Origin: Halapricum salinum
Lineage (GTDB): Archaea; Halobacteriota; Halobacteria; Halobacteriales; Haloarculaceae
Direction of reading: 5' to 3'
DNA: 64,000 nucleotides
Assembly (NCBI RefSeq): GCF_004799665.1
Contig: NZ_CP031310.1
Location: forward strand, 2,658,887 to 2,722,886
The notes below the pieces were generated by a model. It saw nothing but the letters and a program-made list of their open reading frames with translations. It had not been told where the DNA came from and did no database searches. Made by a program: the position numbers and the translations under genes. Below are positions 1 to 64,000 of the stretch, piece by piece (within the stretch, counting starts at the first letter, position 1; each line of letters starts with the position of its first letter).

Positions 1-30
1 ATCCCTGAACCACCCTTCCGGGTCGCTCAT
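1..30 (-). CDS. 5' end of an unidentified gene (cut by window edge)
   Basis: Only the first ten codons are inside the window, reading MSDPEGWFRD from an ATG at 30 leftwards. The start is supported by a strong Shine-Dalgarno match: GGTGATC (complement of 35-41) lies four bases before the ATG and pairs with the 3' end of haloarchaeal 16S rRNA. A TATA-like CATATTTAG is seen further upstream (about 97-105). Ten residues do not allow a product to be named. Confidence 0.4.
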   Translation of the reverse strand, partial: MSDPEGWFRD

Positions 31-340
31 CGTCGATCACCTTCGCGTGGTGATTTCGGCCCCATGACCACCATTGCTCCTACTTGCCGTCGCTGCGTCT
101 AAATATGTACTGACTGGCCGCTGCGACACTCTTTCTCTCGACTCCATTCTAGATTCCGATATTGAAAATAGATATTCACTCACCCCCCACTCGGATATAT
201 TGCGTATTTCCTCTCTCAACGCCTCAGTTATATTTATTTCTGTCTTAGGCCTACTGTGTATATTGGCCCTGGGAATCCAATTTTCAGTATCGATAATCAC
301 AACGGGCGTTATTTATGTACGCCGGTTGGATATACTGTCA
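31..340. other. AT-rich intergenic region with two outward promoters
   Basis: No convincing gene is seen. The stretch from about 95 to 330 is clearly richer in A and T than the flanking genes. It holds the ribosome binding site of the leftward gene (35-41) and, at 309-317, TTATTTATG about 27 bases before the ATG at 341, which fits a TATA element for leaderless transcription of the rightward gene. Confidence 0.4.
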
Positions 341-706
341 ATGGAGGCAGCCGAGGCCGAGTGGTTGACGCTAGAGCGGTCACCCTTCGACGTCGACTCG
401 TTGTGGACGGTGTGGCTGGTGGCGCTGGCGACCTATGGGGTCGGGGACGTGGTGACGACCATCGCAATCGTCTGGTTCATGCCACTGTATGCCGAGGCGA
501 ACCCACTGATCCAGTTCGCCGTCGAGATCTTCGGCGGCGGCGGATTCCTGGCACTCAAACTGCTGGTGTTTTACGCGGTCCTCGGAATCAGTCTCTGGGC
601 CGGTCTCCCCGAGCGTGACCGGCTGATGTTCTACGGCCCGCCACTGGTACTGGCTGTTGTCGGTGTACTCGTCACCGCGAACAACCTCGCGCTGATGTTT
701 GCCTGA
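341..706 (+). CDS. Small integral membrane protein, function unknown
   Basis: This 121-residue protein has a short acidic N-terminus followed by three strongly hydrophobic segments at roughly residues 22-46, 60-80 and 95-118, so it should sit in the cell membrane. The open frame extends back to 74, but that extension is AT-rich and non-coding in appearance. ATG 341 is preferred because codon use becomes haloarchaeal there and a TATA-like TTATTTATG lies about 27 bases upstream. The segment GVGDVVTT..N.L resembles haloarchaeal membrane proteins of unknown function. No catalytic motif is seen. Confidence 0.6.
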   Translation: MEAAEAEWLTLERSPFDVDSLWTVWLVALATYGVGDVVTTIAIVWFMPLYAEANPLIQFAVEIFGGGGFLALKLLVFYAVLGISLWAGLPERDRLMFYGPPLVLAVVGVLVTANNLALMFA

Positions 707-719
707 GGCGAGACCGCCA

Positions 720-1286
720 CTAGTCGTCGTTCGAGCGGACCGAGATGACCGGGCAGTCGACCGACCGGAGGATCTGCTGGGAGACGCTTCCGAACACCGC
801 CTGCTGGGCCGGTGACCGGTCTCGCCCGCCGATGACCACGAAATCCGGACTGACTTCTTCAATCATCTCGACGATCGCGTCGGCCGGATCGCCGATCGCT
901 CCTCGAATCTCCGTGTCGATTCCTCGATCTTCGAGCGCCGCCGTCAGATCACGAACCAGTGTCTTCTGCCCGATGATCCGTGCGGCCGCGTCGCCGGGTG
1001 ACAGCGCCGACTGTTCGCGCTCGAATTCCGAGGCCGTCACCGATTCTCCGCCCACGCTCACGTGCAGTGACCCCGTCTCTGGCCGTCCCGTCACCCCCGA
1101 CCGGCCACTCCGGTCGACGTGCTCGGCAATCGTGTCGACTGCCCGCTCGTACTCACCTTCTGTCAGCACGTGGCCGAGCGTCACTCTCGCCGTTCTATCC
1201 CCGATGACTGTCGTGGCCGTCTCCGCGAACGCTTCGATTCTGTCGCTGTCTTCCGCACCTACTGCCAGGAGTAGCTCTAGCGCCAT
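720..1286 (-). CDS. Universal stress protein, UspA family
   Basis: The 188-aa protein begins MALELLLAVG and ends with the Usp signature: SPDFVVIGGRDRS, then the FGSVSQQILRSVDCPVISV nucleotide-binding end. The GGRxRSP...FGSVSQ pattern is the ATP-binding G-2x-G-9x-G(S) type of loop, slightly diverged. Family members are cytoplasmic and respond to stress, often binding ATP. ATG 1286 is chosen because the fold starts there; the upstream frame to 1610 is a shadow of the next gene. The gene is divergent from the YjbQ-type gene at 1378. It is slightly longer than the usual 140-150 aa, owing to an insert around residues 55-90. Confidence 0.85.
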   Translation of the reverse strand: MALELLLAVGAEDSDRIEAFAETATTVIGDRTARVTLGHVLTEGEYERAVDTIAEHVDRSGRSGVTGRPETGSLHVSVGGESVTASEFEREQSALSPGDAAARIIGQKTLVRDLTAALEDRGIDTEIRGAIGDPADAIVEMIEEVSPDFVVIGGRDRSPAQQAVFGSVSQQILRSVDCPVISVRSNDD

Positions 1287-1377
1287 ACCTATAGTTAGAC
1301 GCGTTCGCCCATAGTGTTTGACCATCGGTACCAAGACTCGCGAAAGAGTCGAGAGAGTCTGTGCCGGACGACGTACT

Positions 1378-1761
1378 ATGCCGACAGTCTCCGTTTCGAC
1401 GAGCGAGCACCTGGAGGTTCGAGACGTTACCGAAGAAGTAACAGCGCTCCTTCCGGAAGACGCCGACGGTGTCGCGACGGTATTCGTCCGACACACGACC
1501 GCCGGGGTCACCGTCAACGAGGCCGAATCTCGACTCCTGGGCGATCTCTCAGATGCTCTCGACGGTCTCGTGCCCGACGACGGATGGGCCCACGACGAGA
1601 TCGACGACAACGCCGACAGCCACGTCCGCGCGATGCTCGTCGGCCCGAGCGTGACTGTTCCTGTCAGCGACGGCCAGCCGGATCTGGGGGCGTGGCAGTC
1701 GATCCTCTTGGTCGAGTGTGACGGCCCGCGGACGCGGACGCTACAGGTCTGTCCACACTAA
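1378..1761 (+). CDS. YjbQ/UPF0047 family protein (secondary thiamine-phosphate synthase-like)
   Basis: This 127-aa protein matches the YjbQ/UPF0047 family along its whole length. It shows the VFVRHTTAGVTVNEAES motif (about 38-54), the central DDGWAHDEIDDNADSHVRAML block with conserved His and Asn, and the closing LGAWQSILLVECDGPR segment. Members have a compact beta fold, and some can replace thiamine-phosphate synthase weakly, but their true role is unsettled. The ATG at 1378 gives the normal family length; the longer frame from 1318 has no family match. It stands as a single gene divergent from the Usp gene. Confidence 0.9.
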   Translation: MPTVSVSTSEHLEVRDVTEEVTALLPEDADGVATVFVRHTTAGVTVNEAESRLLGDLSDALDGLVPDDGWAHDEIDDNADSHVRAMLVGPSVTVPVSDGQPDLGAWQSILLVECDGPRTRTLQVCPH

Positions 1762-1796
1762 CTGTTGTCACTGCGCTGGGGCTGTAGCCGACTCGA

Positions 1797-2201
1797 TCAC
1801 TCCTCGATTTCGATCCCGGCTCGGCTGCGATAGGAGTCGAAGGTGCTAGGATCGCCGGTGATGATCTCTCCCAGCGACACTTGATAGGGGGTGATGGTGT
1901 AGTCGCCGCCTGGCGCCTGGGGCTGGGTCGGCTCGGGGACGAACGCCCGGTTGTTGTCGACGCCGACGATGGTGTGATACTCCACAGGGGAGTTGCCGTA
2001 GTAGATCACGTAGCCGTACCGAACGCTCTGAGCTTGAAACTGGTTCGTCCAGGGCTGCTGGGACTGGCCCAACTGCTCGCGCTGGGTGAGCCGCAGCGAG
2101 ACGTCCGGCTGGAAGGTCCACGTTCCGAGATTCTGAAACCGGATCCAGTCTGTGAACTCCGAGTCGACGACCATCTCACGGACATCTTCGTAGGATGTCA
2201 T
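1797..2201 (-). CDS. Conserved hypothetical protein
   Basis: A 134-aa soluble protein starting MTSYEDVREMV and rich in aromatic residues and glutamine in its centre (RYGYVIYYGNSPVEYHTI). There is no signal peptide or membrane segment. The composition suggests a small beta-rich domain; I do not recognise a family. ATG 2201 is used rather than the TTG at 2228. It lies just downstream of the trmJ pair on the same strand, separated by 41 bases, so it may belong to the same transcript. Confidence 0.6.
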   Translation of the reverse strand: MTSYEDVREMVVDSEFTDWIRFQNLGTWTFQPDVSLRLTQREQLGQSQQPWTNQFQAQSVRYGYVIYYGNSPVEYHTIVGVDNNRAFVPEPTQPQAPGGDYTITPYQVSLGEIITGDPSTFDSYRSRAGIEIEE

Positions 2202-2242
2202 GACCGACCGTTCAACGGGGTCCCCCAAAAAACGTTCGGCGG

Positions 2243-2968
2243 TCAGCTATCGTCCGCTTTTCGGGCGCGCTGGGCTGCCCGTCGGAAGATTCCCCGGAGA
2301 GTGACAGCTTCGCGGTCGGTCGGGTGCGCGCGGCCGACCAGACGCCGGAGGAGTCGCTGGGCTTTCCCGCGTTTCTCTTCGGGATGGTCAACTGCAGCGA
2401 GGAACGTCTCGAACTGGTCGTGCAGTCCTTCGACCTCGCGCTCGGTAGCGCGGTCGAGTTCGGGGTCGGGGAGCTGGGTCGCTTCGAGCGTCAGCGTGCG
2501 CATCTCGTAGAGGACCACAGTCGCGGCCTGGCCGAGATTCAGCACGGGATAGTCGGCAGCGGCGGGGATGGCACAGATTTCGTCCAGTTGGGCCAGTTCC
2601 GCGTTGGTCAGGCCCACCCGTTCGCGGCCGAAGACGAGACAGGTGTCCGCGTCGACGTCGACGAGGCTGTCGGCCAGCTCGCGTGGTGTCCGGAAGGGAT
2701 AGCGGACGTGCTTGCGGGCGTCTTCGTTCGTGATCGCCGTACAGCCGACGGTGTGGTAGTTCTCGACCAGGTACTCGAAGTCTACCTCCCGTGCGTTCGG
2801 GAGAATGTCTTTCCGGGCCTGCCCAGCGAAGCCGTAGGCCTCGCCGTCGGGATCGAGTTCGGGCGGGTCGACTAACAGGAGGTCGGAGACGCCGAAGTTC
2901 TTCATCGCCCGGGCGATGGTGCCGACGTTTCCGGGCGTCTCGGCGTCGACGACCGCGACGCTGATCAT
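2243..2968 (-). CDS. trmJ: tRNA (cytidine/uridine-2'-O-)-methyltransferase TrmJ, SpoU/SPOUT family
   Basis: The 241-aa protein has the SPOUT class signature: an N-terminal [20 protein letters not shown] motif (about 7-26) with the catalytic-region Asn and Arg, [16 protein letters not shown] in the middle (motif 2) and [22 protein letters not shown] (motif 3) forming the trefoil knot that binds S-adenosylmethionine. This pattern is typical of TrmJ, which methylates the ribose at tRNA position 32. The C-terminal 80 residues are a helical extension also found in archaeal TrmJ. Its ATG overlaps the stop of the upstream 172-aa gene by four bases (2965-2968), which indicates translational coupling. 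Confidence 0.9.
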
Positions 2969-3483
2969 AGATCCAGGTCGCTCAGGTCGACGTCCAGCGC
3001 CTCGCGCTCCTCTTCGTCCATCCCCTTGAGTTCCTCTTCGAGCGGCTCGATCTCGCCCGATTCGGGCGCCTCTGGTAAGGCGTCGGGTTCTTCCTCGACG
3101 TGTTCGAGGTTCGCGTATCCGTCGGGGGCACGCCCGCCGTCGGCGAACCACTGGTGGAAGTACTCCTGGAGTGCGACCTCGCCGGCGTACTCGTCACCGC
3201 CCGCTTCACGAAACCAGTAGAGGAAATCCGGCTCGTGGTCGTCACACAGCAGCACTTCGCCCATCGGTTCGCCGTAGACGACCCGGGCGACGTTGCAGTC
3301 CGCCTTCTCGTCTTCGCTCAGCCAGCAGGCGTCACAGGCGTTGCCGATGATCGCCGTGAGCCGGGAGACTCGCTGGCGAGCCTCTGGCGGCATCTGCGCG
3401 AGCGGTTTGAGCGCTCCGTCTTCTCCGAAGACGTCGTCCTCCTCGAAGCGCCAGCCGCGAAGCCCGATACTGACTTTGCTCAT
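2965..3483 (-). CDS. Conserved haloarchaeal protein coupled to trmJ
   Basis: A 172-aa acidic protein. The first 100 residues contain a possible metal site: [16 protein letters not shown] followed by a [11 protein letters not shown] segment (Cys and His), which looks like a small treble-clef or zinc-binding fold. The last 60 residues are almost all Glu, Asp and Leu and are probably disordered. It is the first gene of a two-gene unit with trmJ, overlapping it by four bases, so a role linked to RNA modification is a reasonable inference but is not shown by the sequence. Confidence 0.75.
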
Positions 3484-3572
3484 ATCGAATCAATGGAGAG
3501 CGGGCGATAAAAGGGGTGTGACATGGGATCGCTGTATGCGTCCACTTAAGTTCGTCGCCGAGGAAGCCGGAC

Positions 3573-4469
3573 ATGATGGAGCGATTGTTCTCCGCGCAGA
3601 CGAAGCGGATTGCCCTCGTCGTTCTGGCGGTCACACTCGTCGCTCTCGCCGGGTGTTCGACCGGCGACGACGGTGGCGACACGCCGGCGCCGAACGGAAC
3701 CCTCACCGAGACGCCGACACCTGAACCAACTGCCGAACCGACGCCGGATCCCACACCCGACCCAGCGCCCGATCGGGATATCGATCCGGCCGAACTGGCG
3801 TCGAGTCACGCGGCCCAGATCGACGCTGCGACCTCGTTGTCGACCGCCCAGCAGGTCGTCTTCGAGCAGCGACTCGACGGGAACACGAGCGTTGTCACTT
3901 CGGGAGTCTCGGGCGCGTACGATCTTCAGGCGTCTGTCGGGACCGAAACCTACGAGGAAGTGATTCAGAGTTCCCTCCAGCGAATGGGTAGGTCCACCGA
4001 CGTCTACACCGCCGGCAACGAGACGTTCCTTCGGCAGAACAGCACCCAGACGTCCGAACCCCAGTACGGCTACGGACAACAGCCCTACAACGAGTCCACC
4101 GAGCCATCCCCGGTGACCTTCAGTAATATCGGATGGGTCGGCGTCTACCAGCAGTGGAACGCGTCGCTCGAATCGCAGGGACAGACTGAGTTCCGTGGGC
4201 AGACGGTCACCGAGTACCGAGCCGAAGGGATCGCTGACCTGCCGGTTATCACACAGGAAGTCAACGATTCGTTCGCGAGCTTCGACTCGGCCAACGCGAC
4301 GTCTTACGTCACCGACGACGGCCTCGTGACCTACACGCGTATCGAAATCACCGGCACCAGTACCGACGGTGGGGCCCTCTCGGCGATCCTCCAGTACTCG
4401 GTCTCCGACGTCAACGCCACGACCGTCGAAGAGCCCGACTGGACCGACCAGGTCAATACGACCGGGTGA
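3573..4469 (+). CDS. Secreted lipoprotein, function unknown
   Basis: A 298-aa lipoprotein. The N-terminus has a basic start, a hydrophobic stretch and the lipobox LVALAGC ending at Cys28, followed by a Thr/Pro/Glu-rich linker (about 34-70) typical of surface-anchored haloarchaeal proteins. The remaining 230 residues form a beta-rich extracellular domain with many N-x-S/T sequons. This resembles a haloarchaeal lipoprotein family with LolA/LppX-like features that I cannot name with certainty. ATG 3573 fits a TATA-like CTTAAG at 3544-3549 and leaderless translation. Confidence 0.8.
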   Translation: MMERLFSAQTKRIALVVLAVTLVALAGCSTGDDGGDTPAPNGTLTETPTPEPTAEPTPDPTPDPAPDRDIDPAELASSHAAQIDAATSLSTAQQVVFEQRLDGNTSVVTSGVSGAYDLQASVGTETYEEVIQSSLQRMGRSTDVYTAGNETFLRQNSTQTSEPQYGYGQQPYNESTEPSPVTFSNIGWVGVYQQWNASLESQGQTEFRGQTVTEYRAEGIADLPVITQEVNDSFASFDSANATSYVTDDGLVTYTRIEITGTSTDGGALSAILQYSVSDVNATTVEEPDWTDQVNTTG

Positions 4470-4508
4470 ATCCGGCCGCTTTTTATCGGCCAGTCCCTGT
4501 GGACAGCC

Positions 4509-5696
4509 ATGCGAACAGTCGACGCCGCGGGGCTATCGATCGGCGACGACCACCCGCCACGGATCATGGGCGTGCTCAACATCAGCGAGGAGTCGCCGTA
4601 CAAACCCAGCGTCTTCGACGATCCGGGCCAGGCGGCCGAGTACGTCGACACCGAACTCATCGAGCAGGGTGCGGACATCGTCGACGTCGGTCTCGAATCC
4701 GCCAACAAGCGCTTCGAAGTGCTCACACCTGAGCAAGAACTCGACCGCCTCCAGACGGCGATCCAGACGATCGAATCCGTCGGTGGCGACGCCGTCTTCT
4801 CGATTGAGACGCGCTACCACGAGGTCGCCGAGGCGGCCATCGAGGGTGGCTTCGACATGGTCAACGACATCTGCGGATTCGCCGATCCGAAGCTTCCAGC
4901 GGTCTGTGCGGACTACGACGTCGCGGTCGCGAAGATGGCGAGTCCACCCAACCTCGAACGCCCGGGGGCCGTCGAAGAGACGCCCTGGACCGAACGCAAG
5001 TCCGGCGAGTGGGCGGATCGGGCCGACTACGTCGATGAGGTCTACGAGGCACTGAAACAGAACGGCCTGACCGAGAAGACCATCGTCGATCCGGCTTTTG
5101 GCGGCTGGAGCGAGGCCAAGACCATCGACGACGACCGCGAGACGTTCCGTCGCCTGCGGGAGTTTCGGGGCCTGGGCCAGCCGATTCTGGTGTCGATCAA
5201 CCGCAAGAACTTCCTGCGATCGATCGCCGACCGCTCGACAGAGGAGGCCCTGCCCGTGAGTCTGGCCGCGACCGCGATGGCAGTCGAACGCGGCGCACAC
5301 GTCATCAGGACCCACGACGTGGCAGAGACTCGTGACGCGGCACTCGTCGGCGATACCTTCACTCGTTCTCGGCTCCGCGACGACGACGTCGGTGTCGAGC
5401 AACTCGACGTGACGACCGTCTCCGAAGCCGACCGTCATTGCGAACGAGTTGGAACTATCTCCGAGACAGCCGCACAGTCTGTCGTCGAGGTGTTCGAACT
5501 CACCCGGCTGTCGATGACCCAGCGCGACCGCCTCGCCTCGCACGCACCCGCTCACGGTGCGGTCTTCGCGCCCGGAACGGACGACGCTGATCTGCTGATC
5601 GGTTCGCCGGCCGCGATGGAGGCGCTCGCGAGCGATGTCGGTGATGAGGGCCGACTCGGCGTAGCGCTCGAAACGATCGCTGCTAGGATCGAGTGA
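4509..5696 (+). CDS. folP: Dihydropteroate synthase
   Basis: A 395-aa pterin-binding enzyme joining a pterin pyrophosphate to an aminobenzoate to make dihydropteroate. Visible DHPS landmarks are IMGVLNISEESPYKPS near the start, EQGADIVDVGLESAN, FSIETRYHEVAEAAIEGG, MVNDICGF (the D-N-D pterin contacts), VDPAFGGW and the late IRTHDVAET motif. After about residue 290 there is an extra roughly 100-residue C-terminal domain without homology I recognise. The gene is tightly joined to mptE, which supplies the pterin substrate. A TATA-like GCTTTTTATC about 25 bases upstream supports a leaderless start. Confidence 0.9.
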   Translation: MRTVDAAGLSIGDDHPPRIMGVLNISEESPYKPSVFDDPGQAAEYVDTELIEQGADIVDVGLESANKRFEVLTPEQELDRLQTAIQTIESVGGDAVFSIETRYHEVAEAAIEGGFDMVNDICGFADPKLPAVCADYDVAVAKMASPPNLERPGAVEETPWTERKSGEWADRADYVDEVYEALKQNGLTEKTIVDPAFGGWSEAKTIDDDRETFRRLREFRGLGQPILVSINRKNFLRSIADRSTEEALPVSLAATAMAVERGAHVIRTHDVAETRDAALVGDTFTRSRLRDDDVGVEQLDVTTVSEADRHCERVGTISETAAQSVVEVFELTRLSMTQRDRLASHAPAHGAVFAPGTDDADLLIGSPAAMEALASDVGDEGRLGVALETIAARIE

Positions 5697-5698
5697 CG

Positions 5699-6403
5699 AT
5701 GAACTTCCAGACGTGGGAACCGATCTACGAGGCAATTCTCGACGACTTCGGCTTCGACCGGGCCGGCGACGAACGCGCCCGGGACGTCTTCGTCGGCATG
5801 CTCCGCGCGGCGGACAGCGAGCTATTCGACGTCGAGACGCTCGCTTTCTCCGGGCAGACGGTAGCAGTCGCGGGCGCTGGCCCGTCGCTGGCTGACGACC
5901 ACGACGTCGCTCGCGAGGCCGACGCCGTCGTCGCAGCCTCCAGTGCCGCACGGACGCTCCGCGCAGACGGCGTCGACGTCGATTGTATGGTCACGGACCT
6001 CGACGGCACGCCCGAGACGGCGATCAGACTCACGACCTACGGGACGCCGGTCGTGATCCACGCACACGGTGACAACAACCGTGCGATCCAGGAGTACGTG
6101 CCACAGTGCCAGCTATCGTCTGTCGTGGCGACGACCCAGGCCGCACCCGCCCCACCGCTTCGAAACTTCGGCGGCTTCACCGACGGCGATCGAGCGGCCT
6201 TTTTGGCCGATCACTTCGGCGCGTCCCGGCTGGTCTTCCCGGGCTGGGACTTCGACGATCCGGCTGTGACGCCGATGAAACGGCGCAAACTCACGTGGGC
6301 CGAGCGACTGCTCTACTGGCTCGAACGCCGCCGCGACGAACGGTTCGCGATTCTGGACGGCCGCCGCGAGTCGATCGACACGTCCGCGCTGCCAGTCGAG
6401 TGA
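5699..6403 (+). CDS. mptE: 6-hydroxymethyl-7,8-dihydropterin pyrophosphokinase, archaeal MptE type
   Basis: About 234 aa of the archaeal MptE family (MJ1634 type, DUF115), which transfers pyrophosphate from ATP to 6-hydroxymethyl-dihydropterin and replaces bacterial FolK. Landmarks are VAVAGAGPSL (about 55-64), the CMVTDLDGT motif with its conserved Asp residues, VIHAHGDN, and the final FPGWDFDDP..MKRRKL block. ATG 5699 lies three bases after the folP stop; a GTG at 5693 overlapping the stop is an alternative. The pair forms a folate/pterin operon, so substrate and next enzyme are made together. Confidence 0.9.
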   Translation: MNFQTWEPIYEAILDDFGFDRAGDERARDVFVGMLRAADSELFDVETLAFSGQTVAVAGAGPSLADDHDVAREADAVVAASSAARTLRADGVDVDCMVTDLDGTPETAIRLTTYGTPVVIHAHGDNNRAIQEYVPQCQLSSVVATTQAAPAPPLRNFGGFTDGDRAAFLADHFGASRLVFPGWDFDDPAVTPMKRRKLTWAERLLYWLERRRDERFAILDGRRESIDTSALPVE

Positions 6404-6430
6404 GACCGTTTCGACACTTCCGACCGGCGC

Positions 6431-7438
6431 CTACTCGGGCGCGAGCACGTCGATCGTCGCTTCGATCTCTTCGGGTTCGGCCGCCCGCGGGAACGAGATA
6501 TTGATCGCGTCGATCCCGTCGATCGCTTCGAAGTCGGCGACGCGCTCGCGGGCTTCCTCGGGCGTGCCGACCGCCCCGAGTTCGTCCAGCAGGTCGTCGC
6601 CGATGGCCTCGATCGCGGCCTCCTTGTTCCTGTTTGCCCACTCGATCGCGATGGTCTCGGCTGTGTCCTCGAAGCCCTGGCGCTTCAGCGCCTCGCGGTA
6701 GAACGTCCCCATCCCGCCGACGTAGAATGCGATGTGATTCCGGGCCAGATAGCGCGCCCGTTCCCGATCCTCCAGTGCGATACACGGCAGTGCGAGCGTG
6801 ATCCGCTGGTCCTCGCGGTCGCGATCACCCAGGTCACTGCCGTGCTCGAAATCCTCGATCCGCTCACGCAGTCCCTCCGGCGTGAGCATGAGGGCGTGCC
6901 AGCCGTCGCCGAACCGGCCCGCCAACTCGACCGATTTCGGACTCATCCCGCCGGCGTCGATCGGCGGGACTGATTCGGGCGGATCGAACCGGAGTCGAAA
7001 GCCCGACAGCTGGTGGATCTTGCCGTCGTACTCCAGTGGTTCGCCGGCCACCACGGTTTTGACGATCTCGATCGTCTCGCGGGTGAACCGCAGCGGCGAC
7101 TCGAACTCGGTCCCGTGCCAGCCCTCGACGAGGATCGGTCCCGACGGTCCGAGCCCCATTCGAAATCGACCGTCCGAGACCTCTTGAAGCGTGGCTGCGG
7201 TCTGGCCCAGCAACGCTGGTGACCGTGAGTAGACGTTGAGGATCGAGGTGCCGATCCCGATCTCGTCGGTGCGTTCGGCGATCGCAGTCAGGATCGTCAC
7301 GGCGTCGCGTCCCCACGTCTCGGGACACCATATCCGATCGTATCCCAACTGCTCGGCCTGCGTCGCGAACGTCGCGAACGTGTCGATGCTCGGCTGGGCG
7401 GCCACGGGCAGGTAGATGTCCCTGGCTGTATCGCTCAT
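6431..7438 (-). CDS. F420-dependent LLM-class oxidoreductase
   Basis: A 335-aa (beta/alpha)8 flavin or F420-dependent enzyme of the luciferase-like monooxygenase superfamily. Seen motifs: EQLGYDRIWCPETWGRD near the N-terminus, IGIGTSILNVYSRSP, the DGRFRMGLGPSGP loop, and the AGGMSPKSVELAGRFGDGW cofactor-phosphate motif near residue 180. This is the pattern of the haloarchaeal NP1902A-type F420 oxidoreductases; the substrate is unknown. ATG 7438 follows a TATA-like ACTTTACC about 27 bases upstream. It is transcribed toward mptE and ends 27 bases after it. Confidence 0.88.
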   Translation of the reverse strand: MSDTARDIYLPVAAQPSIDTFATFATQAEQLGYDRIWCPETWGRDAVTILTAIAERTDEIGIGTSILNVYSRSPALLGQTAATLQEVSDGRFRMGLGPSGPILVEGWHGTEFESPLRFTRETIEIVKTVVAGEPLEYDGKIHQLSGFRLRFDPPESVPPIDAGGMSPKSVELAGRFGDGWHALMLTPEGLRERIEDFEHGSDLGDRDREDQRITLALPCIALEDRERARYLARNHIAFYVGGMGTFYREALKRQGFEDTAETIAIEWANRNKEAAIEAIGDDLLDELGAVGTPEEARERVADFEAIDGIDAINISFPRAAEPEEIEATIDVLAPE

Positions 7439-7491
7439 GGTCGATTCAAATGAACCACGCCGGTAAAGTTGTATCGCCGGCGTTCGGGCCG

Positions 7492-8262
7492 CTAGGTTTC
7501 TGGGGTGTCCTCTATCTGTGGCCTGCCTTTCGGCGCGATGGTCTCGCCAGTGAGGAAGGAGGCCGCGTCGCTGGCGAGGAACTGAACGACGTCTGCGATT
7601 TCGGCTTCGATTCCGACTGTTCGGTCGACGGCCCCCCGATCGATCGCGTCGGCCGAGATGCCCATCTGTGATTCCAGGCCAGGGGTGGCGACGTAGCCGG
7701 GGGCGACACAGTTGATTCGGACGTCGTCGCCGGCCCACTCGGCGGCCAGCGAGGTGGTGAGGTTGATCACCGCGGCTTTGGCGGCGGCGTAGTGGCTCAT
7801 GTACGGTGCGCCCTGCTGGCCGGCGACGCTGGCGACGTTGACGACCGCCCCACCACCGTCTTTCAGGTGCTCGCTTGCCGCTCGGGTACAGTTGACAGTC
7901 CCGTCGAGGTTGACGCCAACGACGCTGTCCCACCCGTTCTCGGAGACGTCCTCGAAGTTCGCCATGAAGCTCGCGCCAGCGTTGTTCACCAGCAGGTCCA
8001 CGCCGCCGAAGCGTTCGACTGTGGCCTCGACCATCGCCGCCACGCTGTCGGTATCGCGGACGTCACACTCGATCCCGTAACACTCGCCGCCGTATTCGGA
8101 CGTGATCGTGGCCGCTACCTCCCGTATCTCTTCGCCGTCTCGCGAGCAGATGGTCACGTCGACGCCCTCGTCGGCGACACGCTCGGCAACTGTCCGTCCG
8201 ATCCCACGCGACGCACCCGTGACGATCGCCGCCCCGGCGTCCAGGCCGTACTGGTCGTGCAT
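7492..8262 (-). CDS. SDR family oxidoreductase (FabG-like)
   Basis: A 256-aa classical short-chain dehydrogenase. The Rossmann NAD(P) motif TGASRGIG is at residues 15-22, NNAG at about 93-96, and the catalytic Ser145, Tyr158 and Lys162 are all present in the usual spacing. CVAPGYVATPG and FLASDAASFLTGE close the fold. Substrate cannot be told from sequence; FabG-type ketoacyl reductases and sugar dehydrogenases look alike. It precedes the F420 enzyme on the same strand with a 53-base gap, so the two may be co-transcribed. Confidence 0.9.
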   Translation of the reverse strand: MHDQYGLDAGAAIVTGASRGIGRTVAERVADEGVDVTICSRDGEEIREVAATITSEYGGECYGIECDVRDTDSVAAMVEATVERFGGVDLLVNNAGASFMANFEDVSENGWDSVVGVNLDGTVNCTRAASEHLKDGGGAVVNVASVAGQQGAPYMSHYAAAKAAVINLTTSLAAEWAGDDVRINCVAPGYVATPGLESQMGISADAIDRGAVDRTVGIEAEIADVVQFLASDAASFLTGETIAPKGRPQIEDTPET

Positions 8263-8355
8263 AGTTCCAGAGCGGACGCTGGAATGATAAAAGCCGGTGG
8301 CCACCGAGGGGTGCGGTCCAGAGGACATTTGGCCGTCCCGTTCGTTTGTCGGTGT

Positions 8356-8595
8356 ATGACGCGCACGCTCTACCAGCTCGACGGCTGCCCGTTCTGTGAG
8401 AAAGTCGCCGATCGACTCGACGAACTCGAACTCGACTACGAGACGGTCTGGGTCGAGGCCCTGCACTCGGATCGCAACGAGGTCAAAGAGGTCTCGGGTC
8501 AGCGCGGTGTCCCGGTACTGGTCGACGACGACTACGGCGTGACGATGGCCGAGTCCGATCGGATTCTGGAGTTCCTCAATCGATCGTACGCCTGA
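8356..8595 (+). CDS. Glutaredoxin family protein
   Basis: A 79-aa thioredoxin-fold protein. The redox motif CPFC is at residues 11-14, the cis-proline segment GVPVLV follows at about 51-56, and a C-terminal ESDRILEFL helix completes the short glutaredoxin fold. It should reduce disulfides in the cytoplasm with a thiol cofactor; haloarchaea use gamma-glutamylcysteine rather than glutathione. It is divergent from the SDR gene, and its last 20 bases overlap the 3' end of the convergent membrane-protein gene at 8576. Confidence 0.9.
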   Translation: MTRTLYQLDGCPFCEKVADRLDELELDYETVWVEALHSDRNEVKEVSGQRGVPVLVDDDYGVTMAESDRILEFLNRSYA

Positions 8596-9349
8596 GTTCC
8601 GCCCGGTTTCGATACGCTCCGACTGCACCGGCACCGACCGTTGTGAGCGCGAGTGCATATGCGAGCAGCAACACAGTCGTCCCTCCCAGACTCGGGGCGA
8701 GGCGGAGCGCTCCGTCGGCCAGTTCGGTCCCGACAAGGAACGTCCCGACGACCCCTGTACTCACGTATCCGATCGTCATCGCTACCCCCGGTAGCACGGC
8801 TTCGCCGATGGCTTGCTCTGTGGAGAGGGTCACCCACGCCAGGACAGCGCCGGCCAGGAGCAACGCGACGACCGGGACGAGGTAGTAGAGGAGTTCGGGC
8901 TTGGCCTCGGCGTACTGTATAGGTTCCTGATACGGACCGAAATCGAAGATGTAGATCCTCTCAAATGCCAGTGGCCTCTGTATGTCCGCATTCCACACAA
9001 CCGTTTGATTTGGTTTGAGCAGTGTCGAATTGACCGTTATTGGATCATTAGGGCCGATATCACTCCAGTTAATTGAAGTCGGGGCACTTTCAATTATAAC
9101 TTCATCTCTGGCCGGTCGAAGGTTTAGTGTCACTTGATGGGCATTGTAGGTTACTCGCCCGATTTCGGCGAGCACCGTTCCCCAGGTACTGTCTTCGGCC
9201 GGCCCGTCGGGGACGAGCACGACGGCGATCATCGCGAGATAACTGCCGAGAAACGCCGCGACGCCGCCGAGGATCCCAGCGATCCAGTTGTAGCCTGTTA
9301 TTCGTGGATCGAACAACGGCTCGTCGTCCGGGGAGTCGTCTGTGGACAC
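8576..9349 (-). CDS. Haloarchaeal membrane protein, function unknown
   Basis: A 257-aa protein with a GTG start. One transmembrane helix (about 22-46) is followed by an external segment of roughly 90 residues with N-glycosylation-like sites and a beta-rich look, then four closely packed helices from about 150 to 245. I do not recognise a named family. Within 8930-9120 the code is noticeably more AT-rich than elsewhere in the gene, which may mark a recombined external domain. Its end overlaps glutaredoxin convergently by 20 bases. Confidence 0.7.
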   Translation of the reverse strand: MSTDDSPDDEPLFDPRITGYNWIAGILGGVAAFLGSYLAMIAVVLVPDGPAEDSTWGTVLAEIGRVTYNAHQVTLNLRPARDEVIIESAPTSINWSDIGPNDPITVNSTLLKPNQTVVWNADIQRPLAFERIYIFDFGPYQEPIQYAEAKPELLYYLVPVVALLLAGAVLAWVTLSTEQAIGEAVLPGVAMTIGYVSTGVVGTFLVGTELADGALRLAPSLGGTTVLLLAYALALTTVGAGAVGAYRNRAELRRTID

Positions 9350-9406
9350 GTCTCAACGAACCCCGAACAGCACAAAAAACGTTCCGGTGGGGTGAATTCG
9401 GCCCCG

Positions 9407-9563
9407 TCTCCCGGCTGGACTGCTCGCACATCAACGTGCTCGCGAGCCGCCGTCGACACCGCTTCTCCCGGCTGGACTGGCCACGCATGAACGTGTGGCC
9501 GTGCCGCCGTCGACACCGCTTCTCCCGGCTGGACTGCTCGCACATCAACGTGCTCGCGAGCCG
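9407..9563. repeat. 57-bp tandem repeat, almost three copies, each with a hairpin
   Basis: Three units start at 9407, 9464 and 9521, spaced exactly 57 bases; the third is cut after about 43 bases. Each begins TCTCCCGGCTGGACTG. Units 1 and 3 carry a stem GCTCGC...GCGAGC; unit 2 has a different stem at the same place, GGCCAC...GTGGCC. So base pairing is kept although the bases changed. It lies between the membrane-protein start (9349) and the msrB stop (9577). It has no spacers and is not a CRISPR. Confidence 0.85.
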
Positions 9564-9576
9564 GCCGTCGAGAACC

Positions 9577-9990
9577 CTACTCCTCCGGATCGAAATCCAG
9601 TGCCGCCGAGTTGATACAGTAGCGCTTGCCCGTCGGCTCGGGTCCGTCGTCGAAGACGTGGCCCAGGTGCCCGCCGCAACTCCCACACAGCACTTCAGTC
9701 CGGCGCATCCCGTGGCGGGTGTCGACCTCCGTCTCGACGTTGCCTTCCTCGACGACGTCGTAGAAACTGGGCCACCCGTGTCCCGAGTCGAACTTCGAAT
9801 CGGAATCGAACAACGCCGCATCACAGCCGGCACACCGGAAGACGCCCTCGTCGTCGACGTCCAGAAGGTCGCCGCTGAACTTCGGTTCGGTCCCACGCTC
9901 GCGCAGGATGTGATACTCCTCCTCAGTCAGCATTTCGCGCCACTCCTCGTCTGTCCCGGGAAGGTCGTCTCTCGATTTCGAATCCGTCAT
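9577..9990 (-). CDS. msrB: Peptide-methionine (R)-S-oxide reductase
   Basis: A 137-aa MsrB that repairs R-methionine sulfoxide in oxidised proteins. All hallmarks are present: zinc ligands Cys53, Cys56, Cys102 and Cys105 in two CxxC pairs, the FDSGHGWPSF substrate loop (about 67-76), HLGHVFDDGP, and the catalytic Cys125 in RYCINSAAL. ATG 9990 is used, two codons inside the longest frame. Transcription runs into the 57-bp hairpin repeat, which could act at the end of its message. Confidence 0.95.
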   Translation of the reverse strand: MTDSKSRDDLPGTDEEWREMLTEEEYHILRERGTEPKFSGDLLDVDDEGVFRCAGCDAALFDSDSKFDSGHGWPSFYDVVEEGNVETEVDTRHGMRRTEVLCGSCGGHLGHVFDDGPEPTGKRYCINSAALDFDPEE

Positions 9991-10080
9991 GCACAATCGT
10001 AGCAGTGCGAGGCGTATATGCTCACGGGCCAGCCCACAGCAGCCGCTGGCTGTTCCGAAATCTCGACGCCTCAGCGACGA

Positions 10081-11346
10081 TCAGTCGCTGGTCACCTCGG
10101 CGGCCGGCCACTCGAAGCATCCATCGGCGTGTTTGCCCACCAGCCGCTCGTGATGCGCTTCGAGAGGCTCTGTATCGAGATTGTCCTGCTCACGGGCGAC
10201 CGCCAGCGCGTCGACCAGCTGGTCGTCCGCGGCCATGTACAGCTGTCGTGCCCACTGATCGTGGCCGTTTGCAGCATGCTCGTCGGCGTCGGTCTCTAAC
10301 TCTCGGGCGTACTCGCGACACGCCCGGACGAAGTTGGCGTCGACCCAGGCGAGCTGGAACCGGATCGGTGACGTCTCGACCGCCGTTTCGAGCGCCTCGT
10401 CGTACCGTGTTCGAGCTGCCCGCCAGTGTTTGGCCGCACCATCCGGGCTCTCGGCTGCCAGCGCTCGTTCGACCGCCTCGTACGCCTCGGCTCTCGGCTC
10501 GACTTCGAGGTCGTAGAGCTGTTCGCGTATCTCCTCGAGCCGGTGTCGGATCTGCTTCGAACCGGTAGCTCTTGTCTCCCGCGCAAGCGAGAGCGCCTGC
10601 TCGAAGTGTTCACGAGCGTCCTCGAACAGCGGCTGTGCGGCGTGGGCAAGCCCGTTCGCTAGCTTCGCACGCGCAGTCTCGGCGTCGTCTTCGCCCTGTA
10701 GGACGTGCCAGCGGACCTGCTGGTACTGCAGGCGCTCTCTGAGTCGGTCGATCTCCCCCTCGATCGCGTCGACGGCGACGTCGAGCCGACCCGCGGTCGA
10801 CTGGGCCTTCGAGAGTGCCATCTTCGCTCGATGTTTGTCGCGTTCGAGACTCTCTATCTCGCCCGCTTGTAGATCTGTCTCCAGCGCTTCGATGGCCGTC
10901 CGTGCGGTGTCGAGTCGTGGGGTGACTCGACCCCACGACCAGCTCGCTCGCCTGAGGAACCGTGCCAGAGCGTTCAGGTCCGGTCGTCCTTCAGCCGTAA
11001 TCTCGTAGGTCGCCTCCTCGGTGGTGATCGTGAGTCGCCGCCGGACCAGCCCGCTAGTCTGGGCGTCGTCGATTGCCGTGAACGGGATCGACCCAACGTC
11101 GTCCGCGTCCGTTTCGACCCCCTCGGAAAAGACGTGCACTGCTCTATGTGTCACTACCAGCATCCCGTTCGAGGTCGACCTCGGGCCGCCATCGTCCGGC
11201 TCGCGTTCGATCCCACGACAGGATATCGTTCGTTCGATGTCGGTGTCGTCACTGACCGCCGCCAGCGTCTCTCCGAGGGCGTTCCCCGCCGACTCTGTAC
11301 CCGCGGCTGCTGGTGTATCCAGTGATACACCCCCAATGTGAATCAT
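10081..11346 (-). CDS. PH-like domain protein with long coiled coil and helical repeats
   Basis: A 421-aa cytoplasmic protein. Residues about 55-130 look like a bacterial pleckstrin-homology or GRAM-type domain: a LVVTHRAVHVFSEG strand pair, SIPFTAIDD, then RRRLTITTEEATYEI. From about 145 to 240 a charged coiled coil follows (EALETDLQAGEIESLERDKHRAK), and the last 180 residues are helical pairs resembling TPR-like repeats. ATG 11346 is chosen over 11379 because a TATA-like CTTTAATAA at about 11380-11388 would place the transcript start after the earlier ATG. The function is unknown; a scaffold role is only an inference. Confidence 0.7.
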   Translation of the reverse strand: MIHIGGVSLDTPAAAGTESAGNALGETLAAVSDDTDIERTISCRGIEREPDDGGPRSTSNGMLVVTHRAVHVFSEGVETDADDVGSIPFTAIDDAQTSGLVRRRLTITTEEATYEITAEGRPDLNALARFLRRASWSWGRVTPRLDTARTAIEALETDLQAGEIESLERDKHRAKMALSKAQSTAGRLDVAVDAIEGEIDRLRERLQYQQVRWHVLQGEDDAETARAKLANGLAHAAQPLFEDAREHFEQALSLARETRATGSKQIRHRLEEIREQLYDLEVEPRAEAYEAVERALAAESPDGAAKHWRAARTRYDEALETAVETSPIRFQLAWVDANFVRACREYARELETDADEHAANGHDQWARQLYMAADDQLVDALAVAREQDNLDTEPLEAHHERLVGKHADGCFEWPAAEVTSD

Positions 11347-11534
11347 TCGAATCCCCCTAACAGTCGGACCACGTTCCATCTTATTAAAGATATTGGAGCC
11401 GGAAATCAATTCGAAATCAAGTGGTTCTGATCGCGCTGGTCGTCGGTGTGCACGGGAGAATACCAGCCGGCACGTTCCGGTCTCGTGGGCCACGGGGGCG
11501 TCACATTGATTCGCCGGCGTCCCAAATACTTGGT

Positions 11535-11897
11535 ATGTCGATGGCGATCGCCCACTTCGCGATGGGCTCTGCGTGCACGATTCTCGTGGTCGCGGTTTTG
11601 CTCCCGAGCGTGCCGTATCCGCGCGTTCTGGGACTTCTCGGCGGCGGCTGGGCGATGATACCGGACTTTCACTGGATCAGCCCCGTCTTCGCGGCCGAAC
11701 TGAAGCTCTTTCACGGATCGGCGCTCGCCAACGTCTTCTGGTTTCACAACGCGCTCGACGTCGCCGACACGACCGACTCGAAGGCCGTCGCCGCCGGAGC
11801 GCTCGCCCTTCTCGCCGTCGCGACTGCTGTCGCCGAACACCGTTCGTACCGTGCGCTCGAACCGATCCGAGCGTACGCCCGCGGTGACGACGAGTGA
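11535..11897 (+). CDS. Small haloarchaeal membrane protein
   Basis: A 120-aa protein starting MSMAIAHFAMG. Three hydrophobic helices are visible at about 5-28, 31-46 and 77-95, with the polar segment HWISPVFAAELKLFHGSALANVFWFHNALD between helices 2 and 3 containing several His residues. The pattern IPDFHW..F....FH.....NVFWFH.A.D is reminiscent of the membrane-bound metal-dependent hydrolase (YdjM/DUF457) families, in a shortened form. The upstream frame to 11421 is not supported by family-like sequence. Confidence 0.65.
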   Translation: MSMAIAHFAMGSACTILVVAVLLPSVPYPRVLGLLGGGWAMIPDFHWISPVFAAELKLFHGSALANVFWFHNALDVADTTDSKAVAAGALALLAVATAVAEHRSYRALEPIRAYARGDDE

Positions 11898-12009
11898 GTC
11901 TGGACGTTCGTCCCCCCAACGTAATTCGCTCTCGATAACGCCTCTGCTAGATCGAGAAATAAGAATATATTTTTCTCTATATGGAAAATACGTTTACTCA
12001 GTGCAAATG

Positions 12010-12015
12010 TTTAAG
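12010..12015 (+). promoter_or_regulatory. TATA element of dpsA
   Basis: TTTAAG lies about 30 bases before the dpsA ATG, preceded by an unusually AT-rich 50-base tract (about 11952-12001). The spacing predicts a leader of only a few bases. I found no DtxR-type palindrome here. Confidence 0.55.
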
Positions 12016-12042
12016 GGCGATCCGTGAGTACTAGCGGACGCA

Positions 12043-12573
12043 ATGAGCACCCAGAAGGAAGTCCGGCAGGAAGCCGGCACAGTCGATGAGAACCGCCTTC
12101 GCCTGGAGCAAGGAAAAGCCGAGCAGATCGTCGAGGCGTTGAACACCGACCTCGCCGCGACGTACGTCCTCTATCACCAGCTCAAGAAACACCACTGGAA
12201 CGTCGAGGGTGCGGAGTTCCACGACGTCCACGTCTTCCTCGGGGAGGCCGCCGGTCGGGCCGAGGAAGCCGCCGACGAACTCGCCGAGCGCCTGCAGGCC
12301 ATCGGCGGGGCGCCGATCGCCGGCGGGAAGAACCTCGAAGAACACGCCCCGGTCGAACCCGAGGACGAGGACGTCTACGATATCCGAACCTCGCTCGAAA
12401 ACGATCTGGAGATCTACGGCGACATCATCGAGAGTCTGCGCGATCACATTGACCTGGCGACGAACCTCGGCGACCACGCGACCGCGGAGCTACTCCGAGA
12501 GATCCTGGTCGAAGTCGAAGAAGACGCTCACCACATCGATCACTACCTCGAAGACGACTCGCTCGTCCAGTAG
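12043..12573 (+). CDS. dpsA: DNA-protecting ferritin-like protein DpsA
   Basis: A 176-aa Dps of the haloarchaeal DpsA type: a dodecameric iron-storing protein that oxidises and mineralises Fe(II) and protects DNA from peroxide chemistry. The ferroxidase motif at the dimer interface is clear: KKHHWNVEG (His51 region), then DVHVFLGE with His63 and Glu68. The length is the same as known haloarchaeal DpsA. The C-terminal EEDAHHIDHYLED segment adds extra His/Asp residues. It stands alone behind an AT-rich promoter. Confidence 0.95.
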   Translation: MSTQKEVRQEAGTVDENRLRLEQGKAEQIVEALNTDLAATYVLYHQLKKHHWNVEGAEFHDVHVFLGEAAGRAEEAADELAERLQAIGGAPIAGGKNLEEHAPVEPEDEDVYDIRTSLENDLEIYGDIIESLRDHIDLATNLGDHATAELLREILVEVEEDAHHIDHYLEDDSLVQ

Positions 12574-12585
12574 CTGACCTCACCC

Positions 12586-13548
12586 TTATCGGCGCTCGAT
12601 CGCTGCCATTCCGTCTTCGAATCGGTAGGTCGTCGACGCCAGCCTGAAGACGTGCCCGTCGTCGTCGAGGATCTCGAAATCGTACTCGGTTTCGCCGTCT
12701 TCGAAGACGAAGCGTCCCGACTCGACTGAAGGCTTCTTCACCTCGGGAACGGTTTCGACGTGGTCACCGTATTTGGCGAGTAGCCGCTGCCAGTGCGTCT
12801 GTAGTTTCGCGGCTGCGATCACGTCCGGGGAGTCGCTCAGTGCCACGCCCTCCAGCGTGATCGACCCACGAATCCCGCCGCCGCGTCCGTACGGCCCCTC
12901 CGAGGACGGCTGGTCGGCCCTCTCACAGACGAGTTCGAGTCGGACGACGCTGTCTCGGACGCGCTCGTCGACACCGCTCAGGTCCCAGTACAGCCGAACC
13001 GGCTGGCCTTGCGGGACGCTGAACGTCTCGGAGGTGAGGCTCGCCTCGCGAGATCGGCCGGCACGACCGCGACCGGTATGTGCGCGGTTTCGCGGCGGAG
13101 AGGACGTACTCGAGCGTCCTCGCCCGGCGCGGTGGCTGTCGTGGACGAGCCGGAAGGACGCGTGGATCGGTGCGTCGGTCCCTGCGAGGTCGCCTGCTGT
13201 GACCGTCGCCGTGAGATAGGGGTGGCCGATCCAGTCCGCGTCGCGTGCTCCCCGTTCGTTCGTGATCGTCGCCGTTGTCACGCCGTCGGCGTCGAACCGG
13301 AGTGCCGCCGAGTCGCTCGTGACGGCGCCCGGGCGGTCGGCGCCTCGGACGCGCTCGACCGACACCAGATCTGCGCCCTGCCAGCCATCGACTCCCTTCT
13401 CGAACTCACACAGGCCGATGACGTCGCCACCCTGGGCGGCGACCGGGATCAGTGGAAGTCGGTCGTCGTCCCGGCTGCCATCCGAACTGGGTCGATCAGC
13501 GCCTCGGGTTGGGCGTCTGGGTGCGTGGCTCCCCCACATCTGTATCAC
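12586..13548 (-). CDS. Hypothetical beta-rich protein
   Basis: A 320-aa protein with a GTG start at 13548 (an ATG at 13539 is possible); a TATA-like ATTAAG 28 bases upstream supports the GTG. No signal peptide. After a 50-residue basic, probably disordered head, residues about 50-245 look like a jelly-roll or carbohydrate-binding type fold (FEKGVDGWQG...SAALRFDADG...HPYLTATVTAGD; RLYWDLSGVD). A Ser/Arg-rich insert interrupts it near 150-170. The last 70 residues hold a small domain, ETEYDFEILDDDGHVFRLAST. I do not know the function. Confidence 0.6.
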   Translation of the reverse strand: MIQMWGSHAPRRPTRGADRPSSDGSRDDDRLPLIPVAAQGGDVIGLCEFEKGVDGWQGADLVSVERVRGADRPGAVTSDSAALRFDADGVTTATITNERGARDADWIGHPYLTATVTAGDLAGTDAPIHASFRLVHDSHRAGRGRSSTSSPPRNRAHTGRGRAGRSREASLTSETFSVPQGQPVRLYWDLSGVDERVRDSVVRLELVCERADQPSSEGPYGRGGGIRGSITLEGVALSDSPDVIAAAKLQTHWQRLLAKYGDHVETVPEVKKPSVESGRFVFEDGETEYDFEILDDDGHVFRLASTTYRFEDGMAAIERR

Positions 13549-13673
13549 TACTGAAGAATTCTTCTTCTCGGAACTTAATAGTTTCTACAGGCTGATGAAA
13601 TAGGTGTTCAAACATTATAATTCGAAGCGCAACCACCGCTGTGGAGGGTCAGTCAGCGAGTAAAACCGGGGCG

Positions 13674-13826
13674 CTATCGCGGAAGCTCGACGGTGAGGTC
13701 GGTCGCGATCCAGCCGTCGGCGTTGCCGTCCTCGGTGAATACGGTCTTTTCTTCCGAACAGGTGTGAGCCTTCACTGCCGGGCGGTCGTCGTCAGTGCGT
13801 TCGTCGAGCGAGCGCGAATTTGCCAT
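13674..13826 (-). CDS. 50-aa haloarchaeal small protein behind DtxR-like operators
   Basis: Reading from ATG 13826 leftwards gives a clean 50-codon frame ending in TAG: MANSRSLDERTDDDR..., a short HTCSEEKTVFTEDG segment and the closing DGWIATDLTVELPR. The pattern of an acidic head followed by a 'W-I-x-x-D-x-x-V-x-L' tail resembles a family of very small haloarchaeal proteins of unknown function. A TATA-like CTTTTACC lies about 27 bases upstream, giving a leaderless transcript. Two palindromes overlap this promoter, so it is probably under metal-dependent repression. Confidence 0.7.
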   Translation of the reverse strand: MANSRSLDERTDDDRPAVKAHTCSEEKTVFTEDGNADGWIATDLTVELPR

Positions 13827-13835
13827 CGAATGTGA

Positions 13836-13876
13836 TTAGGTCTGCCTAAAGGTAAAAGCGTTTTGGGTCTCCCTAA
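13836..13876. promoter_or_regulatory. Two DtxR/IdeR-like operator palindromes
   Basis: Box 1 at 13836-13849 is TTAGG-TCTG-CCTAA, a perfect 5+4+5 palindrome. Box 2 at 13863-13876 is TTGGG-TCTC-CCTAA, the same with one mismatch. Their centres are 27 bases apart and they flank the TATA-like element of the 50-aa gene starting at 13826. TTAGG/CCTAA arms are typical of DtxR/IdeR-family metalloregulators, represented in haloarchaea by SirR/Idr proteins. The layout suggests iron- or manganese-dependent repression. Confidence 0.7.
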
Positions 13877-13885
13877 ACTGCGAGA

Positions 13886-14461
13886 TTACTCTTCGTCGGG
13901 GCCGAACACCGCGGCGGCGTCGGCGGGCACGTCGAAGTCGTGGAAGTGTTCGCCCTCTTCTTTGCTCAGGATGTTCAGCGCTGCCGCAGCGCCGTCGCCC
14001 GCGGAGATGACGGCCTGCCACTCTTCGGCCCGGACCATCGCGCCGGTCGCGTAGGCGTCGGCGACGCTGGTCTCCATGCTCAGGTCGACGTCGACGAGAT
14101 CGTCCTCGAAGTCACAGCCGAGCGATTCGGCGAGGTCGCGATTCGCCCCTGTCGCCAGGATCAGGTAGTCGGCCTCGTGTTCGCTGTCGTCGGTCGTGAC
14201 GGTGAAGGTGCCGTCGGATTCGGTGACGTCGGTCACTTCTGCCTCGTGGCTGTCGACGCCGAAACTGTCGACCTGTGTCCGGAGAGTTTCGAGGAAGGCC
14301 GTCCCGTCCTGGGAACCGATTCCCGGGTAGTTGAACAGGTGGGCCTTGTGGATCCACGTCTCGTCCGTGTCGAAGACCGCGGTGTCGAGACCGTTCTTCT
14401 GGGTAAACAGTGCTGCGCTCAAGCCGGCGGGACCACCGCCGACGACGAGTACGTCTGTCAC
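13886..14461 (-). CDS. Small FAD-dependent oxidoreductase (thioredoxin-reductase-like)
   Basis: A 191-aa flavoprotein. The FAD-binding GGGPAG is at residues 8-13, followed by a FNYPGIGSQDG segment like that of thioredoxin reductases, the ILATGANRDL motif and the second FAD motif TSVADAYATGAMVRAEEWQAVISAGDGAAAA. The NADPH-binding domain and the CxxC disulfide of true thioredoxin reductase are both missing, so it is an FAD half only. The GTG at 14461 gives the canonical MTDVLVVGGG start. It lies upstream of the operator-controlled 50-aa gene on the same strand. Confidence 0.85.
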   Translation of the reverse strand: MTDVLVVGGGPAGLSAALFTQKNGLDTAVFDTDETWIHKAHLFNYPGIGSQDGTAFLETLRTQVDSFGVDSHEAEVTDVTESDGTFTVTTDDSEHEADYLILATGANRDLAESLGCDFEDDLVDVDLSMETSVADAYATGAMVRAEEWQAVISAGDGAAAALNILSKEEGEHFHDFDVPADAAAVFGPDEE

Positions 14462-14527
14462 GCTACCTACTAGCACGTCTTCGAGGGATATGTCTTTGCT
14501 CGCGTGCAGTGTTTGCCGCCGTGGAAG

Positions 14528-14836
14528 TCAATCGAGTGATATTTCCTGCCCCGGTCTCGAGCCCGGATCGGCGATCGGCAGCGTCACTTCGAGGACGCCC
14601 TCTTCGTAGGTGGCATCGATCGCGTCGGCGTGGATCTCTCGCGGGAGCCCCATGCTCCGGTGGAAGACTGCGCGCCGATCGTCGTCAGTCGTCCGCTCGG
14701 CCGAGATCGTCAGTCGGCGGTCGTGCCAGCGGATGTCGATCTCGGACTCGTCGTATCCGGGTAGCTCCACGTAGACGACGTAGGTATCGTCGTCACGGTA
14801 CAGTTCCATCGCGTGTTCCGGGCGGTGGCGAGTCAT
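14528..14836 (-). CDS. Hsp20/alpha-crystallin family small heat-shock protein
   Basis: A 102-aa alpha-crystallin domain protein. It shows YVVYVELPGYDESEIDIRWHDRRLTISAER, the typical beta-strand pair, and the closing ATYEEGVLEVTLPI with the family's G-x-L motif. The N-terminal arm is very short and there is no I-x-I tail, so higher oligomers may be limited. It should bind unfolding proteins in the cytoplasm. It precedes the FAD gene on the same strand with a 66-base gap. Confidence 0.88.
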   Translation of the reverse strand: MTRHRPEHAMELYRDDDTYVVYVELPGYDESEIDIRWHDRRLTISAERTTDDDRRAVFHRSMGLPREIHADAIDATYEEGVLEVTLPIADPGSRPGQEISLD

Positions 14837-14890
14837 ACCGTTTCGTAGGTCTGCCGCGGGAATAAAGATAGTCGAGCGACACAGTGGCAG

Positions 14891-15790
14891 TCAGGCCACC
14901 TGCAATTCGGTGTCGATGTCCTCGCCGGCCAGCAGGGAGGCGATCGCCTCGCTGGCGTCGGTCCGTTCGGAGGCGTTCTCCAGCAGGACGGTTTCGCTGG
15001 GGAACAGTGACTCGCCGACGACGAGGCCGTGGTCCCGGGCGGTCGAACCCGTGACCGTCAGATAGACGCCGAGTCCAGCGTCGGCGACGGCCGCTTCCTC
15101 GGTCTGGCCCTCCTCGGGATAGACGAACGTCAGGCCCTCCAGCGCGTCGGTCCCGAGGACGGCTTCGACCAGCCGCTCGTACCGGGGCGAGATACAGACC
15201 TGCCCCTCGTAGTCGGCGACGAATTCACGACCGAGCACCGCTCCGCCCGAGGGCGCAACTTCGGGCGTCGCGAGCAGCGTGTGATAGACGGTATCACCGA
15301 GGCCGGTCCGCAGGCGGACGTCGGTGTCCATCGGGTCGATCCGTTCGTTGACGGCGGCCAGATCGCCCAGCGGATCACCTCGGAGTTCGACGACCTCTTC
15401 GAGCACCAGGTCGGCGCTGTCGAACCCGAGCGCGAACTCGTGTTTGCGCAGCGCCCGAAACGGTTCTTCCCGGCCGATCAACCGGAGGTCGCCCGCGTCG
15501 GTCGGAATCGTCACGCTGTCGAAGACGAGTCGGCGCGGCATGCCTTCGCGGTCGTCTCGCAGCAGCGAGTACTCTGGGTTGGTCGGGTCGTCGATATCGC
15601 TGTAGTCGGCCAGGCGGTCGTAGACGTACTCCTCGCTCGATTGCTTGCCTTTCGTGATAGCCTTCTCGTAGCGGAGCGTCGAGATGATCTCGTCGGCGAC
15701 GTCGGTCGCGCCCGTGCTGGTCGCGATCCGTTCGAGCACCGCTTCGAGCGGCCGGCCCTTGCGCGGGACGGCGACGCTGACGGTCGTCAT
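14891..15790 (-). CDS. Hypothetical protein with HisG-like features
   Basis: A 299-aa soluble protein beginning MTTVSVAVPRKGRP, which recalls the start of ATP phosphoribosyltransferase HisG (A-x-P-x-K-G-R). A later block, LRLIGREEPFRALRKHEF followed by DSADLVLEEVVEL, also resembles the periplasmic-binding-like HisG fold, but the phosphoribosyl-pyrophosphate loop is not recognisable. The C-terminal third is acidic. I regard it as a diverged relative with unknown activity; a real hisG would be expected elsewhere in the genome. Confidence 0.55.
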   Translation of the reverse strand: MTTVSVAVPRKGRPLEAVLERIATSTGATDVADEIISTLRYEKAITKGKQSSEEYVYDRLADYSDIDDPTNPEYSLLRDDREGMPRRLVFDSVTIPTDAGDLRLIGREEPFRALRKHEFALGFDSADLVLEEVVELRGDPLGDLAAVNERIDPMDTDVRLRTGLGDTVYHTLLATPEVAPSGGAVLGREFVADYEGQVCISPRYERLVEAVLGTDALEGLTFVYPEEGQTEEAAVADAGLGVYLTVTGSTARDHGLVVGESLFPSETVLLENASERTDASEAIASLLAGEDIDTELQVA

Positions 15791-15868
15791 TATCGAACAC
15801 TGCACCGCGGGCGGTAAAACGAGTCCGGTTCACGTCGAAATGACCGTTTCGTCGCGTTCGATCGGCGG

Positions 15869-17134
15869 TTACTCGCCGCCGCCGATGACCGACGACAGCT
15901 GCTCGCGCCACTGTTTGAGGTCTTCGATCTCGGACTCGATGTTCTGGATCTGGTCGTCGATGTCGCCGACATCGCCGATGCGGTCGTCGATGTCTTCGAG
16001 ATCACCGCGCAGTGACTGGACTTCCGATTCCAGCGAGGAGATATCGTCCTCGAATTCGCCGACGTCGCCGCTGATCGAGTCGACCTCCGAATCGAGCGTG
16101 TCGACCTGCTCGTCGAGGTTCCCGACCGTGCCTTCGACCTCGTCGACAGTGCCCTCGACGTTGTCGACACGGCCTTCCATCGACGTGACCGTGTCCTCGA
16201 CGTCCGAGACCTGCCCGGAGACGCGGCTGACCTCGGACTGAACCGAGTCCATCTGCTCGTCGTTCTCCATCGCCATGCTCTGGATCTGATCGAGTTCGTT
16301 CTCGAAGGAGGCCAGCCGGTCACGGAAGTCCTCGATCATCTGGTCGCCGGTGCCGTTGTCCGCGAGGAACTCTTCGAGAGCCTCGGTGTACGCCGAGAGG
16401 TCGCTGACCTCGTTCTGGAGGTGCTGGATCCGCGCGTCAGTCGCGCCGCCACCGCCGCCGCTGCTGCTCGCACCGTTGACCGAGAGTTCGCTTCGGAGCG
16501 CGCGCACGACATCCTCGTCGACGGCCCCGTGGTGAATCTCCGCCAGCAACGTCGTCGTCACGTTCGACGGCTGGGTCCCGCCGTCTTCACCGTCGCCGCC
16601 GTCTCCACCCTGTTCTTCTTCGGGCGCGTTCGGGTCCTTGAGGTTGAGCGTCTCGATTTCGTCGTCTCCCTCGTCATCCAGCCCTGGAACGCTGTCGCTC
16701 TCGCCGGCGATAACGTCCTTGACGACGTCGGAGCTGGAGTCGTCGAGGACGTCACCTTCCTCTTCGTCCAGCGGCGGATCGACCATCTCGATGGTCGGCT
16801 CGGTCAGGAACTGCTCGACGTTGTCGGTCCCGGTCGAGCGAATCCCATAGACGGTCGTGTACTCCGACTCGGGTTCGATGTCGCGCTCGAAGGTGATCGT
16901 CTGATCGTCGATCGTCCAGTACTCGCTGCCGTACTCGGGGTGGAACCCCAGGTCCTCGACGGCGACGTCTTCGGGCACGCTGTCGACCAGCGTGATCGTC
17001 ACTGTCTCGCTGCGGCGCGATTCGATCCGGAACGCGATCGCCGGCACGGGGAACTCGTCGGCCTCGAACCGCTTTGCCACGGTCACCCCGTCCGAGGACA
17101 CGGTCACTGGATCGTACGTCTGGGAATCACTCAT
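15869..17134 (-). CDS. Coiled-coil protein with N-terminal beta domain
   Basis: A 421-aa acidic protein starting MSDSQTYDPV. Residues 1-115 form a beta-rich domain (TITLVDSVPEDVAVEDLG..; YTTVYGIRSTG). Residues about 120-190 are a very acidic linker with a Gly/Asp-rich stretch. From about 225 to 410 an unbroken coiled coil is seen, with a clear heptad pattern of V, L and I and units such as S-V-E-D-T-V, M-E-G-R-V-D-N-V-E-G-T-V. There is no signal peptide or membrane helix. A structural or scaffold role is likely, but unproven. Confidence 0.75.
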   Translation of the reverse strand: MSDSQTYDPVTVSSDGVTVAKRFEADEFPVPAIAFRIESRRSETVTITLVDSVPEDVAVEDLGFHPEYGSEYWTIDDQTITFERDIEPESEYTTVYGIRSTGTDNVEQFLTEPTIEMVDPPLDEEEGDVLDDSSSDVVKDVIAGESDSVPGLDDEGDDEIETLNLKDPNAPEEEQGGDGGDGEDGGTQPSNVTTTLLAEIHHGAVDEDVVRALRSELSVNGASSSGGGGGATDARIQHLQNEVSDLSAYTEALEEFLADNGTGDQMIEDFRDRLASFENELDQIQSMAMENDEQMDSVQSEVSRVSGQVSDVEDTVTSMEGRVDNVEGTVDEVEGTVGNLDEQVDTLDSEVDSISGDVGEFEDDISSLESEVQSLRGDLEDIDDRIGDVGDIDDQIQNIESEIEDLKQWREQLSSVIGGGE

Positions 17135-17240
17135 GGCTCTACTTCGGACGAGCATCCGTATTAAAGTTACTTACTATTTATCATCGGACATAATCGCCCC
17201 CGGAAGCGGCTCTCCAGATCGACTCTGTTGCTGGCTTCGC

Positions 17241-17349
17241 CTACAGTTCGACGCGATCGCCGACTTCGATGACGCGCACGCGTTCGGGATACTCGAAGCT
17301 CCTGGCGTGATTGTGCAGGACTGCCGGATCAGCATTGAGTCCTTTCCGA
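17241..17349 (-). pseudogene. Duplicated 3' end of the MBL-fold hydrolase gene
   Basis: The segment 17248-17349 repeats the last codons of the gene at 17436-18263 with only about three base differences, at a fixed offset of 195 bases. Its frame, read leftwards, reproduces the C-terminus GLNADPAVLHNHARSFEYPERV and ends GDRVEL followed by TAG at 17241-17243 (the intact gene ends GDRVDL). It has no start codon and no catalytic part. It is a relic of a tandem duplication or unequal exchange. Confidence 0.85.
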
Positions 17350-17435
17350 GACCACTTTTTCCCGTTCGGGTGCGCTCCGCGCACCACTCACGGCAAAAAC
17401 ATGGGGAAAAAGACCGCAGGTCGGCAGGAGCGTTG

Positions 17436-18263
17436 TCAGAGGTCGACGCGATCTCCGACTTCGATGACGCGCACGCGTTCGGGATACTCGAAGCTCCTGG
17501 CGTGATTGTGCAGGACTGCCGGATCAGCATTGAGGCCTTTCCAGATATCCCAGTGAGTCGGCAGGAGGGTGTCGGTCTGGAGTTCGTTGGCGGCCTCGAC
17601 GATCTCGTTCTCGTCGCTGTACCACTTGGTGTACTTGGGTTCGCGGGTCTGCTTGTCCGGGATCATCCCGGCGCTGCCAAAGGCGAGCGCTGCGAGGTCG
17701 ACGTCGTATTCTTCGCCGAGTGGTTCGAATTTTCCGGGTCGGGCGTCCCCGCCGTGGACGAACGTTCCCGCGTCGTGCTCGAAGACGTACGCGACGGGGT
17801 GGCCCGCGTCCGGGTCGTTTGCGGGTTCGACGTGAACTGTCAGTGCGCCGAGTTCGATGGTGTCGCCTTCTGCGACCTCGACGAGCTGTGTCTGGTCGAT
17901 GTCGTACTCGACCAGCCAGTTCTCCGTGCGCGCGACGGCGAGACTGTCGTCGGGACCGTAGAAGGGTGTGTCGCTGGCTTCGAGGATCGGGCCCGCTGTC
18001 TCGCCGTGGACGTGGTCGGTGTGCTCGTGGGTCGCCAGCACGGCGTCGACGGGGCCGACGTCGTACGGATCGAACGGCACCGGGACCATCCGGACTGTGC
18101 GGGGCGGGTCGCCCAGGCCGACGTAGGGGTCGACGAAGACTGTCGTCCCGTCGTCGGCTTTCACGATGAAGCCGTTGCAACCGAGATACCAGATCGCGAC
18201 GCCGTCTGGATCGGCGTCCTCGACGGCGCGGGGCAGCCAGTCGCCCCAGTCGCTATGTACCAT
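17436..18263 (-). CDS. MBL-fold metal-dependent hydrolase (UlaG-like)
   Basis: A 275-aa metallo-beta-lactamase-fold enzyme. The metal-binding motif HEHTDH spans residues 79-84, with further ligands in FVHGGDARPG and LLPTHWD. The order and length match the COG2220 / UlaG-like group, whose members include L-ascorbate-6-phosphate lactonase and many hydrolases of unknown substrate. The ATG at 18263 is clear. A partial copy of its own 3' end lies 195 bases downstream, and a hairpin-rich non-coding stretch lies upstream. Confidence 0.85.
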   Translation of the reverse strand: MVHSDWGDWLPRAVEDADPDGVAIWYLGCNGFIVKADDGTTVFVDPYVGLGDPPRTVRMVPVPFDPYDVGPVDAVLATHEHTDHVHGETAGPILEASDTPFYGPDDSLAVARTENWLVEYDIDQTQLVEVAEGDTIELGALTVHVEPANDPDAGHPVAYVFEHDAGTFVHGGDARPGKFEPLGEEYDVDLAALAFGSAGMIPDKQTREPKYTKWYSDENEIVEAANELQTDTLLPTHWDIWKGLNADPAVLHNHARSFEYPERVRVIEVGDRVDL

Positions 18264-18892
18264 ATCCCCACCTCTGCCGGTTCGCTTGGTAAGTCTTGTC
18301 TATTGTCGCTAGGAAACTGCGGATGAGCTGAGATTGTCGTCTCCGAAAAGCCCTCACTACGCTCGCTAGGAACCCGAAACGCTACTGTTATCAACAACGC
18401 GGGAAAGCCCTCTCCACGTCTTCGCGCGGCCGCCGGCCGCGCGAATGGTACGAGAGAGCTTCGCTCTCTCGCTACTCGCGGTCGCTCTGTCGGATATTCT
18501 CGTTCACTTCGTTCACTCGAATAGGGCCGACAGAGCGACTCCCTGTCCAGCGCGACCGTGGTTCGCCCTTTCGATCCACCAGGAACAGCCCCCACACCAC
18601 GTTATTGTGGCCCCACACCTCCCCGGTTGCGCGGCGTCTGCCGCGCAACACGCTTCCTGACCGCCCCGCGGTGGCCGGGAGCGAGTGCCACGACTATCGT
18701 CGTGGCCGAGCGACCCGGGGAAGGGCAGGCCTTGCCGTGAGACAGGCATACGCGCCGAAGGCGCGTTTCACCGCGAGCGCTCTACCGAGCGCGAGCGGCC
18801 TTTTTCCCCAAGTTTTTGCAAGGAGAGGTCTGCCACGAGCCGACAGGCTCGTGTGCGAGACCCGACGCCGCAAAAAGTGGAAACCAAGTGGT
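18264..18892. other. Hairpin-dense non-coding region
   Basis: No gene is supported in about 630 bases. From 18421 to 18853 the sequence is packed with perfect inverted repeats: 18421-18431/18435-18445 (11-bp stem, 3-base loop), 18451-18459/18463-18471 (9 bp), 18481-18493/18527-18539 (13 bp, 33-base loop), 18626-18635/18640-18649 (10 bp), 18687-18694/18699-18706 (8 bp), 18751-18756/18760-18765 (6 bp), 18777-18782/18787-18792 (6 bp) and 18834-18841/18846-18853 (8 bp). Several have short loops such as TTC or GAA. It could be a structured RNA, a relic element or a set of terminators; the sequence does not decide. Confidence 0.75.
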
Positions 18893-19288
18893 TTATTCTT
18901 GGCAGCAGCCGCCGGCCTTCTCGCCGAAGTCCACCGTGAGGGGCTCGGAGATAATCTCGTTGAGTTCCTGCAGGCGGAGTTCGAGGTCGCTCTGGGCCTG
19001 CAGATAGTCCTCCATGACGGGGAGTTCGTGGAGTTCGCGCTGGGCCTTCTTCAGGGTGCGCAGGTCGTCTTGATCGGCCTGGTTGGTCTGGCGGGCGACC
19101 ATGTACTCCTCGCGGATCTGCTCGAACTCCTCGATGCGTTCCTGGGCCTGCTCGTCGGCCTCGACGTCGGCCTTGGCGTCCTGGTAGGCTTCGTATTCGG
19201 GAAGATCGGTGATCGCCTCGCCGAGCGCGCTGGCGAGCGACTCGACGCTGTCGTCTGTCACGTCGGCCGTGTCGGTCTCGATGCTCAT
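18893..19288 (-). CDS. YlbF family protein
   Basis: A 131-aa helical protein of the YlbF/YmcA family (ATG 19288; an ATG at 19294 adds two residues). It shows the family's LGEAITDLPEYEAYQDAKADVEADEQAQ opening and a long charged helix, then ends with GEKAGGCCQE. The tandem Cys near the C-terminus recalls the Fe-S-binding cysteines of the bacterial Y-complex, which affects RNA maturation. Whether the haloarchaeal protein does the same is an inference. It is divergent from the aminotransferase gene. Confidence 0.85.
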   Translation of the reverse strand: MSIETDTADVTDDSVESLASALGEAITDLPEYEAYQDAKADVEADEQAQERIEEFEQIREEYMVARQTNQADQDDLRTLKKAQRELHELPVMEDYLQAQSDLELRLQELNEIISEPLTVDFGEKAGGCCQE

Positions 19289-19372
19289 CGCCATGTCGTT
19301 GGGACTACAGCCGTTTGAACGTGCCGGAACGGACCACCAACAGTTATCGCCCTCCCGGACCCTGACGGAGAT

Positions 19373-20494
19373 ATGACCGAGTTCTCTCACCGGGTCGAAC
19401 AGGTCTCGATCTCGGGCATCCGCGAAGTGTTCGAAGCAGCCGGCGAAGACGCCATCAACCTCGGCCTCGGCCAGCCGGACTTCCCCACACCCGACCACGC
19501 TCGTCAGGGCGCAATCGACGCCATCCGGGCCGGCAAGGCAGACGGCTACACCTCGAACAAAGGGACTGTGACCCTCCGGGAAGCGATCAGCGAGAAACAC
19601 GATCGGGACAACGACCTCGACGTCGACCCCGAGGATATAATCGCGACCTCCGGCGGGAGCGAAGCCCTCCATCTGGTGATGGAAGCCCACGTCGACGAGG
19701 GAGACGAAGTGATCTTCCCCGATCCGGGATTCGTCTCCTACGACGCCCTGACCCACCTCGCTGGTGGGGAGCCAAAGCCTGTCCCGCTGCGCGAGGATCT
19801 GACGCTCGATCCCGCGACCGTCGAGGAAGCCATCACCGACGATACAGCGCTATTCGTGGTCAACAGTCCGGCGAATCCGACGGGCGCGGTCCAGTCACCC
19901 GAGGACATGCGCGAGTTCGCCCGGATCGCAGACGAGCACGACGTCCTCTGTCTCTCGGACGAGGTCTACGAGCACATCGTCTTCGAGGGCGAGCACCGCT
20001 CGCCGATGGAGTTCACCGAGGAGGACAACGTCGTCGTCGTGAACGCCTGCTCGAAGACCTACTCGATGACGGGCTGGCGACTCGGGTGGGTGACGGGTGC
20101 GACCGATCGCATCGAGCGAATGTTGCGAGTGCACCAGTACGCCCAGGCCTGTGCCAGCGCACCCGCCCAGTACGCCGCCGAGGCAGCACTCACAGGACCG
20201 CAGGACCCAGTTGCGGAGATGCTCGCGGCCTTCGAGCAGCGCCGCGACGTCGTGCTCGATGGCTTCGAGGACATGGGGCTGGAGTGTCCAACACCGAAGG
20301 GTGCCTTCTACGCGATGCCGAAGGTTCCCGGGGGGTGGGTCGAGGAAGTGATCGACCGCGGTGTCGTGGTCGTCCCCGGCGACGCGTTCGGCGAGCACGG
20401 CGCAGGGTACGCCCGAATCTCGTATGCGACCGGGATGGACGAGCTGAAAGAAGCGATCGAGATCATGGACGCGGCGACGCAGGCCGTCCGCTGA
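19373..20494 (+). CDS. Class I/II PLP-dependent aminotransferase
   Basis: A 373-aa fold-type I aminotransferase. Seen are LGLGQPDFPTPDH, the YTSNKGTVTLREAI block, SGGSEALHL, the VNSPANPTGAV motif with its Asn, LSDEVYEHIVF (cofactor-binding Asp and Tyr), and the pyridoxal-phosphate lysine in NACSKTYSMTGWRLGW. The Arg that binds the substrate carboxylate lies in YARISYA near the end. The order fits the aspartate/aromatic aminotransferase group (AspC-like); the exact substrate is open. It stands alone. Confidence 0.92.
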   Translation: MTEFSHRVEQVSISGIREVFEAAGEDAINLGLGQPDFPTPDHARQGAIDAIRAGKADGYTSNKGTVTLREAISEKHDRDNDLDVDPEDIIATSGGSEALHLVMEAHVDEGDEVIFPDPGFVSYDALTHLAGGEPKPVPLREDLTLDPATVEEAITDDTALFVVNSPANPTGAVQSPEDMREFARIADEHDVLCLSDEVYEHIVFEGEHRSPMEFTEEDNVVVVNACSKTYSMTGWRLGWVTGATDRIERMLRVHQYAQACASAPAQYAAEAALTGPQDPVAEMLAAFEQRRDVVLDGFEDMGLECPTPKGAFYAMPKVPGGWVEEVIDRGVVVVPGDAFGEHGAGYARISYATGMDELKEAIEIMDAATQAVR

Positions 20495-20536
20495 GCGGCG
20501 GCAAGCACATACGAGTCCAGTCCCTACGCCGCGGCA

Positions 20537-20908
20537 ATGGACCACCTCGCCCCCTCGAACGTCCCCGTCTACGAGACCGACGACCAGCGTCAGCAGATCT
20601 GGCAGCGCTGTCTCGACCAGCGACAGCCGGCGCTCGCGATCAGAGACGCCCGGCGTGGCTGGATCGTCCGGTACGACCTCGCCCATCTCGAGGCCGAATT
20701 GCGCGCTGACGCCGTCCAGCAACTTCGCGATCGCGTCGCCAGCCGGCGGACCTATCCGACGGGGACGGATCCGATCTCCCAGGCAGAGGGCGTCGGCGGT
20801 GAGGCCGGTCCTGTCTCGGGTGATCTCCACGAGGGCAGCGAGCAGGCAGCCCGGAAACTGGCGGCCCACGTCTCGACGTTCGTCTTCGATCGAGACAACT
20901 GGGCCTGA
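20537..20908 (+). CDS. Conserved haloarchaeal hypothetical protein
   Basis: A 123-aa soluble protein with no signal or membrane segment. The first half (ETDDQRQQIWQRCLDQRQPALAIRDARRGWIVRYDL) is helical and basic-acidic mixed. The tail after a Gly-rich linker is a further helix ending FVFDRDNWA. I do not recognise a domain. It lies between the aminotransferase and the UbiA gene on the same strand, with about 42-base gaps on either side. Confidence 0.6.
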   Translation: MDHLAPSNVPVYETDDQRQQIWQRCLDQRQPALAIRDARRGWIVRYDLAHLEAELRADAVQQLRDRVASRRTYPTGTDPISQAEGVGGEAGPVSGDLHEGSEQAARKLAAHVSTFVFDRDNWA

Positions 20909-20950
20909 CACGAGTCTATCCTTTTTGTTGGTCGAGTCGTTTGTCAACAT

Positions 20951-21808
20951 ATGACGATCGCCCGCCACGGGTCGGGTCCGGGGGCTGCTGTGCGGGCACT
21001 GGCCTCCCAGATCCACCCGGTGTTCATGCTGCCGCCGGTCGCGTCGTCGGTGTTCGGGGCTGCGCTCAGCGGTCGCTTCGACGTCGCGCTCGCCTTGCTG
21101 CACGCGACAGCGACCTTCTTCGCACTCTACACGGCCCACGTCAAGGACGGCTACGTCGACTTCTACGGCCGTGACGAGGACGACGATCACCCACTCACCG
21201 CTCGGGGTTGTCGCGTCGCGATGACGCTCTCGACGGTGGCGTTCGCCGGTTGTCTCGCCGCGATCTGGCTGGTCGTGGGACCGCTCGCAGCGGCGATCAC
21301 GCTTCCGGGATGGATCATCGGCTATCTGCACGCCCCGCAGTTCGACATGAACCCCGTCACCGCGACCGTGGGCTATCCCAGCGGGATCGCACTGGCGTTG
21401 CTCGGCGGCTTCTACGTGCAGGTAGAGACGTTGACGCCGGCGGTACTGGCGTTCGCGGGTGTGTTCCTGACGATCCTCTCGGGAATCAAGGTGATCGACG
21501 ACGCCCAGGACTACGAGTACGACCGCTCGATCGACAAGCGCACGGTCGCGGTCGTCGTCGGCCAGCGCTCGGCCCGGCGCTTCGCCTTCGGTCTGATGAT
21601 CGCCGGACTGGGCGGAGTCGTCGCCTTTGCGGCAGTGGCGGTGTTTCCCCCGAGTGCGGTGCTCGCGGCGGTGGCGTTCGGCGTGGTGGCGCTCCTCGCG
21701 GCCCGGGCAGACCCCGAAATCGCGACGATGCTGCTCATCCGTGGCTCGTACGTCTTTCTCGCAATACTGGTCGTGGCGGTGTGGGTCGAGCCACTCAGCG
21801 CAGTGTGA
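20951..21808 (+). CDS. UbiA family prenyltransferase
   Basis: A 285-aa polytopic membrane protein with about eight hydrophobic helices. Two aspartate-rich motifs typical of the UbiA superfamily are visible: HVKDGYVDFYGRDEDDDH (about 62-79) and IKVIDDAQDYEYDRSIDKRT (about 180-199). They bind the Mg-diphosphate of an isoprenoid. Archaeal members act in lipid (geranylgeranylglyceryl phosphate), quinone or heme synthesis; this sequence does not decide which. The ATG at 20951 follows an AT-rich tract. Confidence 0.88.
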   Translation: MTIARHGSGPGAAVRALASQIHPVFMLPPVASSVFGAALSGRFDVALALLHATATFFALYTAHVKDGYVDFYGRDEDDDHPLTARGCRVAMTLSTVAFAGCLAAIWLVVGPLAAAITLPGWIIGYLHAPQFDMNPVTATVGYPSGIALALLGGFYVQVETLTPAVLAFAGVFLTILSGIKVIDDAQDYEYDRSIDKRTVAVVVGQRSARRFAFGLMIAGLGGVVAFAAVAVFPPSAVLAAVAFGVVALLAARADPEIATMLLIRGSYVFLAILVVAVWVEPLSAV

Positions 21809-21854
21809 GCGACCACCACAGTTAAATCGCTGACTCCACTACAGATACGGCGGC

Positions 21855-22919
21855 ATGAACGACATCCGCACCGGATACTCCTACGGGGACGTGCTCCTCG
21901 TGCCCCAGCGCTCACCGGTCGACAGCCGTAGCGACGTCGATCTCTCGACAAACCTCACGCCCAGCATCGAACTCGAAACACCCCTCCTGTCTGCTCCGAT
22001 GGACACAGTTACCGGGCCGGCAGCGGCGATCGCGATCTCACGAGCCGGCGGCTTCGGGACGATCCACCGCTTCATGAGCGTCGACGAACAGGTCGCGGCT
22101 GTCGAAGAAGTCGTCGCCGCGGGCGAGCGCTGCGGCGCGGCAGTCGGGATCGCCGAGGACACGGTGGGTCGCGCGGCGGCCGTCCTCGACGCGGGCGCGT
22201 CGGTCGTGATGGTCGACGTCGCTCACGGACACCTCGAACGGACGCTCGACGCCGTCGCGGACCTCCGCGAGGCGTTCCCAGAGGCTGACATCGTCGCCGG
22301 CAACGTCGCCACGAAACAGGGCGTCCGCGACCTCGCCGCTGCGGGTGCAGATTGCGTCAAGGTCGGGATCGGGCCGGGGAGCCACTGCACCACCCGGCGG
22401 GTGGCGGGCGCGGGCGTCCCGCAGCTCACGGCGGTCGACGATTGTGCCGACGCCGCAGCCGAGGTTGGTGTGACGACCATTGCGGACGGCGGCATCCGCA
22501 CCTCCGGCGACGCCGTCAAGGCGCTGATGGCCGGTGCAGACACGGTGATGCTGGGGAGTCTCTTCGCCGGGACCGAGGAAGCGCCCTCGGAGATCGTCGA
22601 GATCGACGGGAAACAGTACAAACGCTCTCGGGGAATGGCGACGACTGCAGCCAACGAGAAGCGCTCGGACAAGGACGCAGAGTCGGCTGCGCCGGGCGCT
22701 GACGAAGGCGTCGAGGGCCTCACCGAGTACAAAGGCCCGCTGCAAGACGTGGCCGAAGAGTTCGCAGCGGGGATCCGATCGGGATTGTCCTACGTCGGTG
22801 GTCACACGATCGAGGCGGCCCGCGAGCACGCCGAATTCATCGAAGTCGCACCGAGTGGACAGGAACGCGAGGGAGCCCACGGCGACCACGACTGGGAGTC
22901 CGTCTCGGTGGACGATTGA
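21855..22919 (+). CDS. IMP dehydrogenase / GMP reductase family protein without CBS domains
   Basis: A 354-aa TIM-barrel enzyme. The active-site loop [20 protein letters not shown] carries the catalytic Cys178, preceded by VKVG and followed by [18 protein letters not shown] and the [18 protein letters not shown] phosphate-binding part. The [10 protein letters not shown] start is also typical. CBS domains, usual in full IMPDH (about 490 aa), are absent, and the length matches GMP reductase. I therefore call the family and leave open whether it makes XMP or deaminates GMP. A TATA-like GTTAAAT lies about 30 bases upstream. Confidence 0.85.
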
Positions 22920-22944
22920 TTAGGGCCGGTCCTGTAGGGTGGGT

Positions 22945-23106
22945 ATGGCACTCGATACCGCGATGTGTCCACACTGCGAGTCTCGAATCAGTGGCGACGA
23001 ACTGCTGGAACTGAGCGTGAGTTCGGGCGGGATCGCACCGATGGGTGCGGGAAAAAAGACCGATACGCTGTACGTCTGCCCCTCGTGTGAGACGATTCTG
23101 GGGTGA
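22945..23106 (+). CDS. 53-aa zinc-ribbon protein
   Basis: A short frame from ATG 22945 to TGA at 23104-23106 encodes 53 residues with CPHC near residue 7 and CPSC near residue 45, a classic zinc-ribbon spacing. Between them lies a beta-hairpin-like segment and a GAGKKTDTLYV strand. Small zinc-ribbon proteins are very common in haloarchaea and usually lack a known role. It is 25 bases after the IMPDH-family gene and may share its transcript. Confidence 0.75.
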   Translation: MALDTAMCPHCESRISGDELLELSVSSGGIAPMGAGKKTDTLYVCPSCETILG

Positions 23107-23124
23107 GGGACGACCGAACGGGCG

Positions 23125-23829
23125 CTAGGTCGATTCGAGCCGCTCTAGAATCGGGATCTCCGCGATCGTCTCCTCGTCCAGCGCATCCCAGTCGATCCCC
23201 GCGGGTTTCGCCCGCGTCGACCGAGTTTCGATCGTTCGATCGGGCGTCACGACTAGATCCAGCGGGACGTCGTGAGCGTCGCTGGGGACCGACTCGCGGA
23301 CCTGGCGCTCGTGGACGGTCGTCGCGACCGGCGTCGATTCGTCCACGCATCCGAACGCCCGCAGGATCGCGAACTCCAGATCGCTGTACCCCTCGCCCTT
23401 GCCGATCCGGCCGCCGTCGGGGTCGACGGCGACGCTCCCACTGACGATCAGATCGATATCGGGCATCGTTTCGGGGCCGATCGGGATGCCGACCTCCGCA
23501 GAGCCACCAACGGTCGTCGCGTGGTCGATGTCCTCGATCACGTCGGGATCGAGTTCGAGAAAACACTGCGCTTCGCGGAGGCGCGGGACGGCCATGTAGA
23601 GGGTCTTTCCTGCACGGAGCGCGGCCCGTCGAACCGGAAGCTGCGGGGCGTCGGGATTGGCTTTGATCGTTTCGGCTTCGGTCCAGGCGTCGGTCTCTTG
23701 CAGGCGATTCGCGGCCCCGTCCGCACCTGCGAAGTTGGGGATGCGGTCGTGGGGCGGAAAGGGAAAACGGGCTTCACCACTCGCTTCGAGGTCGTCCCAG
23801 ACCGCCTGGCGGATCGCGTCTTTGTCCAT
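23125..23829 (-). CDS. 5-formyltetrahydrofolate cyclo-ligase family protein
   Basis: A 234-aa protein of the MTHFS / 5-FTHF cyclo-ligase family, which converts 5-formyl- to 5,10-methenyl-tetrahydrofolate with ATP. The basic N-terminus and the RIPNFAGADGAANRL block carry the substrate region. The signature GGRIGKGEGYSDLEFA (about 145-160) is the ATP-binding loop, and VATTVHERQV follows. The order and length fit the archaeal branch, whose members sometimes have changed roles. A folate connection agrees with folP elsewhere in the window, though it is 17 kb away. Confidence 0.88.
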   Translation of the reverse strand: MDKDAIRQAVWDDLEASGEARFPFPPHDRIPNFAGADGAANRLQETDAWTEAETIKANPDAPQLPVRRAALRAGKTLYMAVPRLREAQCFLELDPDVIEDIDHATTVGGSAEVGIPIGPETMPDIDLIVSGSVAVDPDGGRIGKGEGYSDLEFAILRAFGCVDESTPVATTVHERQVRESVPSDAHDVPLDLVVTPDRTIETRSTRAKPAGIDWDALDEETIAEIPILERLEST

Positions 23830-23881
23830 GTCTGGAGGCGGAAGCCGGGAAAGAAAACAGCGTCGCCAGCAGCGCGGTCAC

Positions 23882-25003
23882 TCACTGACACTCGATCGAC
23901 TCGGCGATGTCGGTCAGTTCTTCGGGTTCGAACGCGCTGGTGGTCCCGTAGATCGTGAACGTCGAGCCGCCGCAGTGCCACTCGACGATGTGCTGGCCCT
24001 GGACGCGAGTGAGTGTCGCCGCCTCGTCGTGGACTTCGACTGTGCGGTCGCTGCGGAACATGGAGACGGCCTCGGGGATTCGCTGGACCTGTACGACGTC
24101 GGTGCCGTTCGCGTAGATGGTCCACACTAGCGAGCCATTCCCCATCGTCATCCCGCGCCTGAACGAGAACCGATCGGGCAGTTCGGGATCGGGAACTGGC
24201 TGGTCGGCCGCTCCGACCATCGCCGACCGCGAGAGGTAGGAGGTCATACTCTCGTTCATGAACGGCGTTATCAGCCCCTCGGTCAGGCGGGCGTCGGCCG
24301 GCGGCTCGGTGCTGAAGCGGTCGTCGGGCAGGTCCTCGGTGATGGTGACGTTCTCGTACTCGATGGTCTGGATCATCGGGACCTGCATGTTGGTGTAGTT
24401 CAGTCGCGCTTTCGTCGGGAACCACTGATCGCGGTCGACCCAGACCGTCGTCTCGACGGGGTTTTCGGTGTTTCGCAGCCGGCTCTGTCTGCTCGGTGAT
24501 CCGCCGACGAACAGCGAGAACTGCTGGCCGTTTGCGGCGTACGACAGCGACACAGCGTCGTCGGTCGTGGCAGTGTTCTCGATGTCGGTGCTGTCCTCGA
24601 CTGACGAGAGGCCGAAGAACAGCCCCGAGGCGGAGGCGTTCTGCCCGGCCGCCGATCGGATCGGCTGGACCGACGCCGTTCCGGTGTCGGGATTGTAGAT
24701 CATCGTCGCCGAGCCGTTGCTGACGACTCGCGTGCCGGCGAATCGTTCGGGCGAGAGATACGTGATGTTGAGCTTCCCGGGTGCTTCGTAGGCGACGATC
24801 GCCTCCATCTCGGTCGTCTGACCTGCCACCTCCTGGCGCTGGACGAGCCGTGCCTCGAAGGCCTCGGTCTCGTTCATCTTCTGTTCGACACGTTCGACGA
24901 CGGTGTCTGCATCGGGCCCATCGCCGCTCGTGACGGCGAAACACCCGGCCGTGAGGACGGCCACACAGACCAGCAGGACGGCAAACCACCCACGCGAGGA
25001 CAT
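23882..25003 (-). CDS. LolA-like outer-surface lipoprotein
   Basis: A 373-aa lipoprotein: hydrophobic signal with lipobox VLTAGC (Cys at about 21), then a LolA/LppX-like half-barrel (VVERVEQKMNETEAFEARLVQRQEV; VAYEAPGKLNITY; MIYNPDTGTASV; WVDRDQWFPTKARL), which in bacteria carries lipids or lipoproteins. The last 100 residues (FRRGMTMGNGSLVWTIYANGTDVVQVQ) form a second beta domain like DUF4367. Several N-glycosylation sites are present. It should be anchored outside the membrane by its lipid. Confidence 0.85.
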   Translation of the reverse strand: MSSRGWFAVLLVCVAVLTAGCFAVTSGDGPDADTVVERVEQKMNETEAFEARLVQRQEVAGQTTEMEAIVAYEAPGKLNITYLSPERFAGTRVVSNGSATMIYNPDTGTASVQPIRSAAGQNASASGLFFGLSSVEDSTDIENTATTDDAVSLSYAANGQQFSLFVGGSPSRQSRLRNTENPVETTVWVDRDQWFPTKARLNYTNMQVPMIQTIEYENVTITEDLPDDRFSTEPPADARLTEGLITPFMNESMTSYLSRSAMVGAADQPVPDPELPDRFSFRRGMTMGNGSLVWTIYANGTDVVQVQRIPEAVSMFRSDRTVEVHDEAATLTRVQGQHIVEWHCGGSTFTIYGTTSAFEPEELTDIAESIECQ

Positions 25004-25069
25004 GATCGTTGTCCGACAGCAGGCGTGCCGGCGTAAAATAGCCCCGGGATCGACGGCCCCGGGTCGGGT

Positions 25070-27136
25070 TCAGGACCCTGTGCCGTCGCCGACGGCTTCC
25101 AGCACGAGGACGTCCTCGACGGTGACGGTCGTCCCGATATCCCGATCTTTGGTCGTGACCGATTCGCCAGTGACCAGATCCCGCGTTCTGACCTCGACGT
25201 CGAGCCAGACGTCGATTGGTTGCTCGCCGAAGTTCAGCGCGATCACGAGCGTCTCGTCGCCGTGTTCGCGGGCGTAGGCGACGCCGCGATCGCTGTCACA
25301 GTCGTAGTCGATCTCGCGCAAGTCCCCGCGCCGGAGCGTCTCGCGGTCGTTGCGGAGGCCGATCAGCCGGCGGACGAACGGCGTCAGTTCGTCGTCGGCG
25401 CTCCACTCCATGTCGCCGCGGTAGGCCAACATTCCGGTCTCCTGGCCGTAGTAGACCAGCGGCACGCCGGGAAGCGTCATCGTCGCCGCCGTCGCGGCCT
25501 TTAGCGGCTCGCGCCCGCAGGCCTTGAGATAGCGCGTCTCGTCGTGGTTCTCGACGTAGCGCATCATCTCGGCGCGGGGCGGAAACCCCTCACGAGCCGT
25601 GGCCTCGACGGCGTCGAGCACTCGCTCGGCGGGTTCGTGGCCCTCGCCGATCCCCCGGAGCATGCCGTAGAGCGTCGTATCGTAGTGCAGGTCGAAGTTG
25701 AGTTCGTGGTAGGCGGGGTCCCGAGGGATGACCTCGTCCAGCAGCAGGAAGTCGTCGTCGATGGCCCGGGTGCGCTCCCGTACTTCCTGCCAGAAGCCGG
25801 GATCGAGCGCCCAGGCGACGTCACACCGGAAGCCGTCGACGACGTCGGCCCACTCCTCGACCACGGAGAGGACGTGCTCGCGCACCGCCAGGCTGTCGTA
25901 GTCCAGATTCGGGATGTTGTACCAGTTGAAGTAGAACTGTGCCTCGCCGTCCTCGAACTCGTACCACTCCCGAAATTCGTCGACGCCCGCGTCGGCCAGC
26001 TGGAAGTGCGGGTGCGAGCGCGCGGTGTGGTTGACGACGAGGTCGAATATGAATTTGATCCCGTGGTCGTGCAGCGTCTCGACCAGGGATTCGAGATCCT
26101 CGCGCGTCCCGAGGTCGCCGGCGGTTTTGAAGTAGTCGAGCGTGTCGTAGCCGTGAGGACCACCGGGGGCGTCGTCGCCCCGCTGAGGACTGACCGATTC
26201 GAGGATGGGTGTCAGCCAGAGACAGTCGACGCCCAGCCATTCCAGATACGGGACGCGACGTTCTATCTCCCGAAAGGTCGTGTCCGCCGCGCCCGCGAAC
26301 GATCTGGTAAAGACCTCGTAGATGACGGCATCGCCGATCCACTCCGGCGGATCGTTCAGGTGCTCGACGTGACCATCGCCGTCGATGGCGACCGCGTCGG
26401 CGACGGAGTGGCGCGAACCCACGGCGACGGCGTGGACGCGAACCGAGTCCTCGATCGTCGACAGCGGCATCGTAGCGACGGTCCCCTCGACGTCGAGGTC
26501 ACGGCCGAGGGCCCCACGATCCCTGTCGTCGACGTAGAACTCCACGTCCAGATCGGCGGCCGATTCGCCAGTGGTCGGTCCCGGCAGCGGGTTCGCCTCG
26601 ATCCTGACAGTCCCGTCCTCGACGAGGGCGTCGAGTGTCACGCGCGGTTTCTCCGGCCCTTCCACCGTGCAGTGAGCGTCGACGGCCTGATCGCGTCTCA
26701 TTCCGGGGACGAACATCGCCTTGTGGTCGCCTGGCGGGAGTTCGGTCTCGAAGACGTACTCGCCGTGTTCGACCCGGGGCGTGTCGGCCCCGAAGCGATG
26801 GTCGTTGAACGTCCCGGCCACGGAGATATCCTCGAATTCGTGGTCGGGCAGTCGGTCGGGGTCACAGGCGAACTGCGCTGGCCTGCGCGGGTCGGGGAAC
26901 GCCCGGACGGTCTGGGTGTGTGTCCCGTCCGGCGCATCCAGTTCGAGCCGGTAGACGCCCGGCTCGTCGGGTGCGAAGTGGATCACTGGCCCCGTCTCAA
27001 CTGTGGCGTCGCTGTCGGGCGGTGCCGCTGTGAGCGTCCAGGTGAACGCGTCGGCGAGAGCGGGATCGGGCTGGCGCGGGGCCAACTCGACCGAGTCGCC
27101 GACCGTGCAGAACCGCGGTGGGCCTGGATGGTGCAT
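25070..27136 (-). CDS. Glycoside hydrolase family 13 enzyme (alpha-amylase/cyclomaltodextrinase-like)
   Basis: A 688-aa enzyme. Residues 1-260 form two or three beta domains (GTFNDHRFGAD, a CBM48-like starch-binding motif). The catalytic barrel follows: DLVVNH (365-370), DGFRCDVAW with the nucleophile Asp439, LLLDEV with the acid Glu468, and VENHDE with Asp532. Together these are the four conserved GH13 regions. A beta-sandwich closes the chain. There is no signal peptide, so it should act inside the cell on maltodextrins or glycogen-like substrates. It is divergent from the transglutaminase operon. Confidence 0.93.
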   Translation of the reverse strand: MHHPGPPRFCTVGDSVELAPRQPDPALADAFTWTLTAAPPDSDATVETGPVIHFAPDEPGVYRLELDAPDGTHTQTVRAFPDPRRPAQFACDPDRLPDHEFEDISVAGTFNDHRFGADTPRVEHGEYVFETELPPGDHKAMFVPGMRRDQAVDAHCTVEGPEKPRVTLDALVEDGTVRIEANPLPGPTTGESAADLDVEFYVDDRDRGALGRDLDVEGTVATMPLSTIEDSVRVHAVAVGSRHSVADAVAIDGDGHVEHLNDPPEWIGDAVIYEVFTRSFAGAADTTFREIERRVPYLEWLGVDCLWLTPILESVSPQRGDDAPGGPHGYDTLDYFKTAGDLGTREDLESLVETLHDHGIKFIFDLVVNHTARSHPHFQLADAGVDEFREWYEFEDGEAQFYFNWYNIPNLDYDSLAVREHVLSVVEEWADVVDGFRCDVAWALDPGFWQEVRERTRAIDDDFLLLDEVIPRDPAYHELNFDLHYDTTLYGMLRGIGEGHEPAERVLDAVEATAREGFPPRAEMMRYVENHDETRYLKACGREPLKAATAATMTLPGVPLVYYGQETGMLAYRGDMEWSADDELTPFVRRLIGLRNDRETLRRGDLREIDYDCDSDRGVAYAREHGDETLVIALNFGEQPIDVWLDVEVRTRDLVTGESVTTKDRDIGTTVTVEDVLVLEAVGDGTGS

Positions 27137-27319
27137 CGATAGACTGACTCGCGTGTGGACAGTTAGCACTGACGGATCCGTTCGAGCGGTGATCCGCTGT
27201 CACGACTCGGGCGGCGTAGCTGTTTTGTGAGTCGACCCCCAGGCTCTGGGTACGAACGCGATGAGAGCCCGTATTCGGGACCGCCCCGCAGATCGCCCTC
27301 CCCGAGCGGCAGTCGGACG

Positions 27320-30061
27320 ATGAGCGACGCCAGCGGCTCCCCCAGCGGACGGGAGTACGGCCGTGTCTTGTTCGTCTGTGGCTGTGCGCTGGCGCTGGTC
27401 CTCTCGTCCGCACTCCTTCCGGCGGTCGCCGCGCCGTTCGGGCAGACGCCGGTCGAGTCGCTGTTCGCCGGCCAGCAGGCCGAGCGTCTCGGTGGCGACC
27501 TGGGTGCGCTCAACCCCGGCCAGGAGACGACCGTCGGGGGGCTGCAGACGGGCGACGGACGGGCCTTTCGATCCCAGAGTACGGCCGTCCACTTCCTCGT
27601 CGAGGCGACCGAACCGGGCTACTGGCGGACCGGCGCGTACGACACCTACACCGGCAGCGGCTGGCAGCGCTCTGGCGAAACCACGACCGAGGCCGAGAGT
27701 CTCGCCGTCGATGGTCTCGTGAATCGGACCGTCAGCTACGAGGTGCGGTTGAACCGCTCGGCGTCGGCGCTGCCGACGGTGTGGCGACCCCAGCGGATCG
27801 CGACCGACACTCAATTCGGGGTCACGCCGCAGCGCGCCATCCGGGCGGAGTCGCCGCTGTCTCCCGGAACGACCTATCGCGCGACCAGTGCCGTCCCGCC
27901 GCGGGATCCGGCGGTGCTCTCGACGGCCGGGCGGGACTATCCAGTAGCGATCGAACAGCGCTACACGCAGTTGCCCGGCGTGGCGAACACCCGGCTCGAA
28001 TCGTTCACCGACCGACTGACAGCCGACGCCGAAACGCCCTACGAGACAGCGACGCAGATCGAACAGTGGCTCGAAACGAACAAGACCTACTCGCTGAACG
28101 TCAGCCGGCCAGACGGCGATTCGATCGCCTCCGACTTCGTCTTCGAGATGGACGCGGGCTACTGTGAATACTTCGCGACGTCGATGGTCGCGATGTTGCG
28201 AACCCAGGGCATCCCCGCGCGATACGTCGTCGGCTACTCGACCGGCCAGCGCACGGGCGAGAACACCTACACCGTCCGCGGGATGAACGCTCACGCCTGG
28301 GTCGAGGTCTACTTCCCGGACGTGGGCTGGGTCCGTTTCGACCCGACGCCCGGCAGCGACCGCCTCGACGCCGAGCGACAGACCCTCCAGCGCCAGCGCC
28401 CCGGTGCCGGCTCGTACAACCACACCGAGGAGGGGAGCCCGGGCGAGAGGTTCTCGCCGAACGACACCGATCCCGACCTCTCTGCGGAGATCCCCGACGG
28501 AATCCTCGAAGGGCCGAACTCGGATAATTCGACCGAGGACTCCGCGGATGGGACGGACGGGAACATCTACGACGTGACGCTCTCCAAAGAGCCGGTCCCG
28601 GGACGGTTCGTGATGGTTACCGTCGAGCGCGACGGCGATCCAGTGACTGACGCGGTCGTGTCGTTCAACGGTCAGTCGATCGGACAGACCGGCTGGACGG
28701 GCCAGGTCAAGGGCGTGGTCCCTTACGCCGAACAGCTGAACGTGACTGTCCGCGTGAACGAGACTGAGGGCGTGGTGATCCCGGAGAACGGCACGGATAT
28801 CGACTGGGATGCCACCAGCTCGGCCGTCCCGTTCGAACCCCGTAGGGCGGTCGGAGACGCTGAGACGCTGTACGCGGTCGAGCCCATCGGTCCGGATACG
28901 CTCTACGCGACCGAACTGCGAGGGTTGTCCGAGCGGCCACGCCCGACGATGCGCGCCAACAACACGACACGGCGGACGTACGATCTGCCGACTGACGCGG
29001 CGCTGTCGCTGTCGGGGACGGTCGCGACCGGTCAGGACGTCCTGCTGACGGTCACAGTCGACGGCCAGCCAGTCCCCGCTGCGACCGTCGAGCGCGACGG
29101 GCGTGTCTTGGGTCGGACCGACGCCAGGGGTCGGCTCGAACTGACGCTGCCGGAGGAACCGGGCGAGGTCACACTGTCGACCTCTCGCGGGGCGGTCGCC
29201 GGCAATCGGACGCTGACGCTCGCGTCGCTCCGACTGGACGTCGAACCACGAGCGCCCGTGGCACTGCCCTGGACCGGGGTGACGGTGACGGCCAGACTCG
29301 GCAACGAGACGGCCGCTGGCGTCCCAGTGAGTATCGACGGCGAGCGCGTCGGGACGACCGGCGTCGACGGCCGACTCACGACCGCGCTCCCGTTCGATGA
29401 CAGTGCGACGGTGGCGGTCGTCGCCTACGGCCAGCGCGAGACGGTGACCGTCGACGGGCTGTTCGTTCGCCTGGGCGTACTCGCACTGACGGCCGGAACG
29501 CTGCTAGTCGGCGTCGCACTCGTCGTTCGGCGGCGTGACCTCGCGGCCGGCCGACTCCTCGACCGGATCGTCGCCGCCGTTCGCTCGTCGCCGGCAGTGC
29601 TCGTCGGCGGGCTCGTCGTGGTCGCCGATGGCCTCGCCCGAGTCGGATCCCGCGTTCGCGACAGCCTCGACCGCTCGCTGGCGCGAATCCGATCGCTCGT
29701 CGCGGGCGAGATCTCACCGCGAGAACTGCTCGTGCGCACTCGGTCGTGGCTCGCGTCGGCGGTAACAGCGATCCGCGGCGGGCGAGAGCCAGCCCCCCAG
29801 TCGGTCGACGATACTGACTACGTGACGATCCGAGAGGGATGGGCGACGTTTCTGGAAGCCGTCTCGGTCCGGAACCCGGAGACGATGACGCCGGGGGAAC
29901 TCGCGACCCACGCTGTCGAACGCGACGGACTGCCGCCCGAGGCCGTCAGATCGCTTCGGGACGCGTTCCGCGCCGTCGAGTACGGCGCCCGCCCGCCCGA
30001 CGCGCATTGTCGCGCCGTCGAGGAGGCAGTCGACCGACTCCAGCGGGAGGGGCGCGAATGA
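27320..30061 (+). CDS. Membrane-anchored transglutaminase-like protein with DUF4129
   Basis: A 913-aa protein. An N-terminal membrane helix is followed by a large extracellular part. The transglutaminase triad is visible: Cys282 in DAGYCEYFATSM, His325 in MNAHAWVEVYF and Asp near 340 in WVRFDPTPG. Beta-sandwich repeats rich in G-x-x-x-T-D (about 425-700) follow, then a second helix near 715-735 and a cytoplasmic end that looks like DUF4129 (EGWATFLEAV...MTPGELATHAVERDGLP). ATG 27320 is preferred over 27227. It leads a four-gene unit with DUF58 and is a likely MoxR-linked envelope system. Confidence 0.9.
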   Translation: MSDASGSPSGREYGRVLFVCGCALALVLSSALLPAVAAPFGQTPVESLFAGQQAERLGGDLGALNPGQETTVGGLQTGDGRAFRSQSTAVHFLVEATEPGYWRTGAYDTYTGSGWQRSGETTTEAESLAVDGLVNRTVSYEVRLNRSASALPTVWRPQRIATDTQFGVTPQRAIRAESPLSPGTTYRATSAVPPRDPAVLSTAGRDYPVAIEQRYTQLPGVANTRLESFTDRLTADAETPYETATQIEQWLETNKTYSLNVSRPDGDSIASDFVFEMDAGYCEYFATSMVAMLRTQGIPARYVVGYSTGQRTGENTYTVRGMNAHAWVEVYFPDVGWVRFDPTPGSDRLDAERQTLQRQRPGAGSYNHTEEGSPGERFSPNDTDPDLSAEIPDGILEGPNSDNSTEDSADGTDGNIYDVTLSKEPVPGRFVMVTVERDGDPVTDAVVSFNGQSIGQTGWTGQVKGVVPYAEQLNVTVRVNETEGVVIPENGTDIDWDATSSAVPFEPRRAVGDAETLYAVEPIGPDTLYATELRGLSERPRPTMRANNTTRRTYDLPTDAALSLSGTVATGQDVLLTVTVDGQPVPAATVERDGRVLGRTDARGRLELTLPEEPGEVTLSTSRGAVAGNRTLTLASLRLDVEPRAPVALPWTGVTVTARLGNETAAGVPVSIDGERVGTTGVDGRLTTALPFDDSATVAVVAYGQRETVTVDGLFVRLGVLALTAGTLLVGVALVVRRRDLAAGRLLDRIVAAVRSSPAVLVGGLVVVADGLARVGSRVRDSLDRSLARIRSLVAGEISPRELLVRTRSWLASAVTAIRGGREPAPQSVDDTDYVTIREGWATFLEAVSVRNPETMTPGELATHAVERDGLPPEAVRSLRDAFRAVEYGARPPDAHCRAVEEAVDRLQREGRE

Positions 30062-30633
30062 GCCGCCTCCGGCAGGCCGTCGGCGTCGTCGGGCTGCTCG
30101 GATCAGTGCTGGTGCTAGCGCTGGTCCTGTCGCCGGCGACGGCCGCTATCCGACCGGTCGAGCTCGTGGCGTCGGCGCTGCCGACCGACCAGCCCGACCT
30201 GCTCGTCGCCGGGGTCGGGCTCGTCGTCGGGCTGGCGGCGACGGTGCTCTCCAGGGTCGGTTCGGACGATCCCGTCCCGCCGCTGGTATCGATCCCGCCC
30301 GAGCCAGCCCAGTCGTCGACAGCGACGACCGGGCAGGAGTTCGCCGACGCCGTCGAGCGGACAGACCGCGAGAAGGAGATCCAGGATTCTCTCAGGACAA
30401 CGGCAGTCGCGACGCTGGTCCAGCAGTCGGGGTTCGATCCCGACCGCGCACGGACCGCCGTTCGGGAGGGGGCCTGGACAGACGACCAGCTGGCGGCCGC
30501 GTTCGTCGGCTCCGGTCCGTTTCCGCGGGTGTCGCGACTCCGCGCGTGGCTCGATCCTGTCGCCGAGCGTCGCCGCCGGGTCGAACGCACACTCCTCGCG
30601 ATCGAACGCCTGCACGCCCGGAGAGGTGACTAG
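30058..30633 (+). CDS. Small membrane protein of the transglutaminase-DUF58 operon
   Basis: A 191-aa protein starting inside the previous stop (ATGA overlap at 30058-30061). Two membrane helices are clear at about 6-28 and 46-68. The cytoplasmic rest is helical and charged, with TLVQQSGFDPDRARTAVREGAWTDDQLAAAFV, typical of a conserved haloarchaeal protein found between transglutaminase and DUF58 genes. Its position makes a subunit or assembly role likely. Confidence 0.8.
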   Translation: MSRLRQAVGVVGLLGSVLVLALVLSPATAAIRPVELVASALPTDQPDLLVAGVGLVVGLAATVLSRVGSDDPVPPLVSIPPEPAQSSTATTGQEFADAVERTDREKEIQDSLRTTAVATLVQQSGFDPDRARTAVREGAWTDDQLAAAFVGSGPFPRVSRLRAWLDPVAERRRRVERTLLAIERLHARRGD

Positions 30634-30635
30634 TC

Positions 30636-31961
30636 GTGGCACGTCGGAGACACCATCGCTTCAGCGTCGCGCTCGCGGGAGCGCTGCTGGCGGCCAGTGT
30701 CGCGCTGCTGTATGCGACCCCGTCGGCGTTCCTGCTGGCGATCGTCCCCCTCGGATACGTCGTCTACGGGGCGCTCTCGTCGTACCCCGACCCCGAGATC
30801 GAGATCGAACGGTCGCTCTCCCCCCGGGCGGCGACGCCCGGTTCGATCGTCACCGTCACGCTGACCGTCAGAAACGCCGGATCGCGACTACTGGCTGACG
30901 TTCGCGTCGTCGACGGCGTCCCCGCGGAACTGGCGGTCGTCGCTGGGTCGCCGCGAGCGTGTCTGTCGATCCCGGCCGGCGAGCGTCGGACCGTTTCCTA
31001 CGACGTGCTGGCGACCCGCGGCGACCACGACTTCGAGGCGACCAGAGTCATAGTGCGCTCGATCAGCGGGACGCGATTGCGCACTCGCCAGCAGCCGGCG
31101 GCGGGAGCGCAGATCCTCTCGTGTTCGACGGCGGTCGAGCAGGCCCCGATCCGTCGGTCGACTCGCTCGCGAACCGGGACGCTGGCGACCGACTCGGGCG
31201 GGGCCGGCCTGGAGTTTCACTCCACCCGTGAGTACCGCTCGGGCGATCCGATCAGGCGGATCGACTGGCGGCGATTTGCCCGGACCGACGAACTCTCGAC
31301 GATCGACTTCCGCGAGGAGCGCGCCGCCCGGCTGGTGATCGTGATCGACGTCCGGCCGCCGAGCCGGCGGTCGCCACATGCAGGCTTTCCGACCGGGGCC
31401 GAGCTGTCGGGATACGCGGCCGAGCGAGCCTACGAGGCGCTGACCGCGGCCGGCCACCAGGTCGAGATCACTGCGATCGGCCTCGACGACGTCGACGTTG
31501 ACGGTGTCCGAACCGTCGACGGGCTCCCGTGGATCGACTCCCCCGCGGCCGGCGGCTCGGACGCCGCGGCGCGACAGTTGTTCGACGCCGTCTATCGGGC
31601 GTCGACTCGTGCCGACGCTACTGTCGCGACCGACGGCAGTGGCACGGCAGATCCCGAAACGACGGGCAAGCGCCTCCGCAGCCGCCTGCCCACGGACGCC
31701 GAGGTACTGCTGGTCTCTCCCTTGCTGGATCACCTGCCACGGGCGCTCGTCGAGTCGATCACCCCTCAGGATGTCGCCGTGACGGTAGTGAGTCCCGACG
31801 TGACCGCGGCCGAGACGGTCGGTGGACGTCTCGCGGCACTCCAGCGAGAGAACCGCCTCCGAGCGATCCGCGCCGGTGGCACGACGGTCGCCGACTGGGC
31901 GCTCGCCCAGCCACTGGACGTGGCCTTGGAAACGGCGCTCAGACTGGAGGGGTCACGGTGA
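30636..31961 (+). CDS. DUF58 domain protein (MoxR-associated, vWA-like)
   Basis: A 441-aa protein with a GTG start. Two N-terminal membrane helices (about 6-25 and 29-45) lead to a beta domain (VTVTLTVRNAGSR), then the DUF58 signature STREYRSGDPIRRIDWRRFAR (about 191-211). After it comes a von Willebrand A-like fold with LVIVIDVRPPS in place of a perfect MIDAS motif. DUF58 proteins work with MoxR AAA ATPases, here encoded just past the operon at 33503. It overlaps the next gene by four bases (GTGA). Confidence 0.9.
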   Translation: MARRRHHRFSVALAGALLAASVALLYATPSAFLLAIVPLGYVVYGALSSYPDPEIEIERSLSPRAATPGSIVTVTLTVRNAGSRLLADVRVVDGVPAELAVVAGSPRACLSIPAGERRTVSYDVLATRGDHDFEATRVIVRSISGTRLRTRQQPAAGAQILSCSTAVEQAPIRRSTRSRTGTLATDSGGAGLEFHSTREYRSGDPIRRIDWRRFARTDELSTIDFREERAARLVIVIDVRPPSRRSPHAGFPTGAELSGYAAERAYEALTAAGHQVEITAIGLDDVDVDGVRTVDGLPWIDSPAAGGSDAAARQLFDAVYRASTRADATVATDGSGTADPETTGKRLRSRLPTDAEVLLVSPLLDHLPRALVESITPQDVAVTVVSPDVTAAETVGGRLAALQRENRLRAIRAGGTTVADWALAQPLDVALETALRLEGSR

Positions 31962-33481
31962 TACGGCCGGTCGACCCGGACTGGCAGCCGACACGGTTCA
32001 GCATCGCCGTCGTCGTGGTCGTGACTCTCGGGACGGCGTGGCTGCTGCTCGACGCCGGCGGGCTGAGCAGTCGGGCGCGGTACAGCGTCGCGGGTGCAGC
32101 GGTGCTGGCAGTGCTGCTGTGGCTGCTCGCGAGCGAGCGCTGGCGGGTCGCCGGTGCGGCGCTCACGGGGGTCGTGTTGCCCGCCGTCGGCGGTGCGGTC
32201 CTCGCAGGCGTCGGGTACACGTTCACGTCCCAGGTTCGGCGCAGCGTCCCGGTCGGCGCTGTCTTTCTGGTGCTCGGGGCGACCGTCGCCGTCTTCGGTG
32301 CGACTGCTCTCGTCCGCGACGTCCTCGACCGCGAGACCCTGGTCGAGTGCCTCCGTGCGGGCTTCCGTACGACAGTGGTCGTCGGTGCCGCGATGACCCT
32401 CGCCGCACTCCTGCAGTTCGATTCGGTCGGCCGACCGGTCGGCGATCCGATCGGCGTACTGGTCGATCCGAACGCGACCCTCCCGCTGGCGTCGTTTCTG
32501 GTCCTGCTCGGAGGAGCGCTCTACGGAACGCGCGCGGCTATCCACGCGTTACCGGCGGAGACCGTCCTCGACGGCGCACTCACTCCCGAGACGCGGGCCG
32601 CTCTCGTGGCGCTCGACCGGGCGCTCTCGCGGGCGGCGCTCCCGTTCGGACTCACGACGCTACCGGTCGTGGTACTCGAACTCGGGCAGTCGAATCCCTA
32701 CGCGTGGCTCCCCGCCGGCCTCGTCGAGGCACTCGGCGTCGTCGTCGGATTCGGACCGCTGCGGGCAGTGTTAGCCCTGTTTACGGTCGTCGCCGTCGTC
32801 GCGCTGGCACTCTCCCGCTTCCTCCAGTCGACGTCCCGTCGCTCGGAGAGCGAGACGCTGGCGGCAGTGGTACCGTACGGGAGCGGGCTGGTCCTGTCGG
32901 TCTGTGCGATCCGGTTTCACGGGCCGTTCCTGTCGGCGCTGACCGGGCGGATCGAACGACAGCTCCCGGTGCAACTGGTCGTCCCCTTCCGCGAGGTGCG
33001 CACAGAGGCGCTGTCGGCCTACGGCGGGGAGTTGCTCGCGCTCGTCGTCGTGACGTCGTTGCTGGTCGTCTCCCTCGCGATGGTCGCACTCGCCGTGCTC
33101 TCGGTGACGTTCGGGCTGGGAGACAGCCCTGCCCCTGGCGCGTCGGTCGCCGCCGCCGGGCTGTTCACGACCGCGGTCTTCGCAACGGTCCTCGGCGTGT
33201 CGCTACTGCTCGCACTGGTCGGCGTCCTCGCGAGTCTGCTGGTGTGGGACGTCGGGGAATTCGGGGGGACGCTCGGCCGGGAACTCGGCTCGCAGGCGGA
33301 GCCGGTGCGGACGGAACTGGTCCACGGTGGCGGGACGCTGCTGGTCGGCGTGGGCGCAGTCGGCGTCGCCCTGGGGCTCGACCGGCTGCTCACCGATCCC
33401 GGCGTCGGCTCGACGGTCGGGGTCGTCGGGCTGGTCGGAGCTGTCGCGTCCGTGCTCTTGCTGGTCGTCGCCACTCGCTGA
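31958..33481 (+). CDS. Polytopic membrane protein of the MoxR-linked operon
   Basis: A 507-aa integral membrane protein with a GTG start, MIRPVDPDWQ. Around eleven hydrophobic helices are seen along its length, in pairs separated by short Arg/Asp-rich loops. No catalytic motif is visible. It is the last gene of the transglutaminase unit and is translationally coupled to the DUF58 gene. It may form the membrane platform of the system; this is an inference from position. It converges on the moxR gene with 21 bases between the stops. Confidence 0.8.
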   Translation: MIRPVDPDWQPTRFSIAVVVVVTLGTAWLLLDAGGLSSRARYSVAGAAVLAVLLWLLASERWRVAGAALTGVVLPAVGGAVLAGVGYTFTSQVRRSVPVGAVFLVLGATVAVFGATALVRDVLDRETLVECLRAGFRTTVVVGAAMTLAALLQFDSVGRPVGDPIGVLVDPNATLPLASFLVLLGGALYGTRAAIHALPAETVLDGALTPETRAALVALDRALSRAALPFGLTTLPVVVLELGQSNPYAWLPAGLVEALGVVVGFGPLRAVLALFTVVAVVALALSRFLQSTSRRSESETLAAVVPYGSGLVLSVCAIRFHGPFLSALTGRIERQLPVQLVVPFREVRTEALSAYGGELLALVVVTSLLVVSLAMVALAVLSVTFGLGDSPAPGASVAAAGLFTTAVFATVLGVSLLLALVGVLASLLVWDVGEFGGTLGRELGSQAEPVRTELVHGGGTLLVGVGAVGVALGLDRLLTDPGVGSTVGVVGLVGAVASVLLLVVATR

Positions 33482-33502
33482 TTCCGACAGCTGACGCCAG
33501 TC

Positions 33503-34459
33503 TCACTCGCTCGCGACGGCGGGCACGGCGACTCGCGAGAGGACGTCGCTGATCACGCTCTCGGGCTCGACGCCGTGGACGCTGGCCTCCGAGCGCAACA
33601 CGAGCCGGTGGGCGAGCGTAGCTACGGCTCCCTGCTTCACGTCCTCGGGGACGACGTAGTCCCGGCCCGCGACGACGGCCCGGGCACGGGCGGTCTCGAA
33701 CAGCCGCTGGACGCCGCGCGGGGAGACGCCGACCTCGACGCGGTCGTCTTCGCGGGTGGCTCGCCCGAGGTCGACGACGTAGTCGCGAATCTTCTGGTCG
33801 ACCCGGACGCGCTCGGGCACGGTCTGGAGGGACAGGACCGCCTCGCTGTCGAGGACGGGACTGACGCTCGGCATCCGCACGTCGCGGTCGGCCCGACGGT
33901 CCAGCAGTTCGCGCTCCTCGCCTCGGCCGGGATAGCCGAGTCGGGTCTTGACGGCGAAGCGGTCGCGCTGGGCCTCTGGCAGGGTGAACGTTCCCCCCTG
34001 TTCGATGGGATTCTGGGTCGCGATGACGAAGAATGGGTCTGGAAGGCTGTGCGTCTCGCCGTCGACGGTGACCTGGCGTTCGCCCATCGCCTCCAGGAGC
34101 GCGGCCTGGGTCTTCGGCGGCGCGCGGTTGATCTCGTCGGCGAGCACGACGTTGGCGAAGACCGGGCCGGGGACGAACTCGAAGTCACCGCTTCCTTTGT
34201 CGTAGACGTTCGAGCCGGTGATGTCCGCCGGGAGGAGATCGGGGGTGAACTGGATCCGCTGGAAGGAAAGTCCGAGCGCGTCGGCGAAACTCCGGGCCGT
34301 CAGCGTCTTGCCCGTTCCGGGCACGTCTTCGAGCAGGACGTGTCCGCGCGCGAGAACGCCGACGAGCACCGTCTCCAGCACCTGCCGGTCGGCGACGACG
34401 GCCTCGCTCACCCGGTCGAGGACGTCACGACAGCCGGCGGCCGCTTGCTGGGTGTCCAT
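33503..34459 (-). CDS. moxR: MoxR family AAA+ ATPase
   Basis: A 318-aa AAA ATPase. The Walker A DVPGTGKT is at residues 45-52 and Walker B VVLADEI ends at 110, with sensor 1 in FFVIATQNPIEQGGTFTLPEAQRDRF and the lid domain at the end (ARTRAVVAGRDYVVPEDVKQ). MoxR ATPases act as chaperones that mature metal- or vWA-containing partners, usually DUF58 proteins encoded nearby. Here the DUF58 gene lies 1.5 kb away on the opposite strand, so the two are not in one transcript. Cytoplasmic. Confidence 0.93.
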   Translation of the reverse strand: MDTQQAAAGCRDVLDRVSEAVVADRQVLETVLVGVLARGHVLLEDVPGTGKTLTARSFADALGLSFQRIQFTPDLLPADITGSNVYDKGSGDFEFVPGPVFANVVLADEINRAPPKTQAALLEAMGERQVTVDGETHSLPDPFFVIATQNPIEQGGTFTLPEAQRDRFAVKTRLGYPGRGEERELLDRRADRDVRMPSVSPVLDSEAVLSLQTVPERVRVDQKIRDYVVDLGRATREDDRVEVGVSPRGVQRLFETARARAVVAGRDYVVPEDVKQGAVATLAHRLVLRSEASVHGVEPESVISDVLSRVAVPAVASE

Positions 34460-34554
34460 ACCCGCTCGGTAGGACTGGCCGACCTAAAGCCTCCCGCTCG
34501 CTCGCGGTCGGGGCTGAAAAACAGTTAAGGTCCTTCTCTGAGCATACCAATGTA

Positions 34555-36318
34555 ATGTCGAACGCAGCCGATCGAGACAGTGTCGACCGTCAGCTCGCGA
34601 GCGTCTCCGACGTACTCGCGATTCCGGCCAGCACCGTCCAGATAACCCGTGTCAGACTCAATCAGCTGGGCTCCGAACTCGAAGACCAGTCGATGGCAGT
34701 CGTCGGCGCGACGACGCTGGCGCTGTCGGCTCGCGAGGACGGTCTCCCGATCACGGTCGCCGACATCGCGGAAGCGTGGTCCGAGTCCCTCGAAGAGGGG
34801 TCGATCGACCCCGGATCGATGACGGCCCTGTTCGAGGACATCGCGGCCAGTCTCGACATGGATGGGACACCGCCGGAGCCACGGGCGCTGATCGAACGCT
34901 ACGGCGCGGAACTGGAACTCCCGGACGGGATCGTCGTCGTCGCCAAACGGATCCTCGAAGACGCCTTCGAGATCGAGCCACAGACTGTGGCCGGCGGCAC
35001 GACACCGGCGGCGACGGCCGGGGCGGTCCTCTATCTCGCGACTGACGTCAACGGAGTCGAAGGGATCGACGAGGACGACCTGGGAGAGGTATCCGAGACC
35101 AGCCAGGTGACCGTCCGCAATCGCTACAAGAGTCTCCGCGAACTGCTCGGCGAAGACCACCTCACGAGCGCCGAGCGCTACCAGCTCGATCCGGACACCG
35201 GCGCGCCGATGTCCGCCAGCAGCGCCCCCGCCTCCGCCGACGGTGGCGACGCCGAGGCGGCCCCGGCCGGCGACACCGAAACGACCGAACCCGAAACAGC
35301 CGAGGCAGAGCCAGAGGCGGACGCCGACGCGGCGACTGATACGGCGGCCGAAGCGCAAACAGACGATGTGAGCGCGGAGATCATGTCGGTGATCCAATCG
35401 CTGTTCCCGGACGAGCTGCCGACGACCGATCAGGTCGCAGAGGAACTCGGAGCCGACGCCGAAGAGATCGGCGAGCAACTCGAAGCCCTGGCCGAGGCCG
35501 GCGAGATCGAGCGCAAGCGCGCCGGGACGACCGTCGTCTGGCTCCCCGGCGAGCGCGAGAGTCTCAGTCCCGACCTGACCGAGGACGCCGTCCAGAACGA
35601 GGTCGACGCGCTGGCGGAAGCCCTCGATATTAGCGCCTCTGTCCGACTCTTTGCCCGGGGGCTCGTCAGCGACGCCGTCGAAGACGTCCCCGTCGAGAAC
35701 GCGGGCGAACTCGCGGGCGCGGCCCTGCTCGCAGCCTGTCGGATCAACGACGTCGACGTCGACGCGAGCGATATCGCGGCGGCCGGCGACGTCCAGGCCC
35801 GGACGCTCTACGAGTGGCTGGACACGCTCTCGGACGCCGTCGACGTCGAGATTCCGACGCTCGACGCCGACACCTACGTCGAGCGGCTGGTCGAGACGCT
35901 CGACCTGGACGAGTCGGTTCGCGAGGAGAGCCTGCGGGCGCTCGAACAGTACGAACCCCGGCCGGACGACCCCGAGTACACCGCGCCCGAACTGGCCGCG
36001 GGAGCGATGGTGTTCGCGGCGACCGTCGGCGGCGCGGCCGTCGATCCCGAGAACCTCAGTGAGGTCAGCGGGGCCGACCCCGAGTTCATCTCCGACGCGA
36101 TGAACTCGATCCTCGTCTCGTTGTGTCTCGGGCTGGTCCGCGGTGACATCGACTACGCCGAGACGAGCTGGACCAGCGACCTGCTCGAGTCCGAACTCTC
36201 CCCGGACTTCGGCGACTCCGAGACCGGCAAAGCGATCGCACTCGCCAAGACGTACTGCGCCGGCCGGGAATCGCAGTACGTCGACGACGCGACCATCGAC
36301 GTGCTCGTCGGCGAGTAG
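34555..36318 (+). CDS. Putative TFB-like protein with two cyclin-fold pairs and no zinc ribbon
   Basis: A 587-aa acidic protein. Residues 108-205 end with LYLATDVNG...EVSETSQVTVRNRYKSL, close to the second cyclin repeat of archaeal TFB (EVAGVTEVTVRNRYKEL). Residues about 15-105 look like the first repeat (AVVGATTLALSAREDGLPITVADIAEAW). An acidic Ala/Glu linker (220-268) and a winged helix (273-332) follow. Two more cyclin-like repeats lie at about 345-430 (ELAGAALLAACRINDVDVDASDIA) and 438-530 (ELAAGAMVFAATVGGAAVD). The N-terminal zinc ribbon that recruits polymerase in true TFB is missing. A TATA-like TTAAG at 34525-34529 indicates a leaderless start. A role in transcription is inferred. Confidence 0.75.
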   Translation: MSNAADRDSVDRQLASVSDVLAIPASTVQITRVRLNQLGSELEDQSMAVVGATTLALSAREDGLPITVADIAEAWSESLEEGSIDPGSMTALFEDIAASLDMDGTPPEPRALIERYGAELELPDGIVVVAKRILEDAFEIEPQTVAGGTTPAATAGAVLYLATDVNGVEGIDEDDLGEVSETSQVTVRNRYKSLRELLGEDHLTSAERYQLDPDTGAPMSASSAPASADGGDAEAAPAGDTETTEPETAEAEPEADADAATDTAAEAQTDDVSAEIMSVIQSLFPDELPTTDQVAEELGADAEEIGEQLEALAEAGEIERKRAGTTVVWLPGERESLSPDLTEDAVQNEVDALAEALDISASVRLFARGLVSDAVEDVPVENAGELAGAALLAACRINDVDVDASDIAAAGDVQARTLYEWLDTLSDAVDVEIPTLDADTYVERLVETLDLDESVREESLRALEQYEPRPDDPEYTAPELAAGAMVFAATVGGAAVDPENLSEVSGADPEFISDAMNSILVSLCLGLVRGDIDYAETSWTSDLLESELSPDFGDSETGKAIALAKTYCAGRESQYVDDATIDVLVGE

Positions 36319-36403
36319 ACCCCGAACGAATCTGGGCCGAATGCGCTCGTAGCGCACGAAAGGTTAAGTGGGAACCGCCGCCATCTGGTGGTAGGGTGAA
36401 CGC

Positions 36404-36964
36404 GTGAGTACCGCACCGTCAGAGCGGGGTGTCGTGCTGGTCGTCGAAGACGAGCGCCATCTCGCGGATCTGTACACCGACTACCTCTCCGAGCAGTACG
36501 ACGTCCGCACGACGTACAGTGGCGACGAGGCCATCGACATGCTCGCCTCGGACATCGACGTCGTCTTGCTCGACCGCCGGATGCCGATCACCTCGGGCAA
36601 CGAGGTGCTCGCTGCCATCGAGGAGAACGGACTCGATTGTCGCGTCGCGATGGTCACTGCCGTCGATCCCGACTTCGAGATCATCGATCTGGGCGTCGAC
36701 GACTACCTGGTCAAGCCCGTCAGCAAGAACGCGCTGCTGGACGTCGTCGATCGGCTGTTGACGATCGCCGAGTATAGCGACCGACTCCAGGAGTTGACCT
36801 CGAAGAAACTCAAACGGAACGTCCTCGAAGTCGAGAAACCGGAGTCAGAACTCGAAGAGAGCGACCGCTTCGCCGAGCTGGAGGCCGACATCCGACGACT
36901 CGAACGTGACGTCGATCGACTCTCCGAAGCGCTCGACGAAGACGACGTGCTCAGACAGCGCTGA
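36404..36964 (+). CDS. Response regulator with HalX domain
   Basis: A 186-aa protein with a GTG start. The receiver domain has the acidic pocket VVEDE, the phosphoacceptor Asp57 in VVLLDRRMP, the Thr in MVTAVDP and the conserved LVKPVSK lysine. The C-terminal 65 residues, with a KLKRNVLEVEKPESELEES segment and coiled helices, match the haloarchaeal HalX domain. HalX regulators have no DNA-binding domain, and their output is unknown. A TATA-like GGTTAAG lies about 38 bases upstream. No kinase gene is adjacent. Confidence 0.9.
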   Translation: MSTAPSERGVVLVVEDERHLADLYTDYLSEQYDVRTTYSGDEAIDMLASDIDVVLLDRRMPITSGNEVLAAIEENGLDCRVAMVTAVDPDFEIIDLGVDDYLVKPVSKNALLDVVDRLLTIAEYSDRLQELTSKKLKRNVLEVEKPESELEESDRFAELEADIRRLERDVDRLSEALDEDDVLRQR

Positions 36965-36994
36965 ACCGTTGGACGGCCAGAAACTGGCTACTGC

Positions 36995-37549
36995 TCAGGA
37001 GTCTTTCCGTTCGACGACGTCGCCGAGGGTGTACTCGCCGGTCGAGGAGCCGCCTTCCCACTCGGCGTCTTCGGGCTCGCTTCCCTCCGAGAGGTCGATG
37101 TCGAGCGCGCGTTCGAGTTTGCGCTGGACGTCGTCGCTCGGAAGTGTCTCGCCGTGTTCGAGTTTGCGAATCAGGCTGGCCTTCTCGTTGAGCTGCTTGG
37201 CGAGCTCTTCCTGGCTCAGACCGGCCGATTCGCGGGCCGACCGGATGCGCTGGTCGTAGTCCTGTGCGATCTCGTCCATCTCGTCGAACATGTCGCGCCG
37301 ACGACCGCCGCCGCTCGATCCCCCGGACCCGCCGGTCGACGATCGGCTCGATCCCGAACTCGACGACCCGGAGGAACTCGACCCGCTCGAAGAACTCGTC
37401 GAATACTTCGTGCTCGTCGTCGAACTCTCCTTGGTCTTCACTTCGGTCCCGAACTCGGTACACTCGTCACAGACCTCAAGCTCCGCCCCCTCGATCTTGA
37501 CGGTGTTCGGTGAGTTCGTCTCCGTCCCGCACATCTCACACTGAACCAT
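36995..37549 (-). CDS. MBF1-type multiprotein bridging factor
   Basis: A 184-aa archaeal MBF1 homologue. The N-terminal zinc ribbon has Cys4, Cys7, Cys27 and Cys30. A long Ser/Gly linker (about 45-85) follows, then the cro-type helix-turn-helix core RSARESAGLSQEELAKQLNEKASLIRKLEHGETLPSDDVQRKLERALDI. Archaeal MBF1 binds ribosomes and basal transcription components; its exact role is not settled. The linker is longer than usual. It converges on the HalX gene at a 30-base gap. Confidence 0.92.
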   Translation of the reverse strand: MVQCEMCGTETNSPNTVKIEGAELEVCDECTEFGTEVKTKESSTTSTKYSTSSSSGSSSSGSSSSGSSRSSTGGSGGSSGGGRRRDMFDEMDEIAQDYDQRIRSARESAGLSQEELAKQLNEKASLIRKLEHGETLPSDDVQRKLERALDIDLSEGSEPEDAEWEGGSSTGEYTLGDVVERKDS

Positions 37550-37618
37550 ACTGGTCCATAGCCCGCGCCGTGTGATAAATCGTACGCCGGTTCCCGTCTC
37601 AGCGTCCCCGGCCCGGTC

Positions 37619-37888
37619 TCACCAGCCCAACAATCGATTGATCCCGCGCAGATACACGCTCCAGAGGACCCTGATCGGGGCCGTCATGGTTGCGATCTGG
37701 TCGGCGAACCCGCGCGCCACAGTGGAGGGACGCTCGACGACGTTGGTCCCACAGCAGGGACAGCGATACACCGTCATCCTGATCCGGCGTTGCAACTGCC
37801 AGTCGCCGTCGGGTGGACTCGTGTGGTCACACGCCGGACAGATCAACGCCGACTTCGGTGGGGGATCGTCGGTGGAGGGCGACGTCAT
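37619..37888 (-). CDS. Small zinc-ribbon-like protein
   Basis: An 89-aa protein from ATG 37888, with CPAC near residue 17 and CPCC near residue 45, a four-cysteine ribbon. The second half is a basic amphipathic or membrane-lying helix (MTAPIRVLWSVYLRGINRLLGW). It resembles other small conserved haloarchaeal zinc proteins; the function is unknown. It lies downstream of the divergent promoter region shared with the DUF502 gene. Confidence 0.7.
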   Translation of the reverse strand: MTSPSTDDPPPKSALICPACDHTSPPDGDWQLQRRIRMTVYRCPCCGTNVVERPSTVARGFADQIATMTAPIRVLWSVYLRGINRLLGW

Positions 37889-38040
37889 ATCTCGGCCTAG
37901 GTGCTGGACGGCAATAAATTTCGTGGTGCTTAAAACCATCAAAAGTAATTATACTCCATTATAGTCCATCCTCTGTTCGAAATCGTTCCGAACGTTCCGT
38001 GGCCGGCAACTATTTGGACGCCGGTCTGTAGCTACCGGGT

Positions 38041-38775
38041 GTGAACTGGAACCACCGGTTGCGCAACAGCTTCATCACGGGGTTGATCCTGATCGCTCCA
38101 CTGGTGATCACGATCATCGTCCTGCAGTTTCTGCTGGGCTGGCTGACCGGGTTCGTCAGTCCGGTCGTCGACGCGATCAATCTCGCGCAGGTGACGGGCA
38201 ACATCGAGTTTCTGGCGCAGTTACTGGCGCTGGCGATTCTGGTGCTGTTGATCCTCCTTCTCGGGTTGTTCGCCCAGTGGGGGCTGGTCGATCGGTTCTC
38301 CGGTGGGTTCGGGCGCGTGATCAGCGTGATCCCGATGGTCAGGGTGATCTACGCCAGCGTCCGGCAGGTATCGAACTCGCTGATGAGTTCGGGCAGTCGC
38401 TACGAGAGCGTCGTCCTCGTCGAGTGGCCCCGGAAGGGGACCTACGCCATCGGATTCGTCACCGCCGAGAGTCCCGAGCCGGTGCAGACGATCACCGGTG
38501 AAGCCTACAACGTCTACATCCCGAACAGTCCCAATCCGACCAACGGCCACCTGATGATGCTCCCTGACGAGGAGGTCCACGAGATCGACATGTCCGTCCG
38601 TCGGGGGATCCGGCTGATGGTCACGACCGGGATGGCCGAGACAAGCGAGGACCTCGAAGAACTCGAAGCCGAGGTCGACGTCAACTTCGAGGAACTGGTC
38701 GAGGACGACGACGAGGGTCGAGACGCCCAAGCGCCGACAGAATCGGAGCGAACCGAATCGGAGCGCGACGAATAG
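38041..38775 (+). CDS. DUF502 family membrane protein
   Basis: A 244-aa protein with a GTG start (VNWNHRLRNSF). Two membrane helices lie at about 10-32 and 60-82, after which comes the DUF502 core: IPMVRVIYASVRQVSNSL, VVLVEWPRKGTYAIGFVT and VYIPNSPNPTNGHLMMLPDEEV. The tail is very acidic. The family is widespread in bacteria and archaea and has no known reaction. In front lies a tandem pair TTATACTCCA-TTATAGTCCA (37949-37968) that could hold promoter elements. Confidence 0.9.
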   Translation: MNWNHRLRNSFITGLILIAPLVITIIVLQFLLGWLTGFVSPVVDAINLAQVTGNIEFLAQLLALAILVLLILLLGLFAQWGLVDRFSGGFGRVISVIPMVRVIYASVRQVSNSLMSSGSRYESVVLVEWPRKGTYAIGFVTAESPEPVQTITGEAYNVYIPNSPNPTNGHLMMLPDEEVHEIDMSVRRGIRLMVTTGMAETSEDLEELEAEVDVNFEELVEDDDEGRDAQAPTESERTESERDE

Positions 38776-39531
38776 TTACATATACGCCGCGTCCCAGCGC
38801 GTGGGTTTGCGGCTGTTGCCACAGCTGTCACACTCGATGCGCCCCATCGCGTCCATCGCATTGGCGAGCTGGTCGCAACTGCCACAGTAGTAGCCGTAGC
38901 GGTCGGTCCCGGCTTCGTCGGCATAGACGGTGTGGAACGCCGCCAGCGAGCCACGGTCGGACTCGTCGCGGTTGACGTAGACGGTCGTCCCGTCGTCGAG
39001 TGCGAGCTCTTGCATTCCAGAGGGCGTCTCGATGTAGATGTTCTCGACGTGCGTCCGGCCGTCGATGTCGATCTCGCGTCGGCCGACCTTCGTGAAGCCG
39101 TACTTGCCGAAGAAGCTGTTGCCCTCGGTGTTCTCGGCGAGGACGCGACCCTGGACGGAACTCGCGCCCTGGTCGTGGAGTCGATCGCGGGTCCGCTCGA
39201 ACAGTTCGGTCCCGACCCCCTCGCCCCGATAGGCGGGGTCGACGTGCAGCCACAGCAACATCGCTTTTTGCTGGCTATTTTGACTCTCCTCGAAGACGAC
39301 CGTCTCTTCGAGCGTGCTCTCGGAGAACCCGACGACCTGCTCGTCGATCTCGATGACGAGCAACAGGCGGTCGTCGTCTTCGAGCGTCTCGGCGAGTCGG
39401 TCTTCGCCGTACCACTCCTCGACGGCGCTGGTGATGGCTTGCGGGCTCAGCGAGTAGGACGTCTCCAGAGACCGACGGGCGATGTCTCGAATCGCTGGAC
39501 GATCGGCTGGCGTGGCGCGGCGGACAGTCAT
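38776..39531 (-). CDS. GNAT acetyltransferase with C-terminal zinc ribbon
   Basis: A 251-aa two-domain protein. Residues 1-165 are a GNAT fold with LLWLHVDPAYRGEGVGTELFERT, the acetyl-CoA Q/R-x-x-G-x-G/A loop, and NSFFGKYGF, a typical late strand. Residues about 170-251 are an added domain with two CxxC pairs: CGSC near 218 and CDSC near 238, a zinc ribbon. The fusion is characteristic of haloarchaeal proteins, and the ribbon may bind the protein or RNA substrate. The substrate is unknown. It converges on DUF502 with no gap. Confidence 0.88.
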   Translation of the reverse strand: MTVRRATPADRPAIRDIARRSLETSYSLSPQAITSAVEEWYGEDRLAETLEDDDRLLLVIEIDEQVVGFSESTLEETVVFEESQNSQQKAMLLWLHVDPAYRGEGVGTELFERTRDRLHDQGASSVQGRVLAENTEGNSFFGKYGFTKVGRREIDIDGRTHVENIYIETPSGMQELALDDGTTVYVNRDESDRGSLAAFHTVYADEAGTDRYGYYCGSCDQLANAMDAMGRIECDSCGNSRKPTRWDAAYM

Positions 39532-39677
39532 AGCAGTCGATTCGCCCTCCGGGACCAAAAAGACAGACACTCCGGGCCGACCACTCCGACCCCTATCCGA
39601 GTGGCGAGAAGACTCCACGAACACGCACCGAGAGTGTCGTAACGCTAAAGAGTCGAACCCGCCTTCTTGTACGTAAC

Positions 39678-39743
39678 ATGAATATCGAACGTCCAGTCGG
39701 GAGGTGGTGCTGTGGGTGTCGAGATCACGGAGTCGCCAGTTAG
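39678..39743 (+). CDS. Possible 21-aa upstream ORF of the HD gene
   Basis: ATG 39678 to TAG at 39741-39743 encodes 21 residues, including a WCCGC cluster. The ATG sits about 31 bases after a TATA-like GCTAAAG (39644-39650), as expected for a leaderless start. The frame overlaps the GTG start (39712) of the HD gene. That GTG has its own Shine-Dalgarno GGAGGTG at 39701-39707. Translation of the small frame would pass over the downstream ribosome site, so it could control the HD gene. Coding is unproven. Confidence 0.35.
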   Translation: MNIERPVGRWCCGCRDHGVAS

Positions 39744-40431
39744 TGAAGACGAGTTCGAGGAGATGAAGGCGTTCGTCCGCGACTATCTCACCGCGAGCGT
39801 CGAGACAGAGGACGAAGGCGGACGAATGCGATGGTACCCCTGGCACTCCGCGGAGTATCGGTTCAACCACATCCTGAACGTGGTCGACCTCGCCGAAGAG
39901 ATCGCCCGTAAAGAGGGGGCGAACGTCGACGTGACTCGCGTCGCGGCGCTGTTTCACGACATCGCCAAGCTCGAAGCCGAACAGGACCGCCACGCCGAGG
40001 TCGGCGCGAACATCACCAAGGAGTACCTGACGACTCACGCCGACTACCCGCCGTCGTTCGTCGAGCAGGTCGTCGAGTCCGTCCGCGACCACTCCTATCA
40101 GGGCGAGCTGACGGACCTGCCCCTGGAAACGCAGTGTCTCATCGAGGCCGATATCCTCGACAAGGTCGGCGCGAACGGCGCGACCCTGCTGCTGTTGCGG
40201 ATGGGCTACGAGTCCCGAACGCACATGGACGCCTCCGAGATGATCGAGCGCGTCATCGAACGCGGGAAAGACGCCACAGAGCGGATCCGCAGTGACGCTG
40301 CCGAGAGCGCCGCCCACCGCCGTCTCAAGCGCGTGGTCTGGCTCAAAGAGTGGCTCGAAGCCGAAGTCGCCGATATGGAGGACGACACCGACCCCTTCGA
40401 CGTCGGCGACGTCGACGCCGCCGAGCGCTAG
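39712..40431 (+). CDS. HD domain phosphohydrolase
   Basis: A 239-aa protein with a GTG start supported by GGAGGTG at 39701-39707. The HD motif order is seen: His52-region RFNHILNVV, then LFHDIAKLEAEQDRHAEVGA with the His-Asp pair at about 81-82, a later HSYQ and a distal D in EADILDK. Such enzymes cleave phosphoester or phosphoanhydride bonds of nucleotides or cyclic nucleotides with a metal. The substrate is unknown. Its end overlaps the convergent LysE gene by four bases. Confidence 0.9.
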   Translation: MGVEITESPVSEDEFEEMKAFVRDYLTASVETEDEGGRMRWYPWHSAEYRFNHILNVVDLAEEIARKEGANVDVTRVAALFHDIAKLEAEQDRHAEVGANITKEYLTTHADYPPSFVEQVVESVRDHSYQGELTDLPLETQCLIEADILDKVGANGATLLLLRMGYESRTHMDASEMIERVIERGKDATERIRSDAAESAAHRRLKRVVWLKEWLEAEVADMEDDTDPFDVGDVDAAER

Positions 40432-41114
40432 AGCAGCGTCCGGACGGCGTCGGCCACGAAGAGCGTCCCGAACCCGGCGTAGGCGAGTGCCGACAGCGTC
40501 GAGACAGCCGGTGCGAGACGGTCGGTCCGGGCCGCGCCAGCCGTGAGTGCCGCCGGAAAGCCGGTTATCCAGACGAGGATCCCGCCGAACAGTCCCACCA
40601 GCAACAGCGGCGTGCCAGTCTGGACCACGACCACTCCCGCCAGCGAGGAGTCGGCCGACAGCGCCGTCGCGAAGACGTCGATCCGACCGGGTTCGAGCAG
40701 GCCGACGCCGACGGTCAGCCAGAAGAGGATCTGGTAGGGGTTGGTGATCGCCAGCGTGAACGCCTTGGCGAAACCGCGGCGCTCGGCCGCGACGGTCCCG
40801 GCGGATCGAAAGCCAGCGGCTCGATCACGGAACGCACCGATCGCGAAGTACCACAGCAGCAGGCCACCGATCCCGACCAGCACGCCCTGGAGTGTCGGTG
40901 ATCGCTGGAGGAGGGCGACGACGCCCGCGAGCGACAGGACGAGAAAGCAGGCGTCCGCGACCATCGCGCCGAGTCCAGCGGTGAAGCCCGATCGCCAGCC
41001 ACCGACGACGCTCTCCTCGGCGATGACGGCGTTCATCGGGCCCGGCGGCGCGGCGAGCGCGAGACCGAAGACGACGCCGGCGGCCGCGGTCGCGATCGAT
41101 TCCAGCAGTACCAT
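40428..41114 (-). CDS. LysE/RhtB family amino-acid exporter
   Basis: A 228-aa membrane protein with six hydrophobic helices. The family signature ALAAPPGPMNAVIAEESV lies in the first helix region (about 19-36), and ITNPYQILFW in the centre is another conserved motif. LysE exporters move amino acids or analogues out of the cell by cation or proton exchange. The substrate is not predictable. It converges on the HD gene with a four-base overlap. Confidence 0.88.
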   Translation of the reverse strand: MVLLESIATAAAGVVFGLALAAPPGPMNAVIAEESVVGGWRSGFTAGLGAMVADACFLVLSLAGVVALLQRSPTLQGVLVGIGGLLLWYFAIGAFRDRAAGFRSAGTVAAERRGFAKAFTLAITNPYQILFWLTVGVGLLEPGRIDVFATALSADSSLAGVVVVQTGTPLLLVGLFGGILVWITGFPAALTAGAARTDRLAPAVSTLSALAYAGFGTLFVADAVRTLL

Positions 41115-41188
41115 CGCCGGTGGTTGGCCCGACAGCGAGAAAAGTCCGGCGAGAGCGATGCGTCAGCGGCGGCGTCACGGGCGGTCGA

Positions 41189-41926
41189 TCACTGGAACAT
41201 GCCGACGGGCTGGGCCTGCGAGCGCTCGTCACCCGCTTCCTGCATCCGCTTTGCGAGTTTCTCCTTGGCTTCGCTGATCTCCTGGGCGCGTTCGATCAGC
41301 GCGTCGGTGTCGACTTCGATGTCGGCGACTGGCTCGACCGCGCGCTCGAGCAGGGCCTTCGCGGCTGCTGGATCCGGGAACTGCGGGCTGGCCTCGACGA
41401 TGAATCCGAGGCTGTCGAGGTCGTTCATGCTGGCCTGGTAGACCAGCGCGCCGGTGGGACCGCTGACGACCCCGCGCTCTCCGGGGGTCTTCACGCCGAG
41501 GTCGTCCAGTCGGGAGCCGGCGTCGCCGGTCGCGATCCCGAAGACGTCGGTCGTCTCCTGATCGCGTCGCTGTGTGCCGGTGACGAACAGCGGCAGCGCG
41601 TCGACCTCGGCGAACCAGCCGGTCACGCAACTGGCGAACTCCTCGGCGGCCGACGGCGAGATGGGGATGTCGCTCTGGAGGACGAGTAAGTTGCGCCGTT
41701 CGTCGGCGTGGATCCTGACTGGTGGTTCGACCCCGTGGCCATCGGCGTCGTAGACCGCGACCTCCGGCAGCCCCTTGCAGTGGCAGGACGCGTAGTGGGC
41801 CATCTCGAAGGCGTCGACGAGGTGATCGACGGCGATCTTGCCGACGAGGCCAAGCCCGGGGAGGCCTTCGACCAGTACCGGGTCCTCGAGTTCGATGTCC
41901 TCGCGGTGGATGCTGACGTGTGCCAT
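41189..41926 (-). CDS. PAC2 family (proteasome assembly chaperone-like) protein
   Basis: A 245-aa protein of the PAC2 family, named after a eukaryotic proteasome assembly chaperone. Typical parts are LVEGLPGLGLVGKIAVDHLVD near the start, VLQSDIPISPSAAEEFASCVTGWF, TGTQ and GPTGALVY. A C-terminal helix carries about 50 charged residues. Archaeal members have not been tied firmly to the proteasome. It is divergent from the RNA methyltransferase at 42022. Confidence 0.88.
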   Translation of the reverse strand: MAHVSIHREDIELEDPVLVEGLPGLGLVGKIAVDHLVDAFEMAHYASCHCKGLPEVAVYDADGHGVEPPVRIHADERRNLLVLQSDIPISPSAAEEFASCVTGWFAEVDALPLFVTGTQRRDQETTDVFGIATGDAGSRLDDLGVKTPGERGVVSGPTGALVYQASMNDLDSLGFIVEASPQFPDPAAAKALLERAVEPVADIEVDTDALIERAQEISEAKEKLAKRMQEAGDERSQAQPVGMFQ

Positions 41927-42021
41927 AGCTCTGCCAACGCGAGACAGGGGTTTACCGTTTGGCCTACTCGCCACCGGTAGCTTCGAAACCCACAAAGTCC
42001 GACCCCGCCTACCGCTCGCCA

Positions 42022-42933
42022 ATGGACGACGTTCTCGCACGGTACGAACCCATCGTCGACGATTTCGAGGCCTTTCGGGCGGCCTGCGAGCGACCGCTGC
42101 CGTCGGCGATCCGGGTCAACACGATCAAGACCACCGTCGAACGGGCCCGCCGCGGGTTGGAGGAGGCCGACCTCGCGGCCGAGCCGGTCGAGTGGCACCC
42201 CGGACTCTTTCGGCTCCCCGAGGACCAGCCCGGCGCGAACTGGCCGTACACCCACGGCTGGATCCACGGCCAGGAGGAAGTCTCTGCCGTGCCCGCGGCG
42301 GTGCTCGAACCACAGCCGGGCGAGCGCGTCTGGGACGCCTGTGCCGCGCCCGGGAGCAAGACCACCCAGCTCGCAGCACTGATGGACGACTCCGGGCTCG
42401 TGGTCGCAACCGACAACAACCTCGGGCGACTCTCGGCGCTGCGCTCGAACACCGAGCGCCTCGGCGCGACGTGCGTCGCCGTCACCAACGAGGACGCGCG
42501 CAATCACTCGCTGAAACCCTTCGGCGGGATGGAGTACGACCGCGCGCTCGTCGACGTGCCCTGCTCGTGTGAGGGGACGATCCGCAAGAACCCCGACACG
42601 CTCGAGGAGTGGACGCTCGATCACGTCGAGGGAATCTCCGGCGTGCAGAAGGGGATCCTCACCCGGGCGATCAAGGCCACCCGCGAGGGCGGCACGGTCG
42701 TCTACTCGACGTGTACGTTCGCGCCCGAGGAGAACGAGGCCGTGCTGGATCACGTCCTCGACTCCGGGGAGTGTCGACTGGTCGAGTTCGACCTCTCCCT
42801 GGAGTCGCGGCCCGGCGTCACCGAGTGGCAGGGTCGGGAGTTCGATCCCGCGGTCGCACAGGCAAAGCGGATCTATCCACACCACAACGACACTGGCGGG
42901 TTCTTCGTCGCGAAACTGGAGGTGACGGCATGA
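42022..42933 (+). CDS. RsmB/NOP family RNA m5C methyltransferase
   Basis: A 303-aa S-adenosylmethionine-dependent methyltransferase. The SAM motif DACAAPGSKTTQLAAL (about 110-125), motif IV DVPCSCEG with the release Cys, and motif VI YSTCTF with the nucleophile Cys are all present. These define 5-methylcytosine enzymes for tRNA or rRNA (NSUN/RsmF type). There is no PUA or RNA-binding domain in the chain. The next gene, overlapping by four bases, could supply that part. Confidence 0.92.
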   Translation: MDDVLARYEPIVDDFEAFRAACERPLPSAIRVNTIKTTVERARRGLEEADLAAEPVEWHPGLFRLPEDQPGANWPYTHGWIHGQEEVSAVPAAVLEPQPGERVWDACAAPGSKTTQLAALMDDSGLVVATDNNLGRLSALRSNTERLGATCVAVTNEDARNHSLKPFGGMEYDRALVDVPCSCEGTIRKNPDTLEEWTLDHVEGISGVQKGILTRAIKATREGGTVVYSTCTFAPEENEAVLDHVLDSGECRLVEFDLSLESRPGVTEWQGREFDPAVAQAKRIYPHHNDTGGFFVAKLEVTA

Positions 42934-43460
42934 GCGACGACGACGACACTAGGGCGGACAACGTCAGCACGCGCTTCGACCGCCTTCCAGAGCGCGAGGC
43001 CGACCGCGAGGTCGCGGGGCGACCGTCCCGCGAGGCCGTCCTCGACTTCTGGGACGATCGCTTCGGGGTCGATCCCGCAGTCTTCGAGGGCTACACCTTC
43101 TGGGAGCGAGGCAACGGCAAGATCTGGGCCTTTGCGGGTGAGCTGGAGACACCGGTCGACATCGAAGCCCTGGGGATGTCGTTCATGCGGACGCGCCAGG
43201 AACACTGGAAGCCGACGACCGAGGCCGTCCAGCGCTTCGGCAACCACGCGAGTCGAAACGTGATCGACCTCTCCCGGAGCGAGGCGGAGGCGTTGCTCGC
43301 AGGCCACAGCCAGGAGATAGAGTGGGGCGGCGATTGGGGCTATCTGATCGCCAGCCACGAAATCGCGGGCGCGTCCGAACCGATCGGCGTCGGGCTGTAC
43401 GTCCACGGCGAACTCCGCTCACAGATTCCCAAGGGACGCCGACGGGAGTTCGGCGACTAG
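42930..43460 (+). CDS. Conserved partner of the RNA methyltransferase (PUA-like, inferred)
   Basis: A 176-aa acidic protein whose ATG overlaps the methyltransferase stop (42930-42933, ATGA), so the two are translated together. It contains FWDDRFGVDPAVFEGYTFWERGNGKIWAF (about 35-63), VIDLSRSEAEALLAG and the tail GVGLYVHGELRSQIPKGRRREF. The last segment resembles the end of RsmF-type m5C methyltransferases, where a PUA-like domain binds RNA. I infer a separate RNA-binding subunit. Confidence 0.7.
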   Translation: MSDDDDTRADNVSTRFDRLPEREADREVAGRPSREAVLDFWDDRFGVDPAVFEGYTFWERGNGKIWAFAGELETPVDIEALGMSFMRTRQEHWKPTTEAVQRFGNHASRNVIDLSRSEAEALLAGHSQEIEWGGDWGYLIASHEIAGASEPIGVGLYVHGELRSQIPKGRRREFGD

Positions 43461-43592
43461 CCGGCACGTCGGGACGCTCCCCGTCGTCAATCACCACAGC
43501 GTAGACTCCGGAGGATGAATAGTCTTGCCAGGCAGCTGTCCGCGCCGAGTCGAGTACGTACCTTCTAAGTACAGCGGCGCGGACGAACTGGT

Positions 43593-44564
43593 ATGCACGC
43601 GACAGCGAAGGCCCATCCGATCCAGGGACTCGTCAAGTACCACGGGATGCGCGATCCGGAGTTCCGCAACCCCTACCACGACAGCATCAGCGTCTGCACG
43701 GCGTCGAGTCACACCAAGACGACGGTCGAATTCGACGAGAGTCTCGACGGCGACACCTACGTGGTCGACGGCGAGGTCGTCGACGGTCGCGGTGCCGAGC
43801 GCATCGAGAAGGTCGTCGATCACGTCCGCGAGCGCGCCGGCATCGACGCGCCGATCCGCGTCGAGAGCGAGAACTCCTTCCCGACGAACATCGGCTTTGG
43901 CTCCTCGGCCTCCGGGTTCGCCGCGCTGGCGACCGCCGCCACCGACGCCGCCGGCCTGGATCTCACCCACCCCGAGATCTCGGCGATCGCCCGGCGCGGG
44001 TCTGCCTCGGCCGCCCGTGCCGTCACTGGCGGCTTCTCACACCTCTTTTCCGGATACAACGACCGGGACTGTCGCTCCGAGCGGATCGAGACCGATCTCG
44101 AAGACGACCTGCACATCGTCGCCGGGATGGTCCCGTCCTACAAGGAGACCGAAGCCGCTCACGCCGAAGCCGAAGACAGCCACATGTTCGACGCGCGGAT
44201 GGCCCATATCCACGAGCAGATCGACCAGATGACCGACGCGCTTCGCGAGGCGGACTTCGGGCGCGCATTCGAACTGGCCGAACACGACTCGCTGTCGCTT
44301 GCCGCCACGACGATGACCGGGCCTGCGGGCTGGGTCTACTGGCAGCCCCGGACGATCGAGATCTTCAACACCGTTCGCGAACTCCGCGAGGAGGGCGTCG
44401 ACGCCTACTTCTCGGTCGACACCGGCGCGAGCGTCTACGTCAACACCACCGAGGCGGACGTCGACCGCGTGATCGAGGCCGTCTCGGACTGCGGTGTCGA
44501 CACGCGCCACTGGACTGTCGGCGGTCCCGCACAGGTGCTCGACGAGGACGAGGCGCTGTTCTGA
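43593..44564 (+). CDS. mvaD: Phosphomevalonate decarboxylase
   Basis: A 323-aa GHMP-kinase-fold enzyme. It shows MHATAKAHPIQGLVKYHG at the start, the ATP loop TNIGFGSSASGFAALA, RRGSASAARAVTGGF with the catalytic-region Arg and Ser, and DTGASVYVNT near the end with the catalytic Asp. Haloarchaea use a version that decarboxylates phosphomevalonate to isopentenyl phosphate, which is then phosphorylated by a separate kinase. This feeds all isoprenoid membrane lipids. A TATA-like CTTCTAAG about 27 bases upstream gives a leaderless message. Confidence 0.93.
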   Translation: MHATAKAHPIQGLVKYHGMRDPEFRNPYHDSISVCTASSHTKTTVEFDESLDGDTYVVDGEVVDGRGAERIEKVVDHVRERAGIDAPIRVESENSFPTNIGFGSSASGFAALATAATDAAGLDLTHPEISAIARRGSASAARAVTGGFSHLFSGYNDRDCRSERIETDLEDDLHIVAGMVPSYKETEAAHAEAEDSHMFDARMAHIHEQIDQMTDALREADFGRAFELAEHDSLSLAATTMTGPAGWVYWQPRTIEIFNTVRELREEGVDAYFSVDTGASVYVNTTEADVDRVIEAVSDCGVDTRHWTVGGPAQVLDEDEALF

Positions 44565-44624
44565 CCCATATTGGCCGGCCAAGCAGACCCCGGTCCTTAC
44601 TTCGGTCCGGGCCGTAGCCGGGGT

Positions 44625-45824
44625 ATGCGAGTCGCTGTCTTCGGTGGCGGATACGCCGGCCTCCCGCTCGTTCGCGCGCTCGAACGCACCCTCCCCGAGG
44701 AGGACGAGATCGTCCTGGTCGACGCGAGTTCGACCCACACGGTGAGACACGAAGTCCACCGCGTCATCAGACGCCCCTCGATCGCCGAGGACATCGCCAT
44801 TCCTTTCGAGGACCTCCTCGACCGGGCCGACCACCGCCAGCAGCAGGTCGACGAGATCGATCCCGAGGCCAGGACGGCGACGTTCGCGGATGGCGACACC
44901 CTCGAGTTCGACGCCGGTGCGATCTGTCTCGGTGTCGAGACCGAGTTCTACGACCTGCCGGGCGTCCGCGAGCACGCCACCCCCCTCCGAACGATCGAGC
45001 ACGCCGAGCAGATCCACGAACAGTTTCACGAGACCGTCCCCGCAGACGGCCACGTCGTCGTCGGCGGCGCCGGACTCTCTGGGATCCAGGTCGCCGGCGA
45101 GATACGAGCGCTGGCCGACAACCGGGGCGAGGGCGTGACCGTCACGCTGCTCGAACAGGCGGCGACCATCGCACCTTCGTTCCCGGCCGACATCCGCGAG
45201 GCGCTCCGGGACGAACTGGACGCGCAGGGGATCGATGTCCGGACGAACGCGACGGTCGAGCGCGCCGACGACGCGACGATCGAACTGGCCGAAGACGACG
45301 GGATCGAGTACGACCAGTTCGTCTGGACCGGGGGCATCCGTTCGACTCGGGCTGTCGGGACGGGGCGTCCTCAGGTGCCGAGCACGCTCAGGCTCACAGA
45401 CCGGGTGTTCGCGTTCGGCGACGCCGCGCGCGTGGTCGACGTCGACGGCCGCGGCGCACCGGCCACAGCCCACACGGCCGTCAGACAAGCACCCGTCGCG
45501 GCCGAGAACATCCGACGACTGCTCGAATACGATCGTACCGGAGACGGCGGCTTCGAACCCAGGCTGAAGCGATACGACTACGACCAGCTGGGCTGGCTGG
45601 TCAGCGTCGGCGACGGTGCGGTCGCGAAGGTCGGCCCGCAGATCCTCAGGGGGAAAGCCGCGGTCGCTGTCAAGCGGTCGGTCGGCGCGGGCTATCTGAC
45701 CTCGGTGGGTGCGGTCAGCAAGGCGGTCGACCTCGTGCGAGAGGAGTTCGACCTCGGCACGAAGAGTGACGATCCAGACAGTGAGCCCGAAGCGCTCGAC
45801 GTGAGCGACGAGCGCGAAGAGTAG
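44625..45824 (+). CDS. NDH-2-like NAD(P)/FAD oxidoreductase
   Basis: A 399-aa flavoprotein of the type II NADH dehydrogenase / sulfide-quinone reductase-like group. The first nucleotide motif FGGGYAGLPL is at about 5-14, the second VVGGAGLSGIQVAGE at about 145-159, and the FAD end motif RVFAFGDAARV near 263. NDH-2 enzymes pass electrons from NADH to quinone at the membrane face; the C-terminal part here (YDYDQLGWLVSVGDGAVAKVG) also fits. The exact donor and acceptor are unknown. It is convergent with cheW, the stops touching. Confidence 0.88.
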   Translation: MRVAVFGGGYAGLPLVRALERTLPEEDEIVLVDASSTHTVRHEVHRVIRRPSIAEDIAIPFEDLLDRADHRQQQVDEIDPEARTATFADGDTLEFDAGAICLGVETEFYDLPGVREHATPLRTIEHAEQIHEQFHETVPADGHVVVGGAGLSGIQVAGEIRALADNRGEGVTVTLLEQAATIAPSFPADIREALRDELDAQGIDVRTNATVERADDATIELAEDDGIEYDQFVWTGGIRSTRAVGTGRPQVPSTLRLTDRVFAFGDAARVVDVDGRGAPATAHTAVRQAPVAAENIRRLLEYDRTGDGGFEPRLKRYDYDQLGWLVSVGDGAVAKVGPQILRGKAAVAVKRSVGAGYLTSVGAVSKAVDLVREEFDLGTKSDDPDSEPEALDVSDEREE

Positions 45825-46811
45825 CTACTCCTCGGCCTGTTCGAGCGCGACCTGTGGCGTCGTCCAGATGACGAACTCCTCGTCGCGTTCGATGACGCCC
45901 TTGATCGACTTGCGATCCAGCGGCGATTCTTTGACCTCCGATTCGGTGATCGGGAGGACCTGCCGGACCTCGTCGACGATCCAGCCGGCGTGACCCTGAT
46001 CCTCGAACGTGTTGGCGTCGAAGACGACGATCAGTTGTTCGTCGTTGGTCTGTTCGATGTCGAGAGCGATTTTCGGGTCGAGGATCGTCGTGATCTGCCC
46101 GCGCAGGTCGACGACGCCGTGGACGTGCTCAGGCGTGTTCGGGACGCGCGTCACGCTCTCCTCTTTGACGATCTCCTCGACGTACTCGATGTCCAGACAG
46201 TAGTGCTCCTCGCCCAGCCGGAACTCCAGCACGCGGATCTCCTCTTCCTGTTCGGCTTCCGCCTCTCCCTCCTCGGCGTCACCCGACGTGTCAGCGGTCG
46301 CCGCGTTCGCCCGTTGCTCGTCTTCGTCGACTTCGAAGGCTGCTGCCGCAGAGGCCGCCGCGGCTGCGGTCTGTGTCGTCTCAACGTCTTCGCCGTCAGT
46401 CGAGACCTGCTTGGTCGAGGCCGATCCCGTCGTCTCGGTGTCTCCGTCTTCGAACCATTCGTCGGTCGACGCCGGTCCTTCGATCTCCGACCCGTCGGCT
46501 GTGCCCGCGTCGGACGACGTAGCTTCGGCCGATACAGCGCCGGTCTGTGATCCATCGCCGTTGGTCGTCCCCGTGGGCGGCTCCGGTTCGGTCCTCCCAG
46601 CGGATTGCTCGGTGTCGACTGTCGACTGGTCGCTTACGGGTACTTCGGTCGACTGATCGGTCGCAGTGGTCTCGACCGGGTCGGCTGCCTCGTCTTCGGC
46701 ACCCGATTGGCCGTCTTCGGGAGTCGATTCTTCCTCGGGGTCGCCGCCGCGGCGGCCCTCTCGCATCTGTCGGATCCGTCGTGCTCTGTCCATGCGTTCG
46801 TCGTCGCTCAT
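45825..46811 (-). CDS. cheW: CheW chemotaxis coupling protein with long disordered head
   Basis: A 328-aa protein. About the first 185 residues are a Ser/Thr/Glu/Asp-rich low-complexity region with a short basic start. The last 140 are a CheW domain: VLEFRLGEEHYCLDIEYVEEIV, TRVPNTPEHVHGVVDLRGQITTILDP and GWIVDEVRQVLPI. CheW couples receptors to the CheA kinase. Usual CheW proteins have no such head. It overlaps the ParA gene by four bases, which suggests that ParA positions signalling arrays. No other chemotaxis gene is in the window. Confidence 0.9.
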   Translation of the reverse strand: MSDDERMDRARRIRQMREGRRGGDPEEESTPEDGQSGAEDEAADPVETTATDQSTEVPVSDQSTVDTEQSAGRTEPEPPTGTTNGDGSQTGAVSAEATSSDAGTADGSEIEGPASTDEWFEDGDTETTGSASTKQVSTDGEDVETTQTAAAAASAAAAFEVDEDEQRANAATADTSGDAEEGEAEAEQEEEIRVLEFRLGEEHYCLDIEYVEEIVKEESVTRVPNTPEHVHGVVDLRGQITTILDPKIALDIEQTNDEQLIVVFDANTFEDQGHAGWIVDEVRQVLPITESEVKESPLDRKSIKGVIERDEEFVIWTTPQVALEQAEE

Positions 46812-47725
46812 AGTGTCACCTCGTGGTCCGCGCGTCGCGTCTCGGTTTCGAACCGCTGCTCGAAGCTGTCGGCGATGTCCAGAAAGACGTCGGCCATGTC
46901 GACCGACTCCCCGAAGGCGAACACGGAGTTGCCGGCCGAGAACGCCCGCTGGAGGGCCACGCGCTTGCGGACCTCCCAGACCGGGAAGTCGTCGAAGACC
47001 TCGTTGAGCCACTCCAGCATCACCCGGTCCTCGTTTGTCTTCTCGACGCGATTGGCGACGACGCCCATCGTCTCGACAGTGATCCCCGTCTGGCCTTCCA
47101 GAGCCGCCAGCTGGTCGATCAGCAGCTCGATCGCCCGCTCTGAGGTCGCCTCCGTCAGCGCCGGGATCAGGACGTGCTGGGCCGCGTAGATTCCCGTGTC
47201 CGTCAGCTTGCCGTAGAACGGCGGCGAGTCGATGATGACGTAGTCGTAGTCGTGTTCGACGGCGTCGAGGACGTCGTCCAGCACCGTCAGTGCGTGCGGG
47301 CCGGTGACGCCCTCGGGCCTGACGTTGATCGCCAGCGAGGCCAGTTCGCTGGGATCGATCGTCGACTTCGGATCGCTCTTGACCCGGGCGATCAGGTCCG
47401 CGATGGTCAGTTCGTGCTCGGCCTGTAGCAGGTCGATGTTGCTCGGCAGGACGTCCATCTCCTCGTGCTCGACGACGAGGTCGTTGACCAGGTGGCGCTT
47501 GCGGTGGTCGGTCAGGACGTCGAAGAACGTCGGCGGGTCCTTGTCGTAGGCGTCCAGTAGACCCAGACCCTCCGTTGCATTACCCTGGGGGTCGAGGTCG
47601 ACGAACAGCACGTCGTGGCCGCGCTCGTTGAGCGCGCCGGCGACGTTGATCGCGATCGTCGTCTTGCCCGTCCCGCCTTTGGCGTTGGTCACGCAGACCC
47701 GTGGGGCCGTCCAATCGGTGCTCAT
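46808..47725 (-). CDS. parA: ParA/MinD family ATPase linked to CheW
   Basis: A 305-aa Walker-type ATPase. The deviant Walker A KGGTGKTT spans residues 16-23 with the signature Lys, LFVDLDPQGNATEGLG (about 40-55) is the switch I region, and IIDSPPF is Walker B. The remaining parts match ParA more than MinD: no C-terminal amphipathic membrane helix is obvious. There is no ParB gene adjacent. Its ATGA overlap with cheW places it in an array-positioning role by analogy with bacterial ParC-type systems. Confidence 0.9.
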   Translation of the reverse strand: MSTDWTAPRVCVTNAKGGTGKTTIAINVAGALNERGHDVLFVDLDPQGNATEGLGLLDAYDKDPPTFFDVLTDHRKRHLVNDLVVEHEEMDVLPSNIDLLQAEHELTIADLIARVKSDPKSTIDPSELASLAINVRPEGVTGPHALTVLDDVLDAVEHDYDYVIIDSPPFYGKLTDTGIYAAQHVLIPALTEATSERAIELLIDQLAALEGQTGITVETMGVVANRVEKTNEDRVMLEWLNEVFDDFPVWEVRKRVALQRAFSAGNSVFAFGESVDMADVFLDIADSFEQRFETETRRADHEVTL

Positions 47726-47758
47726 TTGGACTGTTGGCCTACACTCTGGTTCGACGCG

Positions 47759-47767
47759 TTATAAAAA
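47759..47767 (-). promoter_or_regulatory. TATA element of the parA-cheW operon
   Basis: On the minus strand TTTTTATAA lies about 37 bases before the ParA start codon at 47725, so the transcript would carry a leader of roughly ten bases. It is the only AT-rich tract in the region between the ParA gene and the membrane-hydrolase gene. Confidence 0.55.
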
Positions 47768-47829
47768 TACGCTCCGGCCTATCAAATCAGAAAATCGGAC
47801 GATCGCCCGCTCTCGACGCCCGATCACAG

Positions 47830-48513
47830 TCACCGTCGCTCTTCGAGCAGCCGCGAACTAACGACGAAGACGCTGGTCAGCACCAGCAGGAGTTGCTGGC
47901 CGGAGTCGACGATCGGAAAGATCCGCTCGACGCTGCCAGATTCGCCGCCAGTCTCGGAGGGACTGGGATCGAAGCCGGTCTGGAAACGGTCGCCGACATC
48001 GTCGGTCGAACCGACCGCTACTTGCCCGGAGTCCGGCGAGGTGGCCGGTGATTGGTCTGGCGATTCGGTCGGCGACAGATCGACGAACGTCTGGATCAGT
48101 CCCTCCTTGGTCGAGATCCGAATGTGACCGTTTAGCTGGTAGAACTGGTCGTGAAGCGGGTAGAACAGATTGACGCCGTTCATGAACAGGTCCGGCCCGA
48201 TCCCGGCGAAGGTGATCGCGGCGACGGCGACCCAGGCGGTTCTGACGCCGTCGGTACCGAACCGCTGGCCGATGCTGGACTGCTCTCGAAATCGCGTGTC
48301 GTAGACGAGCACACCGATCAGTATCAGGGGCAACAGGAGAGTGTGGAAGGCCGCGCGGTGTGCGCCGACGATCCACCAGCCGACGAAGACGTCGAAGTCG
48401 ACGAGAATCACCGCCCCGACGACGACCGCGAGCGATCGAACGCCGAAGGAGTCGCGCAATAACGCGACCGCGATCAACCCGGCGAGCGCGACGTGAACGA
48501 CCGTCGAAACCAT
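47830..48513 (-). CDS. Membrane-bound metal-dependent hydrolase-like protein (YdjM/DUF457 type)
   Basis: A 227-aa protein with four or five hydrophobic helices. The early VVHVALAGLIAVALL, ILVDFDVFVGWW and HRAAFHTLLLPLIL segments carry the Asp/His pattern of YdjM/DUF457 membrane metal-dependent hydrolases. A long polar loop rich in Ser, Pro and Asp (about 150-195) precedes the last helix. The reaction is unknown. The gene is divergent from the XRE regulator. Confidence 0.75.
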   Translation of the reverse strand: MVSTVVHVALAGLIAVALLRDSFGVRSLAVVVGAVILVDFDVFVGWWIVGAHRAAFHTLLLPLILIGVLVYDTRFREQSSIGQRFGTDGVRTAWVAVAAITFAGIGPDLFMNGVNLFYPLHDQFYQLNGHIRISTKEGLIQTFVDLSPTESPDQSPATSPDSGQVAVGSTDDVGDRFQTGFDPSPSETGGESGSVERIFPIVDSGQQLLLVLTSVFVVSSRLLEERR

Positions 48514-48615
48514 GCCTGGAGCCTGGTCACGAACGAGTAAATCCCTTCTGTCGGTTCGACGGTCGTCGAAGTCGTGTTCGACAATACTTATTCGGCCGGC
48601 TGCGAAGTAGTGGAC

Positions 48616-49329
48616 ATGGACGTCGACGCAGACGCACGCCGGCGACTGGCCGAGCGCATCGCCGGCGAGATCACGCTCAGCGAGGACGCCGGAGCGACCC
48701 TCCGAAAGTGGCGAACCGACTTCGAGATCAGCCAGACCGAGCTTGCAGATCAATTAGACATCTCTTCGTCGGTGGTCTCCGACTACGAGAGCGGCCGCCG
48801 CGCGAATCCGGGAACGGGCGTCATCGAGCGCCTCGTCACGGGACTGCTGGACGTCGACGAGCGCCGCGGCGGGAGTCGAATCCGCCAGCACGCCCGCGTG
48901 CTCACGGCGGGGTTCGACCGCGAGGTCGTCCACGAACTCCGGGAGTACCCGGCGACGATCGACCTCGATCGGTACTACGAGACCATCGGCGCGACCGAAC
49001 TCGTCCGTGGCACCCAGGACACCATCGCCGGCCACACGATCATCGACTCCATCGCGGCGATCACTCGCCTCTCCAGCGAGGAGTTCTACCGGCTGTACGG
49101 CCAGAGCGCCAACCGCGCGCTGGTCTTCGGCGGTGTCACCCGCGGAGAGTCACCGCTTGTCGCGATGCGCGTCGTCAATCCCACGCCGAACGTGGTCGTC
49201 CTCCAGGGGATCGACCCCGATGACGTCTGGGAGCACGCTGGCGACCTCGCCCGGATCGACGGCTTCTCGCTGGCGGTGGTCGACGCCGATCTGGAGACGA
49301 CACTCGAACGGCATCACGAGTTGCCCTGA
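48616..49329 (+). CDS. XRE-family transcriptional regulator
   Basis: A 237-aa protein. The helix-turn-helix WRTDFEISQTELADQLDISSSVVSDYESGRRANPG occupies residues about 35-70. The C-terminal part (about 100-237) is a sensor-like domain: REYPATIDLDRYYETIGATELVRGTQ, ANRALVFGGVTRGESPLVAMRVVNPTPNVVVLQGI. I read this as a ligand-binding or multimer domain, unassigned. The ATG at 48616 follows a TATA-like TACTTATT about 28 bases upstream, giving a leaderless transcript. The promoter region is shared with the divergent membrane gene. Confidence 0.85.
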   Translation: MDVDADARRRLAERIAGEITLSEDAGATLRKWRTDFEISQTELADQLDISSSVVSDYESGRRANPGTGVIERLVTGLLDVDERRGGSRIRQHARVLTAGFDREVVHELREYPATIDLDRYYETIGATELVRGTQDTIAGHTIIDSIAAITRLSSEEFYRLYGQSANRALVFGGVTRGESPLVAMRVVNPTPNVVVLQGIDPDDVWEHAGDLARIDGFSLAVVDADLETTLERHHELP

Positions 49330-49390
49330 CAGAGAGTGGCATAGACTAGTTCATAAGGGGCTTTTCAGGCGTATCGGAAACGAATTGTCT

Positions 49391-49472
49391 GTTCAGTGTA
49401 TTCTGCGTACTGAACGAACTACGATCGATGCTTCGGGGTTAATACAGCTCAAGTAAGCGTAATATCACGCTT
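49391..49472. repeat. Two inverted repeats downstream of the XRE gene
   Basis: GTTCAGT (49391-49397) and ACTGAAC (49409-49415) form a 7-bp stem. AAGCGT (49455-49460) and ACGCTT (49467-49472) form a 6-bp stem. Both lie in an AT-rich stretch between the XRE gene and the low-GC lipoprotein gene. They may be terminators or operators. Confidence 0.5.
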
Positions 49473-49503
49473 GTACATGGCCCCCACATGATTGATAAAC
49501 TGA

Positions 49504-49953
49504 CTAACCAATGAGTACTTGATCGAAAGCGGCCATATCAGTTATGTAATAATATTTGGATCCAATTTGAATTGCGATGCTGTTTGGGCGATTATTCCGA
49601 TCATCGGCGGGTACGCGGTCAGCAATTGTTTCGAGAAGTGTTCCAAACTCACTTGCCCCCTCATCTGAACATGTTTTTGCCGCTTGATTTTCTATTGCGA
49701 ATTCAATTATCAGTCGAGACGTGTTTGAAAAGGAATTGTATTTGACTATTTTTGTTGAATTTCTCACAGAATCATAATCTTCAGACAACACAAGAGAACC
49801 GCCCACTGACTTACATGTGACTGTGCTACTCAACCATTCCGGCGGGTCTTCAGACACCCGATTTGGAGTCCCAGTTGGCTCCCTGTCCGTGGTACATCCA
49901 GTCAGAGTGAGTAATGTTGAACAGAAGCCACAAACGAACCACCTTCGATTCAT
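49504..49953 (-). CDS. Low-GC lipoprotein gene
   Basis: A 149-aa lipoprotein: MNRRWFV start, hydrophobic stretch and the lipobox TLTGC near residue 20. The mature part has STKIVKYNSFSN and IQIGSKYYYIT strands and several Cys. No family is recognised. Base composition and codon use differ sharply from the neighbours, being far richer in A and T, and the same holds for the DNA around it (about 49340-50080). An origin by transfer is likely. Confidence 0.65.
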   Translation of the reverse strand: MNRRWFVCGFCSTLLTLTGCTTDREPTGTPNRVSEDPPEWLSSTVTCKSVGGSLVLSEDYDSVRNSTKIVKYNSFSNTSRLIIEFAIENQAAKTCSDEGASEFGTLLETIADRVPADDRNNRPNSIAIQIGSKYYYITDMAAFDQVLIG

Positions 49954-50090
49954 GGTTGGTAGTCGTGACACTCCAAAATAAAATCCATGTACTGTGTGAT
50001 CCGTGCGTCTCGTGCACTGAGAGAATCAGGGTAACGAAGAACAGTCACGCGAACCATCGTATGACGCTCTCCTAACAGAGAGTCCTGTTG

Positions 50091-51263
50091 CTACGACTCA
50101 CAGCGCTGCTGGGTGAACGACGACGTGGCGAATCCGTCGGTTTCGAGTTCTGTGGCGACCGCGTCGGAGAGTCGTTCGTTGTCGTCGTCCGGGTAATCGA
50201 GCCAGCCGCCGTCGGTGTGGACACTGCCGTCGACCTCGCCGGCGACGTTGTGCAATAGCGCGTGGGTGACCATCGCGGCACGGAAGGAGACGTCGCCGTC
50301 GTAACTCCCGAAGTTCGACCCGTCGAGGATCGAGGCGTGACCGGGCGTCTCGGCGTAGCCGATCGTCTCGTCGTCCTGGATCTGTCCGAGCGTCACCTGA
50401 TGGTACGTGCAGTATCGATCGCCCAACCGCTGTTCGGTGTAGTAGCGGTCGACCGCCCCCGAGCCGCCGATCGGGACCTCCTCACCGAGCCGCCCGGCAC
50501 GATCACCCCGGTGGACGAGGTGTAGATCGATCCCGGTCGAGCCGTCGGGGTTCTCGACGGGCATGTTCGACCAGACCTCGCGTAACTGTCGCCGTTCCGC
50601 GCTGTCGAGCGGGTCGACGTCCGAGCCGTAGTTGAGCTGGACGTACAGGTCCATCTGTTCGGGATCGGCGTTCGAGAGCGTCGCCCCGCCTGGGGTCTCA
50701 CCGGCCTCCTCCCAGCTATCGGGCAGCCCGTCGCCGTCGGTGTCGACGCCGGGGTCTTTCTGGGCGAGGTCGCCGTTTCCTCGTCGGACGGCGTCGTCCT
50801 CGAACAGCCCGGGTATCTGCCCGGTGTATCGCCCCTCTTTGATGTCAGTCACGACCTCGTCGATCGTCGTGTCCTCGGTCAGCGAGTCCGAGAGGTAGGG
50901 GACGAACGCCGCGAACCCGACCATGAAGACGACGGTGAAGATGATCATGAACGCCAGCCCCTTCGTGCGTGGGGAGTTCGGCGTGAGCCGTTCGTACCAG
51001 ACGGCGATCTTCGACCCGCTGGAGGTGCCGACGGAGGTGAACAGTCTGACGGCCCCGAAGATCAACAGGAAAGTGACCACGAACAGCACGACCATTCCGA
51101 GACCGAGTAGCACGGGCTCGGGGATCGGCTGTTCGATTTCGGCCGCTCGCTGGAAGGCTCGACGGGTTGCCCGTGCCGCCCAGAGGATGGCGTCCGGCGC
51201 GAGCAACAGGACCAGTGCCGCGCCGACCAGCGCGCCGACGACCAGCCGACGAAAACCTCGCAT
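50091..51263 (-). CDS. Membrane protein with EF-hand-like calcium motif
   Basis: A 390-aa protein. Three membrane helices are seen at about 7-28, 47-72 and 100-120. The extracellular remainder has DTDGDGLPDSWEE (about 180-192), a calcium-binding thrombospondin-3/EF-hand-type loop. Further on are YCTYHQVTLGQ, THALLHNVAG and HTDGGWLDYPDDDNERL, conserved-looking His/Asp-rich parts with a hint of a metal site. No known enzyme signature is complete. The function is unknown. Confidence 0.75.
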   Translation of the reverse strand: MRGFRRLVVGALVGAALVLLLAPDAILWAARATRRAFQRAAEIEQPIPEPVLLGLGMVVLFVVTFLLIFGAVRLFTSVGTSSGSKIAVWYERLTPNSPRTKGLAFMIIFTVVFMVGFAAFVPYLSDSLTEDTTIDEVVTDIKEGRYTGQIPGLFEDDAVRRGNGDLAQKDPGVDTDGDGLPDSWEEAGETPGGATLSNADPEQMDLYVQLNYGSDVDPLDSAERRQLREVWSNMPVENPDGSTGIDLHLVHRGDRAGRLGEEVPIGGSGAVDRYYTEQRLGDRYCTYHQVTLGQIQDDETIGYAETPGHASILDGSNFGSYDGDVSFRAAMVTHALLHNVAGEVDGSVHTDGGWLDYPDDDNERLSDAVATELETDGFATSSFTQQRCES

Positions 51264-51349
51264 ATCCACGTCTACTAGAGTACAGGATATATCTCCTTCG
51301 GCCACGCCAGCACGAAAGCCAGAAGGCCGCGGCGAGAGAACACCGACAC

Positions 51350-51499
51350 ATGACCGACTCCGAGCCACCACTCGAACAGTTCCTCGACGACGTCGACACG
51401 GCACTCGCAGAGTACGATCAAGGATACGTCGACGCGGACGCGACGCTGCAGGTCGTCCGCTCGCACGTCGAGGACCTGCGCGAGGCCGTCGAGGAGTAA
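51350..51499 (+). CDS. 49-aa haloarchaeal small protein
   Basis: A short frame from ATG 51350 to TAA gives 49 residues: a very acidic helical peptide, EQFLDDVDTALAEYDQGYVDADATLQ. It resembles small conserved haloarchaeal proteins of unknown role. It lies between the divergent membrane protein at 51263 and dph2 at 51570, and may share the promoter region with the former. Confidence 0.6.
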   Translation: MTDSEPPLEQFLDDVDTALAEYDQGYVDADATLQVVRSHVEDLREAVEE

Positions 51500-51569
51500 C
51501 CGGTAGTGGTATCACCTCGGCAGTGACGAAACGCCGAGGTTAAACGGCCCGGCCCGCTAGTCTGGTCTA

Positions 51570-52616
51570 ATGAGCCAAGAGCGGACCGAGGGCGATCTGC
51601 GGAACACCGGCCTCTCTCTGAAGCACGACCGCGAGTGGGACTACGAACTGGATCGAATCGTCGAGGAAGTACAGGAGCGCGACGCGACGACCGTCGGCCT
51701 GCAGTTTCCCGAAGGGCTGAAACGACGCGGCCCGGCCGTCGCCGACGACCTCCGAGAGGAGCTACCCGACGACGTGAACGTAATGATCTCGGGCCAACCC
51801 TGCTACGGTGCCTGTGACCTCGATACGTACCTCATGCGCCGGACGGACGTGTTCGTCCACTTCGGCCACTCCCCGATGAAAGAGAGTGACAAGATCATCT
51901 ACGTCCCGCTGTTCTCGAATGTGGACGTCTTCCCGATCATGGAGCAGGCTCTCGACGAGGAACTCGTGCCGGCCGAGGACGACGAAGACGTGGGCCTCGT
52001 GACGACCGCCCAGCACATGAACAAGTTCGAGGAGATGCGGTCGTGGCTGGAGGAGCGAGGCTACGAGGTCCACACCCGCAAGGGCGACGACCGCTTGACC
52101 CACGAGGGCCAGGTCCTGGGCTGTAACTACGCCAGCGCGGACGTCGATGCCGACCAGATCCTCTACGTCGGCGGCGGGAAGTTCCATCCGCTCGGCCTGG
52201 CGATGGAACATCCCGACAAGAAGGTCGTCATCGCCGACCCCGTCAACAATTCGGTGACCGTCGCCGACACCGAGCAGTTCATGAAACAGCGCTATGCCTC
52301 CGTTCACAAGGCGATGGACGCCGAGGAGTGGGGCGTCATCTTCTGTACGAAGATCGGCCAGGGTCGCTGGGAGATCGCCCAGGAGATCGTCGCGGAAAAC
52401 GACGACGCCTACCTCATCACGATGGACGAGGTGACCCCGGATCGACTCACGAACTTCGGTCTCGATGCGTACGTCAACACGGGCTGTCCGCGGATCACGA
52501 CCGACGACGGCCCGCAGTTCAAAAAGCCGATGCTCACGCCCCAGGAGTACAAGATCGCCATCGGCGAGGAGGATCTCGAAGCGCTGGAATTCGACACCTT
52601 CCACGGTACGTGGTAG
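51570..52616 (+). CDS. dph2: Diphthamide biosynthesis enzyme Dph2
   Basis: A 348-aa radical-SAM-like (non-classical) enzyme for the first step of diphthamide synthesis on elongation factor 2. Three conserved cysteine areas for the 4Fe-4S cluster are visible: GQPCYGACD (Cys78/82), VLGCNYA (Cys185) and NTGCPRITTD (Cys306). Dph2 transfers the 3-amino-3-carboxypropyl group of SAM to a histidine of aEF-2. Length and order are normal for archaea. It converges with the Tat protein gene. Confidence 0.95.
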   Translation: MSQERTEGDLRNTGLSLKHDREWDYELDRIVEEVQERDATTVGLQFPEGLKRRGPAVADDLREELPDDVNVMISGQPCYGACDLDTYLMRRTDVFVHFGHSPMKESDKIIYVPLFSNVDVFPIMEQALDEELVPAEDDEDVGLVTTAQHMNKFEEMRSWLEERGYEVHTRKGDDRLTHEGQVLGCNYASADVDADQILYVGGGKFHPLGLAMEHPDKKVVIADPVNNSVTVADTEQFMKQRYASVHKAMDAEEWGVIFCTKIGQGRWEIAQEIVAENDDAYLITMDEVTPDRLTNFGLDAYVNTGCPRITTDDGPQFKKPMLTPQEYKIAIGEEDLEALEFDTFHGTW

Positions 52617-52636
52617 GCCCGTCCGGCCAACGAGCC

Positions 52637-53893
52637 TCACGACGGTAGCGTCGAGACGACGTCCTCGATCGCTTGCAGAATACCGATCCCGACGAGATAG
52701 AACGTCGTGGCCTTGGCGTAGAGCTCCGACGTCTGGCCGAACTCCGTCCGTGACTGCCCGACAGTGATCGCGGTGGCACCGGATTGGACGAATAGTTCCG
52801 GGAGCGGCGCGTCGTAGTTCGAACGCACCGACTCGTAGGTGTCGACCGCACCCGACTCGGCCTCGAGCATCCGATCTCTGTCGAACTCCTCCTGATCAGG
52901 GGTGACCGAGAGTTCCGTGCGCGCGTATTGACATCCGCGCCGCCAGAGCAACGCTCGACCCGTATCGACGAGTCGTTGCACGTCGTGGTCACGACGCCGC
53001 CCGTCCGTTCCGTACCTGAAGTCCGAATCGTAACAGTCGGCCCAGAGCGGTTGGGTCGCCTGCTGGTACACGTCGGTTCCGTAGTACCTCGCTTCGTCCG
53101 GTGTGATCGCCTCCTGAACGTCGTTCTCGGACGGCAATGCGTCGATCGAGTCGATGAACTCGCGCTGGGCGTCCTGGACGGAGTGCCTGACTGGCCTGGT
53201 CTGATCTCCCAGTTCGTCTCGGTACCGGTTGCGATAGTAGCGCGCGTTCGCGAGGGCCTGTTCGGCACGCAGCAAGCGCGAGTGGAACTGCGAGAGGTCC
53301 CCGGTCGTCGACTCAGAGGAGCCATCGAAGGGCGCGAGGAACGACACGTTGTCACTTTCCACCTCGACGAAGTAGAGGCACGCGAGGTCACGCGATGGAT
53401 TCGAAACGGGATAGTCACCGAGTTCGTCCTGCAGACGGTCGGCTTCCGAACGGACAGCGAGAGATCGGTCCCGGGCGTCGTCACTGACTGTCCCGCCGAG
53501 GATCTCCTTCGCCTCGCCGATTCGGCTACCGGCGGTTGCCAACCCCGAGGTTGCGTCGCTGAGTCGCTCTCGCGGCACCGACTCGCGGCGAGCGTCTGCG
53601 AGCCAGCCACTCGCCGGCTCGTCGGCCCACCGCGGTGCTGATCCGGTCCGGCGTTCGACGCGGTCGGCGAGCCGCTCGGCTCGATCGGCGGTCGTTTCCA
53701 GACGCTCCAGCGTCGCGTCTGCGTGGGCCTGTGACACAGGGGGCTGCCAGACCTGCTCCGGAACCGAGCGTCCACCGTCGTCGGTCAGCCCGGACAGCCA
53801 TCCGGAGTTTGCCAGACCCACTCCAGCCATCCCACTGAGCGCCAGCGCACCCCCACCGGCGAGCAGTCGCCGGCGTGAGAGATCAGGGACCAT
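52637..53893 (-). CDS. Tat-exported helical protein, function unknown
   Basis: A 418-aa protein with a Tat signal: SRRRLLAGGGALAL near the start and a cleavable or anchoring hydrophobic core. The mature part is mostly helical and charged (LERLETTADRAERLADRVERR; LLRAEQALANARYYRNRYRDEL), with no catalytic motif. Its last 20 residues are hydrophobic again (YLVGIGILQAIEDVV). The minus-strand promoter is AT-rich (53921-53933). The function is unknown. Confidence 0.7.
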   Translation of the reverse strand: MVPDLSRRRLLAGGGALALSGMAGVGLANSGWLSGLTDDGGRSVPEQVWQPPVSQAHADATLERLETTADRAERLADRVERRTGSAPRWADEPASGWLADARRESVPRERLSDATSGLATAGSRIGEAKEILGGTVSDDARDRSLAVRSEADRLQDELGDYPVSNPSRDLACLYFVEVESDNVSFLAPFDGSSESTTGDLSQFHSRLLRAEQALANARYYRNRYRDELGDQTRPVRHSVQDAQREFIDSIDALPSENDVQEAITPDEARYYGTDVYQQATQPLWADCYDSDFRYGTDGRRRDHDVQRLVDTGRALLWRRGCQYARTELSVTPDQEEFDRDRMLEAESGAVDTYESVRSNYDAPLPELFVQSGATAITVGQSRTEFGQTSELYAKATTFYLVGIGILQAIEDVVSTLPS

Positions 53894-54221
53894 AGCTGAA
53901 AGTCACACCAATCTATGACAAAATTAACGAAATGAGGTTGCTGACGAATCGAGACGAGACTCCTCTCATTGGGAAGCGTGTCTATCGAAACTGGCAGGTG
54001 GTACGAAGTCATCCTTCGAGGTGAACGTCGACAGGGCGATTCGGGGCCGATACCAGCTGCGAAACGACTGATAGTGATTATCGTAGGTCTGTTCCGGATC
54101 GGTCGCCCGACAGCGGGCGGTCGTACCGGTAACTCGCTACGATAAGCACTATGAGAGTTACCGTTGCTGGATTGTAATGTGGGCCAATATATTCATAGGC
54201 AAGCCACCTCTATGTGGCGTA
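53894..54221. promoter_or_regulatory. Divergent promoter region with a 9-bp inverted repeat
   Basis: No gene is seen in these 328 bases. The minus-strand gene at 53893 has an AT-rich TATA tract at about 53921-53933. Toward the kinase gene, CGGTAACTC (54127-54135) and GAGTTACCG (54155-54163) form a perfect 9-bp inverted repeat with a 19-base spacer, centred about 77 bases before the GTG start. A TATA-like CCAATATATTC follows at 54184-54194. The repeat is a candidate operator for the kinase cluster. Confidence 0.55.
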
Positions 54222-56015
54222 GTGTCTGATCGCCAGCCGGACTGGATCGTGGTCGACGACGACCCTCCAGTAGGAGGGGTAGTCCCGGCGCTGTCGCTGA
54301 CGCCGGACGGGACGGTTCAGTTCGTCAACGACGCCTGGCTCACGCTGACTGGTCACGACCGGGCGACGGTCCTCGGTGAGCAATTGCGGGCGTTCGTCCC
54401 CGACGAGCAGGCTGGCAGACTCGAAACGGCGCTGCAAGAGATAAGCGCCGACCAATCAGTCGCGTGTGACCTCCGGATCGAACACGCGGATAGACTTCCG
54501 ATCCATGTCCGCCTGTCGGGGCAGGCCGAACGGGACACGGACGGGGACGTTCGCCGGATCCACTGTCAGATGACTTCACGAACGGAACCGAGAGACTCGA
54601 GAGGAACGATCGTCGAACAGAACGCTCTCTTACGGACGTTGCTCGACGGATTACCCATCGGGATCCTCGCGGAGACGGCCGACCGGACCGTATTGGCGGT
54701 CAACGACGAGCTGCTATCCCTGTTCGATATCCCCCGCGATCGTCGCGATATGATCGGTGCAGACTGTGCCAGACTAGCAGCGGAAGCGAGCGACGAATTC
54801 GCTGATCCCCCGGCGTTCGTCGCCGGGATCGAGGCCCGAATCGACGAGGGGGAGCCGGTGATCGGGGAACGCCTCGAACGCACGGACGAACGAGTCTTCG
54901 AGCGAAGCTACCTACCGATCGAGCTCCCGACCGGAAGCGGCCACCTGTGGCTGTACGACGACGTCACGGAAGAACAGGCCCGGAAGGCCGACCTGAAGAC
55001 GTACGAGCGACTCGTCGATGTCGCGCCCGTGGGTGTGTTTCGGACGACGACCGACGGGCGCGTCCTGACGACGAACCAGCGGATGGCCGACATCCTCGGC
55101 TACGACGGCGTTCCGGAACTTCTTGAGTCCCATCAGGCGCTCGAGCGTGATCTCTACGTCGATTCCAGGCGCCGCCAGACCTTTCTCGAACGGTTACAGA
55201 CGGCGGGGATCGTCGAGGACTTCGAGTACGAGGCACGGACGAAAGACGGCGGTCGCCGCTGGCTCTCGATGAACGCGCGACTCCTCGACGAACGCGACGA
55301 CGGCGCGCGAGTCATCACTGGATTCACCTGGGACGTGACTGACCGGAAGCGGCACGAGCGACAGCTGATGGTCCTCGGCCGGATCCTCCGACACAACCTC
55401 CGGAACGCGCTCACGGTCATCGAGGGACAAGCCGACCTGCTCGCCACCGGCAGTGCCGACTCGCCGGAGGATGCCATGGAGATGATCAGTAGTCACGCGG
55501 ACACGCTGCTCGAACTCGCCGACAAGGAACGGGCCATCGTACGCTTGCTTCGCGGGCCGAGAGAACTGGGAACGAGAGACCTCAGCGCGATGGCAGCGAC
55601 GGTTCGAGACGATCTCCGGGCAGAGCACCCAGAAGCCACGATCGATCTGACGGCACCGGAGTCCGCGCGGGCGACCGTGTGTCTCGGCTTCGAAGCGGCC
55701 ATCAGAGAGCTGCTGGAGAACGCGATCGTCCACAGCGCGGAAGACGATCCTTGCGTCTCGCTGACCGTCAGGTCTGAGGGAGACGTCGTCGACATCGAAG
55801 TCGCCGATACTGGTCCGGGACTGCCCGATATCGAACGAGGAGTCCTCCGTGGAGAAGTCGACGAGACGCCGCTGTATCACAGCGCCGGCATCGGCCTGTT
55901 CCTCGTTCGACAACTCACCCAGGCCTCTAACGGCCGCATCCGTATTCACGATAACGAGCCTCGCGGCAGTGTCGTTCAGATTCGCGTCCCAGTCGCCGGC
56001 GAAGTCGAGGAGTGA
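54222..56015 (+). CDS. PAS-domain sensor histidine kinase
   Basis: A 597-aa soluble kinase. Three PAS-like domains are visible: about 20-130 (LTPDGTVQFVNDAWLTLTGHD), 145-260 (LLDGLPIGILAET) and 270-385 (LVDVAPVGVFRTTTDGRVLTTNQRMADILGY, ending ITGFTWDVTDRK). The phosphoacceptor His sits in RILRHNLRNALTVIEG, followed by the ATP-binding N box ELLENAIVHS, G1 VADTGPGLPD and G2 SAGIGLFL. There are no membrane helices. GTG 54222 is chosen, not ATG 54177, because a TATA-like element (54184-54194) would start the transcript after the ATG. Confidence 0.9.
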   Translation: MSDRQPDWIVVDDDPPVGGVVPALSLTPDGTVQFVNDAWLTLTGHDRATVLGEQLRAFVPDEQAGRLETALQEISADQSVACDLRIEHADRLPIHVRLSGQAERDTDGDVRRIHCQMTSRTEPRDSRGTIVEQNALLRTLLDGLPIGILAETADRTVLAVNDELLSLFDIPRDRRDMIGADCARLAAEASDEFADPPAFVAGIEARIDEGEPVIGERLERTDERVFERSYLPIELPTGSGHLWLYDDVTEEQARKADLKTYERLVDVAPVGVFRTTTDGRVLTTNQRMADILGYDGVPELLESHQALERDLYVDSRRRQTFLERLQTAGIVEDFEYEARTKDGGRRWLSMNARLLDERDDGARVITGFTWDVTDRKRHERQLMVLGRILRHNLRNALTVIEGQADLLATGSADSPEDAMEMISSHADTLLELADKERAIVRLLRGPRELGTRDLSAMAATVRDDLRAEHPEATIDLTAPESARATVCLGFEAAIRELLENAIVHSAEDDPCVSLTVRSEGDVVDIEVADTGPGLPDIERGVLRGEVDETPLYHSAGIGLFLVRQLTQASNGRIRIHDNEPRGSVVQIRVPVAGEVEE

Positions 56016-56179
56016 TCGGACAGCCCATGTCTCGTCACGACGAGCTCGTCCATCGCCCCCGCATGGAGGATGGAAACGGGACCTGTGGCCGAGTCCGAAC
56101 CGCGGTTTGTCGATCTGTCCGTTCTCGGGGGTGATAATTGGGGGGGTAGGCCCTTGTGATCCGACGGTGAGTAGCAGGT

Positions 56180-58099
56180 ATGGTACGGTCCGAGGAGACG
56201 GAGACGCCGTATCGGGATATCTTCGAGGCGTCGCCCGATCCGGTTTTCGTCCACGATCCGGAGACTGGCGAGGTCCTCGACGCCAATGCGGCGACTGCCG
56301 AGATGCTCGGAGTCGAGCAGGAGGCAGTCGTCGGGATGACAGTCGGTGATTTCAGCCCGCCGAGCTACACGAACGAGGAGGCCAACGACCTCATCAGGAC
56401 GGCGGCCGACGAGGGTCACGCTGCGGTCGAGTGGCGCGTCTCGGGGCCGGACGGGACGATGCGCTGGGTCGACGTGAGTCTCGAAGCGGCGACAGTCGGC
56501 GGCGAACCACGGGTCTTGGCGTACGTTCAGGACATCACCGAGCATCGCGAGCGGGAACTCGAATGGCGCGACCGGACCCACCAATTGCAGGCGATCGTGG
56601 ATAACCTCCCGGTCGTCCTGTTCACGCTCGACCCCGAGGGAATCTTCACCCATTCCTCGGGGAAGGGTCTCGAAGCGCTCGGCGTCGAGCCGGGTGATTT
56701 CGAGGGGCTATCGGTGTTCGACGTCTACGGTGACTTCCCAGAGATAGTCGCGGCTGCAGATCGGGCTCTCGACGGGGAGGAAGTACGCGTCACCCAGCGA
56801 CTCGACGAACTGGTGTTCGAGACGTGGTACCAGCCCGTCTTCGACGATGCTGGGGACCTGACACAGGTCGTCGGTGTCGCGCGGAACGTCACCGATCTCA
56901 AACGCAAGGAACAACGAGTCAGGCGACTCAGCGACGCCACACAGGACCTGCTGTACGCCGAAACCGAACAGGAGGTCGCAGCGAAGGTCACCGAGATTGC
57001 CAGCGAAGTCGTCGGCCGGCCGCTCGCGGCGATGTGGTCGTACGACGAGGACGACGACGTCCTTCGACCCGTCGGCGCGACCGCGGAGGCGGCGACGTTC
57101 GGCGACGCCGAGGCGGCCGTCGAACTGCCCTCGTTCGGCGCAGGCACCGACGAAAAAGAGATCTTCGAGACGGGACAGACCACCGTCGTCGACGACTACC
57201 AGGCGCTGGCGAATCCGTCGGCGCCCGAGACACCGCTGGGGACGCTGGTGTGTCTCCCGCTCGACGACCACGGCCTGTTGACTGTCGGTTCGCCGGCGGT
57301 CGAGGAGTTCAGCGACACCGAACGACACCTGCTAGACATCCTCGCGAGTACGGCGACCGCAGCGATGACACAGGTCGAGCGCGAGCGACAGCTCCGGGCG
57401 TATCGCGACGAACTAGAGCGATCCAACGAGGCGCTCCAGCAGTTCGCCTACGTCGCCTCCCACGACCTTCAGGAGCCGCTGCGGATGGTCTCCAGTTACG
57501 TCCACTTGCTCGACAGCGAGTACGGTGACGAACTCGACGAGGAAGCCCAGGAGTACATGCACTACGCCGTCGACGGCGCGGCGCGGATGAAGTCGATGAT
57601 CGACGGGCTGCTAGAGTACTCCCGCATCCAGACTCACGGGGAGTCTTTCGAGCCTGTCGACACGGACGCGGTCCTCGACCGGACGCTCGACCAGCTCGAA
57701 CTGTTCCTCGAAGACGAGGGCGTCACCATCGAACGCGAGCCGTTGCCGTCGGTCGCCGCCGACGACGAACAGGTGAGTCAGCTGTTTCAAAACCTGCTCA
57801 AAAACGCCGCCATCCACGGCGGCGCGTCGACGATCTCGATCGGAGCGACGACCGACGAGAAGCACGTGACGTTCAGCGTGGCCGACGACGGCGTCGGAAT
57901 CCCCGCCGACCAGCAAGATTCGCTGTTCGACATCTTCGCGCAGGGCCACGACACCGAAGGCGGCAGCGGCATGGGGCTGGCGATCTGTGACAGGATCGCC
58001 CACCGCCACGGCGGCGACATCTGGGTCGAGTCCGAGCCCGGCGAGGGAACCACATTCTATGTTACCCTGCCGCGCGTACAGGAGAACGACGATGAGTAA
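56180..58099 (+). CDS. PAS-PAS-GAF sensor histidine kinase
   Basis: A 639-aa soluble kinase. Order: PAS 1 (about 5-125, [23 protein letters not shown]), PAS 2 (about 135-245, [14 protein letters not shown]), GAF (about 250-395, with [18 protein letters not shown] and [12 protein letters not shown]), then dimerisation domain with the His in [15 protein letters not shown] and the catalytic domain with [12 protein letters not shown] and DDGVGIP. The kinase resembles light/redox sensor kinases of haloarchaea. Its stop overlaps the next receiver gene by eight bases, so the two are co-translated and probably form a pair. Confidence 0.92.
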
Positions 58100-58535
58100 T
58101 CCGACCGCCGACGCCGTCGAGATCCTGCTGGCCGAGGACAACCCCGGCGACGTCAAACTCACGGAGAAAGCCCTCGAACAGGGACACATCATCAACAACC
58201 TTCACGTCGTCACCGACGGTGTCGAGGCGATGCAGTTCCTCCGACGGGAGGGCGAGTACGCCGACAAACCCCGCCCGGATCTGGTGTTGCTCGACCTCAA
58301 CATGCCGCGAAAAGACGGCAAGGAAGTCCTGAAAGACGTCAAGGACGACCCCGACCTCCGCCGGATCCCGATCGTCGTGCTGACCAGTTCCGAGGCCGAA
58401 GAGGATATCGTCAGATCCTACGATCTGCACGCCAACGCCTACCTGACCAAACCGGTCGACTTCTCGGGCTTTCTCGATATCGTCGAACACATCGAGGACT
58501 TCTGGCTGTCGGTCGTCAAGATGCCACCCGAGTGA
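58092..58535 (+). CDS. Stand-alone response regulator (Rcp1-like)
   Basis: A 147-aa receiver with no output domain. The acidic pocket AEDNPGD (15-21), the phospho-Asp68 in [12 protein letters not shown], the Ser in VLTSS and the lysine in YLTKPVD are all present. The C-terminal helix is of the Rcp1 type, a partner of phytochrome-like kinases. Its gene overlaps the kinase by eight bases and is followed one base later by the hybrid receiver-kinase, giving a three-gene phosphotransfer unit. Confidence 0.92.
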
Positions 58536-58536
58536 G

Positions 58537-59622
58537 ATGGCGCTTCAGGAATCTCACCTCTCGGTCCTACTGGCCGAGGACAACCCGGGAGACGCCCGCC
58601 TGGTCGAACGCTATCTCGAGACCGCCCAGCGAGACCAGTTCGTCGACGAGTACTCGTTGACGCACGTCGAGGATCTCGCCGCCGGGTTGGAGCGTCTCGG
58701 CGCGGGTCACTTCGACGTGCTCTTGCTCGATCTCGGGTTACCGGGTTCGACAGGAATCGACACACTCGACCGGGCAGTCGCAGCCGACCCACCCGCTCCG
58801 ATCGTCGTCCTGACGGGCTTCGACGACGGGGAGACGGCACTGGAGGCGATCAAGCGCGGTGCTCAGGACTACCTCCCGAAAGACGACCTCGACAGCGACA
58901 GGCTGATCCGGGCGATCAGGTACGCCATCGAGCGCCACGATCAGGAACAGCGGCTCCAGCGCCAGACCGAGCAGATGGAGTTTTTCAACCAGATCCTCCG
59001 CCACGACATGCTCAACGGGATGAACGTCATCCGGGCCCGGGGCGATATCCTGGCCGAGCAACTGGAGGGAGAACAGGCCACGCAGGCCGACACCATTGTC
59101 GATTGGAGCGACGACATCATCGACCTGACGGAGAAAGTTCGGTCGATCCTGACGACGTTGACCGACGACGAGTCGCGTGACCTCCGGCCCGTCGATCTCG
59201 AACCGGTGGCGACCGCTGCCGCCGAGCGAGCGCGCTCGATGGGTGCGACCGTCGGGATCGACGTCCCCGACGACCTCTCGGTCAGGGCGGACGGACTGCT
59301 GGAAGACGTTCTGGCGAACCTCACGACCAATGCAGTCGAACACGGTGGTGCGGCTGTCACTGCTGAGATCTCGGCCACGAGGACCGAACACAGGGCCGTC
59401 GTCCGCGTCGAGGACGACGGCAGTGGCATCCCCGAAGACGAGCGCGACCGGATCTTCGAACGGGGACAGAAAGGAGCCGGATCGACCGGCACCGGATTCG
59501 GCCTGTACTTCGTCGACTCGATGCTCGACGCCTACGGTGGCAGCGTCAGCATCGAGGAGAGCGATCTCGGTGGGGCAGCTATCGTCCTCGAACTCCCGAC
59601 GCCCCGGGAGTACGATGACTGA
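58537..59622 (+). CDS. Receiver-histidine kinase hybrid
   Basis: A 361-aa protein in reversed hybrid order: receiver first (Asp65 in VLLLDLGLPG; KDDLDSDR replaces the usual KP end), then a histidine kinase with the His in QILRHDMLNGMNVI, the N box LANLTTNAVEHGG, G1 VEDDGSGIPEDE and G2 TGTGFGLYF. The receiver probably gates its own kinase. With the receiver gene one base upstream, this forms a phosphorelay chain with no DNA-binding output in the cluster. Confidence 0.9.
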   Translation: MALQESHLSVLLAEDNPGDARLVERYLETAQRDQFVDEYSLTHVEDLAAGLERLGAGHFDVLLLDLGLPGSTGIDTLDRAVAADPPAPIVVLTGFDDGETALEAIKRGAQDYLPKDDLDSDRLIRAIRYAIERHDQEQRLQRQTEQMEFFNQILRHDMLNGMNVIRARGDILAEQLEGEQATQADTIVDWSDDIIDLTEKVRSILTTLTDDESRDLRPVDLEPVATAAAERARSMGATVGIDVPDDLSVRADGLLEDVLANLTTNAVEHGGAAVTAEISATRTEHRAVVRVEDDGSGIPEDERDRIFERGQKGAGSTGTGFGLYFVDSMLDAYGGSVSIEESDLGGAAIVLELPTPREYDD

Positions 59623-59668
59623 GGATCATCCACGAAATTTTACGTATGCGTAGAGCGTATCGTCGCTG

Positions 59669-60292
59669 ATGGCCACCAAGAGCGCGCTCGCCCAGCAACT
59701 GGGTGTCGTCGCCGGGTTCGACGATCCGCGTGCGCCGTTAGAACAGTATCGGACACCGCCGGAAGTCGCCGCGTCACTCGTACACACGGCGGATCTCCAG
59801 GGCGACATCGAGGGTCGGACGGTCGTCGACCTCGGCTGCGGGACGGGGATGCTCGCCTTGGCGGCCGCCCTCCGTGGTCCCGAGCGCGTGATCGGGCTCG
59901 ACCTCGATCCGGACCCCTTATCGACTGCCCTGGCCAACGAACGCCGGGTCGCCTCGACGACGTCGGTCGAGTGGCTCCGGGCCGACGCCACGCGCGCACC
60001 GCTGTGCTCGCCGGCCCCAGTGACGGTCGTGATGAATCCGCCCTTCGGCGCACAGTCCGGCAACGAACATGCCGACCGGGCGTTCCTCGAAACGACGGCC
60101 GACATCGCGAGTGTCTCCTACTCGATCCACAACGCCGGCAGTCGAGAGTTCGTCGAGTCCTTCGCCAGTGACAACGGCGGCGAGGTGACGCACGCCTTCG
60201 GGGTCGAACTCGATCTCCCCAGGCAGTTCGACTTCCACGAGGCCGACTCGGAGACGATCGACGCCGAAGCCTTCAGGATCCGCTGGCGTTAG
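59669..60292 (+). CDS. METTL5-like RNA adenine N6-methyltransferase
   Basis: A 207-aa Rossmann methyltransferase. The SAM motif VVDLGCGTGMLALAAAL (about 52-68), the acid in GLDLDPD, and the catalytic motif MNPPFGAQ, the N-P-P-F type that flips an adenine, are all present. The family pattern EQYRTPPEVAASLV near the start belongs to METTL5, which modifies small-subunit rRNA in eukaryotes. Archaeal targets are less clear. It converges on the rhomboid gene with a four-base overlap. Confidence 0.9.
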   Translation: MATKSALAQQLGVVAGFDDPRAPLEQYRTPPEVAASLVHTADLQGDIEGRTVVDLGCGTGMLALAAALRGPERVIGLDLDPDPLSTALANERRVASTTSVEWLRADATRAPLCSPAPVTVVMNPPFGAQSGNEHADRAFLETTADIASVSYSIHNAGSREFVESFASDNGGEVTHAFGVELDLPRQFDFHEADSETIDAEAFRIRWR

Positions 60293-62016
60293 TTCCGGCG
60301 GAGCGGTGGAATCTTCTTGTTAGCGATCCTGACACGCGTGCCCTCAGCGTTCGCAATGAGGTTTCGACCCCGGCGATCGAATCGGATGTCGCCGACGGTG
60401 ACGCTCCCGCCGTCTTCGGGCATGGCGGCGACCCCGAGCGTCTCGTTGTTCCGCGAGACTGCAATCTCGAAGTCGGTCCCGGCTGGCCGGAGCGTGATCG
60501 AGCGATTGGCGATGATGGCCTCGGCGGTCGCCGGTTCGGACGTGTAGGCGAGTCGCGGCTGGCTATCCGGCGGGTACAGAGAGACACGGTACGTCTGTTC
60601 GCCACCGACGACGGTCCAGGTCGTTCGGGTCACCCAGACGGTTTCACGCCAGCCGACTCCGCCCACGCGGACGCGGGCGACGCCGGACTGAGCCAGCCGA
60701 TCGGCCGTGGTGTGAACGTCCCAGACGTGTCGGCGCTCACTGGTGACGATCACGCCGCTGGTCTCGACGGCTGTCTGGGCCTCGATCTGGGGGAGGTCCA
60801 CAAGCGGCACCTCGACGCTGTAGAGTTGATCGGTGACGTTCTCGGCGTAGCCGATCTGGTAATCCCGTACTTCGACCGGGTCGTTCGGCAGGTCGGTCCC
60901 CTCGAACGTCGTCGTGTTCAGCGCCACGCCTGCCAGTGCACACGAGAGCACGACCGTCACGAGGCCAGTCCTCGCGAGGGTCGACTTCGACGGCACGGAC
61001 TCCCCGGTCGGTACCAACGGTTCGCGCTCGCCGATCGCGAGGACGACGACCGTCGCGACCCCGAAGACGAGCGCCACGCCGGCGGCCCGATGGAGGACGA
61101 ACTGGCCGTCGCCGGCCGGCCAGTATACCAACCAGAGTTGCTGGACCAGCCCATACGTGAGAACGGCGCCGAAGACCAGGCTACGGGACGGCGAACTCTC
61201 CCGTCTACGGAGATACGCGACGGCGACCAGCACACCGACGAGAAAGCCGAGAAAGTGACCGATCGCCGAGATGTCCGCGAACCAGACGGTCCTGGTCCCG
61301 AGCCCGCCCGTTGCGAACGCGCTCACGGGTGTCGTGAACGCGTTGTACAACAGTCGCAGCACGTCGGTGGCCAGGAGGGCGGCGACGGCCGAGAGCGGTC
61401 GCACGAGCAGCGCGAATCCCGCGAGCGCGTACACCACGCCCGAGAAGCCGATGATGGGTCCGGGGGTCGCCACGGTCAGCGCCAGCCCGGACAGCAGGAT
61501 CACGAGGAAGATTGCGAGCGGTCGTCCGTACGGACTGCTCCGCCAGTCTCCCCCTGCCTGTGTACCCCGCTGATGGGGGAAGTGGCCGACTGCGTACTCA
61601 CAGATGGCACCGAAGACGACGAGCGAGATTGCGTTGCCCAGCAAGTGGTTGAAGTTCTGGTGGGAGAACGCGGCAGTGACGATCCCCAGCGGGTACTCGA
61701 AGGAATAGGCGACGAACGGGTACGTGACCGGTGCTTGCGGGTCGAAGATGTCGCCGCTGTAGGCTCCCTGGACGAACAGATAGACGGCCAGCAGGAACGC
61801 GACCGTCAGCAGTGTTCCCCAGGGAACCCCGAGGAGGAGCCGCGAGCGAAGGCGGCGAGCGATCGCTCCGTTCGGTCCATGCTGTCGGTATAACACGCCG
61901 ATCGAAAGCATAGCGACTACAACGACCAGCAGTTGCAGGGGCCAGGGCGGCACCCCGTCCATGATCGCCCGACGGAGAAATCCAACGACCAGCGGGATGT
62001 CCACCGAGATGCTCAT
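60289..62016 (-). CDS. Rhomboid family intramembrane serine protease with large C-terminal domain
   Basis: A 575-aa membrane protein. After two N-terminal helices, the rhomboid core is visible: FSHQNFNHLLGN (117-128) with the H-x-x-x-N elements, GFSG with the nucleophile Ser192, and AIGHFLG with the catalytic His254. It cuts membrane proteins inside the membrane. Past about residue 360 a further 200 residues form an extracellular beta domain (YSVEVPLVDLPQIEAQ; YRVSLYPPDSQP) with N-glycosylation sites, an addition not found in the minimal rhomboid. Its role is unknown. Confidence 0.88.
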   Translation of the reverse strand: MSISVDIPLVVGFLRRAIMDGVPPWPLQLLVVVVAMLSIGVLYRQHGPNGAIARRLRSRLLLGVPWGTLLTVAFLLAVYLFVQGAYSGDIFDPQAPVTYPFVAYSFEYPLGIVTAAFSHQNFNHLLGNAISLVVFGAICEYAVGHFPHQRGTQAGGDWRSSPYGRPLAIFLVILLSGLALTVATPGPIIGFSGVVYALAGFALLVRPLSAVAALLATDVLRLLYNAFTTPVSAFATGGLGTRTVWFADISAIGHFLGFLVGVLVAVAYLRRRESSPSRSLVFGAVLTYGLVQQLWLVYWPAGDGQFVLHRAAGVALVFGVATVVVLAIGEREPLVPTGESVPSKSTLARTGLVTVVLSCALAGVALNTTTFEGTDLPNDPVEVRDYQIGYAENVTDQLYSVEVPLVDLPQIEAQTAVETSGVIVTSERRHVWDVHTTADRLAQSGVARVRVGGVGWRETVWVTRTTWTVVGGEQTYRVSLYPPDSQPRLAYTSEPATAEAIIANRSITLRPAGTDFEIAVSRNNETLGVAAMPEDGGSVTVGDIRFDRRGRNLIANAEGTRVRIANKKIPPLRRN

Positions 62017-62080
62017 GAGCGTGTGTTTGGGGCCGGCGGCTTAGGCGTAGCGCTCGCGAACGTGACGCCGACGTTCGGTC

Positions 62081-62986
62081 TCACGCCCGTTCGCGATCTT
62101 CGTCGGAGTGGGCCCGGACCCACAGCTCGCCGATCCGCGAGAGCCGCGTCCGGTAGGACTTGCCGTGTGATTCCTGTTCGATGTAGCCTTTGCCGCCGGG
62201 ACCGAGGCGGTCGACGTTGTACAGCACCTTCGAGCGGAAGCTGTCGGTGTACTCCTCGCCGAGTTCGCGGGCCAGCCCCTGGGCCAGCTCGGAGACGGAC
62301 TCGAACTCCCCGTGCTCGCCGAGCGTGAACAGGATGAGTTCCTCGAAGGGTTTGACGTTCGAGAACGAGGCGACGGGCAACTCGACGACGTACGAGCCGT
62401 CAATCTCGGTCGCACCGATGGTCGTCCCGCGCTCGTCGAACTCCGCGAGCAGGTCACGGGCGTCACCGAGCCACTCGTCGATGCGGTCGTCGTCGATCTC
62501 CCGCTGGAGGTCCGCGAGCAGGTCGATCCCCTGGCGGAGCTCCTCGGCGAGTTCGGTTTCGAGGTACTTCTCGGGGGCGGTGTAGTAGGTGTGGATGCGG
62601 TCGCGGTCGCCCTCGCGTTCGACCATGATCGAGTGGGCCGCGGTGGCAAAGGCAAAGGAGACGGGGCGGGGCATCGCGGAGATGTTGACCCACACTTCGG
62701 CGTCTTCGCCACGGTCGAGTTCGGCGTTGATCAGCGCGTAGGCCTGCTCGAAGGCCGCGTCGTAGTCGTAGACGTCTTCGAGGGCGATACGTTCGGTTTC
62801 GGCACCCAGGAGGTTCCGAAAGTCGGTCTCGAGCTGGGCGGCGATCTGCTGGGAGTACTCGACGTTGGCCTCGCTGCCGACCGCGCCCTCCAGCAGTATG
62901 GCGCGGTCCACGTCGAGTTGCTCGCGCACCAGGGGCGCGATCAGCCGGTCGTAGTCGAACCCGACCGGCACGATGTGGGTGTGCAT
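62081..62986 (-). CDS. HFX_2341/DUF6293 family regulator with CARF-like domain
   Basis: A 301-aa protein starting MHTHIVPVGFDYDRLI. The first 140 residues look like a Rossmann-type CARF-related domain, with WVNISAMPRPVSFAFATAAHS in the place of the nucleotide-sensing G/S-x-M motif. The last 80 residues are a winged helix-turn-helix (FEELILFTLGEHGEFESVSELAQGLA; SKVLYNVDRLGPGGKGYIE). Members of this haloarchaeal family are called transcriptional regulators; the ligand is unknown. No CRISPR or cas gene is in the window. The gene is divergent from dnaG. Confidence 0.85.
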   Translation of the reverse strand: MHTHIVPVGFDYDRLIAPLVREQLDVDRAILLEGAVGSEANVEYSQQIAAQLETDFRNLLGAETERIALEDVYDYDAAFEQAYALINAELDRGEDAEVWVNISAMPRPVSFAFATAAHSIMVEREGDRDRIHTYYTAPEKYLETELAEELRQGIDLLADLQREIDDDRIDEWLGDARDLLAEFDERGTTIGATEIDGSYVVELPVASFSNVKPFEELILFTLGEHGEFESVSELAQGLARELGEEYTDSFRSKVLYNVDRLGPGGKGYIEQESHGKSYRTRLSRIGELWVRAHSDEDRERA

Positions 62987-63208
62987 ACACGAGGGGTGGG
63001 GCGGTGTTTATAAAAATCACCAGTCTTCGAGCGGTGGGCCGATTCGAGACGGTCTCGTGTACCGGTCGGGAAGCGACTGCGCCCCCAGAGGTGGCGTCAA
63101 TTCGGGGGAGCCGGTCACGACAGGTATTTGCCACGGGCAACCGTACCATCCTGGCGTCCATGAGCACATTCATGGCAGCATTCACGGGCCAGTCGGCCCA
63201 GATCATCA

Positions 63209-64000
63209 ATGCAGGATTCAGCGAAATATCTCATTCACGCACAGATCACCGCCAACGGGGTGGTCGAACGAAGTGACGTCGTCGGTGCGATCTTCGGTCA
63301 GACCGAGGGACTGCTCGGAGACGAACTGGAGATCCGCGAGCTACAGGAGTCCTCGAAGCTCGGCCGGATAGACGTCGAGATCGACTCGGAGGGCGGCAAG
63401 TCCTTCGGCGACGTAACCATCGCCAGCGGTCTGGATCGCGTCGAGACGGCTATCTTGGCCGCGAGCCTGGAGACGATCGAGCGCGTCGGCCCCTGTCGCG
63501 CGACGGCCGAGGTCGTCGACCTCGAAGACGTTCGGCAGGCCAAGCGACGGGAGGTCGTCGAGCGCGCGACCAGTCTGCTGGAGGAGTTCGACGACTCCGT
63601 GCTGTCGAGCCAGGAGCTGATCGAGGCGGTTCGGCGGCGGGCCCGAACCGAGCGGATCACCGAGTTCGAGGGCTATCCCGCCGGACCGCGCGCGGCCGAC
63701 AGCGACGCGATCATCGTCGTCGAAGGGCGGGCTGACGTACTCCAACTGCTCCAGTACGGGATCAAAAACGCCGTGGCGGTCGAGGGGACCGACGTGCCCG
63801 AAGCGATCGCGCGCCTGACGAGCGAGCGGACGGTCACGGCGTTTCTCGACGGCGACCGCGGGGGGGAACTCATCCTCAAAGAGCTGGCACAGGTCGGTAA
63901 CGTCGATTACGTGGCGTTCGCGCCGGCGGGCACGTCCGTCGAGGATCTCTCCCGTGAGGACGTCATGGCGGCGCTCCGGGAGAAGGTCGAGTTCGAGAAA
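63209..64000 (+). CDS. dnaG: DnaG primase, 5' part (runs off window)
   Basis: From ATG 63209 an open frame runs to the last base; 264 codons are visible. It begins MQDSAKYLIHAQITANGVVERSD, the normal archaeal DnaG N-terminus, and holds the TOPRIM domain: AIIVVEGRADVLQLLQYG (about 168-185) with the catalytic Glu, and TVTAFLDGDRGGELILKEL with the D-x-D motif (about 208-226). Archaeal DnaG is a Toprim primase and also a core part of the RNA exosome. The C-terminal part is missing. Confidence 0.93.
   Translation, partial: MQDSAKYLIHAQITANGVVERSDVVGAIFGQTEGLLGDELEIRELQESSKLGRIDVEIDSEGGKSFGDVTIASGLDRVETAILAASLETIERVGPCRATAEVVDLEDVRQAKRREVVERATSLLEEFDDSVLSSQELIEAVRRRARTERITEFEGYPAGPRAADSDAIIVVEGRADVLQLLQYGIKNAVAVEGTDVPEAIARLTSERTVTAFLDGDRGGELILKELAQVGNVDYVAFAPAGTSVEDLSREDVMAALREKVEFEK

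Follow-up and report, generated by a model that had tools for sequence, protein, structure and literature searches.

A gene of 50 codons from Halapricum salinum is well supported, by comparison across related genomes, as a target of DtxR-family iron regulation, and it may encode an iron-starvation microprotein acting on the iron-storage protein DpsA. We analysed it within a window of 64,000 nucleotides (the whole stretch of DNA under study), in its 3.45-Mb genome and in a series of haloarchaeal relatives. An earlier note on this DNA had suggested a small protein of the iron-starvation response, and comparison now gives that suggestion good support; the linkage to dpsA, a paralogue and a relation to DUF7331 (PF24018) go beyond it.

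We propose the following mechanism. When iron is present, a metal-loaded dimer of the DtxR family would sit on one or two operators that bracket the BRE/TATA and the start site, so that the bound dimer would block transcription; the repressor would most likely be the regulator of Idr type whose gene neighbours that of the paralogue. As iron falls, the small gene would be derepressed together with iron uptake, and the microprotein, with its conserved E32, N35, D37, W39-I40 and D43, would act on the DpsA cage, either promoting the release of iron or stopping its further uptake. Repression by iron and the choice of regulator are what we infer from the sequences, and the action on DpsA is our hypothesis from linkage and co-occurrence. 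As a whole, this is the best explanation we can offer, and we give it slightly less than an even chance of being right.

The promoter and its operators in the genome

The gene occupies positions 13674-13826 on the minus strand, starts with ATG and encodes a 50-aa protein with one His and one Cys. A perfect TTAGG-N4-CCTAA palindrome, the proximal DtxR-type operator (13836-13849, minus strand, -23 to -10; TTAGGTCTGCCTAA), lies between the TATA element and the start codon. Upstream of it, with 27 bp between the operator starts, is a distal operator with one mismatch to this motif (13863-13876, minus strand; TTGGGTCTCCCTAA), and the TATA element CTTTTA (13853-13858, minus strand, -32 to -27) stands between the two. 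On the gene's strand the promoter reads, in order, TTAGGGAGACCCAAAACG-CTTTTA-CC-TTTAGGCAGACCTAA-TCACATTCG-ATG. Leaderless haloarchaeal genes are expected to carry their TATA element at this position, and CTTTTA at -32 to -27 is therefore consistent with a leaderless start. Both the pair of palindromes flanking the TATA element, one perfect and one with a single mismatch, and the leaderless 50-aa gene were indeed where the earlier note had placed them. The distal operator can also be read on the gene's strand as TTAGG-N5-CCAAA, in which case its right half falls where the relatives have theirs, and it runs into CCAAAA, similar to an archaeal BRE, to which it is probably fused.

A gene for a TrxR-like short flavoprotein (13886-14461, same strand) ends 10 bp before the distal operator; we considered it as a conserved partner of the small gene and rejected it, since it is not a conserved neighbour. 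Elsewhere in the window, a 48-nt unit occurs three times at 57-bp spacing (9402-9563; 75-96% identity to the first copy), and similar repeats at the peptide level are found beside a DUF7331 gene in another locus (L031). A 103-nt direct repeat (17245-17542, 97%), with one copy at the 3' end of a metallo-hydrolase-like ORF and the other just past it, looks like a partial duplication of the gene end.

Within the window, the motif at up to two mismatches is uninformative (3 sites seen, 3.8 expected). Over the whole genome, the exact motif TTAGG-N4-CCTAA occurs 12 times against once for the reversed control, whereas sites with exactly one mismatch are not enriched (18 for the motif, 50 for the control). 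Only exact sites therefore count by themselves, and the distal site of the window is supported instead by its position and by being conserved. A genome search for the motif, as the earlier note had suggested, shows that it marks iron genes, the operator of the small gene being common to iron-uptake genes of the same genome; the refuting condition set by that note, absence of the motif from other iron genes, thus does not hold. Exact copies lie just 5' of FeoA, of two Peripla_BP_2 proteins and of an SBP_bac_8 solute-binding protein, of a DtxR-family regulator gene with tandem sites 36 bp apart, and also of genes for a GMC oxidoreductase and a reversibly-glycosylated-polypeptide-like protein; a FecCD permease gene starts about 130 bp past another. 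The Fe_dep_repress matches of the genome are candidate cognate regulators, and the one at C1:685606 has tandem operators of its own. Were the regulator a sensor of manganese instead of iron, the small gene would answer to manganese starvation. Manganese sensors do exist among DtxR-family proteins, and the genes of a ZnuA-like protein and of a ZIP-family protein carry one-mismatch sites, but such sites are not enriched over the control and the exact ones stand at FeoA and siderophore-type binding proteins, which makes manganese improbable.

Two other operator-bearing loci may be mentioned. In L013 (2648-2902), a 79-aa ORF with no Pfam match directly follows an exact operator and is itself followed by a cupin gene; it is possibly another unknown member of the iron regulon. 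In L014 (3385-4566), the reversibly-glycosylated-polypeptide-like gene with its operator adjoins an ABC solute-binding protein gene that carries an operator of its own, and further operator-bearing genes of this kind occur in loci of Halapricum and Salinibaculum (L086, L105, L125, L141).

Protein family and conservation of the operators

The genome encodes a paralogue of 55 aa, 42% identical to the window protein and with an exact operator 5' of its gene. This gene overlaps an Amphi-Trp-like gene (a sub-threshold Pfam match), adjoins the DtxR-family regulator gene mentioned above and faces a second dpsA in convergent orientation; the same subtype is found next to a DtxR gene in several genomes. 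With a profile built from both proteins, 54 of 59 relatives proved to have a homologue. When a sample of the phylum was searched, matches came from 38 genomes, 37 of them in the same order (Halobacteriales), the lone match outside it being weak and containing an internal stop, so that by sequence the family appears order-wide and essentially absent elsewhere. A virus origin was rejected because no relative of the protein was found in viral contigs.

Nearly all haloarchaeal homologues share the DtxR-type repressed layout that the earlier note had described for a single promoter. Operators with 0-1 mismatches lie 5' of all 80 homologues from a collection of named genomes, the background at these loci being 18 such matches per 757,565 positions, and 5' of 60 of the 63 homologues from the set of relatives, window included. 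Among the 80, both sites are present in 30, the proximal one only in 9 and the distal one only in 41, mostly from Halorubrum. The relatives keep the proximal operator at -22/-23 and the same TATA element between the operators. Proximal sites are near-perfect, with T at position 12 in 39/39, while the distal sites have A or G there in 71/71 homologues (CC[A/G]AA); this fixed departure is probably a BRE embedded in the operator.

The protein is conserved as well. Residues V29, E32, N35, D37, W39, I40 and D43 vary little or not at all among the homologues, and a dN/dS of about 0.14 over the core indicates purifying selection and supports translation of the gene. Since the ORF is very short and spurious ORFs abound in this GC-rich genome, the gene might not be real, or its palindromes might be accidental, but conservation throughout the order, purifying selection and conservation of the operators make such a coincidence extremely improbable. 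The Cys is not conserved, as checked in 29 and in 47 homologues; metal binding through Cys/His, at which the earlier note had hinted, was rejected on this ground.

The window protein matches PF24018, a family of haloarchaeal small proteins, at 19.6 bits, below the curated cut-off of 27 bits, and 36 of 47 homologues match it at E<=0.01. A core N-x-x-[AG]-W-[IV] is common to DUF7331 and the small protein, which, judged by its sequence, is a related, divergent branch of that family and not a member. The regulatory context differs too: the four canonical DUF7331 genes of the genome have no operator within 1.5 kb on either side. Apart from this sub-threshold Pfam match, the protein has no match in NCBIfam, and a search of the PDB gave neither a sequence match nor a significant fold match. 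Its AlphaFold model (mean pLDDT 67) contains three strands at low confidence, probably a small beta-sheet; because of this pLDDT, fold matches were left out of the argument. DUF7331 goes unmentioned in the literature searched; the regulon papers of Leyn and Rodionov 2015 and Martinez Pastor 2024, which stand outside that search, may already list an orthologue of the small gene.

The link to dpsA

In the window, dpsA (12043-12573, plus strand; NF041388, E=1e-90) is convergent with the small gene, and a 320-codon ORF with no convincing Pfam or NCBIfam match (12586-13548) lies between them, a gap of a kind seen in few other genomes. Across the relatives, 48 of 63 copies of the small gene are found at most 5 kb from a dpsA, 45 of the 48 in convergent orientation, and the link occurs in 43 of 54 genomes from many families. 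In 5 of the 9 genomes with two copies, each copy is linked to a dpsA of its own. Part of the link is explained by inherited gene order, since about 30 of these loci also retain a thiolase gene and a DUF35-like gene in the neighbourhood.

The presence of the two genes also coincides. The small gene is present in every one of the 51 genomes that have a clear DpsA of this family, and all five genomes without the small gene have no clear DpsA of that family (Fisher p ~1e-5, not corrected for kinship). Three genomes have the small gene and no clear dpsA; two of them reach a completeness of just 78-81%, and the small-gene match of the third (G020) is weak and has no operator. Further, where the neighbouring microprotein is of the paralogue subtype, as assigned by eye (six cases), the DpsA proteins form one supported clade (99/96); the DpsA beside one similar microprotein (G028_2) falls outside it. 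Of 29 dpsA promoters, 18 contain a weaker related palindrome, at one mismatch in 3 of them and at two mismatches in 15, and a single one of the 29 contains such a match to the reversed motif; for the window's own dpsA we found no clear operator.

That 45 of the 48 linked copies are convergent, in many cases with a short gap separating the two matches, also speaks for a mainly transcriptional role of the locus, in which low-iron transcription from the operator promoter would run into dpsA and lower its expression by antisense or collision. We regard this as quite improbable, given that the protein is under purifying selection and is conserved where unlinked, and that in the window the 320-codon ORF separates the two genes. 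A stronger competitor is an iron-starvation microprotein, equally under DtxR control, which would act on a transporter, on the regulator itself or on an Fe-S or iron enzyme instead of DpsA; MntS offers a precedent (PMC4361602). The promoter evidence is identical for this reading; nearly all Halorubrum copies are not adjacent to dpsA, yet their operator and protein are conserved, and the occurrence of the paralogue subtype beside a DtxR gene points the same way. Against it, no other gene combines comparable linkage across families with matching presence. A target other than DpsA is a real possibility, although its probability stays somewhat below even.

The way in which Dps cages give up their iron inside cells is poorly understood. 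A microprotein that tracks dpsA across an order, under a conserved iron-starvation promoter, would make the exit of iron from Dps testable in genetically tractable archaea, and the consistently conserved DtxR-type promoter could serve as a marker for iron status in haloarchaea.

Comparison with known systems

The bacterioferritin-associated ferredoxin, Bfd, itself a small protein that works with an iron-storage cage, resembles the microprotein proposed here, the analogy being one of role only. Mobilisation of iron from BfrB requires Bfd, and deletion of bfd locks iron in BfrB (PMC7760384). However, Bfd carries a [2Fe-2S] cluster with four Cys ligands, whereas the microprotein family has no conserved Cys; with the cluster ligands missing, the microprotein cannot be an electron carrier of the Bfd type. 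The partners differ too, a haem-containing Bfr for Bfd and, as we propose, Dps for the microprotein. That an archaeal microprotein family devoid of redox cofactor ligands should be the dedicated low-iron partner of Dps cages, controlling the release or entry of iron as a counterpart, for Dps, of Bfd and bacterioferritin, is an idea that we hold to be rather unlikely.

MntS of E. coli (42 aa) is likewise a tiny protein from the regulon of a metal regulator; it is induced at low manganese and presumably acts as an inhibitor of the exporter MntP (PMC4361602). We claim no sequence relation between the two, and MntS concerns manganese and its exporter. A further comparison is with the DtxR-family iron regulons of haloarchaea (Idr, SirR, TroR). 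DtxR-family regulators of iron homeostasis have been reported in Haloferax and Halobacterium (PMC11349517), so that DtxR control of haloarchaeal iron genes is already known, and the small gene carries sites of that type.
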